NCBI GenBank assembly: GCA_009869945.1
Contig: WIXG01000167.1
Span: 103,004 to 167,003 of the forward strand
DNA: 64,000 bases
Reading direction: 5' to 3'
DNA from: Mesaphorura yosii
Lineage: Eukaryota > Arthropoda > Collembola > Poduromorpha > Tullbergiidae
Of the stretch, positions 1 through 64,000 are shown one piece after another. The notes under the pieces are model-generated. The model was not told where the DNA came from, made no database searches, and was given only the letters and a program-made list of their open reading frames with translations. Position 1 is the stretch's first letter. Each line of letters begins with the position of its first letter. The position numbers and the translations under genes were made by a program.

Positions 1-8
1 TTTGACAA

Positions 9-310
9 TCATAGGCGCGGATGATGCCCAATATGGCCCCTTCGTCGATTTATGCAGAGATAGCGCTGCCAATAACAGTAGCAAATGAACGTCACTGGAA
101 ACAAAAAGTAAATGCAAATATATAGTATCTATTATAGATCAAAGGTTCTCGCCGGAATATCTTACACAAAAGTGCAATATATAAAATCAGGAGAGCAAAG
201 AATCCAATTTCCCACCACCACTCCTCCCAGCGACAACCAGTTCCAGTGTTTCCTGTCTGGTCGGTAACAGATTTGTTCAAACCGATCATATCCAAATCGG
301 TCAGATCCAT
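9..310 (-). CDS. Single-pass membrane microprotein, two exons
   Basis: Predicted 76-residue protein. Exon 1 is 310..166 (ATG at 310-308) and exon 2 is 94..9 (TGA at 11-9). The 71-bp intron begins GTAAG and ends TTTTGTTTCCAG. Splicing is phase 1 and joins two frames that are otherwise closed, so a hydrophobic run begun in exon 1 (after a Trp-rich EEWWWE) continues into exon 2 (LLLTFICYCYW), forming one transmembrane helix at about residues 35-56. The N-terminus is polar and acidic with one Cys; the C-terminus is short and basic (INRRRGHIGHHPRL). By the positive-inside rule the C-terminus should be cytosolic. There is no classical signal peptide. I do not recognise the family. An open frame immediately upstream (about 441-305) could be a further 5' exon, so the start is uncertain. 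The poly(A) signal would lie outside the window. Confidence 0.5.
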
Positions 311-496
311 TGTAAAAGGCAAACGCACGATGACGTTGACCAACTTCGTTGTGCTTCAAGTTGCATGAAATCTAAATCAGCGAACTGAATTTCCTTCTCT
401 TCAAATTCGGGCACTTGTGGCTTGATGCCCGCCTGAATTAAAACTAATTAATGCGCAATCCCAGTATTGTATCCTCTGAGTTGGCAATCAACGGTC

Positions 497-502
497 TTTA
501 TT
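497..502 (-). terminator. Poly(A) signal of member A
   Basis: AATAAA on the minus strand about 25 bp after the member A stop, giving a very short 3' UTR. Similar signals follow member B (933-928), the pseudogene (1477-1472) and member C (1938-1933). Confidence 0.6.
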
Positions 503-526
503 TAAGGAAGTGATAGAACATAGTGT

Positions 527-808
527 TTAGCAGCACAGCACCTTCTTCCCAAGAAAGCATCGTTGTCCATCACCGTACTCATCTTCTCGTCGGAGCATCC
601 AGCCCAATGGGCAACGCCCTTTGCAGAAAGGAGCGGTTCCAACCCAGCGACATTCCCGATTAATTACTTGGGCAGCTAAAGTTAAATGGAGTATTTCTTT
701 AAACGATGGCATTAACTAAAACCAAAACTTACGTGGTGGTGGAATGATTGATGAATACGAAAGGCTAATCGACAGCAGAACGAATGTCCAACAGACTACT
801 AATTTCAT
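527..808 (-). CDS. Secreted six-cysteine protein, member A
   Basis: Predicted 74-residue secreted protein. Exon 1 is 808..733 and exon 2 is 675..527, with a 57-bp intron (GTAAGT...TTTAG, phase 1). Exon 1 encodes a signal peptide (MKLVVCWTFVLLSISLSYSS) and a short Pro stretch. Exon 2 encodes the array's shared domain (about residues 34-74): C-x8-C-x3-C-x17-C-x7-CC, starting CRWVGTAPFC, with a GDG before Cys4 and ending KKVLCC right at the stop. Six cysteines suggest three disulfides. An AATAAA lies at 502-497, about 25 bp after the stop. It is the last unit of a minus-strand tandem array. Function unknown: size and layout fit an extracellular cysteine-rich peptide (defence, cuticle or protease-inhibitor roles are all possible), but nothing in the sequence decides this. 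Confidence 0.85.
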
Positions 809-981
809 GTTAACTGTAATAAATTAGGAACGATTCGCTTAACACAGTCACCAATACGATTTTACGACCAAGTGAACCAAATGAGTTTCGCCAGTGCATT
901 AGTTACAAAAGTCGAGGCATGGAGTCGTTTATTTAACTGAAGGTAATTGGCTTAATTGCATCAACGAAAAAACCGCAATCG

Positions 982-1280
982 TCAATCCTGGCAGCAAAAT
1001 ACTTTCCTTCCGCTTGCACATTTAAACCCGTCGCCTGCAATGTCCGACGCAAGCTGTCTCCAACCTCGACCGCAACGTCCATTGCAAAATGGTGCAGTTC
1101 CGACCCATTCACAACCTACACGCGAATAAGCACGTACTTCGTTATTGCGAACACTGGCTCCGGTATTTCATAAGTAATTTCGAACTTACGTAATGCTCCT
1201 GATGGTAAAAGGAAGATGCATATCACAATTCCAAGCAAAACCACCCGCAAAGCCAGAAGTTTGACAATGGAAGCCGACAT
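982..1280 (-). CDS. Secreted six-cysteine protein, member B
   Basis: Predicted 74-residue secreted protein. Exon 1 is 1280..1190 and exon 2 is 1115..982, with a 74-bp intron (GTAAGT...GTGTAG, phase 1). Each exon alone is under 35 codons or so, so the gene is seen only by splicing. The signal peptide is hydrophobic (core VVLLGIVICIFLLP). The domain (about residues 32-72) starts CEWVGTAPFC and keeps C-x8-C-x3-C-x17-C-x7-CC with GDG before Cys4, then adds Gln-Asp before TGA. It differs from member A mainly between Cys3 and GDG. An AATAAA is at 933-928. Member A starts 173 bp downstream. Same length, intron position and phase as member A, so a recent tandem duplicate. Function unknown. Confidence 0.85.
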
Positions 1281-1525
1281 CTAAAATTCCTGAATCGAGT
1301 TTTCTAGTGGATGTGCAAGTCGCAATCACAAATTGAGAATTGAAATGAATATTTTCTCACTATTCATTCATAAGCTTCTGCGCAGATGCAACTCATTAAA
1401 ATTACTTTAATTACTAAACATGATCGAATGTGATCCAATTAATTTGTCGAAAACAATCAACTTCTGAGATATTTATTCCAGTAATTAATTTCGAGTGAAG
1501 CTGGTTATTCGCAAATGATGGTCAA

Positions 1526-1863
1526 TTAACAACAAAGTCTCTTTTCGCGTTAGGTAGGTACGTCGATTGCTCGACTTGCCTCTGCTGAGTGTTCTGCTTC
1601 CAATGGCACAGACTCCAACGCAACAGAAAAGTGCAGTACCTGTCAAGCGACAGTTTAAAGTTTGCCAATCCACCGACCGAAAGTCAGCATTGCAAAACTA
1701 GGGCAAGTAAATATGAATGCAATGTTCTGACAATTTACTCAAGTGATAATTTTTCAGGTTCGAAAAGCTCCTCCAGTCGACTCAGCCTGAGCCTGTCCTT
1801 TCTACCTGAATAACGCCAGCAAATGCGACACGCAGAACAAAAGCAGTAAAAGAAAGATTTCGT
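1526..1863 (-). pseudogene. Decayed copy of the six-cysteine family
   Basis: Lies between intact members B and C and resembles C most. The signal-peptide exon survives in part (VAFAGVI, minus strand near 1810-1828, shared with C), but the ATG position reads ACG (1863-1861). The first-cysteine region is at 1652 (CRLTGTALFC). Relative to the family it has Pro to Leu, one extra residue and Cys between Cys2 and Cys3, TAC where Cys4 should be, and 73 nt instead of about 75 nt between Cys3 and the final CC. The final Cys-Cys-stop (1534-1526) therefore lies in another frame. The intron acceptor AG before the domain also seems lost. An AATAAA is kept at 1477-1472. Several independent lesions make a pseudogene much more likely than a divergent gene. 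Confidence 0.7.
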
Positions 1864-1985
1864 TTTGTACCAAGTTAGCAAGAGCAGGATGTACGATCAA
1901 TGGCAATCAGTCGATCGCAATCAATTTGGACATTTATTTCAGCAATACTTGATTAGATTCCGGCTGGATTCACAAAAGTGGCTGA

Positions 1986-2266
1986 TTAGCAACATAGCAC
2001 CTTTTCGCCGGTTATGCATCGACTTCCGCCACCAGCTTTGTCTCTGTATATAGCGACTCTTCCGCTGGGGCAGACTCCTTTGCAGAAGGGTGCAGTTCCA
2101 ACCCAACTGCAACCTGTAAGTTGGTTAAGACTGGGTTGAAAGTGCAATGAATGAATTTATTGTCGATTTTAATCTCACCGAAAGCTTGCATGGCTCTGGC
2201 CTCGGCTACGTCCATCCCAATGACACCAGCAAATGCAACGACCAGAAAAATGGTAGCAAAACGCAT
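1986..2266 (-). CDS. Secreted six-cysteine protein, member C
   Basis: Predicted 71-residue secreted protein. Exon 1 is 2266..2179 and exon 2 is 2113..1986, with a 65-bp intron (GTGAGA...CTTACAG, phase 1). Reading through the intron gives an 84-codon frame that misses the domain; splicing restores it. Exon 1 encodes a signal peptide (MRFATIFLVVAFAGVIGMDV) and a short linker. Exon 2 encodes C-x8-C-x3-C-x17-C-x7-CC, starting CSWVGTAPFC and ending GEKVLCC at TAA. The usual GDG before Cys4 is GGG here. AATAAA is at 1938-1933. The pseudogene next door shares its signal-peptide sequence. Function unknown; same family as the neighbours by cysteine spacing and intron phase. Confidence 0.85.
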
Positions 2267-2850
2267 TGTGATTTGTGAGAAGTTATGTCTTCAATTCCTT
2301 GTATCCTCGAAGCGTAAGCTCACTCTGACTCTGACGACCCACTGCCGCTGTCTACGCAAGATCATGACCCATGCGTCCGCGCCGTAATAAATCAGACCCA
2401 ATTACAGAATTTAATTAGTGGGCAGTGCTACTAATTAGTACAAGCATTTATTTGTACGTAAGGTGCATTAATTGCAATTACTAAATGAGGTTGAGCTACT
2501 GTGAACTTCGAAGCTGCGGCTGGTGCTGTGCTGCGCTGGCTTGGCTAAAGTGCTGCTGGAATGTGCTACTGTAATTAGCACTCATCAGCTGACCCGAGTA
2601 CTGCACCGTTTTAAAGATACGCCTTTGCTCATAAAATGGAGTCAGTTGAAGTATGTTTGTGGAGGTTATTACAATTACACAGGTTTATTCTCATCTTTTA
2701 ACTACTATAATAAATAACAATAATAAATTAATCACATTAATACGGTTCACACACAATCACACAAATACGAATGCCAGTGTGGCCGGGTTGGGTCAAGATG
2801 ACGTAACGACGAGAATGGATGAAACCACGAATTAAAGGTAAATCGCGCGT
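2267..2850. other. Spacer between members C and D
   Basis: Gene-free spacer of 584 bp holding the upstream region of member C and the 3' flank of member D (alternative AATAAA at 2689-2684). The stretch 2697-2735 is a degenerate AAT/AAC-rich simple sequence. No other feature seen. Confidence 0.5.
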
Positions 2851-3486
2851 TTATTGACAGCAGAGCGTCTTCCTTCCAGTCCAGCATTTTTTACCGTCTC
2901 CATACGACCCTGTCTCCTTCAACCACCAGCCGCTATCAGGACACTTCCCGTCACAAAACGGCGCTGTTCCAAACCATCTGCAATTATCTGGAATCAAATA
3001 TGCATGTAATAAAAAGAGGCCCGATATACTTTCGTTCGATGTGGTGTGAAAAAACATACCAAATTTAGTTGTTCGGCTGAAGGTGGTCCTTGCTCTTGCA
3101 TTCGAAAACATCTGGGCATGGCTCTTCAGATTTCGCAGCCGTGTTTGCGGATCTTCGTCAGTCGAGCAAATCTGAACGTAGTCGTCCATAATCGTCATGA
3201 ATATTTTGTCACGCACAGCTTCGTGCTGCTTCTTTTCGGTGGGGCTGAGTTCGCTGTCCACGATTTCAGCAAATGCTTGCAGCAGTTCGCGCTTGACCAT
3301 TTCCAGCTCGGCCAACCGCGCCTGCCGGCTCGTGCTTTTTCCACACACTCGTTCGAACCTCAGCAGTGTACTCGAAGAAGCGCCAATTGCCAGGTCCAAA
3401 GCTGCGGCTTTTTCTTCTTCTGTCAAGGCGAGTACATTAAAAACTACTGATAACGTAATTACAAGGGCACAGTACACACGCTGCAT
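2851..3486 (-). CDS. Six-cysteine domain fused to helical N-terminal region, member D
   Basis: Predicted 187-residue secreted protein, the largest of the array. Exon 1 is 3486..3060 and exon 2 is 2987..2851, with a 72-bp intron (GTATGT...GATTCCAG, phase 1). The signal peptide is MQRVYCALVITLSVVFNVLA. Residues about 22-140 are charged and Leu/Ala-rich, predicted helical, with two cysteines and no motif I recognise. Exon 2 gives the shared domain (145-186): CRWFGTAPFC, C-x8-C-x3-C-x18-C-x7-CC, GDG before Cys4, then Gln. The intron is a multiple of three and stop-free, so the unspliced frame also encodes a continuous 211-residue protein. The TAA stop lies inside an AATAAA (2855-2850); another AATAAA lies at 2689-2684. 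A TATA box sits about 110 bp upstream of the ATG. Function unknown. Confidence 0.85.
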   Translation of the reverse strand: MQRVYCALVITLSVVFNVLALTEEEKAAALDLAIGASSSTLLRFERVCGKSTSRQARLAELEMVKRELLQAFAEIVDSELSPTEKKQHEAVRDKIFMTIMDDYVQICSTDEDPQTRLRNLKSHAQMFSNARARTTFSRTTKFGMFFHTTSNESISGLFLLHAYLIPDNCRWFGTAPFCDGKCPDSGWWLKETGSYGDGKKCWTGRKTLCCQ

Positions 3487-3594
3487 GATAAAGGGCTTAG
3501 ATTATCTGGGCACGCCAACAGTCAACAGGACAATAAATTGACCAAAGCAAAAACTGTTGTATTTTATGACGGATGGAAGCTGCTAGCTGTTCCA

Positions 3595-3602
3595 GTATTT
3601 AT
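3595..3602 (-). promoter_or_regulatory. TATA box of member D
   Basis: TATAAATA on the minus strand, about 110 bp upstream of the member D ATG, which would place transcription start near 3570. I see no comparable TATA box in front of members A, B or C. Confidence 0.5.
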
Positions 3603-4735
3603 ACGTTTGGGTAAACCGCAAGAACTCGCTTCCCTACCATTTGTCCAGATCACCAAAAAAGGGAAACCGTTTTTTGTGATATTGCGCATGACCATTCAAT
3701 GAATTAATTCTTCAATTTGTACTCGAATTAGTCGTTTTTCTTGTTCTTTCATTCATTACGTCTTCTTTAGCCTGTTCTTCAACATATCATATCATATCAT
3801 CATAGGCAGCAGCATAAGCCAGCAGAGATGTCACCTGTGTGGGTGGCTTTCGGTCGTGTGTGCTGGAAACAGTCGCAAACACGTCACATCGACTTACCGT
3901 CAATGCGCATTACAATTTACAATACATTGTTACTCCGTGTATTTCCATTGTAGGTATTCTCAGGTTTTTTCGCATTTCGCACTAAAAATTTTACGCTGGT
4001 CCAAGTTCCAAGAACCCTGCCGTGCGAAAATTAACCACACACATACTTGTACTCGACCGCACTTACTTTCTTACACGTTTGCACTACTTCACTTAGCTTC
4101 ATAGACGTATTAGTTGTACGTATGCACCCACATATAACAGCTATTCGCCAATTTGCATGTCTTTCAGCAGTAAATCATGGGTCATTTTTATTTACAGTAT
4201 GTCCCTTTAAAGTATTTCCAGTTTCTCCTTTGTAATAATAATAACACTGAAATAACGAGCGTTTCCTGTTTCAAAGAAAGCACCGCAGCACAGCAGAAAG
4301 AGGCCTCTAATTTAATATCGTGCCGCATGCCGTTGCTGGAAATGAAACTACAGGCGCAATGACTCAACTATTTATAATACTAAACGCTCAGCTCGCAACG
4401 TAAAGTAGTCCACTTGACTTTCATAAATGCTCTTGAATAATTTAAATTGTTATTTTCATTTATTATTTTGCGCATTCTATTTCCAGTCATTAAATCCCTT
4501 CCTTCTTGAGATCGACCCATTTCCTTTGTGCGTGGCTCACATTACTGTGCCAGAAATAACGTGGAACGAGAAGCGTAAGAATAGAAATGCCAATTTATTG
4601 TTTACTTTCAGTTTTCCAATTCACAATTTAGATGTGCTTAAAGTGCGAAGGATTTGAAGCACCGGATGGATAAATTGGAGAGGAAAGGAACGGGAAGGGA
4701 AGGTCATTGACAATTTACGTAAAGCCTAGACGAGT
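3603..4735. other. Intergenic spacer with short tandem repeat
   Basis: No coding frame with convincing splice signals. Contains a short ATATC/ATC tandem run near 3783-3803. Toward the right end is the probable poly(A) signal of the cuticle gene (AATAAA, minus strand, 4599-4594, about 137 bp after its stop). Confidence 0.5.
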
Positions 4736-5316
4736 TCAGTATGCAATCTTGTATCCATGTTGCTCAACTGGAGTGTAAACATGGGCGACCTTAACTCCAG
4801 TGGTGTAGGTGACTGGTGCTGGAATTGCGACGGCTGGTGCAGCGGCGGCGTACTGCAGATTAGAGAATCAAGATTATTTGTTAGGAACGGTCCGAATCGA
4901 ATGTGAATCCTGCACAACTCATTGACTTACAGTAACGGCTGGAGCAGCGGCGATGGCAACTGGAGCCGGGGCGGCAGCAAGAGGAATTGCTGGAGCTGGA
5001 GCAGCAGCAATCTAATGCATCACAAGCAAAGAGTCCTCCTCAGTATACTGTCCAATGAATATCGTCCTAATACATATTTCTTACGGTTTTTACAATTGGT
5101 GCTGGAGCAGCTGCGTAGGCAATCGGAGCAGGACCAGCGACCAAGGTGGTACCAGCCGGATTTCCGGGACCAGTTGCAGGGAAGAGGCCACCGGGCACAG
5201 CTACGGTCACAGCCAGGAGAGTGGAGAGTAGAACCTGCCACAAATTAGGTGGATGAACTGCTTGTAGTCACATGCTTACGTGCAGAAATATGTGAACTTA
5301 CAATTTTGGAGAACAT
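4736..5316 (-). CDS. Alanine-rich cuticle protein, four exons
   Basis: Predicted 120-residue structural cuticle protein. Exons (minus): 5316..5302, 5234..5085, 5011..4931, 4852..4736; all introns are phase 0 with GTAAG donors and AG acceptors (67, 73 and 78 bp). The first exon has only five codons, MFSKI; joined to exon 2 it makes the signal peptide (MFSKIVLLSTLLAVTVAVPG), a start common in arthropod cuticle proteins. The mature chain is low-complexity, rich in Ala, Pro and Val, with repeated AAAPAP/AAAPAV units and a C-terminal VAHVYTPVEQHGYKIAY. There is no Rebers-Riddiford chitin-binding domain, so it belongs with the low-complexity alanine-rich cuticle proteins. Likely secreted by the epidermis into the cuticle. 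The promoter has a TATA box about 105 bp upstream of the ATG. Confidence 0.85.
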
Positions 5317-5417
5317 TTTTGGTGCTGGAATTTCGAAGCACGACTTGCGAACCGGATTGAATGAGTGATCCAAGATTTGCGAATCGAATGTGATGGCCGA
5401 GTGTTCCTACCACTTCG

Positions 5418-5425
5418 TTTTTATA
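5418..5425 (-). promoter_or_regulatory. TATA box of cuticle protein gene
   Basis: TATAAAAA on the minus strand, about 105 bp upstream of the ATG at 5316. With transcription start about 30 bp downstream, the 5' UTR would be about 75 nt. Confidence 0.55.
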
Positions 5426-8400
5426 CTGAAGATGTAATCAAAGTCTCCAGCAGAGTGGGCGCGAACGTGGACGTGAAGGGGACTGACGGACGCCAGCTTG
5501 AATTCATGCATGAACTCCAGTCTTGCTTTGCGCTCCTTGCGGAATCTGCAAAAAATGTTCAGGACTCAAGCGGCAAGATAATTGTTAGCTTTATTAGGCA
5601 AACAGACAGACGGTTGTATAAATTCCTCAATTATGCGCGTATAATTTCCGTGTTTGCTTTTTATAATGACAATAAAACGTTTATTTCTGATTTATTATCC
5701 TTCTCTGTAGCAGCACTTGCCACTTGACTCGAGTCTTGAGGTGAATTGCAAAATTTTCATTAGTCATCTTCGGGAAGAGCAAAAAAGAACTGACGTTGAT
5801 TAAGCCAGCCTGCTGCTTGTCTGTTGGGTATTTTAAGACAAAGAGCTACCACATTGTTGCCATTTACATTGCAGAGCCAAGCAAAGATCATCGAGTGAAG
5901 GTCAACAAGTGCCAGCTGAGAGAATTTTTAATTCTCTTCTCATCAACATCAATCAGCTGTTTGCTCGTCTCGAATTACTCGAATCTCTATCTCGTGTTAA
6001 TCAGAAGCATTTGACGAATGTAAATTCCAAAACATGATGTCGCACACTAATTATCATTTGTACGTGTTCACGTGAAACAAAGCAAGACGCAAATTAAATG
6101 ATTTGCACATTTTTGAGCTAAAGTCAACAGGAATTCATTTTATCAAGTGAACGCTAAGAAATCCACTCGCTTGCAAACAAAATCAAGCGCCACGTGTTAC
6201 AGTGCACGTAATTCATGCGTATGGAACTTGATTCCGTCTCCGACTCATGACCTTTGTTTCAGCCCAGCTGTAATTAATTGGATTTACTAGAATGCGTCGT
6301 CAAATAAAATCTCGCCATCACGAGCAGAGCAGAAAGCAGGCCGCCTGCAGTTTAGCAAATGTAATGCAGTCAATTTTTAGTGCATTATTGGCTTCCGCCC
6401 GCCCGCGGCTTCGTGCTCCCGTACAGACCACAGACCAGTTCCAGTTGTGAATTATGGTGTGAGAAGCGGTCATTTATTTTGCATACTAAATCAGGTTGTA
6501 ATATTAATAAAAAGAAAATTATACTCGTATAGTTTTTTCAGTGATTGTGCCTGCATTTAGCAACTGAATAAATCTACACAATAGTAATGAAGTATTTATA
6601 ATCGGTAAAGCTACAAACGCAAATACAAAAGCAAGTCAAGTACAACGCAGTGGCTCGAGCAAAGCCAAAATTGTTCTCCACCTAAATCAAGTAACGAGTT
6701 TGATTCGAATCTATAAACACACTACGTTCTCGTTTCATTTACTCCACGGAGAACTTGGTACGTGTCGAATAAAGCTCGTGGTGGCACGGTCGTCGGGCAT
6801 TAAGAGAAAATGTAAAGAAAGAACCGTTAAGATAAGAATCACATTAGTGAATATTGCACAATAATATACAAGTTTCTAACAATTGCTTGGCACGTTCTGT
6901 TTTGCTAGACGACTTCAGTGTTCCAAAGACTCACTGTTCAGTAAACTGGAGACTCACTCGTTGACGTACAGTGCAGGGCGACTAATGCTAATGACACAGA
7001 AATTAAAATTCGAGCTGGACTTGGAAGTAATCATGGAAATAGCACGGCTCGGCTAGAATTTAATCGTAATTAAAAAGCTGATGACTTTCTGCACCAGCAG
7101 TCTTCGCAACTAGATTTTAGATGTCAGCCGAGCCACTTCAGAATTTGGACTTTAGCCTTGCACTTTTGATACCACGTGCAGAATCGGAACTTTAAATTCA
7201 CCATTTTCGATTCGCCAAGTCTAAAATTCAAGAAAGAGCCAAAGAAGGGGCTAACCAGCAGCGCAACCACCGCGGGTTATTATTTATTCAGGAACGTACA
7301 AATTAAAAACGAATTCATGTTCCAGAGATTTCCCCTCACTTCAGTTTTAAGAACATTAGCCTTAAAATGAGGCGGCCTGGAAAGAATAAGCAGCGAGAAA
7401 CGTGCCGCGGTCTGCGTATTGGGCATGCCATGCCACGCGCCACGCCAGCCATTCAAGAATTCTATTATGGCCAAAACCCAAGCGTCAAGCTCCAGCCAAC
7501 TACTGGTTAAGCAAGCAAGGAGTATAAGTAGATACCATTTGTACTACTTAATTATTACTTAACGTTTTCCGTATCATAACTGCAGCATTTCAACACAATT
7601 TCTTACGCTTGCTACGCGCGCCCTTGTTAGACGTGAGTACTCAAGCAAGATCAAATCTGACTACTAGTAAAACTTTGTAGTATGTATTTCGCCTCGCCTC
7701 GCCGCCCCAAGCCAGGCCAAGCCAGTATGGTACGAATGAGTCTAAAATGATGTTGCATGTCAAATTACTCACACACCCAAGAAAGCATAAATAAGTTTAC
7801 ATAATGCGCCTGGTTCGGACTGGAGAACTGTGAGAGCATGAAAAACTCATTTACTGATAACCTAGAAAAAATATAACCATTTTAATGTAATTTTACGCTA
7901 GATTGCATTTTCTTGGTTTATAATGTCCAATCCTTGTGATTATACTCGCATTTCGTATAGCATATGCCGTGCCAGGAATCAAATCTCGCTTGTGTGTGTA
8001 GGCATGTTGAACCGAGTCATTTCATAAAATGAAATGACTCGGGTTCAACACGGGAAAAACAGAAAAGAACGAAGCGAATTATAAATAAGTTTGATTTTCT
8101 CGTGGAGAAATGCCGAAATTAAAATTCTTGAAAATGCAGTCTAGCCTAGTCTGAGTAGATTTATCAATTTCTTTTGCTATTTCGCGTACAAAGAAGCTAT
8201 TTGTATTGGATTTCACTGTCAGATGTTACAACTACACATGCCATATTATTACGGCAATTACGGCAAGGCACTGAATTCACTCATTATCTGACCCACATTT
8301 GCAAACAAGCGTCAAATAATTGACAAGTCAAGATGCATGAATGTCAGTCAAGTCGGTTAAAGAAGCCAATATCCATGCATGAAATAATGGAACAACGAAC

Positions 8401-8629
8401 ATATGGAATATGAAATACGTGGTTGAGGTTCCAAATGCCTGTTCCCGTACGATTTTCTCATGCCAATCACTTCAGCAATAAATTCGACGAGCATGTCAGT
8501 CAACATCCGAATTTGTGTCAAGTGTGTTTTTTAATATTGCCCCTTCGCACAACAATCAACTCAGTGTACTCAAACTTGGACATGAACATGACTTAGTCAA
8601 TCAGTCAATAAATAGCTTAACTATCCACC
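5426..8629. other. Intergenic region with a long hairpin
   Basis: No supported gene on either strand; open frames here are short, lack signal peptides or splice partners, and many begin at non-ATG codons. The only clear structure is a near-perfect inverted repeat at 8005-8050 (listed separately) and short GC-rich repeats of the GCCTC/GCCAA kind at 7690-7725. Confidence 0.5.
8005..8050. repeat. Near-perfect inverted repeat (hairpin)
   Basis: Inner arms GAGTCATTTCAT (8014-8025) and ATGAAATGACTC (8029-8040) pair perfectly around a 3-nt loop. Outer arms TGTTGAACC (8005-8013) and GGGTTCAACA (8041-8050) extend the pairing with one bulged G. In total about 21 bp of stem in 46 nt. It lies in non-coding DNA and is not followed by a U-run. 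Confidence 0.8.
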
Positions 8630-9350
8630 TTAATGCCTGTATCCCCGAAAGAAACGGCGTCGTGGCGGCTGCGGTCGCGGCCTGAGTCGGCGCGTGTGTG
8701 TCTGCGGTTGTGGCAATGGTTCTTGCCATTCTTGGGGCAAGATTAGCCTCCGTCTGTTGTCATAATCCATCGGGTGTTGAGGCTTTTGTGTTGGTGGAGC
8801 GTAAATTACTTCGAGCCCGTCTGCTGTTTCTCCGCTTGCCCCAAGAGAACCGGATTTGGCGGACGCTGGCACGGGTACAACGGCCGGTGAAGGTTCGGAG
8901 TAGCCGCCATGCCATCCGTGGTGCACAGGTTCATGATGTTGGTGCTGCTGATGGTGTCCATGACCGTGGCCATGATCGTGGTGCTTGTTCTTGTCAATGT
9001 GGTTATAATCGAAGTAGTGTTCGCCGTACCCTCCCTTTTGGTCACCCCATCGGACCTTCGTCCTGAATTTCCAATCTTTTGATTGCTCATCTGAAATATG
9101 GCAAGGAGTGACGTTTGCATTTGCATGCTTTCAATGCTTAAATGTTAAACTTACATCGACTAATGTAATGATGTTGGTTCCCTCGATGGAATCCAAACTC
9201 GTACTGGTGAGGACCTGGAACGTTGAGGTACTGAAAGTAGCCCTGATGCGAATGTCCAGCATCGGAGACTTCAATCACAATCACAAATATCGCCACGAGA
9301 ATGGCGAGTCGATGCAGAGATCCCATTGCACAAATATGAAATGCCTTCAT
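8630..9350 (-). CDS. Secreted histidine-rich protein, possibly cuticular
   Basis: Predicted 218-residue protein. Exon 1 is 9350..9155 and exon 2 is 9090..8630, with a 64-bp intron (GTAAGT...TATTTCAG, phase 1). The first ATG of the exon (9350) gives MKAFHICAMGSLHRL before a hydrophobic signal core (AILVAIFVIVIEVSDAG); an internal ATG at 9326 is an alternative. Residues about 45-96 form a compact aromatic/charged block, with QYEFGFHRGN in exon 1 and VRWGDQKGGYGEHYFDYNH in exon 2. This resembles, loosely, the aromatic pattern of chitin-binding cuticle domains, but it is not a canonical Rebers-Riddiford motif. Next comes a His-rich segment (about 102-123, HHDHGHGHGHH) that could bind metal or interact with phenolics, then a Pro/Arg-rich tail. 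No clear AATAAA close by. Secretion well supported; cuticle role inferred. Confidence 0.75.
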
Positions 9351-9753
9351 GATTGTAACGTCAATTTTTGATGTCTTAACTGACGGCTGTCTGGCAATTA
9401 AATGAAAGTGAAAAGAGAGATCTTCTTCTATTTCTACAAAATTGTTCAGCTGGTCAATGAAAAAGGTTAATGCATCTGCCAACGTCATACGTTTTCTGCC
9501 AATTTCATGGTTCGTTACCGAGTTATAAAAATTAAATACGAACTGATAATTGGTCTGCGGCGCATCCTTCTGTTTATTTGTACTTATGAGGCTTTAACAA
9601 AATGCAAGCAACAATCATCACGTTCACGTTACGGTCTCATTACATTGTTGCTTCGTTGCATTAATGCACGTCTTCACCCAATCTCGACCGACAACGATTT
9701 TGTTCCGCTTGGAGACTTTTGACTTTGTATTCTATTTACTCACATGCGAGGTT
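9351..9753. other. Short spacer, nothing clear
   Basis: Contains the upstream region of the histidine-rich gene. No TATA box in the right orientation and no other feature recognised. Confidence 0.4.
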
Positions 9754-10344
9754 TCACTTTCGACTGCTACTGCGACTACGTCCGAGTTGTAAGTGAATGT
9801 CGATTTTCAAAATGCAATAGAAGAAAGGCTTTGCGAGAGCATGAGCCATTTTGTAAAGAAATAAACTAATCAATTTGTGAGTTGAACCTTCCTCCTGAGG
9901 AAGAGTTCTGCTGGCCTTCTCTACAAAGTTGTAGGCGACGGCGAGTTTCAAGACTCTTACCAAATGGTTGTGCGTTCCCAGTGTGACCTGTCCTCCATTC
10001 CGTTCCTCTTTGTTCAGAGCGAGTAATTTATTATCCAGCACACTAGAAAATGAGAGCAATTAGAATTAGACTCGCATTCAGAGATCGAAGACGTTGCGCA
10101 AATAAAATTACTGTTAAACCGATTCATTAAAGACGTGTGAAGGAATTTCAAGAATGGGGCAAGGTTTAAGCTTTAATCTCAAACACTTTACGGACACGGC
10201 CACAGAAAGAAGAAAGACCAAGACAGGACTTGTGCAGGAATGTTCCAATTCCAGTGGGATGGAAACTTCTCTCATTTGGACTCCACTCTTAAAATACCTT
10301 TCCCTGCTCACTGTTCCATTGCTGGCTCTACTTGGCTTAGACAT
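9754..10344 (-). CDS. Hypothetical two-exon gene
   Basis: Weak model. Exon 1 is 10344..10298 (starts MSKPSRASNGTVSRE), ending at an AG-GTATTT donor, and exon 2 begins at 10042 after TCATTTTCTAG; the join is in frame (phase 2). The frame then runs to a stop at 9754, for 111 residues in all. A good donor (GTAAGA at 9960) suggests that exon 2 may instead end at 9961, with later exons I could not place. The N-terminal part (VLDNKLLALNKEERNGGQ) looks protein-like, but I recognise no family and see no signal peptide or membrane helix. The gene would start about 300 bp from the inverted-repeat element at 10641-11213. Confidence 0.3.
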
Positions 10345-10640
10345 TGAGCTTTGGATTCCATGAAATCATTCACTAAATGGACTTTGTGCGACGAATGTTC
10401 TTGTAGCCTTTTGTCTGCTTGTCACTTTTGTCGCACTCTGGACTGTCTCTTTTGAAAAATAAGATTTATGATGACATCTTGGAAAATCTTGTGTTTCCAG
10501 CAGTGCGAACTGCAAGCTCTTATCTGTACAGTTCACGGCACAGCAATTTGGGTGCAGATTTCTGCTCAATTTGTTCAAATAAAAGTGTAATAGTAGGACA
10601 CTGCGAATCAGCTTGGTGCAGGGAATTAAATCGTATTATC

Positions 10641-11213
10641 ATTGGCCCGCCGGTATCGCCTTCGATTGTCGAAATTTCTTTTTTTCCATTTTTCCTCGAT
10701 TTTTTTCGACAAAAATCATTACCATGACGATTGTCGAAACGTGACATGCTGATTGTCGAAATTCTATGCTTTGCAAGTATGCTACGCAAATTCATTTTTT
10801 TAAACATAATATTGTAAAACACACATTCTCGGTGGCCAGTTTGGCTTCGACCATGGAATCGGCAACTGGCATTAAGTACGTGAGCACAATATGAAGCCAA
10901 TTTAGCATTTTTAGCATTCAACAGATTTTCTAACAAGGCAGGAAATACATCGTCGCTAACAAAAAACTTAAATATGCTTATTGCAACTCTCGTACTTCTA
11001 CTACCAAAAAATACCTGCAAGCCATTTCCCACTACATTTGAACTTGTATTTTTACCATTAACTTGATTTCTGTTTTAATGTTGCTGAAAATAAAATTTCG
11101 ACAATTGCCACTATCTACGTATAGCTATTTTCGACAATCGCACTGTTATTTTTCAAAGTTACTTTCGACAATCGCAGTTTCGACAATTGAAGTGTGAATC
11201 TGCCCCGCCATGC
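10641..11213. mobile_element. Probable non-autonomous element with inverted subterminal repeats
   Basis: A 12-base motif is repeated in mirror orientation at the two ends. On the left, (C)GATTGTCGAAA occurs at 10663-10674, 10728-10739 and 10751-10761. On the right its complement TTTCGACAATCG/TTG occurs at 11096-11107, 11129-11140, 11163-11174 and 11178-11189. The outermost ends share a CTTC[GA]ATTGTCGAAA block and GG-starting termini, but the first bases match poorly, so the exact ends (about 10641 and 11213) and target-site duplication are not resolved. The interior (about 330 bp) encodes no transposase I recognise. Multiple inverted subterminal motifs are typical of transposase-binding sites in DNA transposons and MITEs. 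A regulatory cluster of binding sites is the alternative. Confidence 0.55.
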
Positions 11214-11454
11214 GGACATGTTCTTGCTGCCTCTACACATAAGGTTGGAGGTTAAACTCCGTCGTCTTGGTCTTGTGAAAACAGCATTTGACAAAATGAT
11301 GATTTATGTTTTTCCTGATACGATACGCAAGGACTTGGCCACGGCAAAAGCTTCACACTTGGAAAGTCATGGGTTGTTCATAATGGTGAAGAATGTGTCG
11401 CGACGTGCGTGCAAATGTCACTTAATGCAATGCAATTGAGGATGTCCTCAGGAG

Positions 11455-11485
11455 CCAGGATTTTGCAAATGCAGCAAAATCCTGG
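11455..11485. repeat. Perfect 12-bp stem hairpin
   Basis: CCAGGATTTTGC (11455-11466) and GCAAAATCCTGG (11474-11485) pair perfectly around a 7-nt loop. A small palindrome, GAGGATGTCCTC (11438-11449), lies just before it. Non-coding context; purpose unknown. Confidence 0.75.
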
Positions 11486-13193
11486 ATTGCTCCGAAGTGG
11501 ATTCGACACAAACTCGGATATGGACTACATTTGACAATAATAGAAAGTAAAGAGTTGGGATTCTTGCGTGAGTCCGAAATCCAAGTCCAAGTGGAAGCCC
11601 GAGTTCGAAGAAAGTGATACATGAATGGAAAGCTGTAAAAGTAGTGAATTTATTGAGAAAATAAGCCTCTCGATTTCCAAGTCCAACTATTCTACTTCTA
11701 CTCTTCCATGCTGCACCCAGAGAACCTGAGGAATTGAGAATGTATTTCAGAGTGAAAAGGAAAAGAGAGCAACGGCGAAAGAGTTGAAATGATTTATGAC
11801 TAAATATGAGAAATTACATTTCTTCCTTTTCTCTTTTAAAACTAAAACTCTAACGACTTAACAACAATCGAATCCTTTGACTATTGTGCGCACGATGGAC
11901 GATGAGTATCAGGGGCAGTAAGAAATATTGCAGTTCGCACAAGTAAAGCAAAGTACTGGAATATGTAGGCCAAATAACTTTAGGCTTGGACTTTGCAATT
12001 TCTGCTTGTGGCATTAGCCAAAATACATTAGCAGTAGGTGCTATTGATGCGAAATTCACTTCCATGGGCTTGATCTTGAGCGTAGATTCTGGACCTCGCT
12101 TCTCTATAATGAGGCATTCATGATTAAAGTAAAAGTCTTACCTCCATGGGAGTAATGGCAATGGGCAAGTTTCTGAGCGAACATTCATCGTCTTCCAAGT
12201 GCAACACAATTGGACAGCAATATGGAAATCGAAACTGTCTGGCGCAATGACAGTGACCGTGAATCGCGTATTCATTTCCTAGACAAAGGCTCAAGATTTA
12301 ATAACCAATCCAATCTCATTTCAAAATGCAACGCTCATTACGATTGTTGACAATTACGACTACCACGTTGAAAGTAAAAGCGAAATCGAATAATGTAAAC
12401 ACAAACGCAATAATTACCTTAATTACGGGTTTGTAAGTCTAAACTGAACTGGATATTTGCATAGTAATATTATAATTGCTTGGTTTTACTTCCTTAAATC
12501 CGTTTTTGTGTTTAATTAATACAAACACCGCGTGAGTTCAGGAAATCGACCCGCAGCCGAGCAATTAAAAGTTATTGTAATTTCCCCCATAATTTGAAGT
12601 CGTCTGCAGATGGGCAGTGATCAAATTGTCAAACACCACGATCACAAATGGTAACTCTGTCACAGCTTTTGGCTCATAATGGAAGAATCGAGCGCATCGT
12701 AACAAATCTCTCACCCTCACAATCATGCATTTCGACCAAAGAAGCTAAAATTGAGTGCCACTCGCATTGCAGCTTATTTTAAGCGAAGCGCGACGGAATA
12801 ATAAAAGAAAAAGGCAAATAACAAGCTGGCAATATTAGAAATGCGTTACTTTTACATTAATATGGTGGACGAAAACATACGGGAGCCATTTCATCTTTAC
12901 AATTTCTTGCAAAGCCTACTTACGTCTTAAGAACTTAGTGCATGTTGTACAAAGCGGCAATGGTATTGCATTAGAGTTGACAGAAAGATAATTTATGCGG
13001 GGTTTATTATTGTTATTACAGCATATATTTTGTATACATTTCCACTTCCAGTTCCACTCTGTGTTCTGCTTTGCTCTAAGCTACGCTACGCTGCTCCACG
13101 CGTCTTACAATTATTCTGTAAGCTTCTCTTCTTAAAAAAGAATCACATTAACTTTTGTACAATGTCGTTTCCACTTAATGGATTTTGTTGCTT
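11486..13193. other. Gene-free stretch
   Basis: AT-rich DNA with no convincing coding frame, splice-site pair or repeat on either strand. Confidence 0.4.
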
Positions 13194-13194
13194 T

Positions 13195-13386
13195 TTATTC
13201 GCAAGTCTTTTCTCCGCGTAATTTATGCGCTCTCGCTACTTGTCTCCAGACGACGACAAAGATCATCATGGGCCGAATGGAGAAAGTGAAGATGAAGTCG
13301 ACGTCGGTCCTGATTTCGGAATTTTGCACTCCATCCTGCAGAAAAGTCTTTGTAGAAACTTGTTTACAAATCAAAACATACATCAC
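13195..13386 (-). CDS. Possible terminal exon or small membrane ORF
   Basis: A frame ending at 13195 encodes DVDFIFTFSIRPMMIFVVVW, a plausible membrane segment, then a basic tail ending GEKTCE. A TTTTCTGCAG acceptor-like site at about 13339 precedes the most protein-like part, so this may be a last exon; alternatively the upstream ATG in the same frame (near 13383) gives a 62-residue protein. The TAA stop is embedded in AATAAA (13199-13194), which supports a 3' end here. No homologue recognised. Upstream exons could not be placed, though the unassigned frame at 13660-14037 is on the same strand. Confidence 0.3.
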   Translation of the reverse strand: MMYVLICKQVSTKTFLQDGVQNSEIRTDVDFIFTFSIRPMMIFVVVWRQVARAHKLRGEKTCE

Positions 13387-13659
13387 TGACGCTTGCTTTC
13401 ATGAGAATCTTCATAAAAACATCAGTTTTGATTTGAATCTACGATTTAACTCTAAGACATTGGTCCCGTTGGCGATTCACGAAATTAGAAGAGTTTTATG
13501 AGCAAAACTGAATCAAGGGAATGACATCGTGATGACCTATTTGTGGAGTAGTTCCGAAGCCCAAAGGAAAAGTGCAACGAATATCTACGCTAGATTCACT
13601 CATGTAATATATTAATGTTATACATCACCATCCATATGAGCACAATGATAAGCTTCTGT

Positions 13660-14037
13660 TTACGAAGCAAGATTCGGAATGTTCCAGTGGTGCGCTGAGT
13701 TCAACCCTAAAAGTATGTAGACATAGCAAGTGTTGAGGCAAGTCGGTGGGTTAATTTTGTCGCCAAAACTAATTTCAGCCAGTTCTAACGTCATGTTGCT
13801 GTAAATTAGCCCTTGTACTAGTGTGTTAGTTTTAACTGAATCTGAGATAAATTCATTAATACTGATGACGATGGCGTAAATTAATTTGTGAACCTCGGGC
13901 ATATTTGCCAACGAACTTCTAAGTAGTAAACATTTCTCGTTGTGATAGTCGTCCACAATCACATCTATGTTCTTCCCCAAGCCTCCTTCGTTCCTTGAAT
14001 TGAAACCAAGAATTTTGTCGCCATTGCCCACTGCCAT
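13660..14037 (-). CDS. Hypothetical 125-residue protein
   Basis: Uninterrupted frame from ATG (14037-14035) to a stop at 13660, starting MAVGNGDKILGFNSRNEGG. Composition is protein-like, balanced in charged and hydrophobic residues, with one modest hydrophobic stretch (LIYAIVISINEF) and no signal peptide. I recognise no domain. It could be a single-exon gene, a retro-copied fragment or one exon of a larger gene with 13195-13386. No TATA box or clear poly(A) signal seen. Treat as a weak prediction. Confidence 0.3.
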   Translation of the reverse strand: MAVGNGDKILGFNSRNEGGLGKNIDVIVDDYHNEKCLLLRSSLANMPEVHKLIYAIVISINEFISDSVKTNTLVQGLIYSNMTLELAEISFGDKINPPTCLNTCYVYILLGLNSAHHWNIPNLAS

Positions 14038-17000
14038 TTTCCCGGGTTCTGAGAGCTAGGCTTGTTGATGCCGTTCTCACAACTTGCCTTCATTCAGCGC
14101 ACACTTCTCGATCTCGACGCTAGCTCTTGAGTATGCACGATTCACGAGAAATACAGCTGGCAGGATTTTATCGCAAAATTCTGGAAACTGCAAGCAGTTA
14201 AACTGTATTGGCTGAAAATGTGAAAGTGAAACAGAGCCAGCGATGGGATGACTTTCACTTCTTGATTTCCTCTTGGGATCACTTTTCTTCGCCTCTCTTC
14301 AATCTTGAAACCTAAAAGCAAGAGCCGTGAAGGTGAACCTTGTGTTTCTGCTTTCTACTACACGGTAATTCAGATTTTCCTGCAACGCCAAGACAAAATA
14401 ACGAAATAAGAAAAGAATTGTAGGCTTGAATTTCCGCCATTCGTTGCCAATCTAGATTGCACCTGGCCATTTGCGCTGGAGAAGATGTGACTGCATGTCG
14501 TTGTGTTACATGAGAAAACGCTCAGGCCTGTAAAAGTCTTGGGTGCAAAAGTCGCACCTTAATTAAGAGATCTCGGTCGAAACGCATTCTGAATTGTGTG
14601 TTATTAAGACACGAAAAGAAATGGATCCGGTTGACACTTTCACATAATAAAAAAGAAATATGATTTTACTACGAAAACTTTATTAAGATATTTTAATAGG
14701 GGCGAAGGAGAGTGGCTCGGCTAGGTTTATGGTTTACTGCCCCAAAACAACTTGCCCTCGTCTTCGCGGATTCGAAAATAAACGGCAGAGAATTCTCTCA
14801 GGCACCTTTCACCTGGCGGTATAATTTAAGGTTGCGTGGCCGAGATTGGACCGGAGCATTATTATAAAAATGCTCACATAAATTAGCAGAATATAAAATT
14901 CAAAATTTTTGGAACAAAAAGGTGGGAACTCTGTCTTCATTTCATTTCTCAGCTTTCAGGCCGCGGCCAGGTAGGAGGAAGAAAATAACAATACCATGAA
15001 AGAAATCTCCCGAAATTACGCTGGCTTTTGTTGAGAAGGGGCAACACGAGTGCAGGCAAGAACGAGAATTGACTCAAGACTTGGGCTGATTACTCCCAAG
15101 GTGACCTTAAAAAGAAAATACATCGGGCAGTAGTGAAGTGCATTTTCGATTCCATAATATAATATACTTCCGCCTTCGTTCTGAGTTTAGTCTTGGCCTG
15201 TTCAGCGTTTCCAACTCTGAACAGCACCGCATGCAGTACGGCGTGGCCCGCGATTACGTAACACGGGTTGTCGAATTCTCGCTCAAGTGAGCACGTTGTT
15301 GAATCGCACACGAACACACGCACAAACGACTTTTAGCTTGCAAATTACGTAGGGCGTAATGCTCTCGAATCGTTGGCAGTCGTAGACGTAGTTGAGTAAG
15401 AAACATGAAAGTTTGCGCTTGAATTCCAAACACAAGGCACAAGACAATTTCCGTGTTGAAATTCTTTAAAATCGATTTTTAAATGCAATTAGGTCTCAGA
15501 AGACACATTTTCGTAGTTACAGTCAGAGTCGATGGGTGCGCGTGCTGCTGTCTTGCGTCCTCGTATGTTTGGAAAAATTGACTTTGAGCACTTTGAAGTT
15601 TAAGGACATTCTTTGGGTAGGTATCATGTCCGACATGGCATGGTGCAGGATGACTAAATTCATCTTGCGTGGTACACTCCATTTCACTTTGTGCTGTACA
15701 AGAGTAAACATCCGCATGGTGCATATGTAAGAGACGTCCGTTGCGATTACGTTTCGGTCATAAAATGAATGATGATCGCAGTTAAATAATGTCCACTCAA
15801 CCGTGCACGCACGCATGACGCATGAAGGAGCAGATTCGATGTTGGAAGACGAAGTCGCCTCTGCAACTCAAGAGCCCAGCGTCCCGTGTCGTCCTGTCCA
15901 CATAAAATAATAATGTGAACTTAAGCTGAAAGGAGGGCCAAAGTAATATAAAACTCATGAGATCGAATTTGATGGACCTTTGTCGTCGGGTGTCTTGCGA
16001 AAGATGAAAGGATGTGGACTTTCTCCTCTGGTCTGTGAGGATGAGGGCGAATTTACGACTGGACAGGCTCGTCTTTAAAGTATTTTTAACGTATTTTGCG
16101 TTTCCTTCCGTCCGAATGACTCCTCAAAAGGCAGGGACCAGGAATAAATATTTAATGCTACTGAAATCATAATGAGAACATGAGCAGATTTTAATTCTAT
16201 CAGAAATACCCGCAGTACCTAGCTTGTTCGTGACTTATTGAGCCGTTCTTACCTACAAAAAGTCAAACTAGTAAATTGTTTCGACTTTGATCCTTCAAAT
16301 GGCGCTGTGTTGCTTTTTAATTGTTTTGATGCTGAAATGCGATCGTGCCACCTGTCACATCGAGAGACATGCTTGTAAAATTCATATTTCGCAATATTAA
16401 AATCTGGAAACAGCTGCATTCGTTGTTCAGCAACTTCGGTTGACCAGCCGATTTAATAAAGAGATTTATTGAGTCACGGGATTCTCACGATTTATTTCTA
16501 TTCATTCGTTCATCCAAGCAAGACACGGGAGGTCGAAATAGCAGCTTCCAAGTATGAATTCCCGTAGTTGCGTGGCGTCACCTTTTATTAATTTTATTTT
16601 GCTCTCTGGATGGCGCCAAACCATATGCAGTTTGAGAGTAAATGGAAGATCTGACTTGGGGTCGCCAGTCTCACCACTACAAGCGACAGGCAGTTGCGCG
16701 TTGGGTTTCAAAAACTGGAAACTGGCAAATTGCGGTCTTCTTCATGACCCACTTTTTAAAAGATTACAGTGAAATGACGCATCGCATTTGCAATATTGTT
16801 CTCATCATTTTTGTTGCACGCCATTAGCACGGTAGCACTTTGCCGTTTGCGAAAAGAAAAGACTGCAATTTGTTGCTTGCATCATTATTATTAATATTCA
16901 GGCTTGTTTTTCACTTGCACAGATTACGCTGACAATTTACGAAGAAGAGGAGCAAAGGAGCAGGCTCATTAGGCGGAAATGTCGGGCAATTCAAAGAAAT

Positions 17001-18049
17001 CTTTGCGGAACTGGGAATAACAGGAACAAAAAGCTATGTCTTCCGCAGAAGTATATATGACCTTCAACTGCACTTCGCTAAGGCTGGTGGTGCTTAATAC
17101 GTCATGTCACGATTTGATGGGAAATGAAATGCCTTTTATGTGACCAACATTTGATGCCGTACTGTGTCACTGTGATTGGAGCAGCGGATGATCAATAACC
17201 GCGTTGCATTAGAGTTATCGTCCACTCGTTCATCTGCACTGCGAGTCTGGTCAGTTTCCTCTGGAGAAGCGATTTCCCATGTATAATGCATTGTGAGCGA
17301 AGAAAACACTTTAAAGTCAAATAAACCATTTTTGAGTTTTATGATTGTCGCAGTCGCAACCTAGAAACCCAAATCAAATAGAAAACCTGTAAATGCAGAA
17401 GAATGCCAACCTGGCCACTGCCGCTGCGCTGCTTTGATCGAAATGGGCAGATCAAACGAAAATATGAACAAGGGCAAGCCTCGAATAAGAATTTTGTAGT
17501 AACTTTTGTGGAGCCATTTCGAGTACGTGATGAATTGCTGTTTCGACAACCCCAGCAATCCAACCAGTAACTCAGCTGCTCAGGCTGCTTCAGTGTTGCG
17601 GCTGCGGTGACGACGACGTGGCGTGGCGGTGGCACGGCACAGTGCGAAATGCGAAATGGAATTTTCTGAATAACGTAACCTACTTTAAATGCAAGCCTCC
17701 CTCGTCGTGGATTCTGGATCTGCTCACGATTCACGTTACGAACTGCATCTCTTAACAGGGCAATAGGCGGACATTTATCTTTCTCTGGACCCACTCGCCG
17801 TTCGCAGGAAGGAAGAGAGGCTGGGATGATGTGCTGTCAGATAGGTCATTGATCACTACCACAATAACACGTTTACGTACGCGCTCAAGATCTTCGCAAT
17901 GATGATATCATGAAATACTACTTTCTTTCTTGGCACACTTTACGCTTCACTTTGAAGGTTGTGCACGTAATTCCAATTCACTGAACCACTTTCAACACTG
18001 CTTATTCTAATGCGATGCGGTGAGCAATGGTTAAGATGGGATGTCTAGT

Positions 18050-18082
18050 ATTCGAACCGTATTCGTAACCACCACGCTACCA
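18050..18082 (-). repeat. tRNA-like segment (possible SINE relic)
   Basis: On the minus strand, TGGTAGCGTGG (18082-18072) looks like an RNA polymerase III A box and GGTTCGAAT (18058-18050) like a B box. Spacing is too short for a tRNA gene, and no cloverleaf can be drawn. A tRNA-derived SINE fragment is possible. Confidence 0.2.
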
Positions 18083-21000
18083 TACCTTCGGTTTCGCCCT
18101 ATTTTGACAAAATTACACGCAAACTCTTACAGGCGTTCTTTTTTTCGTCTTGCGCCGTTGCCTGGTTTTATTTGTTTTCTGGCAAGGCAGGCAGTAATAA
18201 TAGATGTGTGGTGGTTCTGCAATCGAATACACACCCAAAACTCACCTCAAAACAATTATTGTTTGAGCTGAGTTCCAATTATTGGAAACTGTGAGAAGAA
18301 GTATAATTGCCCTGCAGTTCAATGTTCCTTTGTTTCTGCCCAATTCTAAATTGAAATAAGCGCATGACCACATTCAAGCATTGCAACTTTGCAATGCGAG
18401 ACAAGAAGTGCTTGTTGAAAGAAGAGTGCTTGAAAAGCAGTAATTGTACTGCAATTTCTTCCAAACGATAGTAGATCGTGGTCAGTGGATGATGTACTCT
18501 TGTATGTTTATTTTGCCATCATCGAAGATAAGTGCGGGCCATTGGTGGTCTCTGGTCTCATTGCTCGGCTGCTTTCTTTCCACAAACAGGAATTCGTTTC
18601 TCGTTTGAAGTTCAATAGCGGGAAGGCATTGTCCTTGAGCTAGGTCAATAGAGAGCACGAGGACGGGTCAACCAAATTCGTTGAGTGCTTGAATTCCTCT
18701 CCCAGTGTATTGTAGAATGTGACCTGTACAATGGAAATTGACAATACAAATTGTAGTACAATTAATTCGCTCTTTGTGCCCTGCCGAATGCACGATTAAA
18801 ATCGAATATTCAATTTCTGACCGAATAAACTCGTTCCGTGAGCTGCAAAGTAGCGAAGTCCATAAATCGTGCTGGCTCGTGGTGGATTTTTACGACTTGA
18901 AATATTTAAACATTCAATGTAATTAATGACTTGGAAAGGCTTCCAAAAATCGATGGAAGACCGTCAAAGTATTGCGTTACAACTGACTGCAGTAACAGAA
19001 CAGTATTTGCATAGTCAAGCCTGAAAAGCAGTCAAATATTTGTGGGATTCATTAGATCGTAAAGTAATGAACGAGGAAACTTTATTCATTTATTTCAGCG
19101 AGCGCATTATGCGTAATAAAACGCATTGCAGTCACTGTCCTAGTCGGTTGATTTTGAATTGTAAACTGGAGACAATTCGAATTCGCCAAACAGAACTTTC
19201 ACTGCCACATTTTACAATCGTCCGCCTGGCTACTGGTTTTTGCCCTTCTTGGGCCAGAAAACGAAGCCAGAAACTATTGCATTGCATTGCATTTCGTGCG
19301 TAGGAGTGCATTCTGCATTGGAATTATTTCATGTTGCTTAATTATATTCCAATCGACAATCGTAAGCCGTAAAACTGTTGAACGTTTATACAAAAGAGAG
19401 AAGCATTACAGGTGCTGAATTCAAATATGCAGGTTAGCGTGCTTCCCTGCTTTCCCTTTGCCTTGCTGCTTCTCTGGTTGCTGTATTGCTAGTAATGACA
19501 GGGTGGAAAATGGAAAGTAGAACTGGAACTGGCCAGCACATGGAAAGCAGGGTTTCAAAACGACAGGCAACGGCACGGCAGTCGTAGAGGAAGAAGCAGG
19601 CAAGAGGAACCTGTGAGATAAAACTCAAGCTCGAGAAACAAGTTTCAGTTTAGTTTGTATCTTGGTCTCAAGCCGAAATCACTCATTCGGGAAGCTGTTG
19701 GCTGTTTGACTTCCGTGCGTGTGCGTGTAGCGTGTGCGGTGCTTTCTCTCAGAGTTAAAAGATACCGAATATTAATTTGATAGTCGTCTCATCCTCATCG
19801 TCATCTTGACCTGACCTTTCTTCTATCACAACTATTTAATAGCTCAGCCATCATCGGTGAGTCGTAGAAGTCAGTCGCATTATAATTTGTGAGTTGGAAT
19901 TTTATGTATTTAACATCCCACGCAAGAATTCGTGACTCGCGACTCGTGATTCGCGTGTTGTAGACAATTGAAGTTATAAAACTCGAAATTCTCTTCTTGT
20001 CATCTCTGCTCTTTCGCTTTTATATTGCTCTCTTTTGTTCGTATCAACAAAAGACCGACTAAATTTATTGTTCTCATCTTGTACCTTAGCATAGCTACGA
20101 CTACGACGGTGTTGTTGGTGTTGGCGGAGTTAGCCATTTATGTTTTTATCACATCATCATTCTCCCAGTGCTCATGCTTGTGCTCTACTTGACTCTACCT
20201 GTACTCTACCCTGCTTGGTACAATTTTAAAATTTTGTTCCTGAGTGTCTCTGAATCGTTCGACACCAGTACACAAAATCCATAAACAAACTATTATAATT
20301 GGTGCAACAGCAGTTGCATTTGAGCAGTAAGGCGAATATCCACATTGTTTTCGTTTCACATTTACCTCAACCCAATTAACTGAGACTTGAAATTTGAAAG
20401 TGTCTGAGTTTAATTGCTAAACTTTCCCGAAAGACACGACGCTTCATTCGGAGAAAGTAACGACACTGCATCTGTGATCTGTGTGTAAGATGTTGTTGAA
20501 CCTTTGAGTTGATGAACACGAAAGTATTTAGCACAGCGGCAATGCAGTGACTTGAAAAAAATGTGAGACGCGAAACTCGCGACGCAAAGACAGGCAAGAA
20601 ATATTGCGCCTACCTTCTCTGCTGTTACTCTGAATTTTTTGTGTATTCGAGTTTTCCCGTTTGATCATCAAACTGGAAAGAAGCTCAAACATTCAGGGGT
20701 TGAAAAGATGCAATCTGCATATTCGCCGTCGTCATTCGTTGGAATTTCCTGAATGAAAAGTGAGCGTGAGTGTCTACAAAAAACGTCAACTTAAAATAAA
20801 TACACATGCGAAGGCAGAATAACTGGGAAAGTGAAAGCTCAGCATAAAAATTCATAAAGTCAGGCAGCCCAGACATTTTGGAGCAGTGAAGACGATTTGA
20901 CTTGGAATATTTTAGCATATTGATCAAAGCCACACTGTACGAGAGACAGCAGCGAAGAATTTCATAGATAAAAACTTCTTCAAGAAAAATCTTCAGTGCT

Positions 21001-23448
21001 TAAGTACGAGTCAAAGTCAAACATCATTTTGTCTTTGACGAACGCTTCGTGTTCTTTTTCTTACTTTGTAACACGAGACGAGTTTGACTGAATTGTGCTA
21101 AGCGTGGAAAAAAATATTGACAAGAAAAGTTTAAACTCTGGTGCTGCTTTCTCTGACGTGTCTCGTGCCATGTAAGATAGTGAGACTGCCGCTGCTGAGG
21201 TTGGGATTGGATTGCAATGCCATGTCAGTCAGTCAAACTGTGAGATGTAATGCGAAACAGTCCAAAGTCAGTTTGGATGGGACCGTGGCTTGTTTGAAAT
21301 AAAAGAGAAAGTAATACTTTGTGTTTTTCATGTCAAAACCTGCACTACACACTTCAAATCACGAAAAGTGTTTTTAATATGTTTGAGTTTCTTCTTCCGT
21401 CAGAGTTTGAATACGATTGAGGAAATTCAACTTCTGAATTACGAATTACCGATTCAGTGTGATTCTGACTTTGACTTGTGAGTTTTGTGAGTGATTTCGT
21501 TTAGTCCACACATAAGCACTCATATTTTATGTGAATCACAAACAAGTTACGTTGACGGATGACGTCTGAAGTGGCCGTACCGTGCAACCATTGATTGAGA
21601 CTGGTTTTGAAAACGGAACCAGGTCGTCTGCTTCAGGATAAAAGATCTTACTGAGTTGGTAAGTGCATCACGGTACCAAATAATTGAGTCCGGAAGATTT
21701 CTCTGATTCCTGTCTTCGGAGCCCATTAATTATTTGTTGTAACGTGGGCAGGGACAGGGCAAATATCGTTCCTGTGACCTTTTAAACCTGTCAATCTCAA
21801 GCACACAATGCTCGATTTGTGGTTGGCGAGCGGCATAGTCGCAGTCGCCTTAGTCGCCTGCCATTTGAGGTTTCTGAGATGCATATTCGTTAATGAAGAG
21901 TGACGTTGATGCATTACCACACTCTGCGTGATGTCTGGCCTGACGGGACGGGGAACTTAATTACTCTAAGTGCCGACGTTTGCCTGGCTTGCATGCATTG
22001 CGGCTGAGCCAATTTTTTATTCACACCATGAAAATTAATCAATTTAATTATACACGGCGGATCCAACAGTTAACACGGATTACTTCTCCCTTCTGGTGTT
22101 ACTTTCTGCTGATTGTTTTTGTTTCGTATTTTATCATTACGGTGAAATTAAAATTGTTGTTACAAGGCTTAAGAAAACCTTAATTTCTATATTTATGCTA
22201 GATATTCGTTATAATTGCTTCAGCTAAGATTATTTTCATTTGAAGTCAATGTCCGAAGAGTCCTGCTCAAACTGTCGCAATTCCATTCGAGAAGGCCTGA
22301 GTTTAGAGGAGGAAAGCGTGAATACAATCCCACAACAGTTACACATTGCGTAGTGTATCCTGTTATTCCTTAAATGACAACTTTCTTGCAAAGAAAGGTC
22401 TTCCCCTTCCTAGCTCAACTCTGACTTGGCTAGGGCTGGCTATTGCACGCTTTCTTATCTTATCTGCTGATGTCACTTTCTCCTCGAGCAAAGCTCTGAC
22501 ACACGCACGACGCACACACATTCGGGTCGCTGCTGTTGCCATCCCCTCCCCGGCGAAAGGTGGAGAACAACCGTTGTAAGACGAAGTTATGTCATTCGAG
22601 CTTATGCACAATCTGAATCTTAGGTTGTAGCTCGAAACACGAAAATCACCTCGTTAGCTTGTAATAATAGCGAAGCGACTCGGTACTTGCATGCATGAAA
22701 TTCGAAACAGAAAATTTGAGTTGTTCGCATGTCGCATTGTCTTAACCATCACCTTCACAAGCCCACAAAGAGATTTGCATCCTATAATGGCAGCAGAAGT
22801 GGCAAGCAGCGGTAATAAGTGAAAAAGAAAGCAGGAATTCAAGTGTGTGATTTTCATTTTCCTTGCACAATTCGCAACTAATACGTGTATTTTTGAGGCG
22901 TGAAAATATTGAAGCAAAAAATCTTTTCTACTCTTTGCTCTGAATCCGAATTCTCTTTGCCTTTGCCTTGCTTGCTCGTCTGCACTCAATTTTTCTTAAC
23001 CTTTTCCCATTTCGCCATTTCTAAGCATCTTCTTCTATTCCTTAAACCAATTTTTCATTTTTAGGTTACAGTCTCTCCGCCTTCCTCGTTCTTTCACGGC
23101 GCAGCGCTTTCTTAGTTGTGAAATTACAGGCAGTCTCGTCTAGGTCGGGCTGCTTCTTTTGCTTTCCGCTCTACAAATGCGGTTTTCAAAATGAAAGGAT
23201 CGAGATTCCGATTTTTATGAGTACGTTTAAATCAAGCGGAGCAAGGCGAGAGATTTAATAAAAATCAACCGCCTTTGCCTTTTGCATTGCTTAATTTTCT
23301 AATAATAATCACGGGCATAATTTCTACTGCCTCAGCCTTGGCTTTCTCTTTGCCTCCCAACACTTGTAATTTATTAATGCATTTTACTACCAGACTTCCA
23401 TAAACACCCGCAAATCCTTTCCTCATAAAATTAACTTCCTCTCCCTCA

Positions 23449-23471
23449 CTTGCCTTGCCCTGCCTTGCCTT
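23449..23471. repeat. CCTTG/GCCTT pentamer repeat
   Basis: Degenerate tandem TTGCC units. The same pentamer, on either strand, recurs as short runs at 32302-32320 (CCAAG), near 47925 and near 55022, so it is a dispersed simple repeat of this genome. Confidence 0.5.
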
Positions 23472-26400
23472 AGCGGTTGTGCAAACATGATGCATTTAGA
23501 AAAGTCAATAAAACACGGCACGAGACACGCGCGAATGCAAACACGCACGCACAAAAGTTTTCCATACTCCAAACTTTGGCCTCATAAATTGGATTCAAGT
23601 CATGCATAATAAAATTGTCGACACAATGATTGCGTTGCATTCGTGACTCGTGAGCATGGCGCGCGACGATAACCATCGTGCCGTCGTTGTGGGTGAAAAC
23701 TTAAACACTTTTGCTAAACAGCTTTGCTTGACTCAAAACTTGAAATGTGGCAGGTGAATTTGAATTTGCAGGCATGGCCACACAGGGAGCGGAAGAAGAA
23801 GAAAGGTTTGAAAAATCTCAAAGGTCTCTTCCTTTATAAATGCGTGCAGTCTGAAACTGGTGACCCGTCAACACAACCTGACCTTGCAGAACTTTTATCA
23901 CAATTTGGACCCGGCCGAGCGTTGAGCTCAATCAAGCTCAAGGATGATGCTCGAGCATTAAGCATTACATAAGTCAATTTAAATTTTGACGCTTCTCTCA
24001 TCGTCACTCTGACGAGGAAGCAGCAGTAACGGAAATTATGACACATTTTCTGCACTCTAACTTGCTCGACCTCCAGTGAACCCAGGATTCGATCGCTTTA
24101 TGCCAATGCGTACACTTATTCAAGGAACACCAGAACCTTGTCATCTCCGCCATTCATTCAATCTTTTGTGAAGAGAAAGCACAGCATGCAAGTGAAAGTG
24201 TAAAGAGAAAGGTACAAGGTGATCATTATTTCCATTAATCAACCTAACAAGATTTATACCATTATATAACATTTACTTTCTTCTCCACTCTGCTCTGCTT
24301 TCGCACTCCGTAACAAAAGAGATAGAAACCACAGCTCAAAGACGAGCGGAGAAGAGAAGCGAGCAAAAAATCAAAGTTCGCTCACTCCATTTATAGTGCG
24401 TACCGCAGCGAAGAGCGAAGCAAGCGTAAAGCAGAGTGCAAGTGTGAAAGAGGAAAGTTGACACTTGGAAAAGGGCAGGAGAAAGAAGTCTCGTTTGGTG
24501 TGAGATTCTTCCCAAGTTTTTTCTTGCTTCTTCCGCGAACGCGTGTGGCGTGTGCTTTCTTTTGTCAGTTTTTCATTCTTGCTCCGGGAATAGCGTTAAT
24601 TAATTCCAGAGAGTGATGATTTTGGGTAAGGCAATCTGAGACTTAAGCGTACGCTCGTTCAGCACAGACACTGTACATAATGATAGGACGCGGTCTTGGA
24701 CTATCAGGTTGCACACATGAAGACAGTAATCTTATAAAAGCATTAACGAAGGCAGGAGACGAAGAAGACAGTCGAGCCGAGTCGGACCGGGTCATGGAGA
24801 AAATGAGATTCTGCATTAAATGAAATAAAAAAGCACAGACTGAAGCACGTTTCCTACGCACACCGTACGCCCTCCCTTTCCAAGCACTGGAGCACTGTAG
24901 TGCAGCGGTGTCGGGACCAGAAGTGCTGAACAGGAAGAAGAAAGTTTTATAATTTTATTATTTTCAGAAGAGTTCGTTCAATGGCGGGTAGAAAAATTGG
25001 AGAAAAAGAAAAGGCTTGTTAAAATGCCTCAAAATTAATTACTGTTATTAAACCCTGACTAAGCTTAGGCCTTCGTCTTGCCCTACTATTGCGAAGTTCG
25101 GCATCGCGTACATTAGATTAGAATCTGCCGTGCTATCAGCATTAAAGCACGCACTACCGCTAATGTTAATTCTCATCATGATAATTGTAATTAGTCCTGA
25201 CTCTGTGAAGCGCAGCGTACGACTCCAGGTAATATGAACATAGCCTTAAGAGGCTAAGATCTTCCACAATCTGATTAACTTACACATTTTTTCTTCCCGG
25301 GTGTATAATTTCTTGTTCTACTGCAATGCTGGCAATATTTTAGTATTCTGAGTTTCGCCGTTAAATCAGCAAAATAAGACAATCCAATTTTTGAGCGAGC
25401 AAGTGGCAAATGTGCGTTACAACAATTTAGAAGGAAGAAGGCCAGTGCCAGTCTGCGTCACGGGAAGAATGTCGCCCCCCATAATGGTTATTTCATGAAT
25501 CCAGCTTCCACTACAACCACTGCATCGTTGCATAAGCGAACTTATTTTTACGGCTGTCTGTCGTGTGTCGGCACTGCCCGCTGCACTGCACTGATGAAGG
25601 CTCGTGCTCGTGTTGTGGAACGGTCTCGTTTTAATTAAACCATTAATGTGATTACCACATGGAAGTATAACTGCAAGATTTATCCAGCGGTCACGAAAGT
25701 CGCAATCATCATTAAGAATATAACTTTAAGAAAACGGCAAGCGTAGTCATTCGAAGGCGGCGGTGGTTATTACGGCACGATGGCGGTTATGGTGTCGTTG
25801 ACATTAAAAGATGGGGCCTAGCAAAGCGGAACATCTCTTAATTATTAATTAGCAAAGGGAAAGGCTAAACCTAACGCAATGTTTTAAAAACTCACTTTGT
25901 TTTAATTCCGGCACTCGGCATGAAGTCGTTTGTAATCTTTCATACAGTACCACATATCCCCGACTAGGTTAATGTAGGTAAAGGTGTCCCAACACAAAGT
26001 TAAGAATTCATTTGAGTTGCTACTACAAAGCGTGTAATTAATACGGAAAAGCACAACTCATCCCCAGTCTGCAGTGCGAATGAAATCTGAAACGGAATTT
26101 CCACGCAGAGGAAGTAGTGTTAACAACATTCTCTCCTGAATCGTAGACTTGCCTTGCTTAGGAAATGAAAACAATTCTTGATCATTCATATTACTGTTTC
26201 TGCTGTCACAATAAATGCTCAAGTTTTCAAATTCAAACTCAAGAGGAGAAAAGTATAATCTCAATTTCAAGAAACTTTATTGCCACTGTCACTGCTCGCC
26301 TTCCCACCGCTGATATTAATAGAAACTCATTCTCCTCGCCTTCGACCTTATTGTTCGAGTTTGGCGTTTGTTGTTTCTGAGAGTTGTGTTGTTTCGTAAC

Positions 26401-29400
26401 TATTCAAATAGCAGTAAATCTTAAACTTAAGACTTTCGTCTCAAATTCGAGGCAAGCAGCATGTTATTCTATCAGGCAGCGGAATTATAAATGACAGATT
26501 GAGGTGATGGGAACCGCATCTGAAGCTTCTGCATGGGTATAGGCGGGCTGTCGCTCAACGCCTTTTATAAACTTGAGTTATACACAAGTTCTGCAACAGT
26601 CAGTAAGTAGGTTTTGTTTAGAAATGCTTTGAGAATATGGTACTCGGATTTCGAAGCTTGGTCAAAGAACGAAAAATTGACACCAATTTCTTGCACTGTG
26701 ACGGAGCAAATAAATGAGCTTTGGTTCGAAGCGGAGCAGATCGTGGTTAAGCACAGTCAAAGAAACAGCAGCACAGTAAAAGTATTATTTTTAGTTAAGC
26801 TTTTCTCATCGACTTTCCACATTTCCTAAAAGTGTTCAATGGTTGTCTTTTGTTTCTGTACAGAGCACAAAGTATTAAAATGCTTCCAACTTCTAAGACG
26901 AGGATGCTGGAGCTTCAGTGCTTAATTCCTCCCACAACTTTACAGATGTAAACCGAAAACCTGAAAGCGTAGTCTACTCATACATTGCCGCTGGTGCTCC
27001 TTTCTAAGTGCTAATAAAGAACAAAGTGAAATTAAGACCTGCACATAGTTTATGTGTACTTTTAACTCTTGCGGATTAAAAAAGCAAGAACCTTTTAATA
27101 CTGTACACAGTTCAGGCAGAGAGCCATTGCAATTACAGTGCAGCAAGGCAGCCGTTAGAGAAGATGAGTTTCCTTTGGTTTCTTGGGTAATTCTGCCTCT
27201 GCTGCAGCCTCAGCTCTTTCACACACTTTCACTTGTGCCTGTGTAATAATTTTACTTTCCTCTTGGATAAGTTTTTTGCTTTGTGGTTTTTGCTATTGTC
27301 TTGCCGTTGCGGCAACCAAATGTACGGGTATTGTATTTAGACGTGTGTAAGTAAATTGCCTGCTCTTGCCACCAGAAAGCTTAAGCCTTTCAGAGACCGA
27401 CGTGTGATTGTTGAGCTTTGCAATGGAATGGAATAAGAATCAAAGAAAACAAAATAATGTTACGATATAGTTTGAACTTTCAGAGATCGACCAACTTGCT
27501 TCTTTCTTGGCCTTTCGCATACTTTACTTCTGTCAGGCGGCCGTGAAGGACAAAAAGTTTTAAAAGCAGGGCAACACAAAACAACTTCGACGGTGATGGC
27601 AGCGTGTCGGGCTAGAGAAATTAGGAACGCGCAATAATTATAATACTTTAATGCATGACATGACAAGTGAATTCAATTACCGAAAACTTCCTTCACTTCG
27701 TTGAAGAGGCGCTCACACTTGCACTCGCCCAAATTGCATTAGCCTGTGCCGTCAGTGTGTCTACATAAGAAATTTGATTGGTAATTAAACTTGCCCTTGA
27801 GTTGAACTGGCATTCTTGAAGACAAGAACGGCCTCGGCTTCAGCACAATCTTGGGAAGAAAATCGGAAAGAAGGCCAGTCAAGGCCGATTCCTGACATTT
27901 TAATTTACATTCTGGAAGTGCGAATCCGGATTTTCATGCAGTTTCTGCATGGCTTGCTTTGCTTCTGCCCCTGCCTCCTTATTTGCTTAGGGAAGACATG
28001 CTCTGAATGCAAAAATGACATGACGCTTTTGTTATCCCACGCAGCAGCAGGCAGAAAAAAGTCGACAAAATCGAGAGAGAGAAGAAGCCGCGAAAATGAG
28101 ACGAGACGACGAGAGCAAGTGTCTAGAATTTAATTGGGCTAATGTTAGCGATATGACACGACACTTTGAGACGTCACATTTTTTCTCGTCTTTGTTTATA
28201 CATTACAAATGACACTTTTGCTCTTCGCTTTCTCTCTGCTTGGCTCATCACGTCGCCGGCGACCCGACGCGACGTTCGTGTCCCGTCTCTTGTCTTTTTC
28301 GAGTCGACGACAATTTAATTTCGTTTTCGTCCAAACTTCAACAAGTAATGCTAACAAGCATTGACTCGCCTTTCACTTGTCGACTCATTTTTTCCTAAAA
28401 ATGCATGTACAACTCGCTTCAAGAGTTAGTTTTAGAAATTTAAGCTAATTAAGATTCTTCTTTTTAAACATGGCACTGTGTTGCAAAATTCACGTCGCTC
28501 TCGGTACACTGGCAGGATCCAGGCACTAAGCACGTCTTCTCGTACACGAAGGCAGGCCTTTATTGATATCACCCGGATGACATTTCATTTAATACGTGTC
28601 TCTGAAGAATTTCATGACAAAAAGCACTTGTGCCAAGTGAACAACTTTTGTATCGAATATAACGCATTACTGGAACAAATCGTGATTATTTAATGTGTCA
28701 CTGTTTATAATAATAATAAGGCAGGAAGGCCGTAGGATGGAATAGCAATAGCAATGATAATCCCTGAAGACTCTCTTCCTATTACGTTGCAATATTTCGT
28801 ATCGCTTTCACTTTAAAGTTACTCGGAATTCCTAACACGCTTTACGCTGCATAAGCAAGCAAGTAAAAACGTTATGCTCGTATGGAGAAAGTTGAAACAA
28901 AGCCCGAAACCATAAAATGTTCACTTTTTCATATTTTTTTCGTGCCTCCCGTTCTCTTGCTTGACATTTTTCTTATTTCTTACGGGGCCCGAGATTTTGC
29001 TTCTGCCTACTTTTCTCAAGCTGTCTTTCTGTCTCCCGAGGTTCGATGTTTAGAGCTGGAAAAAATTTAAATCTTATTGTCTGTCTCCTACTTACGCACA
29101 CGACACAAGACGCAAGACGTGGGACGCAGCAGCTCCGTTCGTGCATATGCTCATACTTATTCTTCTGCCCACGCTTACGGCAATACACACTGCTGCTGTT
29201 GGTGCAATAATGGGAATGGCAATGCTCGTGCATAATAAAAATAATAAATACACGTTCCTTCACTGGAAATTGTTCGAGGCCGCTTGGCGTAAGCGTAGCG
29301 TAAAGCGTAACGTGTCATGTCTGCGCGGATATTTATCCTGTTCCTAAGCCTCTCTGCTTGTGAGAATGTTTCGTTTTCGTATATCTGCGGCCAGGGATTT

Positions 29401-30980
29401 GTTCTTGGTCCAAAGAAGAAAGTCTTCTTGCTCTTTCTTCTTTCTGCTCGTGGTCCTTTTGTTTCGTGCATTTCCTCTGCATGCTTTCGTCTTTGTCTTG
29501 CCTGTTTTGTTTCTTATCTGGAATCCCATATTTCAACTGGAAAGAGAAAAGGGCACCGACTCGTCACGTCACGACTAAGAGCATGCAGTAAAGCAAAAGT
29601 AGCCCAGTCGAAGTCGTAGGGCAGGCGAGTATCGCCACATTACATCGCGTGAAATATTTGTTCTTATTCTAGCAAACAAACGTGAGGGCTAACCTACAAA
29701 TAACATTTGACAGTTTGCAAAATGTAAGCAGATATATGTAAATAGTTCTGATAAATTCGATCCTTTTGGCGCTGACAACGATAACTCCTTGGCTTCTGAA
29801 TCTGGTCCTTTTGGCAGGCTTACTGAATTAGACCGAAAATCCTGGCAAAAGAGCGCCTGCCTTGGACGCCTTCTCTGGAAAATCGTCCGAGTCCAAGAAC
29901 GCATTTGCAATTTGCAACTATTTTAAGAATTTCACCGAAGCTCATTAACAGGGAAATTCGGTCCAACACGTTGACACGCTGCAAAGTGAGGATGAGAAAG
30001 TTAGGAATTAGAGTTACTGGGTACAGAGTTCCACAGGGAATTCAAGAAGCAAAACCAAGAAACGAATGGTGTCATGTAGCACGAGTGTAGGCGGAAAAGT
30101 ACGCGAAACACGATGTGAGTTCTTCGCAGTCCCTGTCACCACCCTCAAAACAAAGGCACAGTTTTCTTGTTCGTATAGTGCGTACACGCAACACGCAAGC
30201 ACGGGCGAAGAATAATAACAATAATAAGATTTTCATAAATTATATTCTTATGTTGTATTAATATTTTTGAGCTTTTCTTCATCTCGTCTCGTCTTCCTGC
30301 TGTGCAGTGTTGTGCTGCTGCGTTGTGGTTTCTCGCCTTATCATATTTCTATTTCACTGCTGCTGCATGCACAATGGAGTGTCCCCAGCCACGTACGCAT
30401 ACTCATATTCATGTCGTACCAGTGCCGCGCTTGTCTCGAGGAGAAAGTTAATCTCCTAAGCAAATAAGATGGAGACGTGGGTTCCACACTTTCATTCCAA
30501 GAAGATTGTCATGGGAGTACGAATACAGCAACAGCAACAGCAAGATGAAACATGCATGCCTGCATGAGAGCATGGTTTCGTCAAATGTTCGCATCATATC
30601 GTATCATAGGGCAACTGTGCCTCAATCGTCCTTACGTTCAGCACAGCCGTACGTACCTGAACCAACCCGAATAAACAAATATAGTTAACTTTCCAATCAA
30701 TATTGCCAATTTTAGTGACAGTATTGGAAATGCATTAAAGTACAAGTTCGGAGGGGCAGACAGGTTCGGTTTAGTTCAGATGAATCAAAACGTAAACAAA
30801 CCACCCATAATACACGAAATCAAGTCAAGTCATTGATCAAGAGTCGAGTCGGTCGATTCAAGTTATCTTCGTTACAGCGTCCTGTGGTACCTTGGAACTA
30901 TTAGTTGGCATTGTATTGAAGTCATTCAACTAAAAATAAAAATGGCGCTTGTTTAAATTTGCCCAATTTTGTTTTTGCAG

Positions 30981-31674
30981 GCCCTCCACTCCGGTATCCT
31001 CACCGACGACGTTTGAAGATTTGTCTTTGCACGTAAATACCAGCATAGCTTCATTAGGTTGTTGGCTAGGCAGCAGGTTGAGGTTATGAACTGAAAGCGA
31101 AATCTGTGCGTTTAAAGTTGATTAAACTGCGATTGCACCAAGCCCAACCCAGGCATTAATCGCCAATTACACCGAGATGACTTTGACTGTTTTGACGTGC
31201 GCCCGTGTCCGATCGAAATCACATGCTCCCAGCATATCCTCCACCTCCACCCTCTTCACAGTAACGGCAACGCGGAAGCATCGTCGAAAGCCAAATATGG
31301 CCGAGCCTGCAGGACGTGGTAGCAGCACCAGCGCAGGATTCACCACAAGTCTCGTCAGCAGCATCGGCTGCGGCAACCCCTCGACCAGCACAATTTGGTA
31401 CTGTCTCCACATCCTGCTCATGCTAATTGTTTGTGTTAACGAAGGACGGAGTGAAATTGGACACGTGAACAGTCTGATGCATAGTAATAATCATAATCGT
31501 GAACACCACCTGTCAAGCTTGTACAACAGCAACTCCTTCGACAACGGCGGTGGAGGCACGAATACTAATAATAATGGGTTAAAGCCAACAATCGAAACTT
31601 ATGGGAATGTCACTGTGCTTGCTGGACAAACGGGACAGCTCAAATGTAAAGTCACGAACCTTGGAAATTACACG
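30981..31674 (+). CDS. dpr-like: Dpr-like Ig receptor, first coding exon (5' UTR and N-terminus)
   Basis: The exon begins after TTTGTTTTTGCAG (acceptor at 30979-30980), has a non-coding leader with a tiny upstream ORF (ATG-AAC-TGA, 31086), and codes from ATG 31177 (or ATG 31297, MAEPAGRG) to a GTAAGT donor at 31675, phase 0. With the first ATG the exon gives 166 residues. A hydrophobic segment (WYCLHILLMLIVCV) serves as signal or anchor, followed by an Asn/His-rich spacer. The last 30 residues begin the Ig V-set domain: NVTVLAGQTGQLKCKVTNLG, with its first disulfide Cys. This matches the start of Ig1 in Drosophila Dpr cell-surface receptors, which bind DIP partners during neuronal wiring. The function is established for Drosophila and inferred here. 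The nearer-to-signal ATG at 31297 may be the real start. Confidence 0.85.
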
Positions 31675-32301
31675 GTAAGTCGTTTACCCTGACTTTGCCT
31701 TATTAACATTTCCAAGCAGCAGTCTTTTGCCTTCTGCTTTGGTTATCCATTTCCGTAAAGCAGACTGGGAAAGGATTCACTGCTTGTTATGCGGGACATT
31801 ATTTATTATACACTTTAATTTTACACCACAAAAAGTTGCGTTGCGGATTCACAATTGAATTCCGGGAAAGAAAAATGAGACTGCATTTTGGGCTCATGAA
31901 TAACTCAGGGTGTGAAAAGAGAAAGCGTAAAGTAAAAGTCAACATAAACAATCTCGGCTTGCCCGAATTTTTATTCGATGTACGATACAATAGCCACAAT
32001 TTATGAGAAAGCAGACTGAGTCTACAAACATGAATGATTCTGTGCTCACACTCACTGCTCATTGCCTTTTTGGTGCATTTACTTTGAAATTCATCACGGC
32101 CAGAGCAAAGTAAAGAGTTTGGCTTGGGCTTGGACGTCCGTGAACCGAGCGCAGATTTCCAAGTCATAAGTTTAGTCATGGCCGGCCCGGGTTTCGAAAC
32201 CTTTTGTCGCCTGCCTTGTTCAACTCGAGTTAAGTAATAACTTTCCCTTTTCGGTACATATTCCACTGCGCTGCTTCGTGGCAAACTTTTACTTTCTTCG
32301 A

Positions 32302-32349
32302 CAAGCCAAGCCAAGCCAAGTCATGTTCATCGCTACGCTCGATGAACAT
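32302..32349. repeat. CCAAG repeat followed by hairpin
   Basis: Four CAAGC/CCAAG units (32302-32320) are followed at once by a perfect 10-bp inverted repeat, ATGTTCATCG (32323-32332) and CGATGAACAT (32340-32349), with a 7-nt loop. Non-coding, inside the dpr intron. Confidence 0.6.
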
Positions 32350-35300
32350 CTTAAGTAGAAAACGGGGAAATGGCCATGAATTTTATGGTGACGAAATGAC
32401 TCTCCTGAACTGCCAGCCTAACGTAATAATAAAGTGCACATTTAACTTACTCAGCAACCCATGTACATGTATATTTTGGATTAGTTTCACTCTTGTCCCA
32501 TTTTCCAGACAAAGAAACAAGAAAACTTTGTGCACTACTTCGGCGATCGTTCAGTTCAGCTTTTCAGCTTGTCTGGACTGACTTGAATTCCTGGCCTGGA
32601 CCCGTCGTGTCGTGGTTGTATTGCTATTGCTTTACACTCCAGCGAGGAGGAGTCATGATCATGAAAAATAATGTAATAAAACTAAGTAGCAAAGTTATTC
32701 CGAGTTACATGCTGTTAAGGAGGTCTTCTCCCAAACTTTCAGACCTCAAAGTTAAATTCGGATGCAAAATTACGATATTGCCCGGAAACTGCCGTCAAAC
32801 TGCACTGTGTGGTGCAATCAACAATGCAATCATGGCGAGTCCCCAAAGTTTGCGTAGACGAACCAGTAAGTTAAATTTAAAATGGTGCAGTAGAAAAAGT
32901 TGAATCCATTTTGGCAGAGCATTGGCTTAATATTTTATGAATGCCTGTTTGGCGGGAGTCCCAGTGCCAATTGAGATTCAAAGTCAACGTGATTACGATT
33001 ACAAATGCAACAGTAAACATTAAGCACAGAGATTAGTCAGGCCTGGATTTGAGATTGTGAAGTAGTTTTCTTTTCCCACAAAGAACCATAAAACAGGCTA
33101 GAGTCATTCCTTTCTTGCTTCCTTCGGTGAATATGGGGCAAATCGCAAATAGTGTCGAATGCCGCGGCTCGGTGCAGTATTTATTCAGAATAAGGCAAGC
33201 TGCCTTGCCTTGGCGTGGTTACTTATTGAATCTTTCTGAAATTTTATTCAAGATAGGAATACGAGCCCGAACGACATACTGGTGCAATCTTTTTTAGATT
33301 TTCTCGCTAAAAGAGAAAGTCGGTCGCCGCAAGATAGAACTCGCCATCTGATTCAAGTCAACTTCAACTTTTTCGGCTCGCCCCTTTTAAGTTATGTGGC
33401 AGTTAGAATGGAACGGAATGAAATCAGGGCCCGGCCGAATGAATGCAGTAGGCAGTCGACCACATCAAAATCATAATAGTAATAATATTAACCCGTTCTG
33501 GCATTCTACGCACACAGAGATAACTAAATTACAAACTACTTTTATGCATACAATAATTATTCTCCCTTCCTTATGGCTCCATGACTCTTTTACTTACTCG
33601 CTCAGATATGCGAGTGAAGAGGCAATGATTTTTTCAAATGGAAAATTACTTTCGTCATTAGTGAAAATTTTAAGAGAAGAAACTCGAAAGTCGAGAGTCC
33701 ATTTTGATCTTTCTTCTCGCGTTCGCATTTCGCATTTGAGAAATTCAGTTCATGTGACTTTGCTCTGTTCCGTCCTCTTCTGACGATTCCGCACTGGCAC
33801 TGGGCACTGTATTGCTAATAAAATATGTACAGTTTCTTGGCTACTCTTGCCGCTGAGGTCTCGAAATCTAATTTCTTGGAATTCGGCCAAAAAGGCAACG
33901 GCAGTGACAGTGGCAGCGCCTAGACAAAGACAAGATAGTCGACCGAGTCACACAGTCGAAAGTCAGATAAAGTAAGCCAGCAGGACTGGAAAGGCGCAAG
34001 TCGCGTCGTGGAAAAGTCGCGCAGCACTGAGTATTTAGTCTAGTCATTTTGTCATATGCACGCAGCACCACGCATTAGACGCAAAGGCGAGATAGAGATA
34101 GAAATGTAAATGAGGAGACTCACTCGCTTCCAGCATGCAATGCCGCTCCAGGATCCGAAACTGTGAATTGTTCGCATGTGACGCAGCGAAAGTCGACCTT
34201 CTCGTTTTAGTTAAACAAATTCAATTGAAACGCGAATGCGAATGCACAGAGTTAGAAGAAAAGGGCTGCGAAAAGAATTCGGTTACATTCGAGCTTGGTT
34301 TCTAATTTTCATGGCCAGAAGCAGCGTGAAGCAGATTGTACAAAAATACTGTGTATGCTTTTGGTTTCGTGTAGTCTGACATGCGTCTGGAAGATTTTCA
34401 AAATTAGCCCGAAGCATTACATACGTGAAATACCTGTCTTTTAAATATGCTCCACCGCTAAATGTAGCTTGAAGACATTGAACATCCGAGAACGTATCTT
34501 TATGAAATGTCTGCCTACCCTACGCTTGGCAATCAGGCAATAAATTTTAGCACATGTGCGACAACTTCTGTCCATGGTCTAATTAGTTTCATTGATTCCA
34601 CAAGAGAAGAGTTGAAGAGATGCTCTGATGCGTGGAATTCAAATTCGAAATGTGTAGTGCGTAGAAGGAACTCTCCGGCAAACAGAGTCAGCGGTCGGAA
34701 TCAGATACTCCCAGAAGTGTAAGTTCTGATTGCTGAGATTATGCAAAATTTTAGCAGGAGCCTCACATGGTGGTTTGCCAGCGGAATTTCACCAGGACGA
34801 ATTTCAGGATTTTGCAATGGAAGGCAGGAGGATTTATGATACACCCTCATTTGTGTAATATTTTCATTTGCCAAACCACACCAAGTCAAGTCAACTCACT
34901 CGTAAATTTTAATGCCCAAATAAAGACTACCCGGAACACAACACAACAACGGAGTGAATTATGTTCCCAGCGCAAAAGTCAGTCACATATTGTCTGTAGT
35001 AATGCCTGAGAATTTGAATTCTTCATCATTATCATTATCATCATTAGAGGCAACGCGTCAGCCTAGGCATCATTTACACTACAACACTACGCATTCTATT
35101 TTCACTGGGCGTAGCACAAGATACAATGCATGAAGATGCAGGATGGGAATTCAGGAATGAGAAATTGTGAGAGATGAGACTCAGAGCAAACCAGAGAGCA
35201 GAGCTCAGCATTAACAAGGCTTACAAGTGTTGCACAATGTGTATCTTGTACCCTTTACTTTACACCGCGCAACGCACCGTGGAGAAAGTCACTCCCATTC

Positions 35301-35881
35301 ATTCGCTCATAAATTGTACTCTCTTTGACTCTTCTCTTTACGAGTTCCGGTGATAATTAGTCGTATCTTCCCTTTCGTTTGTGCTGTGCATTCGTCGTCA
35401 GTGTAATGTATTCATATGCGAAGTAAATTCGTTATTCAGACAATCAGTTTCGTCTTGTTGAGTTCATTACACTAACGACATCGAGAAAATTTTTTGCGAT
35501 TGGGTGATTGCGCCGCTTTTTCGTTGTTCTCAGGCTATTGGCTGTTACCCGGGTGAACTTTCATTGCGTTTCCCACATTAAGCTCCTTATGTTGTGTTGC
35601 TTTGTTAATCGTTAATGCTAAGCATTGTTAATCTTCGGTGCATTGTTTGAACCGCACGCGTACGGTGCGGTATTTACATTTTGAAAGGGATTGATAGCAA
35701 TAGCGAGAGGAAAAATATCATTAAGCCGCCGCTTCTGTACAGTGCTGCTTTCTTTTCTTGCTACGTCTGTGCAATGTAGTGCGCAGAGACGAGCAGAGCA
35801 AAGCAAAGCATTAACCGACTTCATTAATATACTTCTCGTAAGGAAAGCGGGAGCAAGGTCTTTATCCTCTATGATAGATGG

Positions 35882-36059
35882 TTACATTCTGCGTGTTTGA
35901 CGCGTATGAATTCCGGCTTGCTCTACTGCATATTCCACCGCTTGGCGGGGGATGATGGCATCAAGAGTATCAGCGGTTTCTCGACGCTTACATATTCGCG
36001 AGGTTCTGTTGGCAGCAGCGTCAAGTGCGGTTTGGCCGTATCGTGCCGTAATGCCGCAG
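35882..36059 (-). CDS. Possible terminal exon, ankyrin-like
   Basis: A GC-rich stretch opens after a CAGATTCTGCAG acceptor-like site (36060) and runs 59 codons to a TAA at 35882. It contains RYGQTALDAAANRTSRICKR, reminiscent of an ankyrin-repeat helix pair (G-x-TAL-x-AA), and ends EQAGIHTRQTRRM. Base composition is clearly richer in GC than the surrounding intron. Antisense to, and inside, the dpr-like intron. No upstream exon was found, so it may be a gene fragment, a relic or chance. The ankyrin resemblance is only one partial repeat. Confidence 0.25.
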
Positions 36060-39000
36060 CTGCAGAATCTGCACAAGGAAGAAGAAACACACGGAAAGAA
36101 GTAAACAAGGCAGTGACGGCAGAGAGAAAGACGAGACACGAGATTTGCGAGACTTTTCCGCATTTCCTTGAAAGGTGAATGGCGAGTGTACACAATAACG
36201 AACAGCATCAGCAACCAGCAGCACAATGTCTCAGATTTAGTACCACTGGATGGGTGCCCTTTGCTTAAGGATGAAAGAAATGCGTACGGCGACAGCGAAT
36301 AAGAGAAAGTAAACGAAAGATACACGCAACTGCAGCAGCAATACGCCAGTCGGGTCAAGCCAGTCAGAATTCTTACTCTGCTCTCAACTTGAACCCGTGA
36401 ACACAAATCTTGAGCTATACAGCGGATTGGTGGGTTCACTAATCGCACATGATACACAGTTCTACTTTTCATACGGATTGTGGACCATGTGCTACCTTTG
36501 CATGTGTGACAGTCTGGACACGTTGACTGTAACAGTGACTGCTGCAGATTGCAGACCCTTTTGTAAGACGTTCAACAATGCATGTGCTTCCGCTTTGCTT
36601 TTCGTACGAAATCCTGTTTTTAAACGTCCTGAGATTGTATTGTAGAACGTACAACAAGGATAGTGCATGAACTTCCTGCCAAGAATTTTTATTTTCTGCC
36701 ATGTTGGTGCTCTGATGCGAACTGCGGTCGGTGTAGCTTAATGCGCACTGTGCACTTCTGTTGCTCATCCTATTTTTCTTACTGTGCACGCACGCACGCA
36801 GAGGAGAAAATGAAGATGTAGATAAATTACGGTAGTATTTTTAACTCAGTCATGTGCAATAATGACTAGAGTCTTATAAACTTCCACTGCAACTCCACGC
36901 AACTTTTGCAAGCACAACTTGGGTGCTCGCATTCAGGAGCACGAGAATACACAGAAGAAAATGACAAATAAGAGTATAACAGCCACGCATTACGTGTTCA
37001 TAATTTAATTCTACCCTATTTAATCCATATTAAGATAAAAATTTGAAGGTGGAGTAATTTGCGGCTTGCAGAGCTCTCTGCCAATTAATTCTCCAATACG
37101 CGATTCGCACAAATTTTCCGAGCAGCTTTCCATCACAGGCTTGATTTTAGTATGATCGACCATCGACTTAATGGATTCGCTGTCGATAATTTTTCTTCAT
37201 GAAGCACTTCCTTGGGCTCTCAGCTCAAGCCGTAATAAATTCTGACCTGAGACTGTCTACCTTGATTGAACGAGTGGCGGTGCGTTTGGCTTTCACATGA
37301 TGAATTAAGCTGATTAGCATTCTTATTAATCCTGACCAATAAGGCCTGGTCGATCTTCCTCCCAATTCAAGTAGGGACAGCTTGGAGGCTCTCCGGATTG
37401 TGATGAACATGTGTTACAGCCCAATAGATAAGCATACGCTGGCCCCGGCGATGTATTTTCCTTCCCCGTACAAGTTACTGGTACTTAAAACACGGTAATC
37501 CATCATAGTCAGTCAATACACTCTCGCCTGGCCAATCCAGCACGAATCCAGGCTGGTCCCGTCTCAATTTCAGTTTCGGGTAAATGGACTGAACGTACTG
37601 CATGCGTCCTTATGTACGCGAATAATGTATTGACGTGTCTGGTCTTGCGACGGAGAAAGAAGTTTGGGAAGTGAAAGCACATTTTTACTTACTACTTTAC
37701 CAAACTGGTATTATCTCATCTTTTACTTTCAGAATACTGTTGTGTGTATATTTTAGTTTCAAAACTTGTCCACTGAGTTTCGCTTTCCAGGAATTTTAAA
37801 TTCGCGTCTTCACACTTCAACAAATGAGCCTCTCGTCTGCCATTTTCGCTCATCCACTTACTTGTCCACATATCAGCATTGTCTAACTATCGCCAGCCTA
37901 AGCATGAAGCCTGAAATTTAAATTGTTAGAGGTGTTGAAAGCGTGTCGAGGCAAGGGGTGGAAAGTAAAACAAGTGCTTCGTGTAATTTACTTCGCTGAT
38001 TAGGAAAGTATACAAACACGACTTCAAAATTCAAATTCTAAAGTTTTGACTTGTGATGAAACTAATTTAACTTACGCACGAACGAAGTGATGATGTTATT
38101 TAATGTCACTAACGTACTACCGAATTATAATAATCGAATTATAACACTCTATCGCATATTGGATCACGATTTCAGTTTCACAGCACGTACGGCCAACGTA
38201 GAGTTCAAATTCTACCTTCGTTAAAGTTTATAAGCGTTCGCACTAAGCATTGATAATCGATAACACTAATACACAATTCACTGACTGCTTATAATAAACG
38301 GAAGATCTAATTTACAGTCCTTCGATGAATACCCACAGATAATAATGTCAATATTACTTATATGTGGTCACCGCTCGGAGCGTCGGAGCTTTCGCTTGCT
38401 TTGAATTTGAATAGAAGTGGGCGTTGTATAAAATGACCTCGGCCAGATAATTAACTTTTTGATTAGTGAGGAGCTGTTTTGTTTTGGCCTACTTGACTGC
38501 AACTTTTAGCATTTTGATATGCATGGGCATCAAATAGCGTGGGTCGAATCAATGATAGTTGGAGCTCATAATTCCGGAAGACAATTGCGTCAATTCTGAT
38601 AACGGCCTTCGCCCATGCTCCATTCCTCCACGTGGAATCATGTCTTGAGAGCTTACTTTTCGAGATCTGTATTTGTTAGTGAAGGGCAGCGGCAAATTTC
38701 ACAAATTCTCTTCCAGCAGCAACAGTACAGTAATAAAAACCGCGCTGGTTGTCTGTATTAGACGTCCTTAAAATAAATTATGATTCGGCCTTGCTCTTAA
38801 TGTATGTTTTGGACAAGTGAAGGGAAGAAGCCCAATAATCACTTTATACTGAGGCTTCAGCTTCGGTTCTCGTACAAAAGTTTCGGAAGTACACTTGTGT
38901 AATAATTAATATTTTTCTTTTCTACTTTCTCCCAAAAATAATTGGGTAGAATTCCGGCTTTACTTTTTATTTTCGGATACCAGAGCTCTGAAGAACGACG

Positions 39001-39572
39001 ATTAGGCCAGACTTTTATATGAAAGACTAAAATGCAACCACAGAATATTTATACACGTGCTCATTACTTTGCGGGTCGGCAAGCAGCAGCATTATGACGA
39101 GTTTATTGAAAAACTTTCAACTTTCCTACTTCATTTTTCCAGTTCCGTCTTACTTTTTGTTGCTGTTACCAAAATTTGCAGGCGAGATAAGGAAGTTTGT
39201 CTCGAGAAGGATATTATTCGGGGCAACGAGGCAAACTAAGCCTTGCAAGAAGCAACAAAAGTTTTGTGGAGCAATTTTTTGTTGGAGCCACTAACGAAAT
39301 TTCTCTCAGACGTTCAATAAAATACTTTCTGCGGGAAAGAATTAGTACTTTGTAATGAGACTCCATTATGATTTAATGATCGTGAGATTCACTCCAGGAA
39401 ATTGGGAGCGAGGCGAGCTCCAGGATATGAGTTTATTGAGGTTCTTAATTACAGGCATGATTAAGCTAATTTTCTGCTTGAATAAGCCTCCATAAATTAT
39501 TTGGCCCACTTTAATCGAATTCTTAGGTGGCTCAAAAGAATGTACTTGGCTTTGTTCACGAATTTAGCGTAT

Positions 39573-39964
39573 TTATTTTACAGTATCGTATTCAAATATC
39601 AGAAAGAATAGCAGATATACAAACAGGAGTGGTAGTCCAAGCAGGGGTGGTGCAAATATGAAAAATAGGAGTACAATGGAGATGATGACTGACAATGAAC
39701 AAATTCCTCCTACCGCAGCCAATCGTCCCCACCCACAGTTGGATAGATAGGAGCGAAATTTTAAAGGCGCTTTGAACAGCACGATTAAGCCAATCGCGAT
39801 GAAAATGAGGAAGAATTCCATTTTGATTGAATCAGAGCTGTGAGTTGTACCTTATTTGCAATCTTACTGGAAGAAGCTCGGCTGGGTCTGTTCAAAATTA
39901 TAAGATTGGAATGGGAAAGCAGATTTTCTGAAGACTTTACAGAACTCAAGTTGGCCTGGGCCAT
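39573..39964 (-). CDS. Small multi-pass membrane protein, antisense in dpr intron
   Basis: Best model: exon 1 39964..39868 (starts MAQANLSSVKSSENLLSHSN) and exon 2 39769..39573, with a 98-bp phase-1 intron (GTAAGA...TTCAAAG), for 97 residues. The N-terminus is polar and Ser-rich, followed by two hydrophobic segments (VGGICSLSVIISIVLLFFIF and LLGLPLLFVYLLFFLIF) and a short acidic end (EYDTVK). Alternative: a single-exon 82-residue protein from ATG 39821 with an extra hydrophobic N-terminus. The TAA stop lies inside AATAAA (39577-39572), supporting a real 3' end. No family recognised. It would be a nested gene on the opposite strand of the dpr-like intron. Confidence 0.45.
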
Positions 39965-41700
39965 TTGATGCTTGCAGCCAATAAAGCACGGAGAAAACTC
40001 ACAACTTTTAAGGAAACTCAATTTCTACAATTCCCTGGCGCAAAGGACAAAAGTAAGAGAATCGTTAAATCTACACCGGCTCATTTCTGCGAATTTAAAA
40101 TTCATGGACACGGAATTGAATGTTAATAGTAATTAACTTCGTCTACATTTCCCCTTTCTCACGCAATAACCGCTGGAAGCTTCAACCTAATTTACCAGTC
40201 AGCGACACGCATTACTATTAGTAAATATTTATTCCGCACGCCTTTTTCTTGTAGTGTCTCATTAAACGAGGGACAGTAAATAGTCAATACCCCAAGAAGG
40301 TATTTTCGCCACCCAATGGCCGGCGGCCGAACAAAGGCTGATAATTTCATTGCGTTCGCTGTTTACGTTCACATTAATGTTTACTTTTTGGTTCAATCGT
40401 TTCCTTCTTTACTTACGATCTCATTAACGCAAAATCATGGAAACTTACAGGAAATCGTAACAACAGCAACTGGATAAGAAATCCTGTAACACGCTGCTGC
40501 CCGTGCCGCACACGGCAACGAATTTCTGCCTTTTCGACCATTTCCTTCCTCCCCATGTTGATGACTGTAGTAATAATCACAGGGTAATGGGCTTTGTAAT
40601 GGCTAATAGATAGTTCATTAAGTTTTATCTTCGCAAAGAAGAGCCCGCACGTACTTCTGGCTTCTGGGCCGGATAACTTGGATTGGATCTTGCGAATTGG
40701 GTCTTCTGTATGCATAAAAGAGAAGAGAGAAAGCAACTTTCTTCGTCCTTCTAAAATATCACCGTTATCAATAACTCCCATCATCATCCTCAATTTAATT
40801 TCATATCACATCAGTTTAGTTGATAGTAATGGTCTAAAGTTGGAAAGTAAGAGAGTCGCTGGGTCTCATCTTGACTTTTTGTGTATGTAATTTATGAAAT
40901 TTATTTCCAGGCGAGACGAATTTACGTGTACGTCCGTAGTCTGTACGTAGTTAGCAGGAACGTAAGGAAGAAAAGGAAGAACACAAAGTGGAACAACGAG
41001 GACTCGAGACTTTACTTGATAAACTTTACTGTGGCATTATTTGCAAACTTTCCAATTTGAACTAATAATAATAAACCCATAAGTAACCGTAATAAAGTTA
41101 GTCCTCTCAAAGTGTGCAATATCAATTTCCTTAAAAGCAAAATGAATGCATCAGCAGCAAGTGAAGCATGAGCACATGGTCTACCATCAGAATTCTTATT
41201 CCCGCACCATCCCATGCTGCTAGGCAGTCTCAGGCTAGGTCCAGAGCTCGAGTCTCCTTGTCCGTGTACTGCTTGAGATGAATCCAAATACCCTCTTTTA
41301 AGGCCAACGTACGCAAAATGAAACCCATTCAGCGTCTTGAGATCAATTCGTTTGCATACGAGCAAAGAATGTAGCTGCCGCCGTGCCATGTAATGAAAGA
41401 AAGTTCAATGTTCCCACTCGACTCGCGTTTCGCGTTTAATGAAGTACTAAAAATTACCAATTGCCTTAATCACCAATTTAGTACTTTGTATGGGAAATAA
41501 AAGCACCTATTTAGATCCATGAATAGGTCACGCAATCGAACCGGCAAACGAGAAAGAGTGTTTTATTCAAACGAAAAGAAAGTGTTTGATAATTCGGATT
41601 ATTTATGCCGAGATCACGTGTGGGTCGGAAGACATCACGATATTTATCATTAAGGAAGAGTAAAGTCTACATGCTACGCTAACTATTGAGAAAAAGGAGC

Positions 41701-41966
41701 TCAACATTTTGTAATTAAAGCGACAATTGAAGCTTGTCGGTCTTAAATGTAAAATTAAAGGGTATATTTTAAGGTCAAGCAAGTTTACCGTCTCTCACCA
41801 ATATTTCGGGTTTGGAGTCCTGAAAGCTGTTTGTCAGAAGTTCGTCTAACTGAATGTATGGGAATGTAGCAGAGAAAACCGTGATGGGGTTGGGAAAGAA
41901 ATACGATACGAGATTCTTCAGTTCAGGCAGCAATGCAGCATCCACGCAAGAGAAAATCACGCGAAT
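41701..41966 (-). CDS. Possible last two exons of an unidentified gene
   Basis: Exon 41966..41789 follows a TTCAATCTTTTCTGCAAG acceptor and is open in phase 0 for 59 codons (starts IRVIFSCVDAALLPELKNLV); it includes the stretch FFPNPITVFSATFPYIQLDE. It ends at GACG-GTAAAC. A 47-bp intron ending TTTTACATTTAAG leads to a last exon (41741..41701) that stays in frame and ends ITKC-stop. Amino-acid composition is clearly protein-like, but no family is recognised and upstream exons (above 41966) were not found. Antisense within the dpr-like intron. Confidence 0.35.
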
Positions 41967-43511
41967 CTTGCAGAAAAGATTGAATCTGATGGGATTAATT
42001 TTGTTCCATTTCGACTTTTTTCATTTTTAAATTCAAATGTACGATTCTACAACACAGAGTATGAGCATGTAGGTGAAAGCAGTTCTTTTGGGGTTGGGCA
42101 TAGGAAAATGCTGGCGATATCTTGAAGAAGTATGCAAGATGAATCCCATCATAACATGTAATATGTACTTTGTTTGTATAAAATGAATTCTGTACCTCAG
42201 CGTCAATATCATCCTTCCAATTTACTCTACTCTACCTTCTAAAATCTGGGAACATAAATACGAAATGCGGAAATAAGCAATGCTATAATGGGATCAAGCA
42301 AACCCTGGCGCAGTGAAACGGAAGGCAAGATGCCGTAAAATCTCTTAAGTGCATATCAAATCTTTTTGGAAGTTATTGAATTCTTATTCCTTCTTTCTAA
42401 GTTAATGCGCCTGGCTTACCAGGTACGAGTATAGTTTTTGGTATCACATTTTGTAATTTTCTGTTTCACATTCGCAATTGCCACCGTCAACGAAGTTTAA
42501 GCATGCATGAATTCAGTGTATCCAATTTAGGATTAGAATTTCGCCTAGTTGAAATACGTGGCTTGGAAGTGAACTACTAAGGTCTTGAGCTTTGCACGCT
42601 TACGCTTTCGTTTGAACCAGCCAAGCATTCGTGAGTGAGTAGTTAATCATGGGGTTTAACTGAATCAGTCAAGGTAGGGCGAGGTAGGCAAAGTTAAGCC
42701 ATTTTCCCAATCTCAAGCGCAACGTATATTTATTGGCAGAAAATTAGAGGTTAAGAAAACCGAACTTTCAGCAATGCAGCGGTGAAGAGGTATTCATTTT
42801 CTCTGTCGCGCTCGATCGACACACGAAACGAGATTCATTTTTTCAATCTTCTACTTTCATCTTCTTATTACCGCCCTCATGGGCCTTACACAGAGTGCGT
42901 TGCACACCACAGGTATTATTTGTATTATGGCATTAAATTTTACGTCTGAGCCCGCACGCATTGCATTGACCTGGGATTGGCTTCATCTTCCGCTTTCGCA
43001 GCGCAAATTTTTCCAAGGATTACACACTTGAACCAAGAACCGTGCCCTGTGCAAGATACTTGAACATGATTTATGAGGTTGCACACACTTAATCGTCTGC
43101 TTGCATTGACATTGCATTCGGATAGTTTTCATGATGATCATCAAGAAAGTAAAATGGAGGCTTTCGTTTCTTTCCATCTATTATGATGATGACTATTATT
43201 ATTGGCGGCTCAAGCCCAAGATTACTGCGTACACGCACACGAAAAATGTTTGTTCAGTGAGCACCGAAAATAATTCTCGTTTGAGCACACGCGCCAAGAA
43301 ATCTTAAAGACACGCACTAAAACCATCTCAAAATTTTCTTGAGGTTATTACTCAACTCACCTGGACTTGCCCTGTTCCATGTTCACATTCTACTCTTTCA
43401 GGTTTCTGTTCTTTATGAATGGGAGCCATAATCCTACTGTAAAAATGAACCTGCTGCTGATCAGTACTTGACCAATGTAATTAATTGTCTCTGTTTTCAT
43501 GTGTTTCACAG

Positions 43512-43719
43512 GTTTCATGGATCCGGCATCGTGATACGCATCTACTAACCTCCGGAGCTCATGGCTACACAGCAGATCAAAGATTTCGAGCTTTTAACGG
43601 CCCAGGCGAAACATGGGGTCTGAGAATCAGTACAACGCGTCCAACAGACTCCGGCGTTTATGAATGTCAGATTTCTACAACTCCGCCAATTCCAGCCTTT
43701 ACACACTTATCAGTTGTAG
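43512..43719 (+). CDS. dpr-like: Dpr-like Ig receptor, second coding exon (rest of Ig1)
   Basis: The exon starts in phase 0 after TTTCACAG and ends in phase 1 at TTGTAG-GTAAGT (43719/43720), giving 69 codons and one base. It encodes SWIRHRDTHLLTSG, the DQRF strand, WGLRISTTRPTDSGVYECQI and TTPPIPAFTHLSVV. These include the invariant Ig Trp, the D-x-G-x-Y-x-C motif with the second disulfide Cys, and the VSW-RHRD, DQRF and YECQISTTPP blocks diagnostic of Dpr Ig1. Together with the exon ending at 31674 it completes one V-set domain. The second Ig domain and the membrane anchor are not found in the window; in known dpr genes they follow in phase 1 after a further, often large intron. Confidence 0.9.
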
Positions 43720-46700
43720 GTAAGTAACTAAGTCATTTGCAATTCCTGAGCAAGACATTTTAACCTTCCAGGGACATACCGCATAGGTGGGAAAAAGATT
43801 TGACAACTTTTGACAAGATAAGCACTAAATCTGACAACCCGTAATCCATACATGACATGAGATTTGTCGTCAATATGTTTCAAAGTGTTACGACATCGGT
43901 TTTCAGAAAAATTGGATACGCGCCACCATGTATTAACCCTTTCATATTAACACCTTCCAAACTTTCCTTACCGTCTTGATGCGGAGCCGAGCTCTTTTGT
44001 ACCGAGCAAGTTTCTTCCACGCCTCAAACTCAAACTCTGAATAATGAATGAATCGTGTTCCACGTCGCGTACGGCATGCTCAAGTCTTGATGAAGTATTC
44101 ATGTTGACGCGTTGATGGCAATGGCAGTTCGCACTGCCACTGCGCGCATTGAGGTGCATTTATTAAAAGTTAATGTGCTCATAACAAAAGTAAGGTGAAA
44201 TTGATTATTGCGAAATTCTGAAACGACATTTGTAAGACGATGAACCTACTTTCTCTATTAGCAAGTTGCAAATATGCCAGTCGCATTTGCGTTTGCTCGT
44301 TGAAGCATTCACGACAATAGCGGCCTAAAGCCAAAAATGATAAGAAAGGGTGCAACCGCAGTCATGTCGCACAAAAAGAAATGTGTATGATTCCCAGCAC
44401 CAGGTTCGTATTTTTTTTAGCTTTGGCTATCTGCCATAATATGTAAAAAAAAAATTATTTGCACAACAAAGTTACAAAGTAGCTCCTTAATGTCAACTCA
44501 CAACTTTTTAAACAACGAAAAACGTATTTCATTTTTATTGTACTTTTCCATAACAGGCCGACGATTTGTTTCAATTCTTAATGTGTTGAGATGACGAGTT
44601 TGAATTACTTTATAATAATAACACTGAGAACTGCTGCTCTGCGGCTCGGTAGCGAAAAATAAAGTTTCGTCTTGACTCTTTTCACGAGAGCTGCTGGTTA
44701 GCAGTTATTGTCATTGCTATTGCTTTCTCTCGTTCGAGAGACAGACGAGGCTGTGGTTTGTTATTACTATTATTAGTACTTTTTATAAATTATATTTACT
44801 TTCTTCCGCTCGTGTTCGTGTCTCGTGCCGGGTTCACGCATGGAATGGAAATCGGCAACAATTCCTTGGTGTGCGTTGATTCGGTTTCTCCATTTTTTGC
44901 ATCAAATAACTGAAATGACTTCTTTTGCAAGTCAATATCACCAAATTATATGATGGAGGAAAAGATGTCACGAATTCAGCTCTCAGGCCAGGCCACATTA
45001 TTGCCTCGCAATCGCATGCATGGCTCGAAGCGGCAGCTCAATGCAACTCGGAAGTTATATGTATAAACTAACTGTCATAATTATAATGATTTAGAATGAC
45101 CGCATGTCTATTCTGGCCATTCATCGCGTGCCGCTTCTCGTAGTCGAGTTTGCACAACGACTTTCCTCAATTGTACCTTAACTTAAGTTTATAACTCCTT
45201 CGTTCGTACGCTCTCAGGAACCAATTCACAAGTCTTTCCTGCTATTTCCGAAACTTGACTGGAATTACTGGTCCACGTGCGATGCGATGCAAGCTCGTTT
45301 CTCTTTGTACGCAGTGGCACTTGACTTTGCAGTCTGCGGCGGTCGGTCATAACTGCACAAGAATGATTACGATGACTCGAGTTTGTCAAGAGGAATATCG
45401 CATGGACGCTCGAGAAATAAGGAATCCGATTTTATTACATCCGCAGGTCTCATTCGTTCTCTGTAGTGGTAGCTGCAGGCTAACAGTCATGGAAGCCAAA
45501 GTCGTTTAATGAAAGAATCTCCTACCACAGGATAGCAGGATAAGTAACTCGAGGAAGTAGAGACCATCATAATCTTCCCTTCTTTAGATCTTCATTTCTG
45601 GCTTGCAACTGGACTGTACGATAAGATATCAATGCTCACTCGGTCGTGGTCACGTTGGTCACGGTGTCGGTCTTGGCAAATACAACTTTCTATTTATTTA
45701 GAGCCTAAACCAACAAGCACATTGACCAACATGCCCAGGAATTATTCTGATTGGTCCTTAATTTCGCTGAAGACTTTATTTTGGTATTTATAGTATTGGG
45801 ATAAACCCGCACGTGCCCGCACTTTGCCCCGATGTGAGTTGGGCACTGCGATGGCACTGCATCTTTTGTCCTGGATTCTTACATTTCTATTTCCTGCTAC
45901 CGATTACCATTATTTTTCTACATCTCTCAAATAGGCTCTATAAATTTCCTCGTAAATTATGTCAGTACGTGAGGCACTTGCCCGAAACTGCGCCTGGCCG
46001 TACTCTTGAGGCCCTTGTCGACAATTGCTTCATACTCCTTCTCCGTGACCCTTCTTTCTTTCGCACATGAAACGAAAGTACGAAACTGACACTGGACAAT
46101 AAAATAGTTTATGCCTTTACAACAAGCACACACAACAACAGCACGGAATTTACAGCAGAATAAAACGAGAGGAGAAAGAAATACGAACTTCAGCATTTTG
46201 CGAGTCTTGTGTGCTAGATTTTTCTTAGCCAACAGAAAGCCTTGGATCGAGTCGAAGTCGAGCGAATAAATATTTTCATCGCCACTATTTCAAGTTTATT
46301 GCACATTGTTACTGCGAGTTGCGAAGTGCGGGCAATAATAAGCAGACCGGGCGAATGATTATAATTTGACAGGATAGAAACACTTTGTTACAGCAAGAAA
46401 GTTTCTTCGTTTTGCTACTCTTCGCAATTCGCAACAAATTCAATTTGGAAAAATGCAACCTTCAATATTCCCGTTTCGTGATTCTGCCAAGATGATCGTG
46501 ACAATGATTACTGTCAATTTTTCTTGAAATTTTACGTTCAAAAGTGTCGAAATTTGTCGACGACCTCCTTCGTTGACCTATCTTCTTGATTTATTACTCT
46601 TGAGAAACAAGGCCAAGTACTTCAACTTCAACCATTCTGCGCTTCCATTTCGAAGGATGGATTGGGCGTTTTAGATACACAATAAAAAAGGTATCAAAGT

Positions 46701-49700
46701 CACGCGGGCATCGAGCATCACAGAGCGAAGACGAATTGTAGAGTTTAGGTTCGAGACAATAATTTCTATTGACACATAAATTATATCATGCCAATATGAC
46801 TTGTGACTTGTTCCACGAGGACAGGACGTTTGATGACATGGCACATTTCGGGAAGGTAGCTGGAGTTGGACTTGGGCAAGCTTCATGCCTGCCTTGCCTT
46901 TTTACTTTTCTCAATACGCAAAGGTGAAAGCAAAACAGACAGAAGATAGCAGGCAGAGGCTCGGAGAAAGTAAAGCAAACAAAATAAAAGATGACACATA
47001 CACTTAACTTTATGTCATGCCGAGCACAAATTGGTCATCATCGCGAAAATCATCATCGCCATCGCTATTCCAGTCGTCCATGTATGATTGCATGGCTTCG
47101 TGACTCTGTTCTCTGCTACTTAACACGATCAGGACAAATCCGTAGCATATATGCTTTGTCTAAGCCAACTGAGCTGATATTATGGAATTCGATATTCATT
47201 TTGTCTCGAGTAATCAGCACGTTTTCGTGTCACAATTCACGTACTCGGCCGCACGTATGCGATTATGGAATCTGATGAATTTGGCTAACCAAGGCGCGGC
47301 AATTTTACGTGATCCATGAGTACGTGTCAGGTGGAATGAGGAAAATCTTAAATTAAATCTTTAAATGTACCCTTACGAAACCAATAACAGATTTCCTCCA
47401 CTCTCGATTCTTTCATGGTACTTGTTTGATGTTACATTGGCCGGGGTCTTTGATCCTACACGGTCTTGGGAAGTTTAATTAGCGAAATTAAATAAATGCG
47501 CCTGCCCGCGACATAAAGTAGACTTAAGCCTTTGAACAAATCAAAATAATTCCGTACACTTTTAAGGCTTAAAAGTTGGCTTTAAGGCTTTCTCCTTGTT
47601 GGATTTTTTGCTCTGCTATGCGGCTGCGACTTTGGCTCGTATTTGTCGTTGTCATTTACTACTCCAGTCTTTTTATAAATCCAATGTCGTGCAGTGGGCT
47701 TGCCTTGCATTTTACCTCGAAACTTGGCTTTGGCTTTGAGTCTGACTTTGACTTTGGCCTTTCCACTTTCTTCACAAAGACATGGCCAGTCTTAGGTTCG
47801 TTACGTCTTGCTCTCTTCTGTGAACCGTTCTGCCGTTGAATGCGTGTTCCTAGTTTACGATAGAAGTTTTGGATCACGTTTTCTTATCGACATCGCTGAT
47901 TCTTTCACTGGCTGCTCCCTCGCAAGGCAAGGCCAGGAGACCGGGTCCACAATAAAAGCCAGGCAAGAAGGCAAACACAAAGAGTGAAAGGGAAGAAAGT
48001 TGAATTGAAACTTGTAAGAAAAGTTTTCTTGTCCATCGAACCTTAGATCGAGTTAGCAAGCAGCAGGAATTTAGAGTCCTTAGCCGTATTCTTTTCGGAC
48101 AAACGACAAACAGAATCGCAAAGGAGATCAGGCTTCAAGTGCAATAACCAAACAAAAGCTCACGTCAAAAGTAGCCAGCCAGCAATACGTGAGTCCAATG
48201 CTTGAGTTGGGGTCGAAATCACTATTCAAAGTGCGTGCCAGTTGCATAAGGCGAACAACGTCAAAGTCGGTAGCCAGTAGAGACGGCGTAATAAGAAAAG
48301 CGAAGGAATCCGTTGAACCATTTTATGACAGCCGTCTTCCTATTAACCCTGACAATCGTATCGAGAATTGGACGGGCGGAATTGGTCAAGTCGTAAAATG
48401 CGTAAAGCAAAAGAGCAAGAAAGTAGAGAAAGTGGACTCGGTCAGAAATGTTTCAATCTGTTTCTTCTTCCAGCTACTTTTTCCGACTTCTGACTTTCTC
48501 TTGTCGTAGTCGCACTTAGGCAGAATTCTTTCTCGTGTGTTCGTATATCAAGGCGAATCAAATCAACTTTCTGCAACGCACACGCGTGAGAGCACAGACG
48601 GAGAATTGAACTCAGGTTGAATCCAGAGTAGCACGCACGTAAGGTTGACTTAACAAATGCGCATCTATTACGTAATCCTCGAGGAGCGTAATTTATCTAA
48701 TCAAGATATCCCATTAATAGCGATGGTGCTTGTGCTCCACGACTCGCAGCTTGAGATTGGCCCAATTTTGCTCCGACCTCTGAGCGTTTCGCACTTTTGT
48801 GCTTGTAAAGAAAGATGAAATTCTGCACCTTCATTCAATCAACTTCAGAGCGCCAGACAAAAAGTTTAACACCACCGCTCCGCCTTCGCTTGAGCGCTGT
48901 GCTGTGTGCGGTTCAATTTCATTCCGAGAATCGTTTACATTGCTGAGTCACAACTGCAAGTCGACTTTGGTTGAGGAATAGCAAAAAATAGGGCAGACAG
49001 ACAAAAAGTGAGCGGCGAGTGAAATTTAGTCAAAAATGGCATTACAATGATGTATGATGAAATTATGATATAAACTTTTTCAAGAAAAATGAGCGAGAAG
49101 TACAACACAAACGGACGAATTCGAATTGCGAGGCACGAAAGTCGAAAGAATTGCAGAGCCTTTCGGGCACAGGGCGCAGGGCACTGGAGTAAGAACAAAA
49201 AAATCTTGACTTGACTCTGACTTATGAAGAGAGCAGAAATCGAAAACGGGCGAAATGAGAAAGGTACTCCATCATATTTAAGAAGACGAAGGCAAAATGT
49301 CAAGTTTATTTGGAAAAATGATTTGTCTTTTTCCACTTTCGTGTTCATGCTTCCATTTTTCCCGTTCACCCAAATACGAATCATATTAACCTACTGTATG
49401 CGTTTGTAATGGAGATTGCTTACTTTACATGCGTGCGAGATAGCAGAGACCAAGGCACGGTTGGTGAATGCGGTGAAGAAAGGAGTAAGCAATAAGAGCA
49501 AAGTGATGGCAAATTGAGGTGAATGTGAATTTTTCCTTCATCATTTCGGCATTTGCGATTGCGATTGCCATTTTTCTTGGAATGCTGGGAACTGGGTGAC
49601 AGGAGCTAGACGGCAGGCGGGCTGCTAGGCCAGGGGCGCAATTAATTAAGAGCGAAAGCATGCAAGGCAAAGCAAAAGACTTGGACATGCTTGCGGGTAG

Positions 49701-52700
49701 TCGTCAGTTAGTTGCTTGGTTTGTTTACCTGTCTGCTTGCTCGCATGGCACTCATTAAAATAATGCAATAAACTTATTACTGCGTGTGGTGCAAGCATGT
49801 AAGATGTAAGTAATAGTGAATAAAATAATTACAGTTTCCTGGAATTCCCTCATTTTGACAAATGTGCTCGACACGCCAAAGACCACATGCATAGGTCATG
49901 TACTACGTACTAAATGGAGCCAGGCTGCACGTTACTCTGCGCTTGCATTTCGCGGACCAGGTCGCGAGTTTCTGCTCATTGACACGAATTACACTGCATT
50001 CCGAAAATATTTTCACTGACACAAGATGAAGATGAATGCTGTCGCTGTACGTTGGTACTTACCTTAGAATACTGCCTGCCGGAACAAGCATGCTGCATGC
50101 AAGTTGACAGTACAATGATTAAAGACAGTTTGAACGCGCACAGCACGTGGTCGTTTCCTGAATTGGTTGTTTGTGTGCGTCTAGGGTATTATTGCGGCTA
50201 CGGCCTACGTACAGTAAAATTAAGATCGTGTCCTTTCGTGTGCTGCTGCTCTCCGTCATTACATTTTATTAAATGATTAGAATCTCAGACCGACCCAAGC
50301 CAAGACATTTCTCTGCCTGTGAAGGCTGGGCATGGGTTATTGGGCATTCATGTTGTTTGCCTTTGCCTTACACTTTTATGGAGAAAGTTGAATAATAACG
50401 TGAGGTAAGTGAAATACACGAACACGTCTAACGCCGCAGTCACACACAAAGACTCTGATATGACAAAAGGAAACTTGAGACCTGTGGCACTCGTGCTCGC
50501 ACGCCCTGCAAGCGCATTGAGTGCTTGGGCGGCCGGAGCTTGGCGTAGATTTCTCGGTGAGGAGTGAAAACGAATTTTGGAGCAAGGCGGTTGCGTTGTG
50601 TATCCGTAATAATAAACATAAATTTCTATTGCTTACCACCAGCAGCAGGAGCGGCAGCGATGCGTGGCACACCAGGCATACGGCATTCGATGAAAGTATA
50701 CGCAAGATATTATTTTTCAGCGAGCATTTCATGTCCATGTCAGGCTCATGTTATATTCGAAAATTCATTGTTGCCTTCCTGCCGAGTTTTAAGTAAATAT
50801 TTTTTCTCTCGTGAATTTGATATTGAAAAATTGGTGTACACAGCAGGAATTTAAATAGAGCGGAACATTTTAGCTGAATAACGTACAAGTTGGTTTTGTG
50901 TGTGCACGCACTTCTTGTCCGCCTTCGCATTTCGTGGTCTCCGCCTGGCAGGCAAAGCTTGAATAGGCAGCAATAAATGAAAAACTGACGCTTTAGGAAA
51001 AATCCGGTTCGCCAGAAGACTGGCTACATTGAAAAGAGAAATTATAATAAGGAAAATGAAAAATTAGATTTTTGAAATCAAAGGAATCACTTTCCGTATT
51101 GGCACTGGCGTTTGAAGTTTAATGAGATTAATGACTCTTGTATACCGAACTCATAAACATCGCAACTTGGTTCTGCTTGGCTCTATTTGGCCCGTATTAG
51201 CTGAGATTTTAGAGAAAGCAGTGACCTTTCTCCCAGTAACATTTGTGTATGGAAAAGCACAAGAAAGAGCGTGTCCCTTGTGAGAGAGATGTGATGACAT
51301 AAGGAGAATGACAAGTGTCATTAATTTACTCGAATAAGTTGAATTAATTTGAAGAGACGACGAAATCCTCATCCTTGTCGGCCCTCTGGCATTATGCAAG
51401 ATTTACGAAAAATCTCCATAATAATCGCATAAAAGCCATTTGTTTGACTTCCTGTGAAGAGAGATCTAATTCCCGACCAGACACCGTTCCTCGCGCATGC
51501 CTCGCCTGAACACAAAGAACAAGAAGCCTTGTCGCGTGACATATTTGACAAGTCAGAAAGATGTCTGGGAAAAACAAATAGCTTTGCCGAAGGCAGCGAA
51601 AGAATTCGGTAAAAGGACAATAAAATTTATTCCTTTACACTCACTTTACTCTACTTTATGCAGCAGCGTGCATTAAAATAATTTATAATCCGTGCATTAA
51701 CATAGAGCGGGGCAGGCAGGCGGCATAAGAAAGAGAAATCGGTACAGTGAAACCCTTTTAGGGAGTTGTGCGACCAAAAATGGGAAACAATCCGCAAAAA
51801 CCTAAATAAATTGTTGTCTTCCTTCCACCCGTTTTCTAAAAATATTTCTGGAGACTTGCCGCACAACTTTTCACGACGCGTCGTGCACTCAGGCGACCGA
51901 CTTGTGCTTGAGTGTCAACTGCGGTGAAATCTTTTTGGCAAGCTGCAATATCAACATTCATCGCATATTATTATGTACCGAGCCTGTGTATGGTTGTGCA
52001 AAGTACTTATCTGTTTTGGGGTTGGAAGATGGTGCAGTTGAGTGCGAGTGTCGTCGGACAGGAAAAGACAATGGACGATTGCGATTTTGGCAAGGCCATA
52101 AGTCTTCCTGATGCTTCCTTCTTTACTTGTCGTTCTTTGTTCCAGCGTGTGTTCGCATTTTGTAGCGAGTCAGCATAAAAGGACAGTTTTAGAGTTCATT
52201 TTGGTTGCTTATTGAGTCCATAAACTCAATTGTTTAACCATTTTCGGGTCATGTTACAAATATTGATATTTGCTGGACATTCTCAAATTGCAGTGCATTG
52301 GTGAAACATGTTGTCCATTTTCTTTATCTTAATTTTTGCAATTGCTCCAATTCCAACTCGCTATTACTACCAGCGAAAAGTTTGGTCCGGAGTCAACATG
52401 TCCTTTCCAATATTGAGTTTGATACCGGGCATTCGTATTTCACTGCATTGCACATGTCCGATGCAGGGAAAGGAAGAAAGAAATCAAATCAGTGAGACTT
52501 TCTTCTGCTTTACGCATCCTCAATTTCCTCTTTCGATTTTGCCTTTCGTTCTAAAGTTATTGCTCGAATTGAACGAACAGAGTAACGGACCTGAGCACGC
52601 GAACCTGGGAAGGCAAATATTCATCCATTGACTCTTATTGACTTGCACAGATTTTTCTCCGTTCGTTTCGCCTGCCATGCCTTACCTTCTTTCTCTTCTT

Positions 52701-55700
52701 TGCTGTGAAAATTCTTCCGCTCAACTTGCCTTGACAAACGAAGAAAGAACAGGCAGACAGGCAAGCACAGGCGGGGAGTTTACTTTGCCCAGCTACAAAC
52801 TACAAAGCGTGAACGCATTGTGTATTATTTAGTGCTAGAGATACAAATATGTCTACGTCCAGGTCTGCGTCTTCGTCTTTTACTTCCACTCTCGCGCTCG
52901 CACTTTTCTTGAACGCCTTCTCGCCGCCGCGCATCACAATGAATCCTGCACAGTTTATTTTCAAAAGAGAGTGAACTTTGTGCGAGACGCAAGACAAGAT
53001 GAGCTTCTGAAGTAAATTTGAGATTAGACACCTCCATTTTTCTAGCTCTTCTACTTCTTTTCTCCTTCTGATGCTGCCCTTTCTCTTACCTCGCTTTATT
53101 AAGACACAAAGCTGCTGCTGCTTCGGTACAAAGAAAAGCTTGCGCTGCTGCTGTCTCGGTAAGGCAATGGGCAAGAAGGCAAGTATTGGGTTTAATTCGA
53201 CTCATTCAAGTGGAAAGTGTTCTTCATTCTTGCAGAATAATTCCTTCACACCTTTTGTGCTTTGTACCTCCCAATTCTGCCAGTGCGTGGAATGTTCGTG
53301 CGGCATAGCACACTTTCTTTCTGGTTGGCCCTTGCCCTACTCAACATAAACGTCACCAGTGTTAAATGGTGTCAGTGAGTTTGAGGCACATATGAAGGCT
53401 GAGACTGCGAAGGTTGATGGTCTGAGATTGAGATGTGTAGCAAAGCAATAAGTAAAAGCAGTACAAAAGCATTTTTATCAATTGCCTGGCTCTGCCTCCT
53501 CTTTTCTTTCTCGACTTTCTTGGGCTGACTTGACTCGACTATCAGATTTGTTGAAGCCAATATTTCTCTACGAGCTCAGCAATAACTTTCTTTCTGCGCC
53601 AAATCCATCGACCCTTCATTGCATTGTCAATCAAAGCAGCAAAGCGAGTGGAGAGTGTGAAGAGATTCTTTCTGTGTGCATATAGTGTATTCTTCAATCT
53701 TCAGAATCGGCGGCAGAACGAGTTCACAAAGTTTGAGAAGGAGGTTACCGACTCCTTCTGGCACTACTTTCGCAAATTGCACTCTTTAGTCTTTCTGACA
53801 TGCCCGCGCTTGCCCGCGTATACGTACTCCTTCTCGCCCGATCAAGTGGCACATGAACACAACTCACTTAATTCTTGATTTTTCTTTTCAATCATGCCAT
53901 GCATGCTTTCTTTTTATATTAGTTTTCCCTGTCTTGGTGTTGATACCTAATGAATTGGAACTAGCCGTCGGCCGACTTTCTTTACTTTCCTCTCTTTTCT
54001 CCTCCGCTCGCTCACGGCTTGCTGGCCGAGGATTTCTCTTGTATTGTTTATCTGCTCTCATTCTTCCGCCAGCACAGTGTGCTAAGTTATAGCAGTGTGA
54101 ATTGAAGTTGAAACATTCACTCACTCACTTGACCTGACCCGAAAGCTAAGCTAGTATTAGCCATCGAATCATGTTAAATATTAAAAGTACAGCTCAACAA
54201 AAGATAAAAGGCTCGCGGAGGAGGCGAAGTTAAAAATCTGGATGAGTAAAATCAATATTTATTGTGCAGAGGTACTTTTCCGAATTCGCAGTTCGTGTTC
54301 GTGAAAATTCATTTAATCTGTGTGATCCTATTACTAAATTACGGGTGGACACTCCAAGTCTTTTTATGTGAGCTTTGCTCTTTAGATAATAATCCGTGTG
54401 TGGTAATTATGAACCACGGAACAATACCGAAAGCTAGGATGGTCGACCCTTGAGGCTTTCTGTGGAACATAAATGTCGGATTATATGTTGCTATCGCCAG
54501 CATTCTGATCCTTGTGGGTCAACTGTGCGTCTCATCTGACGCACTTGCGCATTCTTGATAACCTTTCGCTCTTTGAGGACGACCACTAAACGGATCAACA
54601 GATTTAATTGACTTATTCTTGAAGCACACAAATGTTGAACTGCGTAGTCGCAGCAGATCGTCAGCATCCCATCGGTTGACCTGGAAAGAAAGCTGACATG
54701 AGCCACTCCATCAGTTTGAACCTCCCACTGGAATTCTGCTGGGGTCCCTGCTTCTCTTTATTAAAAAAGATCAGCGATCAGCTCAACACTCGTTATAATA
54801 TAGATGTTATTGTGGAAAATGATAAAGTAGGCGGACATTATTACCGAAGCAAAAAATTGAAGCTGCTCTCGACTCGACCTTTCGAAGATGTTTTTATCAT
54901 TGCAAAATTTCTAAAGCAAGCAAAGTGAAGAAAACAGGTCACAGAAAAGCAGCGACCAGCAGGCAAGATCACGAACAAGAGAAAGTTAATATCAGAGATT
55001 GATGATTGAGCACAAAATACGGCAAGGCAAGGCACATGGAAAGCGAAGACACAGCACATGTTTGCGTTGCCGTGATGTATTGTACGGTCAGAGACTTTAT
55101 TTGTTTATCGGGCAGGATTTTCTCTCGAGAAGGTAAAAGTCAAGTTGATGTTGATGAAGAAATGCTGTGCCCATTCTCGGACTCGAGCAATCTCATCCTT
55201 TTAACAACTCAACTTGTCCGTCATTCAAGACAGTTGCCGAATCTTATCAAGTGTGCTTGTGCTTTTCTGTTCCTGCTCCTACTGCGTGCGGACGTCCGTC
55301 TTCTGATACAAGTATTTGAGTTTACTCAATTAAGTGTGGCGTGGGCTTCTTGTCCGACTTCGCAGACAATTCGTGGAATGCTCCTCGTTAGTTGGAAATT
55401 CAATTCAGGATTGTCAGGCAAAGTAAAGTAGAAACGGACGCTTGGAATTTTCTAGCGTTCAGGCTAAACAAAACACTTCCGCTTGTTCGCCTGTCAACCT
55501 GCCTGCCCTTCAGCTGAGATACGCAATCTAATTCACAGTCAATAAGTGGAATGAAAGAAAGTCTCGGAAGTTTAAGGAAACCGAAGATGGCAAAAGAGAG
55601 AGAAGAAAATTCGGCTTCAGTCACGCTAAATTATAAAAACATCGTCAGCGGTGCTGGTCACACGGTGTGATTTTTGAGGCCACGACCAAACTTTATATTG

Positions 55701-57605
55701 CCATTTCGTAATATAATTACGCAAGTTTGCGACTTTTTCACGGGCCAGGCGCGAGCTTGTGGATTCTTGTTCGAGAACCGTTTGGATGTGGGTCAGTTAA
55801 CAGAATGGGAGTACGAACGTGAGTACATGTGAGCCGAGTAATCGTTAGTATATGTTATGCGATTCGGATTTGAGTGAGCCTTTGAGGACGGGAGGCGAAT
55901 GACTACGACCTCGCTAAGCGTGCGGCCGTGTGGGGATAAAAATGAGAGAATGGACATTACGCGAATTTTAAATCCATAATTCATGGAATTTAATATTCAG
56001 AATTCGGACTCGAGGTAGTAGCTTTTAGTTTTTGTGCAAAATGCTGACAGTGCAATTCTGCTATTGGGTCTGCTACACACTCACGCATGTGTGACCCTCT
56101 AATTTAACACGAATGACAAGGCGATGTGTTTCGGTCAGTAATTTCACTGATCGACTAATTTGCTCTTCTGAATGGACGCACATCAAAAGCAAAGCTGCTT
56201 TTATCCATCCACGCGAAATTGCTCTGATTAAGTTGTTATAAGCTGATTCACTGTGATAAGTGGAGCAAACGCTTGTTACACAGTTCACAATGACACGTCT
56301 AGTAGAATTCTTTCCACATGCAGCTTAATCCGTACATTCGAATTCCACAAACTAGTCTTAAAGGCACGCATAGGCTAGACTAAGATTTCAATTACATGTG
56401 TGGTGCTGAACGACCAAGTAAAATAGGGAGTCATGATTACGCAATACAGTGGACGGATGAGATGACCGACCAGCTGAGCTGGAGCACTGGTTTGGAGAAG
56501 ACTTGGTTGCCCTTGCCTCGACACTCTGCTCTAATCAGCCGTAATTACTCCTTGCCTTGAGCGACAAGACTGACCGAACCACTGACGATGAAGAGCGGAC
56601 TGTATACTTGATGCTGGACCCCGACGCGTCGACTCGTATGGCAGCTGAAGGAGTCGCCAATGTGACCGACGACTGATGATGATACGGTTCTACCTGAACC
56701 CCATTGATTTCGACGCTGTGGTGCTCTGGACTTAAGCAAACCGAATGAGACCTGATTGCGACTTAATTGAATTGAATTTGGTGTGAATGGGGTCTGAATG
56801 ATGCCCGCGCCAGTGCTGAACAATTGTCCCTCCTGCTGCCGAATCGACGACTTGACCAATTAAATACTGGACCGGCGACAACTGGAACCCGATCACAACT
56901 GATAAATGACCACAAATTAATTAATTTGAATGCTACACACACTGACGAGAGTTCGCTTTGCTTGATTTTATGGATTGACTTGGTTGAGAATGAATTACAA
57001 AATATGAAATGGGTTACTTTACTCGAAGGAAGTGTGTATGTAATGACAGTTGGTCGACGACTGAAAGGACCGGAGATGCCGGTACAAAACGCTTTTTACA
57101 ATTGGCACTACACGCTGCACAAGACCAACTTGAAAGCATCAGTACAAGTGGCACTGCACTGTGCCACTGTACCCCAGAATTAACTAAACCTACAAAAATG
57201 AAAGGCGAGCGAAACAGACAACACAGCAGTGACAATAACGATTGTATTAATAAATATTTTTATTTATTACGATGATAATTCTCATTAAATATGACAGGGA
57301 CAAACTCAGGCACGAATAAATTTAAGAAAAACCCTGACTTAATCTTGCATCCGGAAAAGAGAATACATCTACTAAAATCAAAAGTAATGCCTCCTAGATT
57401 CACGAAAGAAATCTTAAAATCATAAAATTGGACCCAAACCCGAGAAGTTAAAAAGGTCAAAGCCAATAGATAAGTCTCGCTGTATTAATTCTCTGACGGC
57501 GACAGCATATGTGCACTTGAGTAGGTCCAAAAATAAAAAATGGCTCCCATTCTCGATTCACTCAGACTAGACTTTTAGTTTGTAAAGAGCTCAAGCGCTG
57601 CCAGA

Positions 57606-57791
57606 ATGAAAGCTTATCGAATTGGACAGGCAGGCGTAGCTTGCATGATACTCGGATATATTATTTCACTCGTCCATACTGAACGCATCAGACCGGACAA
57701 TGGCAATTCATATTTCCAGTGCTGTGCTGCGGGTGATCTTAATGCTACTTATTGCACACTTGGTGTGACACTGCTGCTGCTGCTCTCGTAA
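57606..57791 (+). CDS. Small ORF with signal peptide and hydrophobic C-terminus
   Basis: A 61-codon ORF from a true ATG. The N-terminus (GVACMILGYIISLVHT) looks like a signal peptide and the C-terminus (LGVTLLLLLS-stop) like a GPI-anchor signal, with three cysteines and one Asn-Ala-Thr glycosylation site between. No homologue recognised, no TATA box and no nearby AATAAA identified. In low-complexity DNA such ORFs arise by chance, so confidence is low. Confidence 0.2.
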   Translation: MKAYRIGQAGVACMILGYIISLVHTERIRPDNGNSYFQCCAAGDLNATYCTLGVTLLLLLS

Positions 57792-60463
57792 ATTGAAATC
57801 GAGTGTGATGTACGTAGGAATGGGAAACTTTTCAGTAGCGTAGCAGTTACAGTTTGCGGATTGTGGATTATGCGTTCATGGCTGAATGTGTAATAGTTAT
57901 TTCGCAGTTCGTATTAATAATCCTTTCCCTGGGTAGTAATTTTCACAGCTCTCTCGCCCGACTACCGAATCTCAACCGTATGCGACGCGAGAGACCGGTG
58001 CCAAAAGCAGTGAACACTGCTAGAATTTCGGACATGCTGAACGTATCTCACACGGGCGAATATTAAAATGTGCACTGCACATTATTCGTTTTCTCTGGTC
58101 ATGACACATTCTGGCAGGCGATGGGAACTAGCGAACACGAACGGACAACTCCCATGTTGAAAAATTCCCAAACACCAGGCGGGCGGGCAGTATCTTGGCA
58201 AGCCATTCGTCCGAACTTAAGTGAATTCAGTTGTAAAGCGGCCGGACTGGCAATGAAATGGCCAAATAGCCATTATTATGAAAGTATTCAACGCACACAA
58301 TACAATGAATGCTCGACTCGACTCAGGAACCATTCAAAAATGAAGGAATGGACTTGGCAGTTGGCAGGACTGTGCTTTTGAACTGGGAGGAATGAACGCA
58401 TTTTGTAGTCTTCAAATTATAGCATGGTTATTTTTAGTAGCACCATTAACGAGCTTTTCACATTTCTATTTCCATTTCCATTCCAATCCTATTTCTATTT
58501 TCATTTCGAACTTTCTCCTCCCTTAATATGATAATTTATTCACGGCCAACTCTATGCTGCGCATTTCTGTACTAATTTATATTTGATATTCATTAAATAC
58601 GCCCTGTCTCGTGCTCGTGTCCGAATTCCATACATTTTGCATGAACACCAAAGCGCGTGTTTTCTTTTTGTGCGTCAGGCAACGACGCGAGGCGTTGTCG
58701 GTCATCCCTCAAATCAATTAAATATTTCATGTGATAAATAACCCAGTACAATACGCAATTGAATTATGTGCGCGTACAGTCTACGACGAAATTAAATTAC
58801 GAATGAATTTGGAGTGCTATTAATTTATGATTGGCCACGCGCCACTTGCCACGTCGCAGTCACAATCACCGATCGCCCAGCCCAAAATTTTATTTTGTGT
58901 GTCCGTCCGCAATGTTTACACAATTATATTCTACAAAAGCGATTTGACATTATGGAAGGCAATTACTGGTATTTGAGTTTGGCCAATTTATTATGACGGC
59001 CAGTGATGCGTATAATTTTGTTTTGTTTTGCTTGTTCAGCTTGACTGCGCGTTGTCGCCGGTTTTGTTCATAATATTCGTTTATGTTGGGATTTTTGTTT
59101 CTTTCAAAAATCTTTCAAATTTCAAATCACACAATTCGACGGCCAATTAAAACTGCTTTCCACAGGAATCCTGGAATCACGATCAGTCACATTTCGTCTT
59201 CTTTTGTTTTTCAAATCGTTTGGTCGTATGTTATTTATCATTCCTAAAATTCGAATACCACAAACATTTGAACCGAAATATGGCCTACCACAGCATAGCA
59301 TGGCACAAAACAAAAGCAATGGTGAAAGAAATGGGAAATATAAAAATAGATGACAACTGTTATTTTATGATTATGCTCTGCAAAACCACATTTTTGCATC
59401 GTTTTCCCTTCCGTTACCCGTTACAGTTACTGCAAATGTTATTTGCGTTTGACATTGCAATGTCTCAACTCATTTTTATGCGCTCGATGATTATTTGAGC
59501 AGATTTCATACGTACGAAACTTTGCGTTGAATCAGGTTGGATGTGAGCAGCATCAGTTCAGAATGGCAGATAAGCAAAGTACTTGAGCTTTTACGAGCAA
59601 TAAATAAGAAGCCTTGTGTGACATATTTATTTACTATTAGCAATTATAGTTATACAACCGATATAGAGAAGCATAAGCATGCACACTCAAAGGATGAACG
59701 CAGATACAGAATGTATCGCATGGCCACGACATGAGTACAAAGTGCGTGCAGTCACTAACTTTCACTTTTAAGTACTCCATGCAAAAGCCCAAGAGAATTA
59801 CCTGCGATAGTTTAGTATTTTCTCTTCTGTTGTGCAACTTCTCTGCTGCATCTGCTGGCTTGCCATTTAGTTTTAGCATATGCTCTCAAGGAAGACGCAC
59901 AATCGAGCGAAAGGCGAATGTGATTGTTGCGGAACATCGCCGTGCCTCATGCTGCCATAAGCCATCGCCGGCATAAGAGGACAGAGGATTCTCCATTCTT
60001 TCCTAATGCGGTACTGCTGGTAGCACCAGCAACAAGCAGTTAGTGATGTCCCAATGCACCAGAAGACTAACTACACGTCTTACAAATGCGTCTAGCGTAT
60101 TTAGCTCTGCAGTGCACAGATGTACAGATGGGTGGTGTGATGTTCTGTATGTATTGCTGGTAATTCATTTCCACAGTAAAGTAAGCCGGGACGGTAAAAA
60201 TAGAGCACGACAATAAAACCAAGCCGTGACGAGTCAGTCAATAATCGTCGAGTCGAGCTGAATCGTTTAGTACTAAATGCTAAGATGCTAAACAAATACA
60301 CTCTTATTTTCCTGACTGAAGAAACAAGCACTTGTGAACCACAACTACGGCCCAATTTGCAACGGCTCTCATCTTCGATTGGAGAAAGTTCACAATGATT
60401 TCACATACTGCATTGTATGGAAGGCATCCAGCGTCAGCGATCAGCGTATGCCGTCCGTTCATC

Positions 60464-60484
60464 CTCGTTTCGTTTCGTTTCGAG
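60464..60484. repeat. TTTCG tandem repeat
   Basis: CTCGTTTCGTTTCGTTTCGAG: pentamer units of TTTCG closed by CTCG/CGAG ends. Non-coding. Confidence 0.6.
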
Positions 60485-62985
60485 AATGGGCCAACACGAG
60501 TGTGGGGTGCCAAATCTGAAGTGCGAGACAATTCACAAGACACTTTGCCTTTCCTGTCGCAAACAACTTTGCGTTGCGCTACACGATTTGCTATTCAATA
60601 AGAATCAGTTTGTAAATTGTCGTTCAGGAATTGAGTAACTTCTGAGGAATCTTACGAAGTTAAAATCCAGGCGCTCTCGAAGGTGAGTGGAAGTGGAAGC
60701 TGAAATCTGCTTTCAGCGCCGTTTTGAAGTATAAAATGGGCGAGTGCCCGGCATGGCAGCTGCGGTGATATTCTAAGGAGCAAAGCAAATAATAACTGTT
60801 ATTATTGCCATTGCTTCAGTTCATCAGCTGCCTTGCCATAATTTCAGTCTCTTCCTTTTGTGCTCCTTCTGTTACTGCTTCCACATAATGATTCCTTTCT
60901 TTTTATTACGGCCGTGATGGCGTCAATTGTAGTGAATAGCAGTAGCGAAGCGAATCGTGTCAATCGCAGCGCTTCTTGACTGCCTCCGCGCGAGAGATCC
61001 GACTTAAGCAGAGAACAGGGAAGAAAAATGGGTGAGACTGAAAATAAGGAAGAGGAATTTCTCTCATATTATTTTTTGCAACATGCAAAATTCTATGCCT
61101 GGCACAAGAAAAGTTCCGCTGCCTGCTCTTGCTCCTCATTCAGCGATTTGCGTTCGCATACGCCGTAATCGTAATCGCCTATCGCCATCACACTGCCACG
61201 CTGCCAGTCATTGTCTTAGACGTTATTACTATTCTGCGAGCCATTTTATATGATTCCTGGGCCTGGTACATGCTGCAAGCAAGCTGACAGACAGCAATAA
61301 TCATTCTGAAATTGGAGCAAGCACGTAGCACGCTGGTACTGTTTTCGGTGCACGGTGGTTTATTATTAGGTTTCCGCTGCCTGCATTTTCATCCGCCTCC
61401 TTGGCTTTTATGATGCGATGCGGCGAAAGGTGGATAAAAGCGCGACTGCCAGCGAGGCGAATGAGAGGGAGCAGTGAACGGTGAGAATATTTTTGGGTTT
61501 GAAGGAAAGCTGAACCTCAAACACATGTTTAGCCCATTCACGCATCGGGAAAACAAGATTGGGTCTGAGGATTAGCTATTTCTATTTTTCTGAGCAACTG
61601 GATTGAGCTTGACTGAGAGAAAGTGTTGGCACTACTGGAGTAATGAAAATATTCAAGAAAACGAAAACAGATATCAGCAGTCTGTGCCATGCATTTAAAT
61701 GAAATGACTGCGTTGAGCAGTATTTGAAAGCCGCCGCATGTCAGTTTCGTATTTTGGCCTGCAAACCCACATTTGTTTAAAGAGAAAGAAAGCAATGTCT
61801 CAGCACGTGAAGAATTAGAAAGTGAAAAATGACAGAGTAGACTTTTCGCTGCTGCTTTTAATTATGCGTGCGTTTAATGCGTCAATGCATGCAACTTGTG
61901 CTAAGCCTACGACTACGTCTCATTGCTTGTGCTTGGCAGTCGACTATAGATTATGTTATGCATTGGCATCTCTAGAAAGCATTGGGCGTGTGATTCCCCA
62001 ATGTCCGCCGATCCTCCTAAGGCGTCTTTGGCACAGACGCAGATTCACTCCATTGTTTGATAAGGAACTTAGCTCTTGCATTTGCCAAACACATGATTTT
62101 AATGGCTGGGAGCTAAAGTCGTATATTTCGGGAGTTCAATGGTCGTGGAGGATTGAACTTCTGTAACTCTGAAGCGTTTCATCTTTGTTAATTCTTAACG
62201 CGGCAGCTGCGGAACGAAAAGAAAGCGTGGCATACATTCAAGTCTTTGCCCAGCAAATTGAAAGCAAATTTCTTCCCTCTTTCTTCTAGTGGTTTGCGGT
62301 TTCACGCGTTTTGTTGCTTTAATGTAATGAATAAATTCGTTAGCCTTTCTTCGCCCTTTAAGTGGATGTGAGGACGACGCGATGTCTTTCTCTTTGTTGT
62401 ATGAAAAGAAAATGCCATGACAGGGCCCGACTTCAAAGAGATTGAATGAAGACAGAAGAGAAAGCACGTAGGCCAGACAATTCGGGTCGCTCATTCTTGT
62501 TGTTCCGCTGAATTCGTGTGTACAAGTGAAAATGTCAAGTGCAGACATAAATTACGTGTACACGGCCCACTTAAAGTACATTTCGGACGGGAGGATGTAA
62601 ATGAATTATTTAATGGTCACCGAACTGTGCGAAAATGGGAGACAGGAAGCTGGAGCAGAAAATTGATGAACCCATTCTGTCGTCCGTCATGTGTATGGCG
62701 TATGTATTGTGTGCTTGATCATACGTGGGAAATGCGCTGTTCTCAGGCTCTAGTTGAATAATTGACATTTACTCATGTAACAGCAGTATTCTTCGGGTTT
62801 ATGAATCTCGCCAAAAGTCTTCGCCATATGGCATGAACGTGATGACTGCAAACACACATCCATGAATTTAAACTTCGACAATGAAGTCATCGAGTCTGTC
62901 TCGCGAATTTTACAAACTTTGTTCCTGCGCCTGAACTGGAATTGGCCAACCGTAGAAGTGCAAGCACACAAGGTTGATTTCTGAG

Positions 62986-62991
62986 TTTATT
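62986..62991 (-). terminator. Probable poly(A) signal of IF gene
   Basis: AATAAA on the minus strand, about 540 bp after the IF stop codon, and the first canonical signal I see downstream. The stretch 62992-63527 would then be 3' UTR; no other feature is seen in it. Confidence 0.4.
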
Positions 62992-63527
62992 TCCAACTGT
63001 CAATAACATGTATAACAACTCAGTAATTCAGTAACTTACAAGTATAAAAGGTCAAAGGTGGTGGCTTTGCAGTAACCGGTACTATTAATTAACCTTAGCA
63101 AAAGGGGATAAGCTTTCCAAAGTGAGGCTAGTTTGGCGATCGAAGTTCTTCTAAACTAACTCAGTGCTAAAAGTCATCTAATGAAAGCCAGCCGGGTAAT
63201 TTAAACTGTCAGCTTGGACTGGTATGGCATTTATGGGGTTTGAGAGTTAGGCATCCACTCCAAAGTTTAAACTAATTCTGTAGTTTTTAGTTTAAAAAAG
63301 ATTTCAAGAAAGTTTAAACGGCAGTTGTGTGCACCACTTCAATCCAATGCTCTTTGTATGAAAGCGCAGTCTATCCCTTATCTAAATATTCAATCAAGCA
63401 TCTCATCCAATCTGAATCTGGCGCTAAATAAAATTCTTTGCTCTGCGAAATTATACACTAATAAAATCAGCTAACTTAACCCCGTAAAAATAACTGTGCT
63501 GTAATTGTTGACATGTGCCAATGAATT

Positions 63528-64000
63528 CTAAACTCGTGTATTGGACGTTCTAACTTTCTGGAACGATTTTGATTCACTAGAGGTGGTCCTTCTGGTCTTT
63601 GGATCGTACCTTTCGTTCAGGGCTGCCAATCTGATAGAAAATATTTATCAAGTTAGAGATGCTGGAGGGATTTTAAATTCTCTGCCAATACTTGTGTTTT
63701 AGTGTCTTACCTGCGTTCTTCGCCCTCCAGCAGCATGTGATAAGTAGCGATTTCATTGTCAAGTGCAACTTTGGTATCCCACAAGTCCTGATACTCTTGA
63801 ATCAGGACCTCCTTATCACCTCGGAGTCCGTCGTTCTCCAGCTCCTTGTTCTTCAGGTCTCGCAAGTAGTTCTCGCGATCTGAGGCCAGCTTCTTCTCCA
63901 ACTCGCGAATGATTTGCTGCAACCCGTAATTCTCACCCTCCAGAGTTGACAACTTTTGCAGGGCAGCGTTTGCTTGATCGGCGACGTTGTTAAGTTCTCG
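63528..64000 (-). CDS. Intermediate-filament protein, C-terminal exons (partial)
   Basis: The 3' end of a gene that continues past 64000. The upstream exon (64000..63711) codes for the end of the coiled-coil rod (coil 2B): heptad-rich sequence leading to [20 protein letters not shown] and LLEGEE, the hallmark IF rod-termination motif. It ends in phase 2 at a GTAAGA donor. After a 80-bp intron (acceptor TTTTCTATCAG), the last exon (63630..63528) adds a 33-residue Ser/Thr/Arg/Lys-rich tail ending TSNTRV and a TAG. There is no nuclear localisation signal, lamin-tail (Ig-fold) domain or CaaX box, so this looks like a cytoplasmic IF protein such as springtail isomin rather than a lamin. A possible donor inside the last exon (AACGAAAG-GTACGA) means a longer alternative tail cannot be excluded. 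Confidence 0.85.

Follow-up and report, generated by a model that had tools for sequence, protein, structure and literature searches.

A tandem array of one six-cysteine module, comprising four intact copies and one decayed copy, was found on the minus strand at positions 527-3486 of the window, which is the whole 64,000-nucleotide stretch of Mesaphorura yosii DNA analysed here. On sequence comparison the module has relatives in bacteria, which the preliminary description did not include. The best candidate reading, put forward tentatively, is that the array yields stand-alone copies of a module that works outside the cell, has a fold like that of trans-defensins, and probably acts on the surfaces of microbes or on other extracellular surfaces. 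Its products would be secreted proteins stabilised by disulfides, all containing the same module of about 41 residues. The sequence and cysteine spacing of the module, its paralogues, its bacterial homologues and their fusions, and a third-codon-position bias were observed directly; the exon joins are modelled, the fold is predicted, and the disulfide pairing, the target and the activity of the array peptides are what we infer. A secreted domain that the searched family libraries lack was delimited in this way, and animal and bacterial proteins are joined by it.

Organization of the module array

The preliminary description had placed four intact genes and one decayed gene on the same strand at 490-3490; these coordinates were right, and the strand is the minus strand. 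The cysteine motif given there, C-x8-C-x3-C-x17/18-C-x7-CC, was recovered as a regular expression at four places in the six-frame translation of the window and at none in 100 dinucleotide-preserving shuffles. The spacing was 8, 3, 17, 7, 0 in three array copies and 8, 3, 18, 7, 0 in the fourth, all four copies having six cysteines with the last two adjacent, an arrangement shared by alpha-, beta-, and big defensins, and 18 columns were invariant across the four domains.

The exon joins in genes 1–4 are putative, with modelled GT-AG introns of 57, 74, 65, and 72 nt that give proteins of 74, 74, 71, and 187 aa, respectively. Gene 1 (527-808), modelled from sequence, its open reading frame and splicing, was composed of a signal exon (733-808), a phase-1 intron (676-732), and a domain exon (527-675) with the domain at 530-652. 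The splice model of gene 2 (982-1280) contained a signal exon (1190-1280), a phase-1 intron (1116-1189), and a domain exon (982-1115; domain 991-1113), and that of gene 3 (1986-2266) a signal exon (2179-2266), a phase-1 intron (2114-2178), and a domain exon (1986-2113; domain 1989-2111). Gene 4 (2851-3486) was modelled with a first exon (3060-3486), a phase-1 intron (2988-3059), and a domain exon (2851-2987; domain 2857-2982). An alternative intron of 42 nt in gene 4, also in phase 1, was equal in score to the 72-nt intron, and the unspliced frame was open as well (211 aa).

The signal peptides noted earlier for all four genes are consistent with a hydrophobic N-terminal stretch in each of them (best 10-residue Kyte-Doolittle mean of 2.77 to 3.58). 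The description of the products as small secreted proteins fits genes 1–3, which would encode a signal peptide, the module and little else, but not gene 4, which adds an N-terminal region. The first exon of gene 4 encodes a signal peptide and about 120 further residues before the domain, which include two extra cysteines and appear charged by eye. It had no other match in a whole-genome search and no Pfam family at an E-value of 0.1, with one sub-threshold Pfam match at 0.2.

The decayed copy (1533-1851, minus strand) was located between genes 2 and 3. Its domain remnant (1533-1652) matched gene 3 with 35% identity across 40 aa (E 0.047) and had lost the tryptophan, the proline, and the last three cysteines, while its signal-exon remnant (1809-1851) retained 74% identity to that of gene 3 and had a stop codon in frame. 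Rfam gave no matches in the window. Beside the array, at a distance of 1.3 kb, Ala/Pro-rich secreted frames of cuticle-like appearance were seen by eye on the minus strand at 4736-5267.

Paralogues, age, and searches of family libraries

When the genome (93 Mb, 1127 contigs) was searched, at least three copies were found outside the array by three protein searches, on contigs C176, C875, and C164. The local expansion described earlier is a real tandem array, but the family reaches beyond it to three further contigs, and the seven places in 93 Mb are a lower bound. The C176 paralogue carries a tail of 122 residues behind the module, partly rich in proline and threonine, the C875 paralogue has a seventh cysteine, and the C164 paralogue is divergent and acidic. 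Two further candidates were rejected: contig C446 (E 0.27, one stop; local tblastn gave weak pieces only) and locus L001, which had the pattern in DNA and no open frame of 40 aa with it. Next to the C875 copy, a frame with a signal peptide, apparently helical and with two cysteines in its mature part (L009:957-1328), looked loosely like the N-terminal region of gene 4 by eye; the search with the first exon of gene 4 missed this frame. TTAGG arrays were present in the genome and GATGGGTTTT was absent; the TTAGG telomere repeat fits arthropods, and GATGGGTTTT fits tardigrades. Together with the cuticle-like frames, the TTAGG arrays point to an arthropod. A search for the insect odorant-receptor family gave no matches, and as its controls gave none either, it has no bearing on the taxon.

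Codons were compared among six copies in 15 pairs, with C164 left out. Differences were found at 22-30 of 41 third positions, compared with 10-19 of 41 first and second positions. The dN values among the six copies were 0.38-0.59, and dS was undefined in 13 of the 15 pairs; the remaining pairs had values of 2.82 and 1.75. Judged by their codons, the array and paralogue copies are old duplicates under constraint at the protein level.

Nine six-cysteine domains were measured, and in all of them the C1-C2 loop was 8 residues and the C4-C5 loop 7. The C2-C3 loop was usually 3 residues, with 4 in C176 and 6 in C164, and the third loop spanned 17 to 32 residues among the measured domains and was interrupted by the extra cysteine in C875. 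All four array domains were cationic, with a net charge of +3 to +4; C164 and both bacterial domains measured for charge were acidic. A phase-1 intron lay 5' of the cysteine-rich region in the best model of all seven genes, although C164 was ambiguous. Both C164 and gene 1 had the modelled intron about 10 residues ahead of Cys1. The NF-kappaB-type site GGGRNNYYYY did not occur within 500 bp upstream of the seven genes, against a mononucleotide-shuffle mean of 1.71.

No named family had been assigned to the module earlier, and searches of Pfam, NCBIfam, PHROGs, and PDB gave no strong match to a characterised family. Pfam had no module match at E-values up to 1 for the array, and a search with 11 domains gave none up to 10. 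NCBIfam gave no module match for gene 1 and four bacterial proteins, and none of the domains tried reached the curated cut-offs of Pfam and NCBIfam within the module. PHROGs returned two weak module matches, at E-values of 0.0022 and 0.46, both of unknown function, and PDB sequence searches with the module returned two unrelated chains only (E 0.5 to 2.6). The string W-x-G-x-x-P-x-C presumably resembles the end of a sushi domain; this resemblance was considered and set aside, as no Pfam match backs it. In the literature searched, neither the string GTAPFC nor a text combining beta-defensin, bacterial genomes, defensin-like, and ricin B lectin was found. The BCR4 peptides of aphids contain a CXC motif, and PMC9604261 describes them as restricted to that group.

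Bacterial relatives of the module

Two peptide patterns were run against 84,980 bacterial and archaeal species genomes and gave 22 stretches and two loci, one of which, in a Myxococcales MAG (locus L023), is a relative. When 195 genomes of the phylum of this MAG were searched with a profile, each contributing at most 36 scored candidates, six had a match, namely the MAG itself, the myxobacterial genome G129, and four weak ones. The G129 protein was a clear relative (E 2.6e-13), and the four weak matches (E 0.006-0.009) were rejected, one of them, L038, being read as a non-relative. A single-protein search of 97 relatives gave the MAG and one weak place only. G166 (E 0.007, one stop) and extra weak places (E 0.08-0.9) were dropped. 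In the stretch L036:476-1926, the G129 protein showed a second cysteine-rich stretch behind the module, and a secreted-looking cysteine-rich frame (L036:476-1084) adjoined its gene.

A plasmid search yielded a gene of Cupriavidus sp. KK10 (L025:3746-4948, 400 aa), whose product starts with a signal peptide and contains the module twice, together with five stretches of BTRD1 repeats (E 1.5e-102). These repeats matched the N-domain of polyglycine hydrolase (PDB 7tpu, E 2.6e-6), for which protein-binding or anchoring roles are suggested in PMC9912923. The gene is unannotated in its record, the table of which holds 2 features, and a transposase-like frame was seen by eye 0.6 kb downstream. Scans of viral contigs gave one locus, IMG/VR UViG_2684623061_000003, with a signal peptide, the module, and a ricin-B lectin (E 2.6e-21). 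Of the three scans, the first had no relative among 19 stretches, the second detected this locus, and the third added no other. This prophage-like contig (L043:2929-3588 and 4224-4880; L060:1523-8164) has two genes for secreted ricin-B lectins, and the six-cysteine module is part of one of them. The lectin genes are flanked by a gene of tape-measure-like appearance on one side and by more tail-like genes on the other, after which comes a transposase-like gene (all labels by eye save the lectins), and they may be cargo of a prophage tail module. Searches of phage records returned two weak matches at first and none afterwards, and nothing convincing. The plasmid matches H2-H6 and phage matches H7-H8 were dropped as chance or weak (E 3 to 9), as were the Enterobacter plasmid match H26 (E 0.2), in which the tryptophan and most cysteines are missing, and the Halegenticoccus locus L024, which has WVGTAPFC in common with the module and lacks the other cysteines.

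When compared with the array, the bacterial proteins shared the W-x-G-T-A-P-[FW]-C and C-x-x-G-x-K-x-x-C blocks and were secreted by eye, the module starting no more than a few residues from the apparent end of the signal peptide in all four (by eye). The loops of 8 and 7 residues were retained in the two complete bacterial domains measured. However, the bacterial proteins were longer, a lectin or BTRD1 partner was present in two of the four, and the third loop was 32 residues in two domains. In both clear myxobacterial homologues Cys1 and Cys6 were absent and four cysteines were left, one copy also having a longer Cys2-Cys3 loop. This joint loss, which may represent one inherited event, suggests that Cys1 is paired with Cys6, and the two residues probably form one disulfide of the module.

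Predicted fold and possible roles

Structure prediction, which had been named earlier as a check, gave a confident AlphaFold2 model for the gene 1 domain (pLDDT 93) and a poor model for the gene 4 domain (pLDDT 61). In a Foldseek search with the gene 1 model, alpha-defensins made up 19 of the 22 weak matches, none of them significant, and 30 of 30 residues were aligned with alpha-defensins at 1.4-1.5 Å. A BFVD fold search gave 14 matches, none at an E-value of 0.001, the best being an unnamed 376-aa protein with a probability of 0.66. Sequence comparison gave no link between the module and defensins. The module is predicted to fold as a small beta sheet, with alpha-defensins as the nearest solved structures; the fold that marks the trans-defensin superfamily is a three-stranded antiparallel beta sheet.

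According to PMC7203481, alpha-defensins pair their cysteines 1-6, 2-4, and 3-5, and beta- and big defensins 1-5, 2-4, and 3-6. The simultaneous absence of Cys1 and Cys6 from the two myxobacterial copies fits alpha-type pairing, in which Cys1 is bonded to Cys6, better than beta- or big-type pairing. The big-defensin framework is C-X4-14-C-X3-C-X13-14-C-X4-7-CC and the beta-defensin framework C-X4-6-C-X3-4-C-X7-12-C-X5-7-CC (PMC6805989). The window copies depart from the former in the third loop (17-18), the remaining loops being in range, and from the latter in the first loop (8) and the third loop (17-18).

Under the proposed reading the cationic array peptides would attach to targets outside the cell, for example the envelopes of microbes or glycans on surfaces, acting as defensin-like effectors or surface binders, and the module perhaps works like a defensin. 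The absence of a significant fold match, the poor gene 4 model, and the one loop outside the published ranges count against this likeness. The role in defence or environmental interaction suggested earlier is in keeping with the predicted fold and the cationic array domains, but the absence of kB-like sites upstream and the acidic charge of one paralogue and of the two bacterial domains measured argue against an induced immune role. The main rival is a structural or adhesive role, in which the module would serve generally for adhesion or glycan binding outside the cell and have no antimicrobial function, the defensin likeness would be chance among small disulfide-rich beta folds, and the array would supply components of cuticle, mucus, or egg coverings. 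Bacterial copies fused to a ricin-B lectin (one) and to BTRD1 repeats (one), the Pro/Thr-rich tail in C176, the cuticle-like frames near the array, the missing kB-like sites, and alpha-defensin matches below significance are all consistent with such a role. It is less readily reconciled with three short peptides that have no tail or second domain for anchoring and with the positive charge of the array domains, and it is regarded as possible though doubtful.

Secreted effectors aimed at other organisms, such as salivary or venom-type peptides, and protease inhibitors would also be short, disulfide-rich, and tandemly duplicated, and the old duplications and the one decayed copy agree with them. 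However, the copies found are few (at least seven places in 93 Mb), conservation peaks around Cys1-Cys3, bacterial homologues exist, and no known inhibitor or toxin family was matched in Pfam or NCBIfam, and this explanation is considered quite improbable. Signalling or hormone-like peptides, which single-domain secreted precursors with conserved cysteines would suit, are very improbable indeed, as the domain occurs in bacteria too and the tandem array includes a decayed copy.

That the module is a true relative of trans-defensins, with alpha-type pairing and with members both in an arthropod and in bacteria, is unlikely. A 2020 review states that trans-defensins arose and evolved exclusively in animals (PMC7203481). 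If the relationship were true, trans-defensins would be older than animals or would have been exchanged beyond them, and bacteria would use the fold as a module in secreted proteins that also bear a lectin or repeats. How far the trans-defensin fold extends becomes a testable claim, and the joint loss of two cysteines yields a concrete disulfide prediction.

Comparison with known defensins

Phase-1 introns are common among genes of secreted proteins, so a shared phase-1 intron is weak evidence of kinship. In big and beta-defensin genes such an intron is located at the 5' end of the cysteine-rich part, according to PMC7203481. Big defensins and panusins share with the array the order C...C-x3-C...C-x7-CC, and panusins, according to the same source, have no N-terminal domain. 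Genes 1–3 likewise lack the hydrophobic domain that precedes the cysteine-rich part in big defensins. However, the third loop of big defensins is 13-14 residues compared with 17-18 here, and the Cys1-5 and Cys3-6 pairing of both groups fits the joint cysteine loss less well. Insects, arachnids, and crustaceans have yielded no trace of big defensins, according to that review (PMC7203481, 2020).

Bacterial cis-defensins, of which 74 are reported in PMC11561630, are likewise defensin-like peptides of bacteria, Myxococcus included, but they belong to the cis group, and the framework given for such defensins in PMC5234102 ends in C-x1-C instead of CC. Alpha-defensins differ from the array in loop lengths, and the array module is set apart by its CxWxGTAPFC block, by the absence of a significant score, and by its occurrence outside mammals, whereas six cysteines ending in CC are common to both, and the predicted fold of gene 1 aligns with the alpha-defensin structure.
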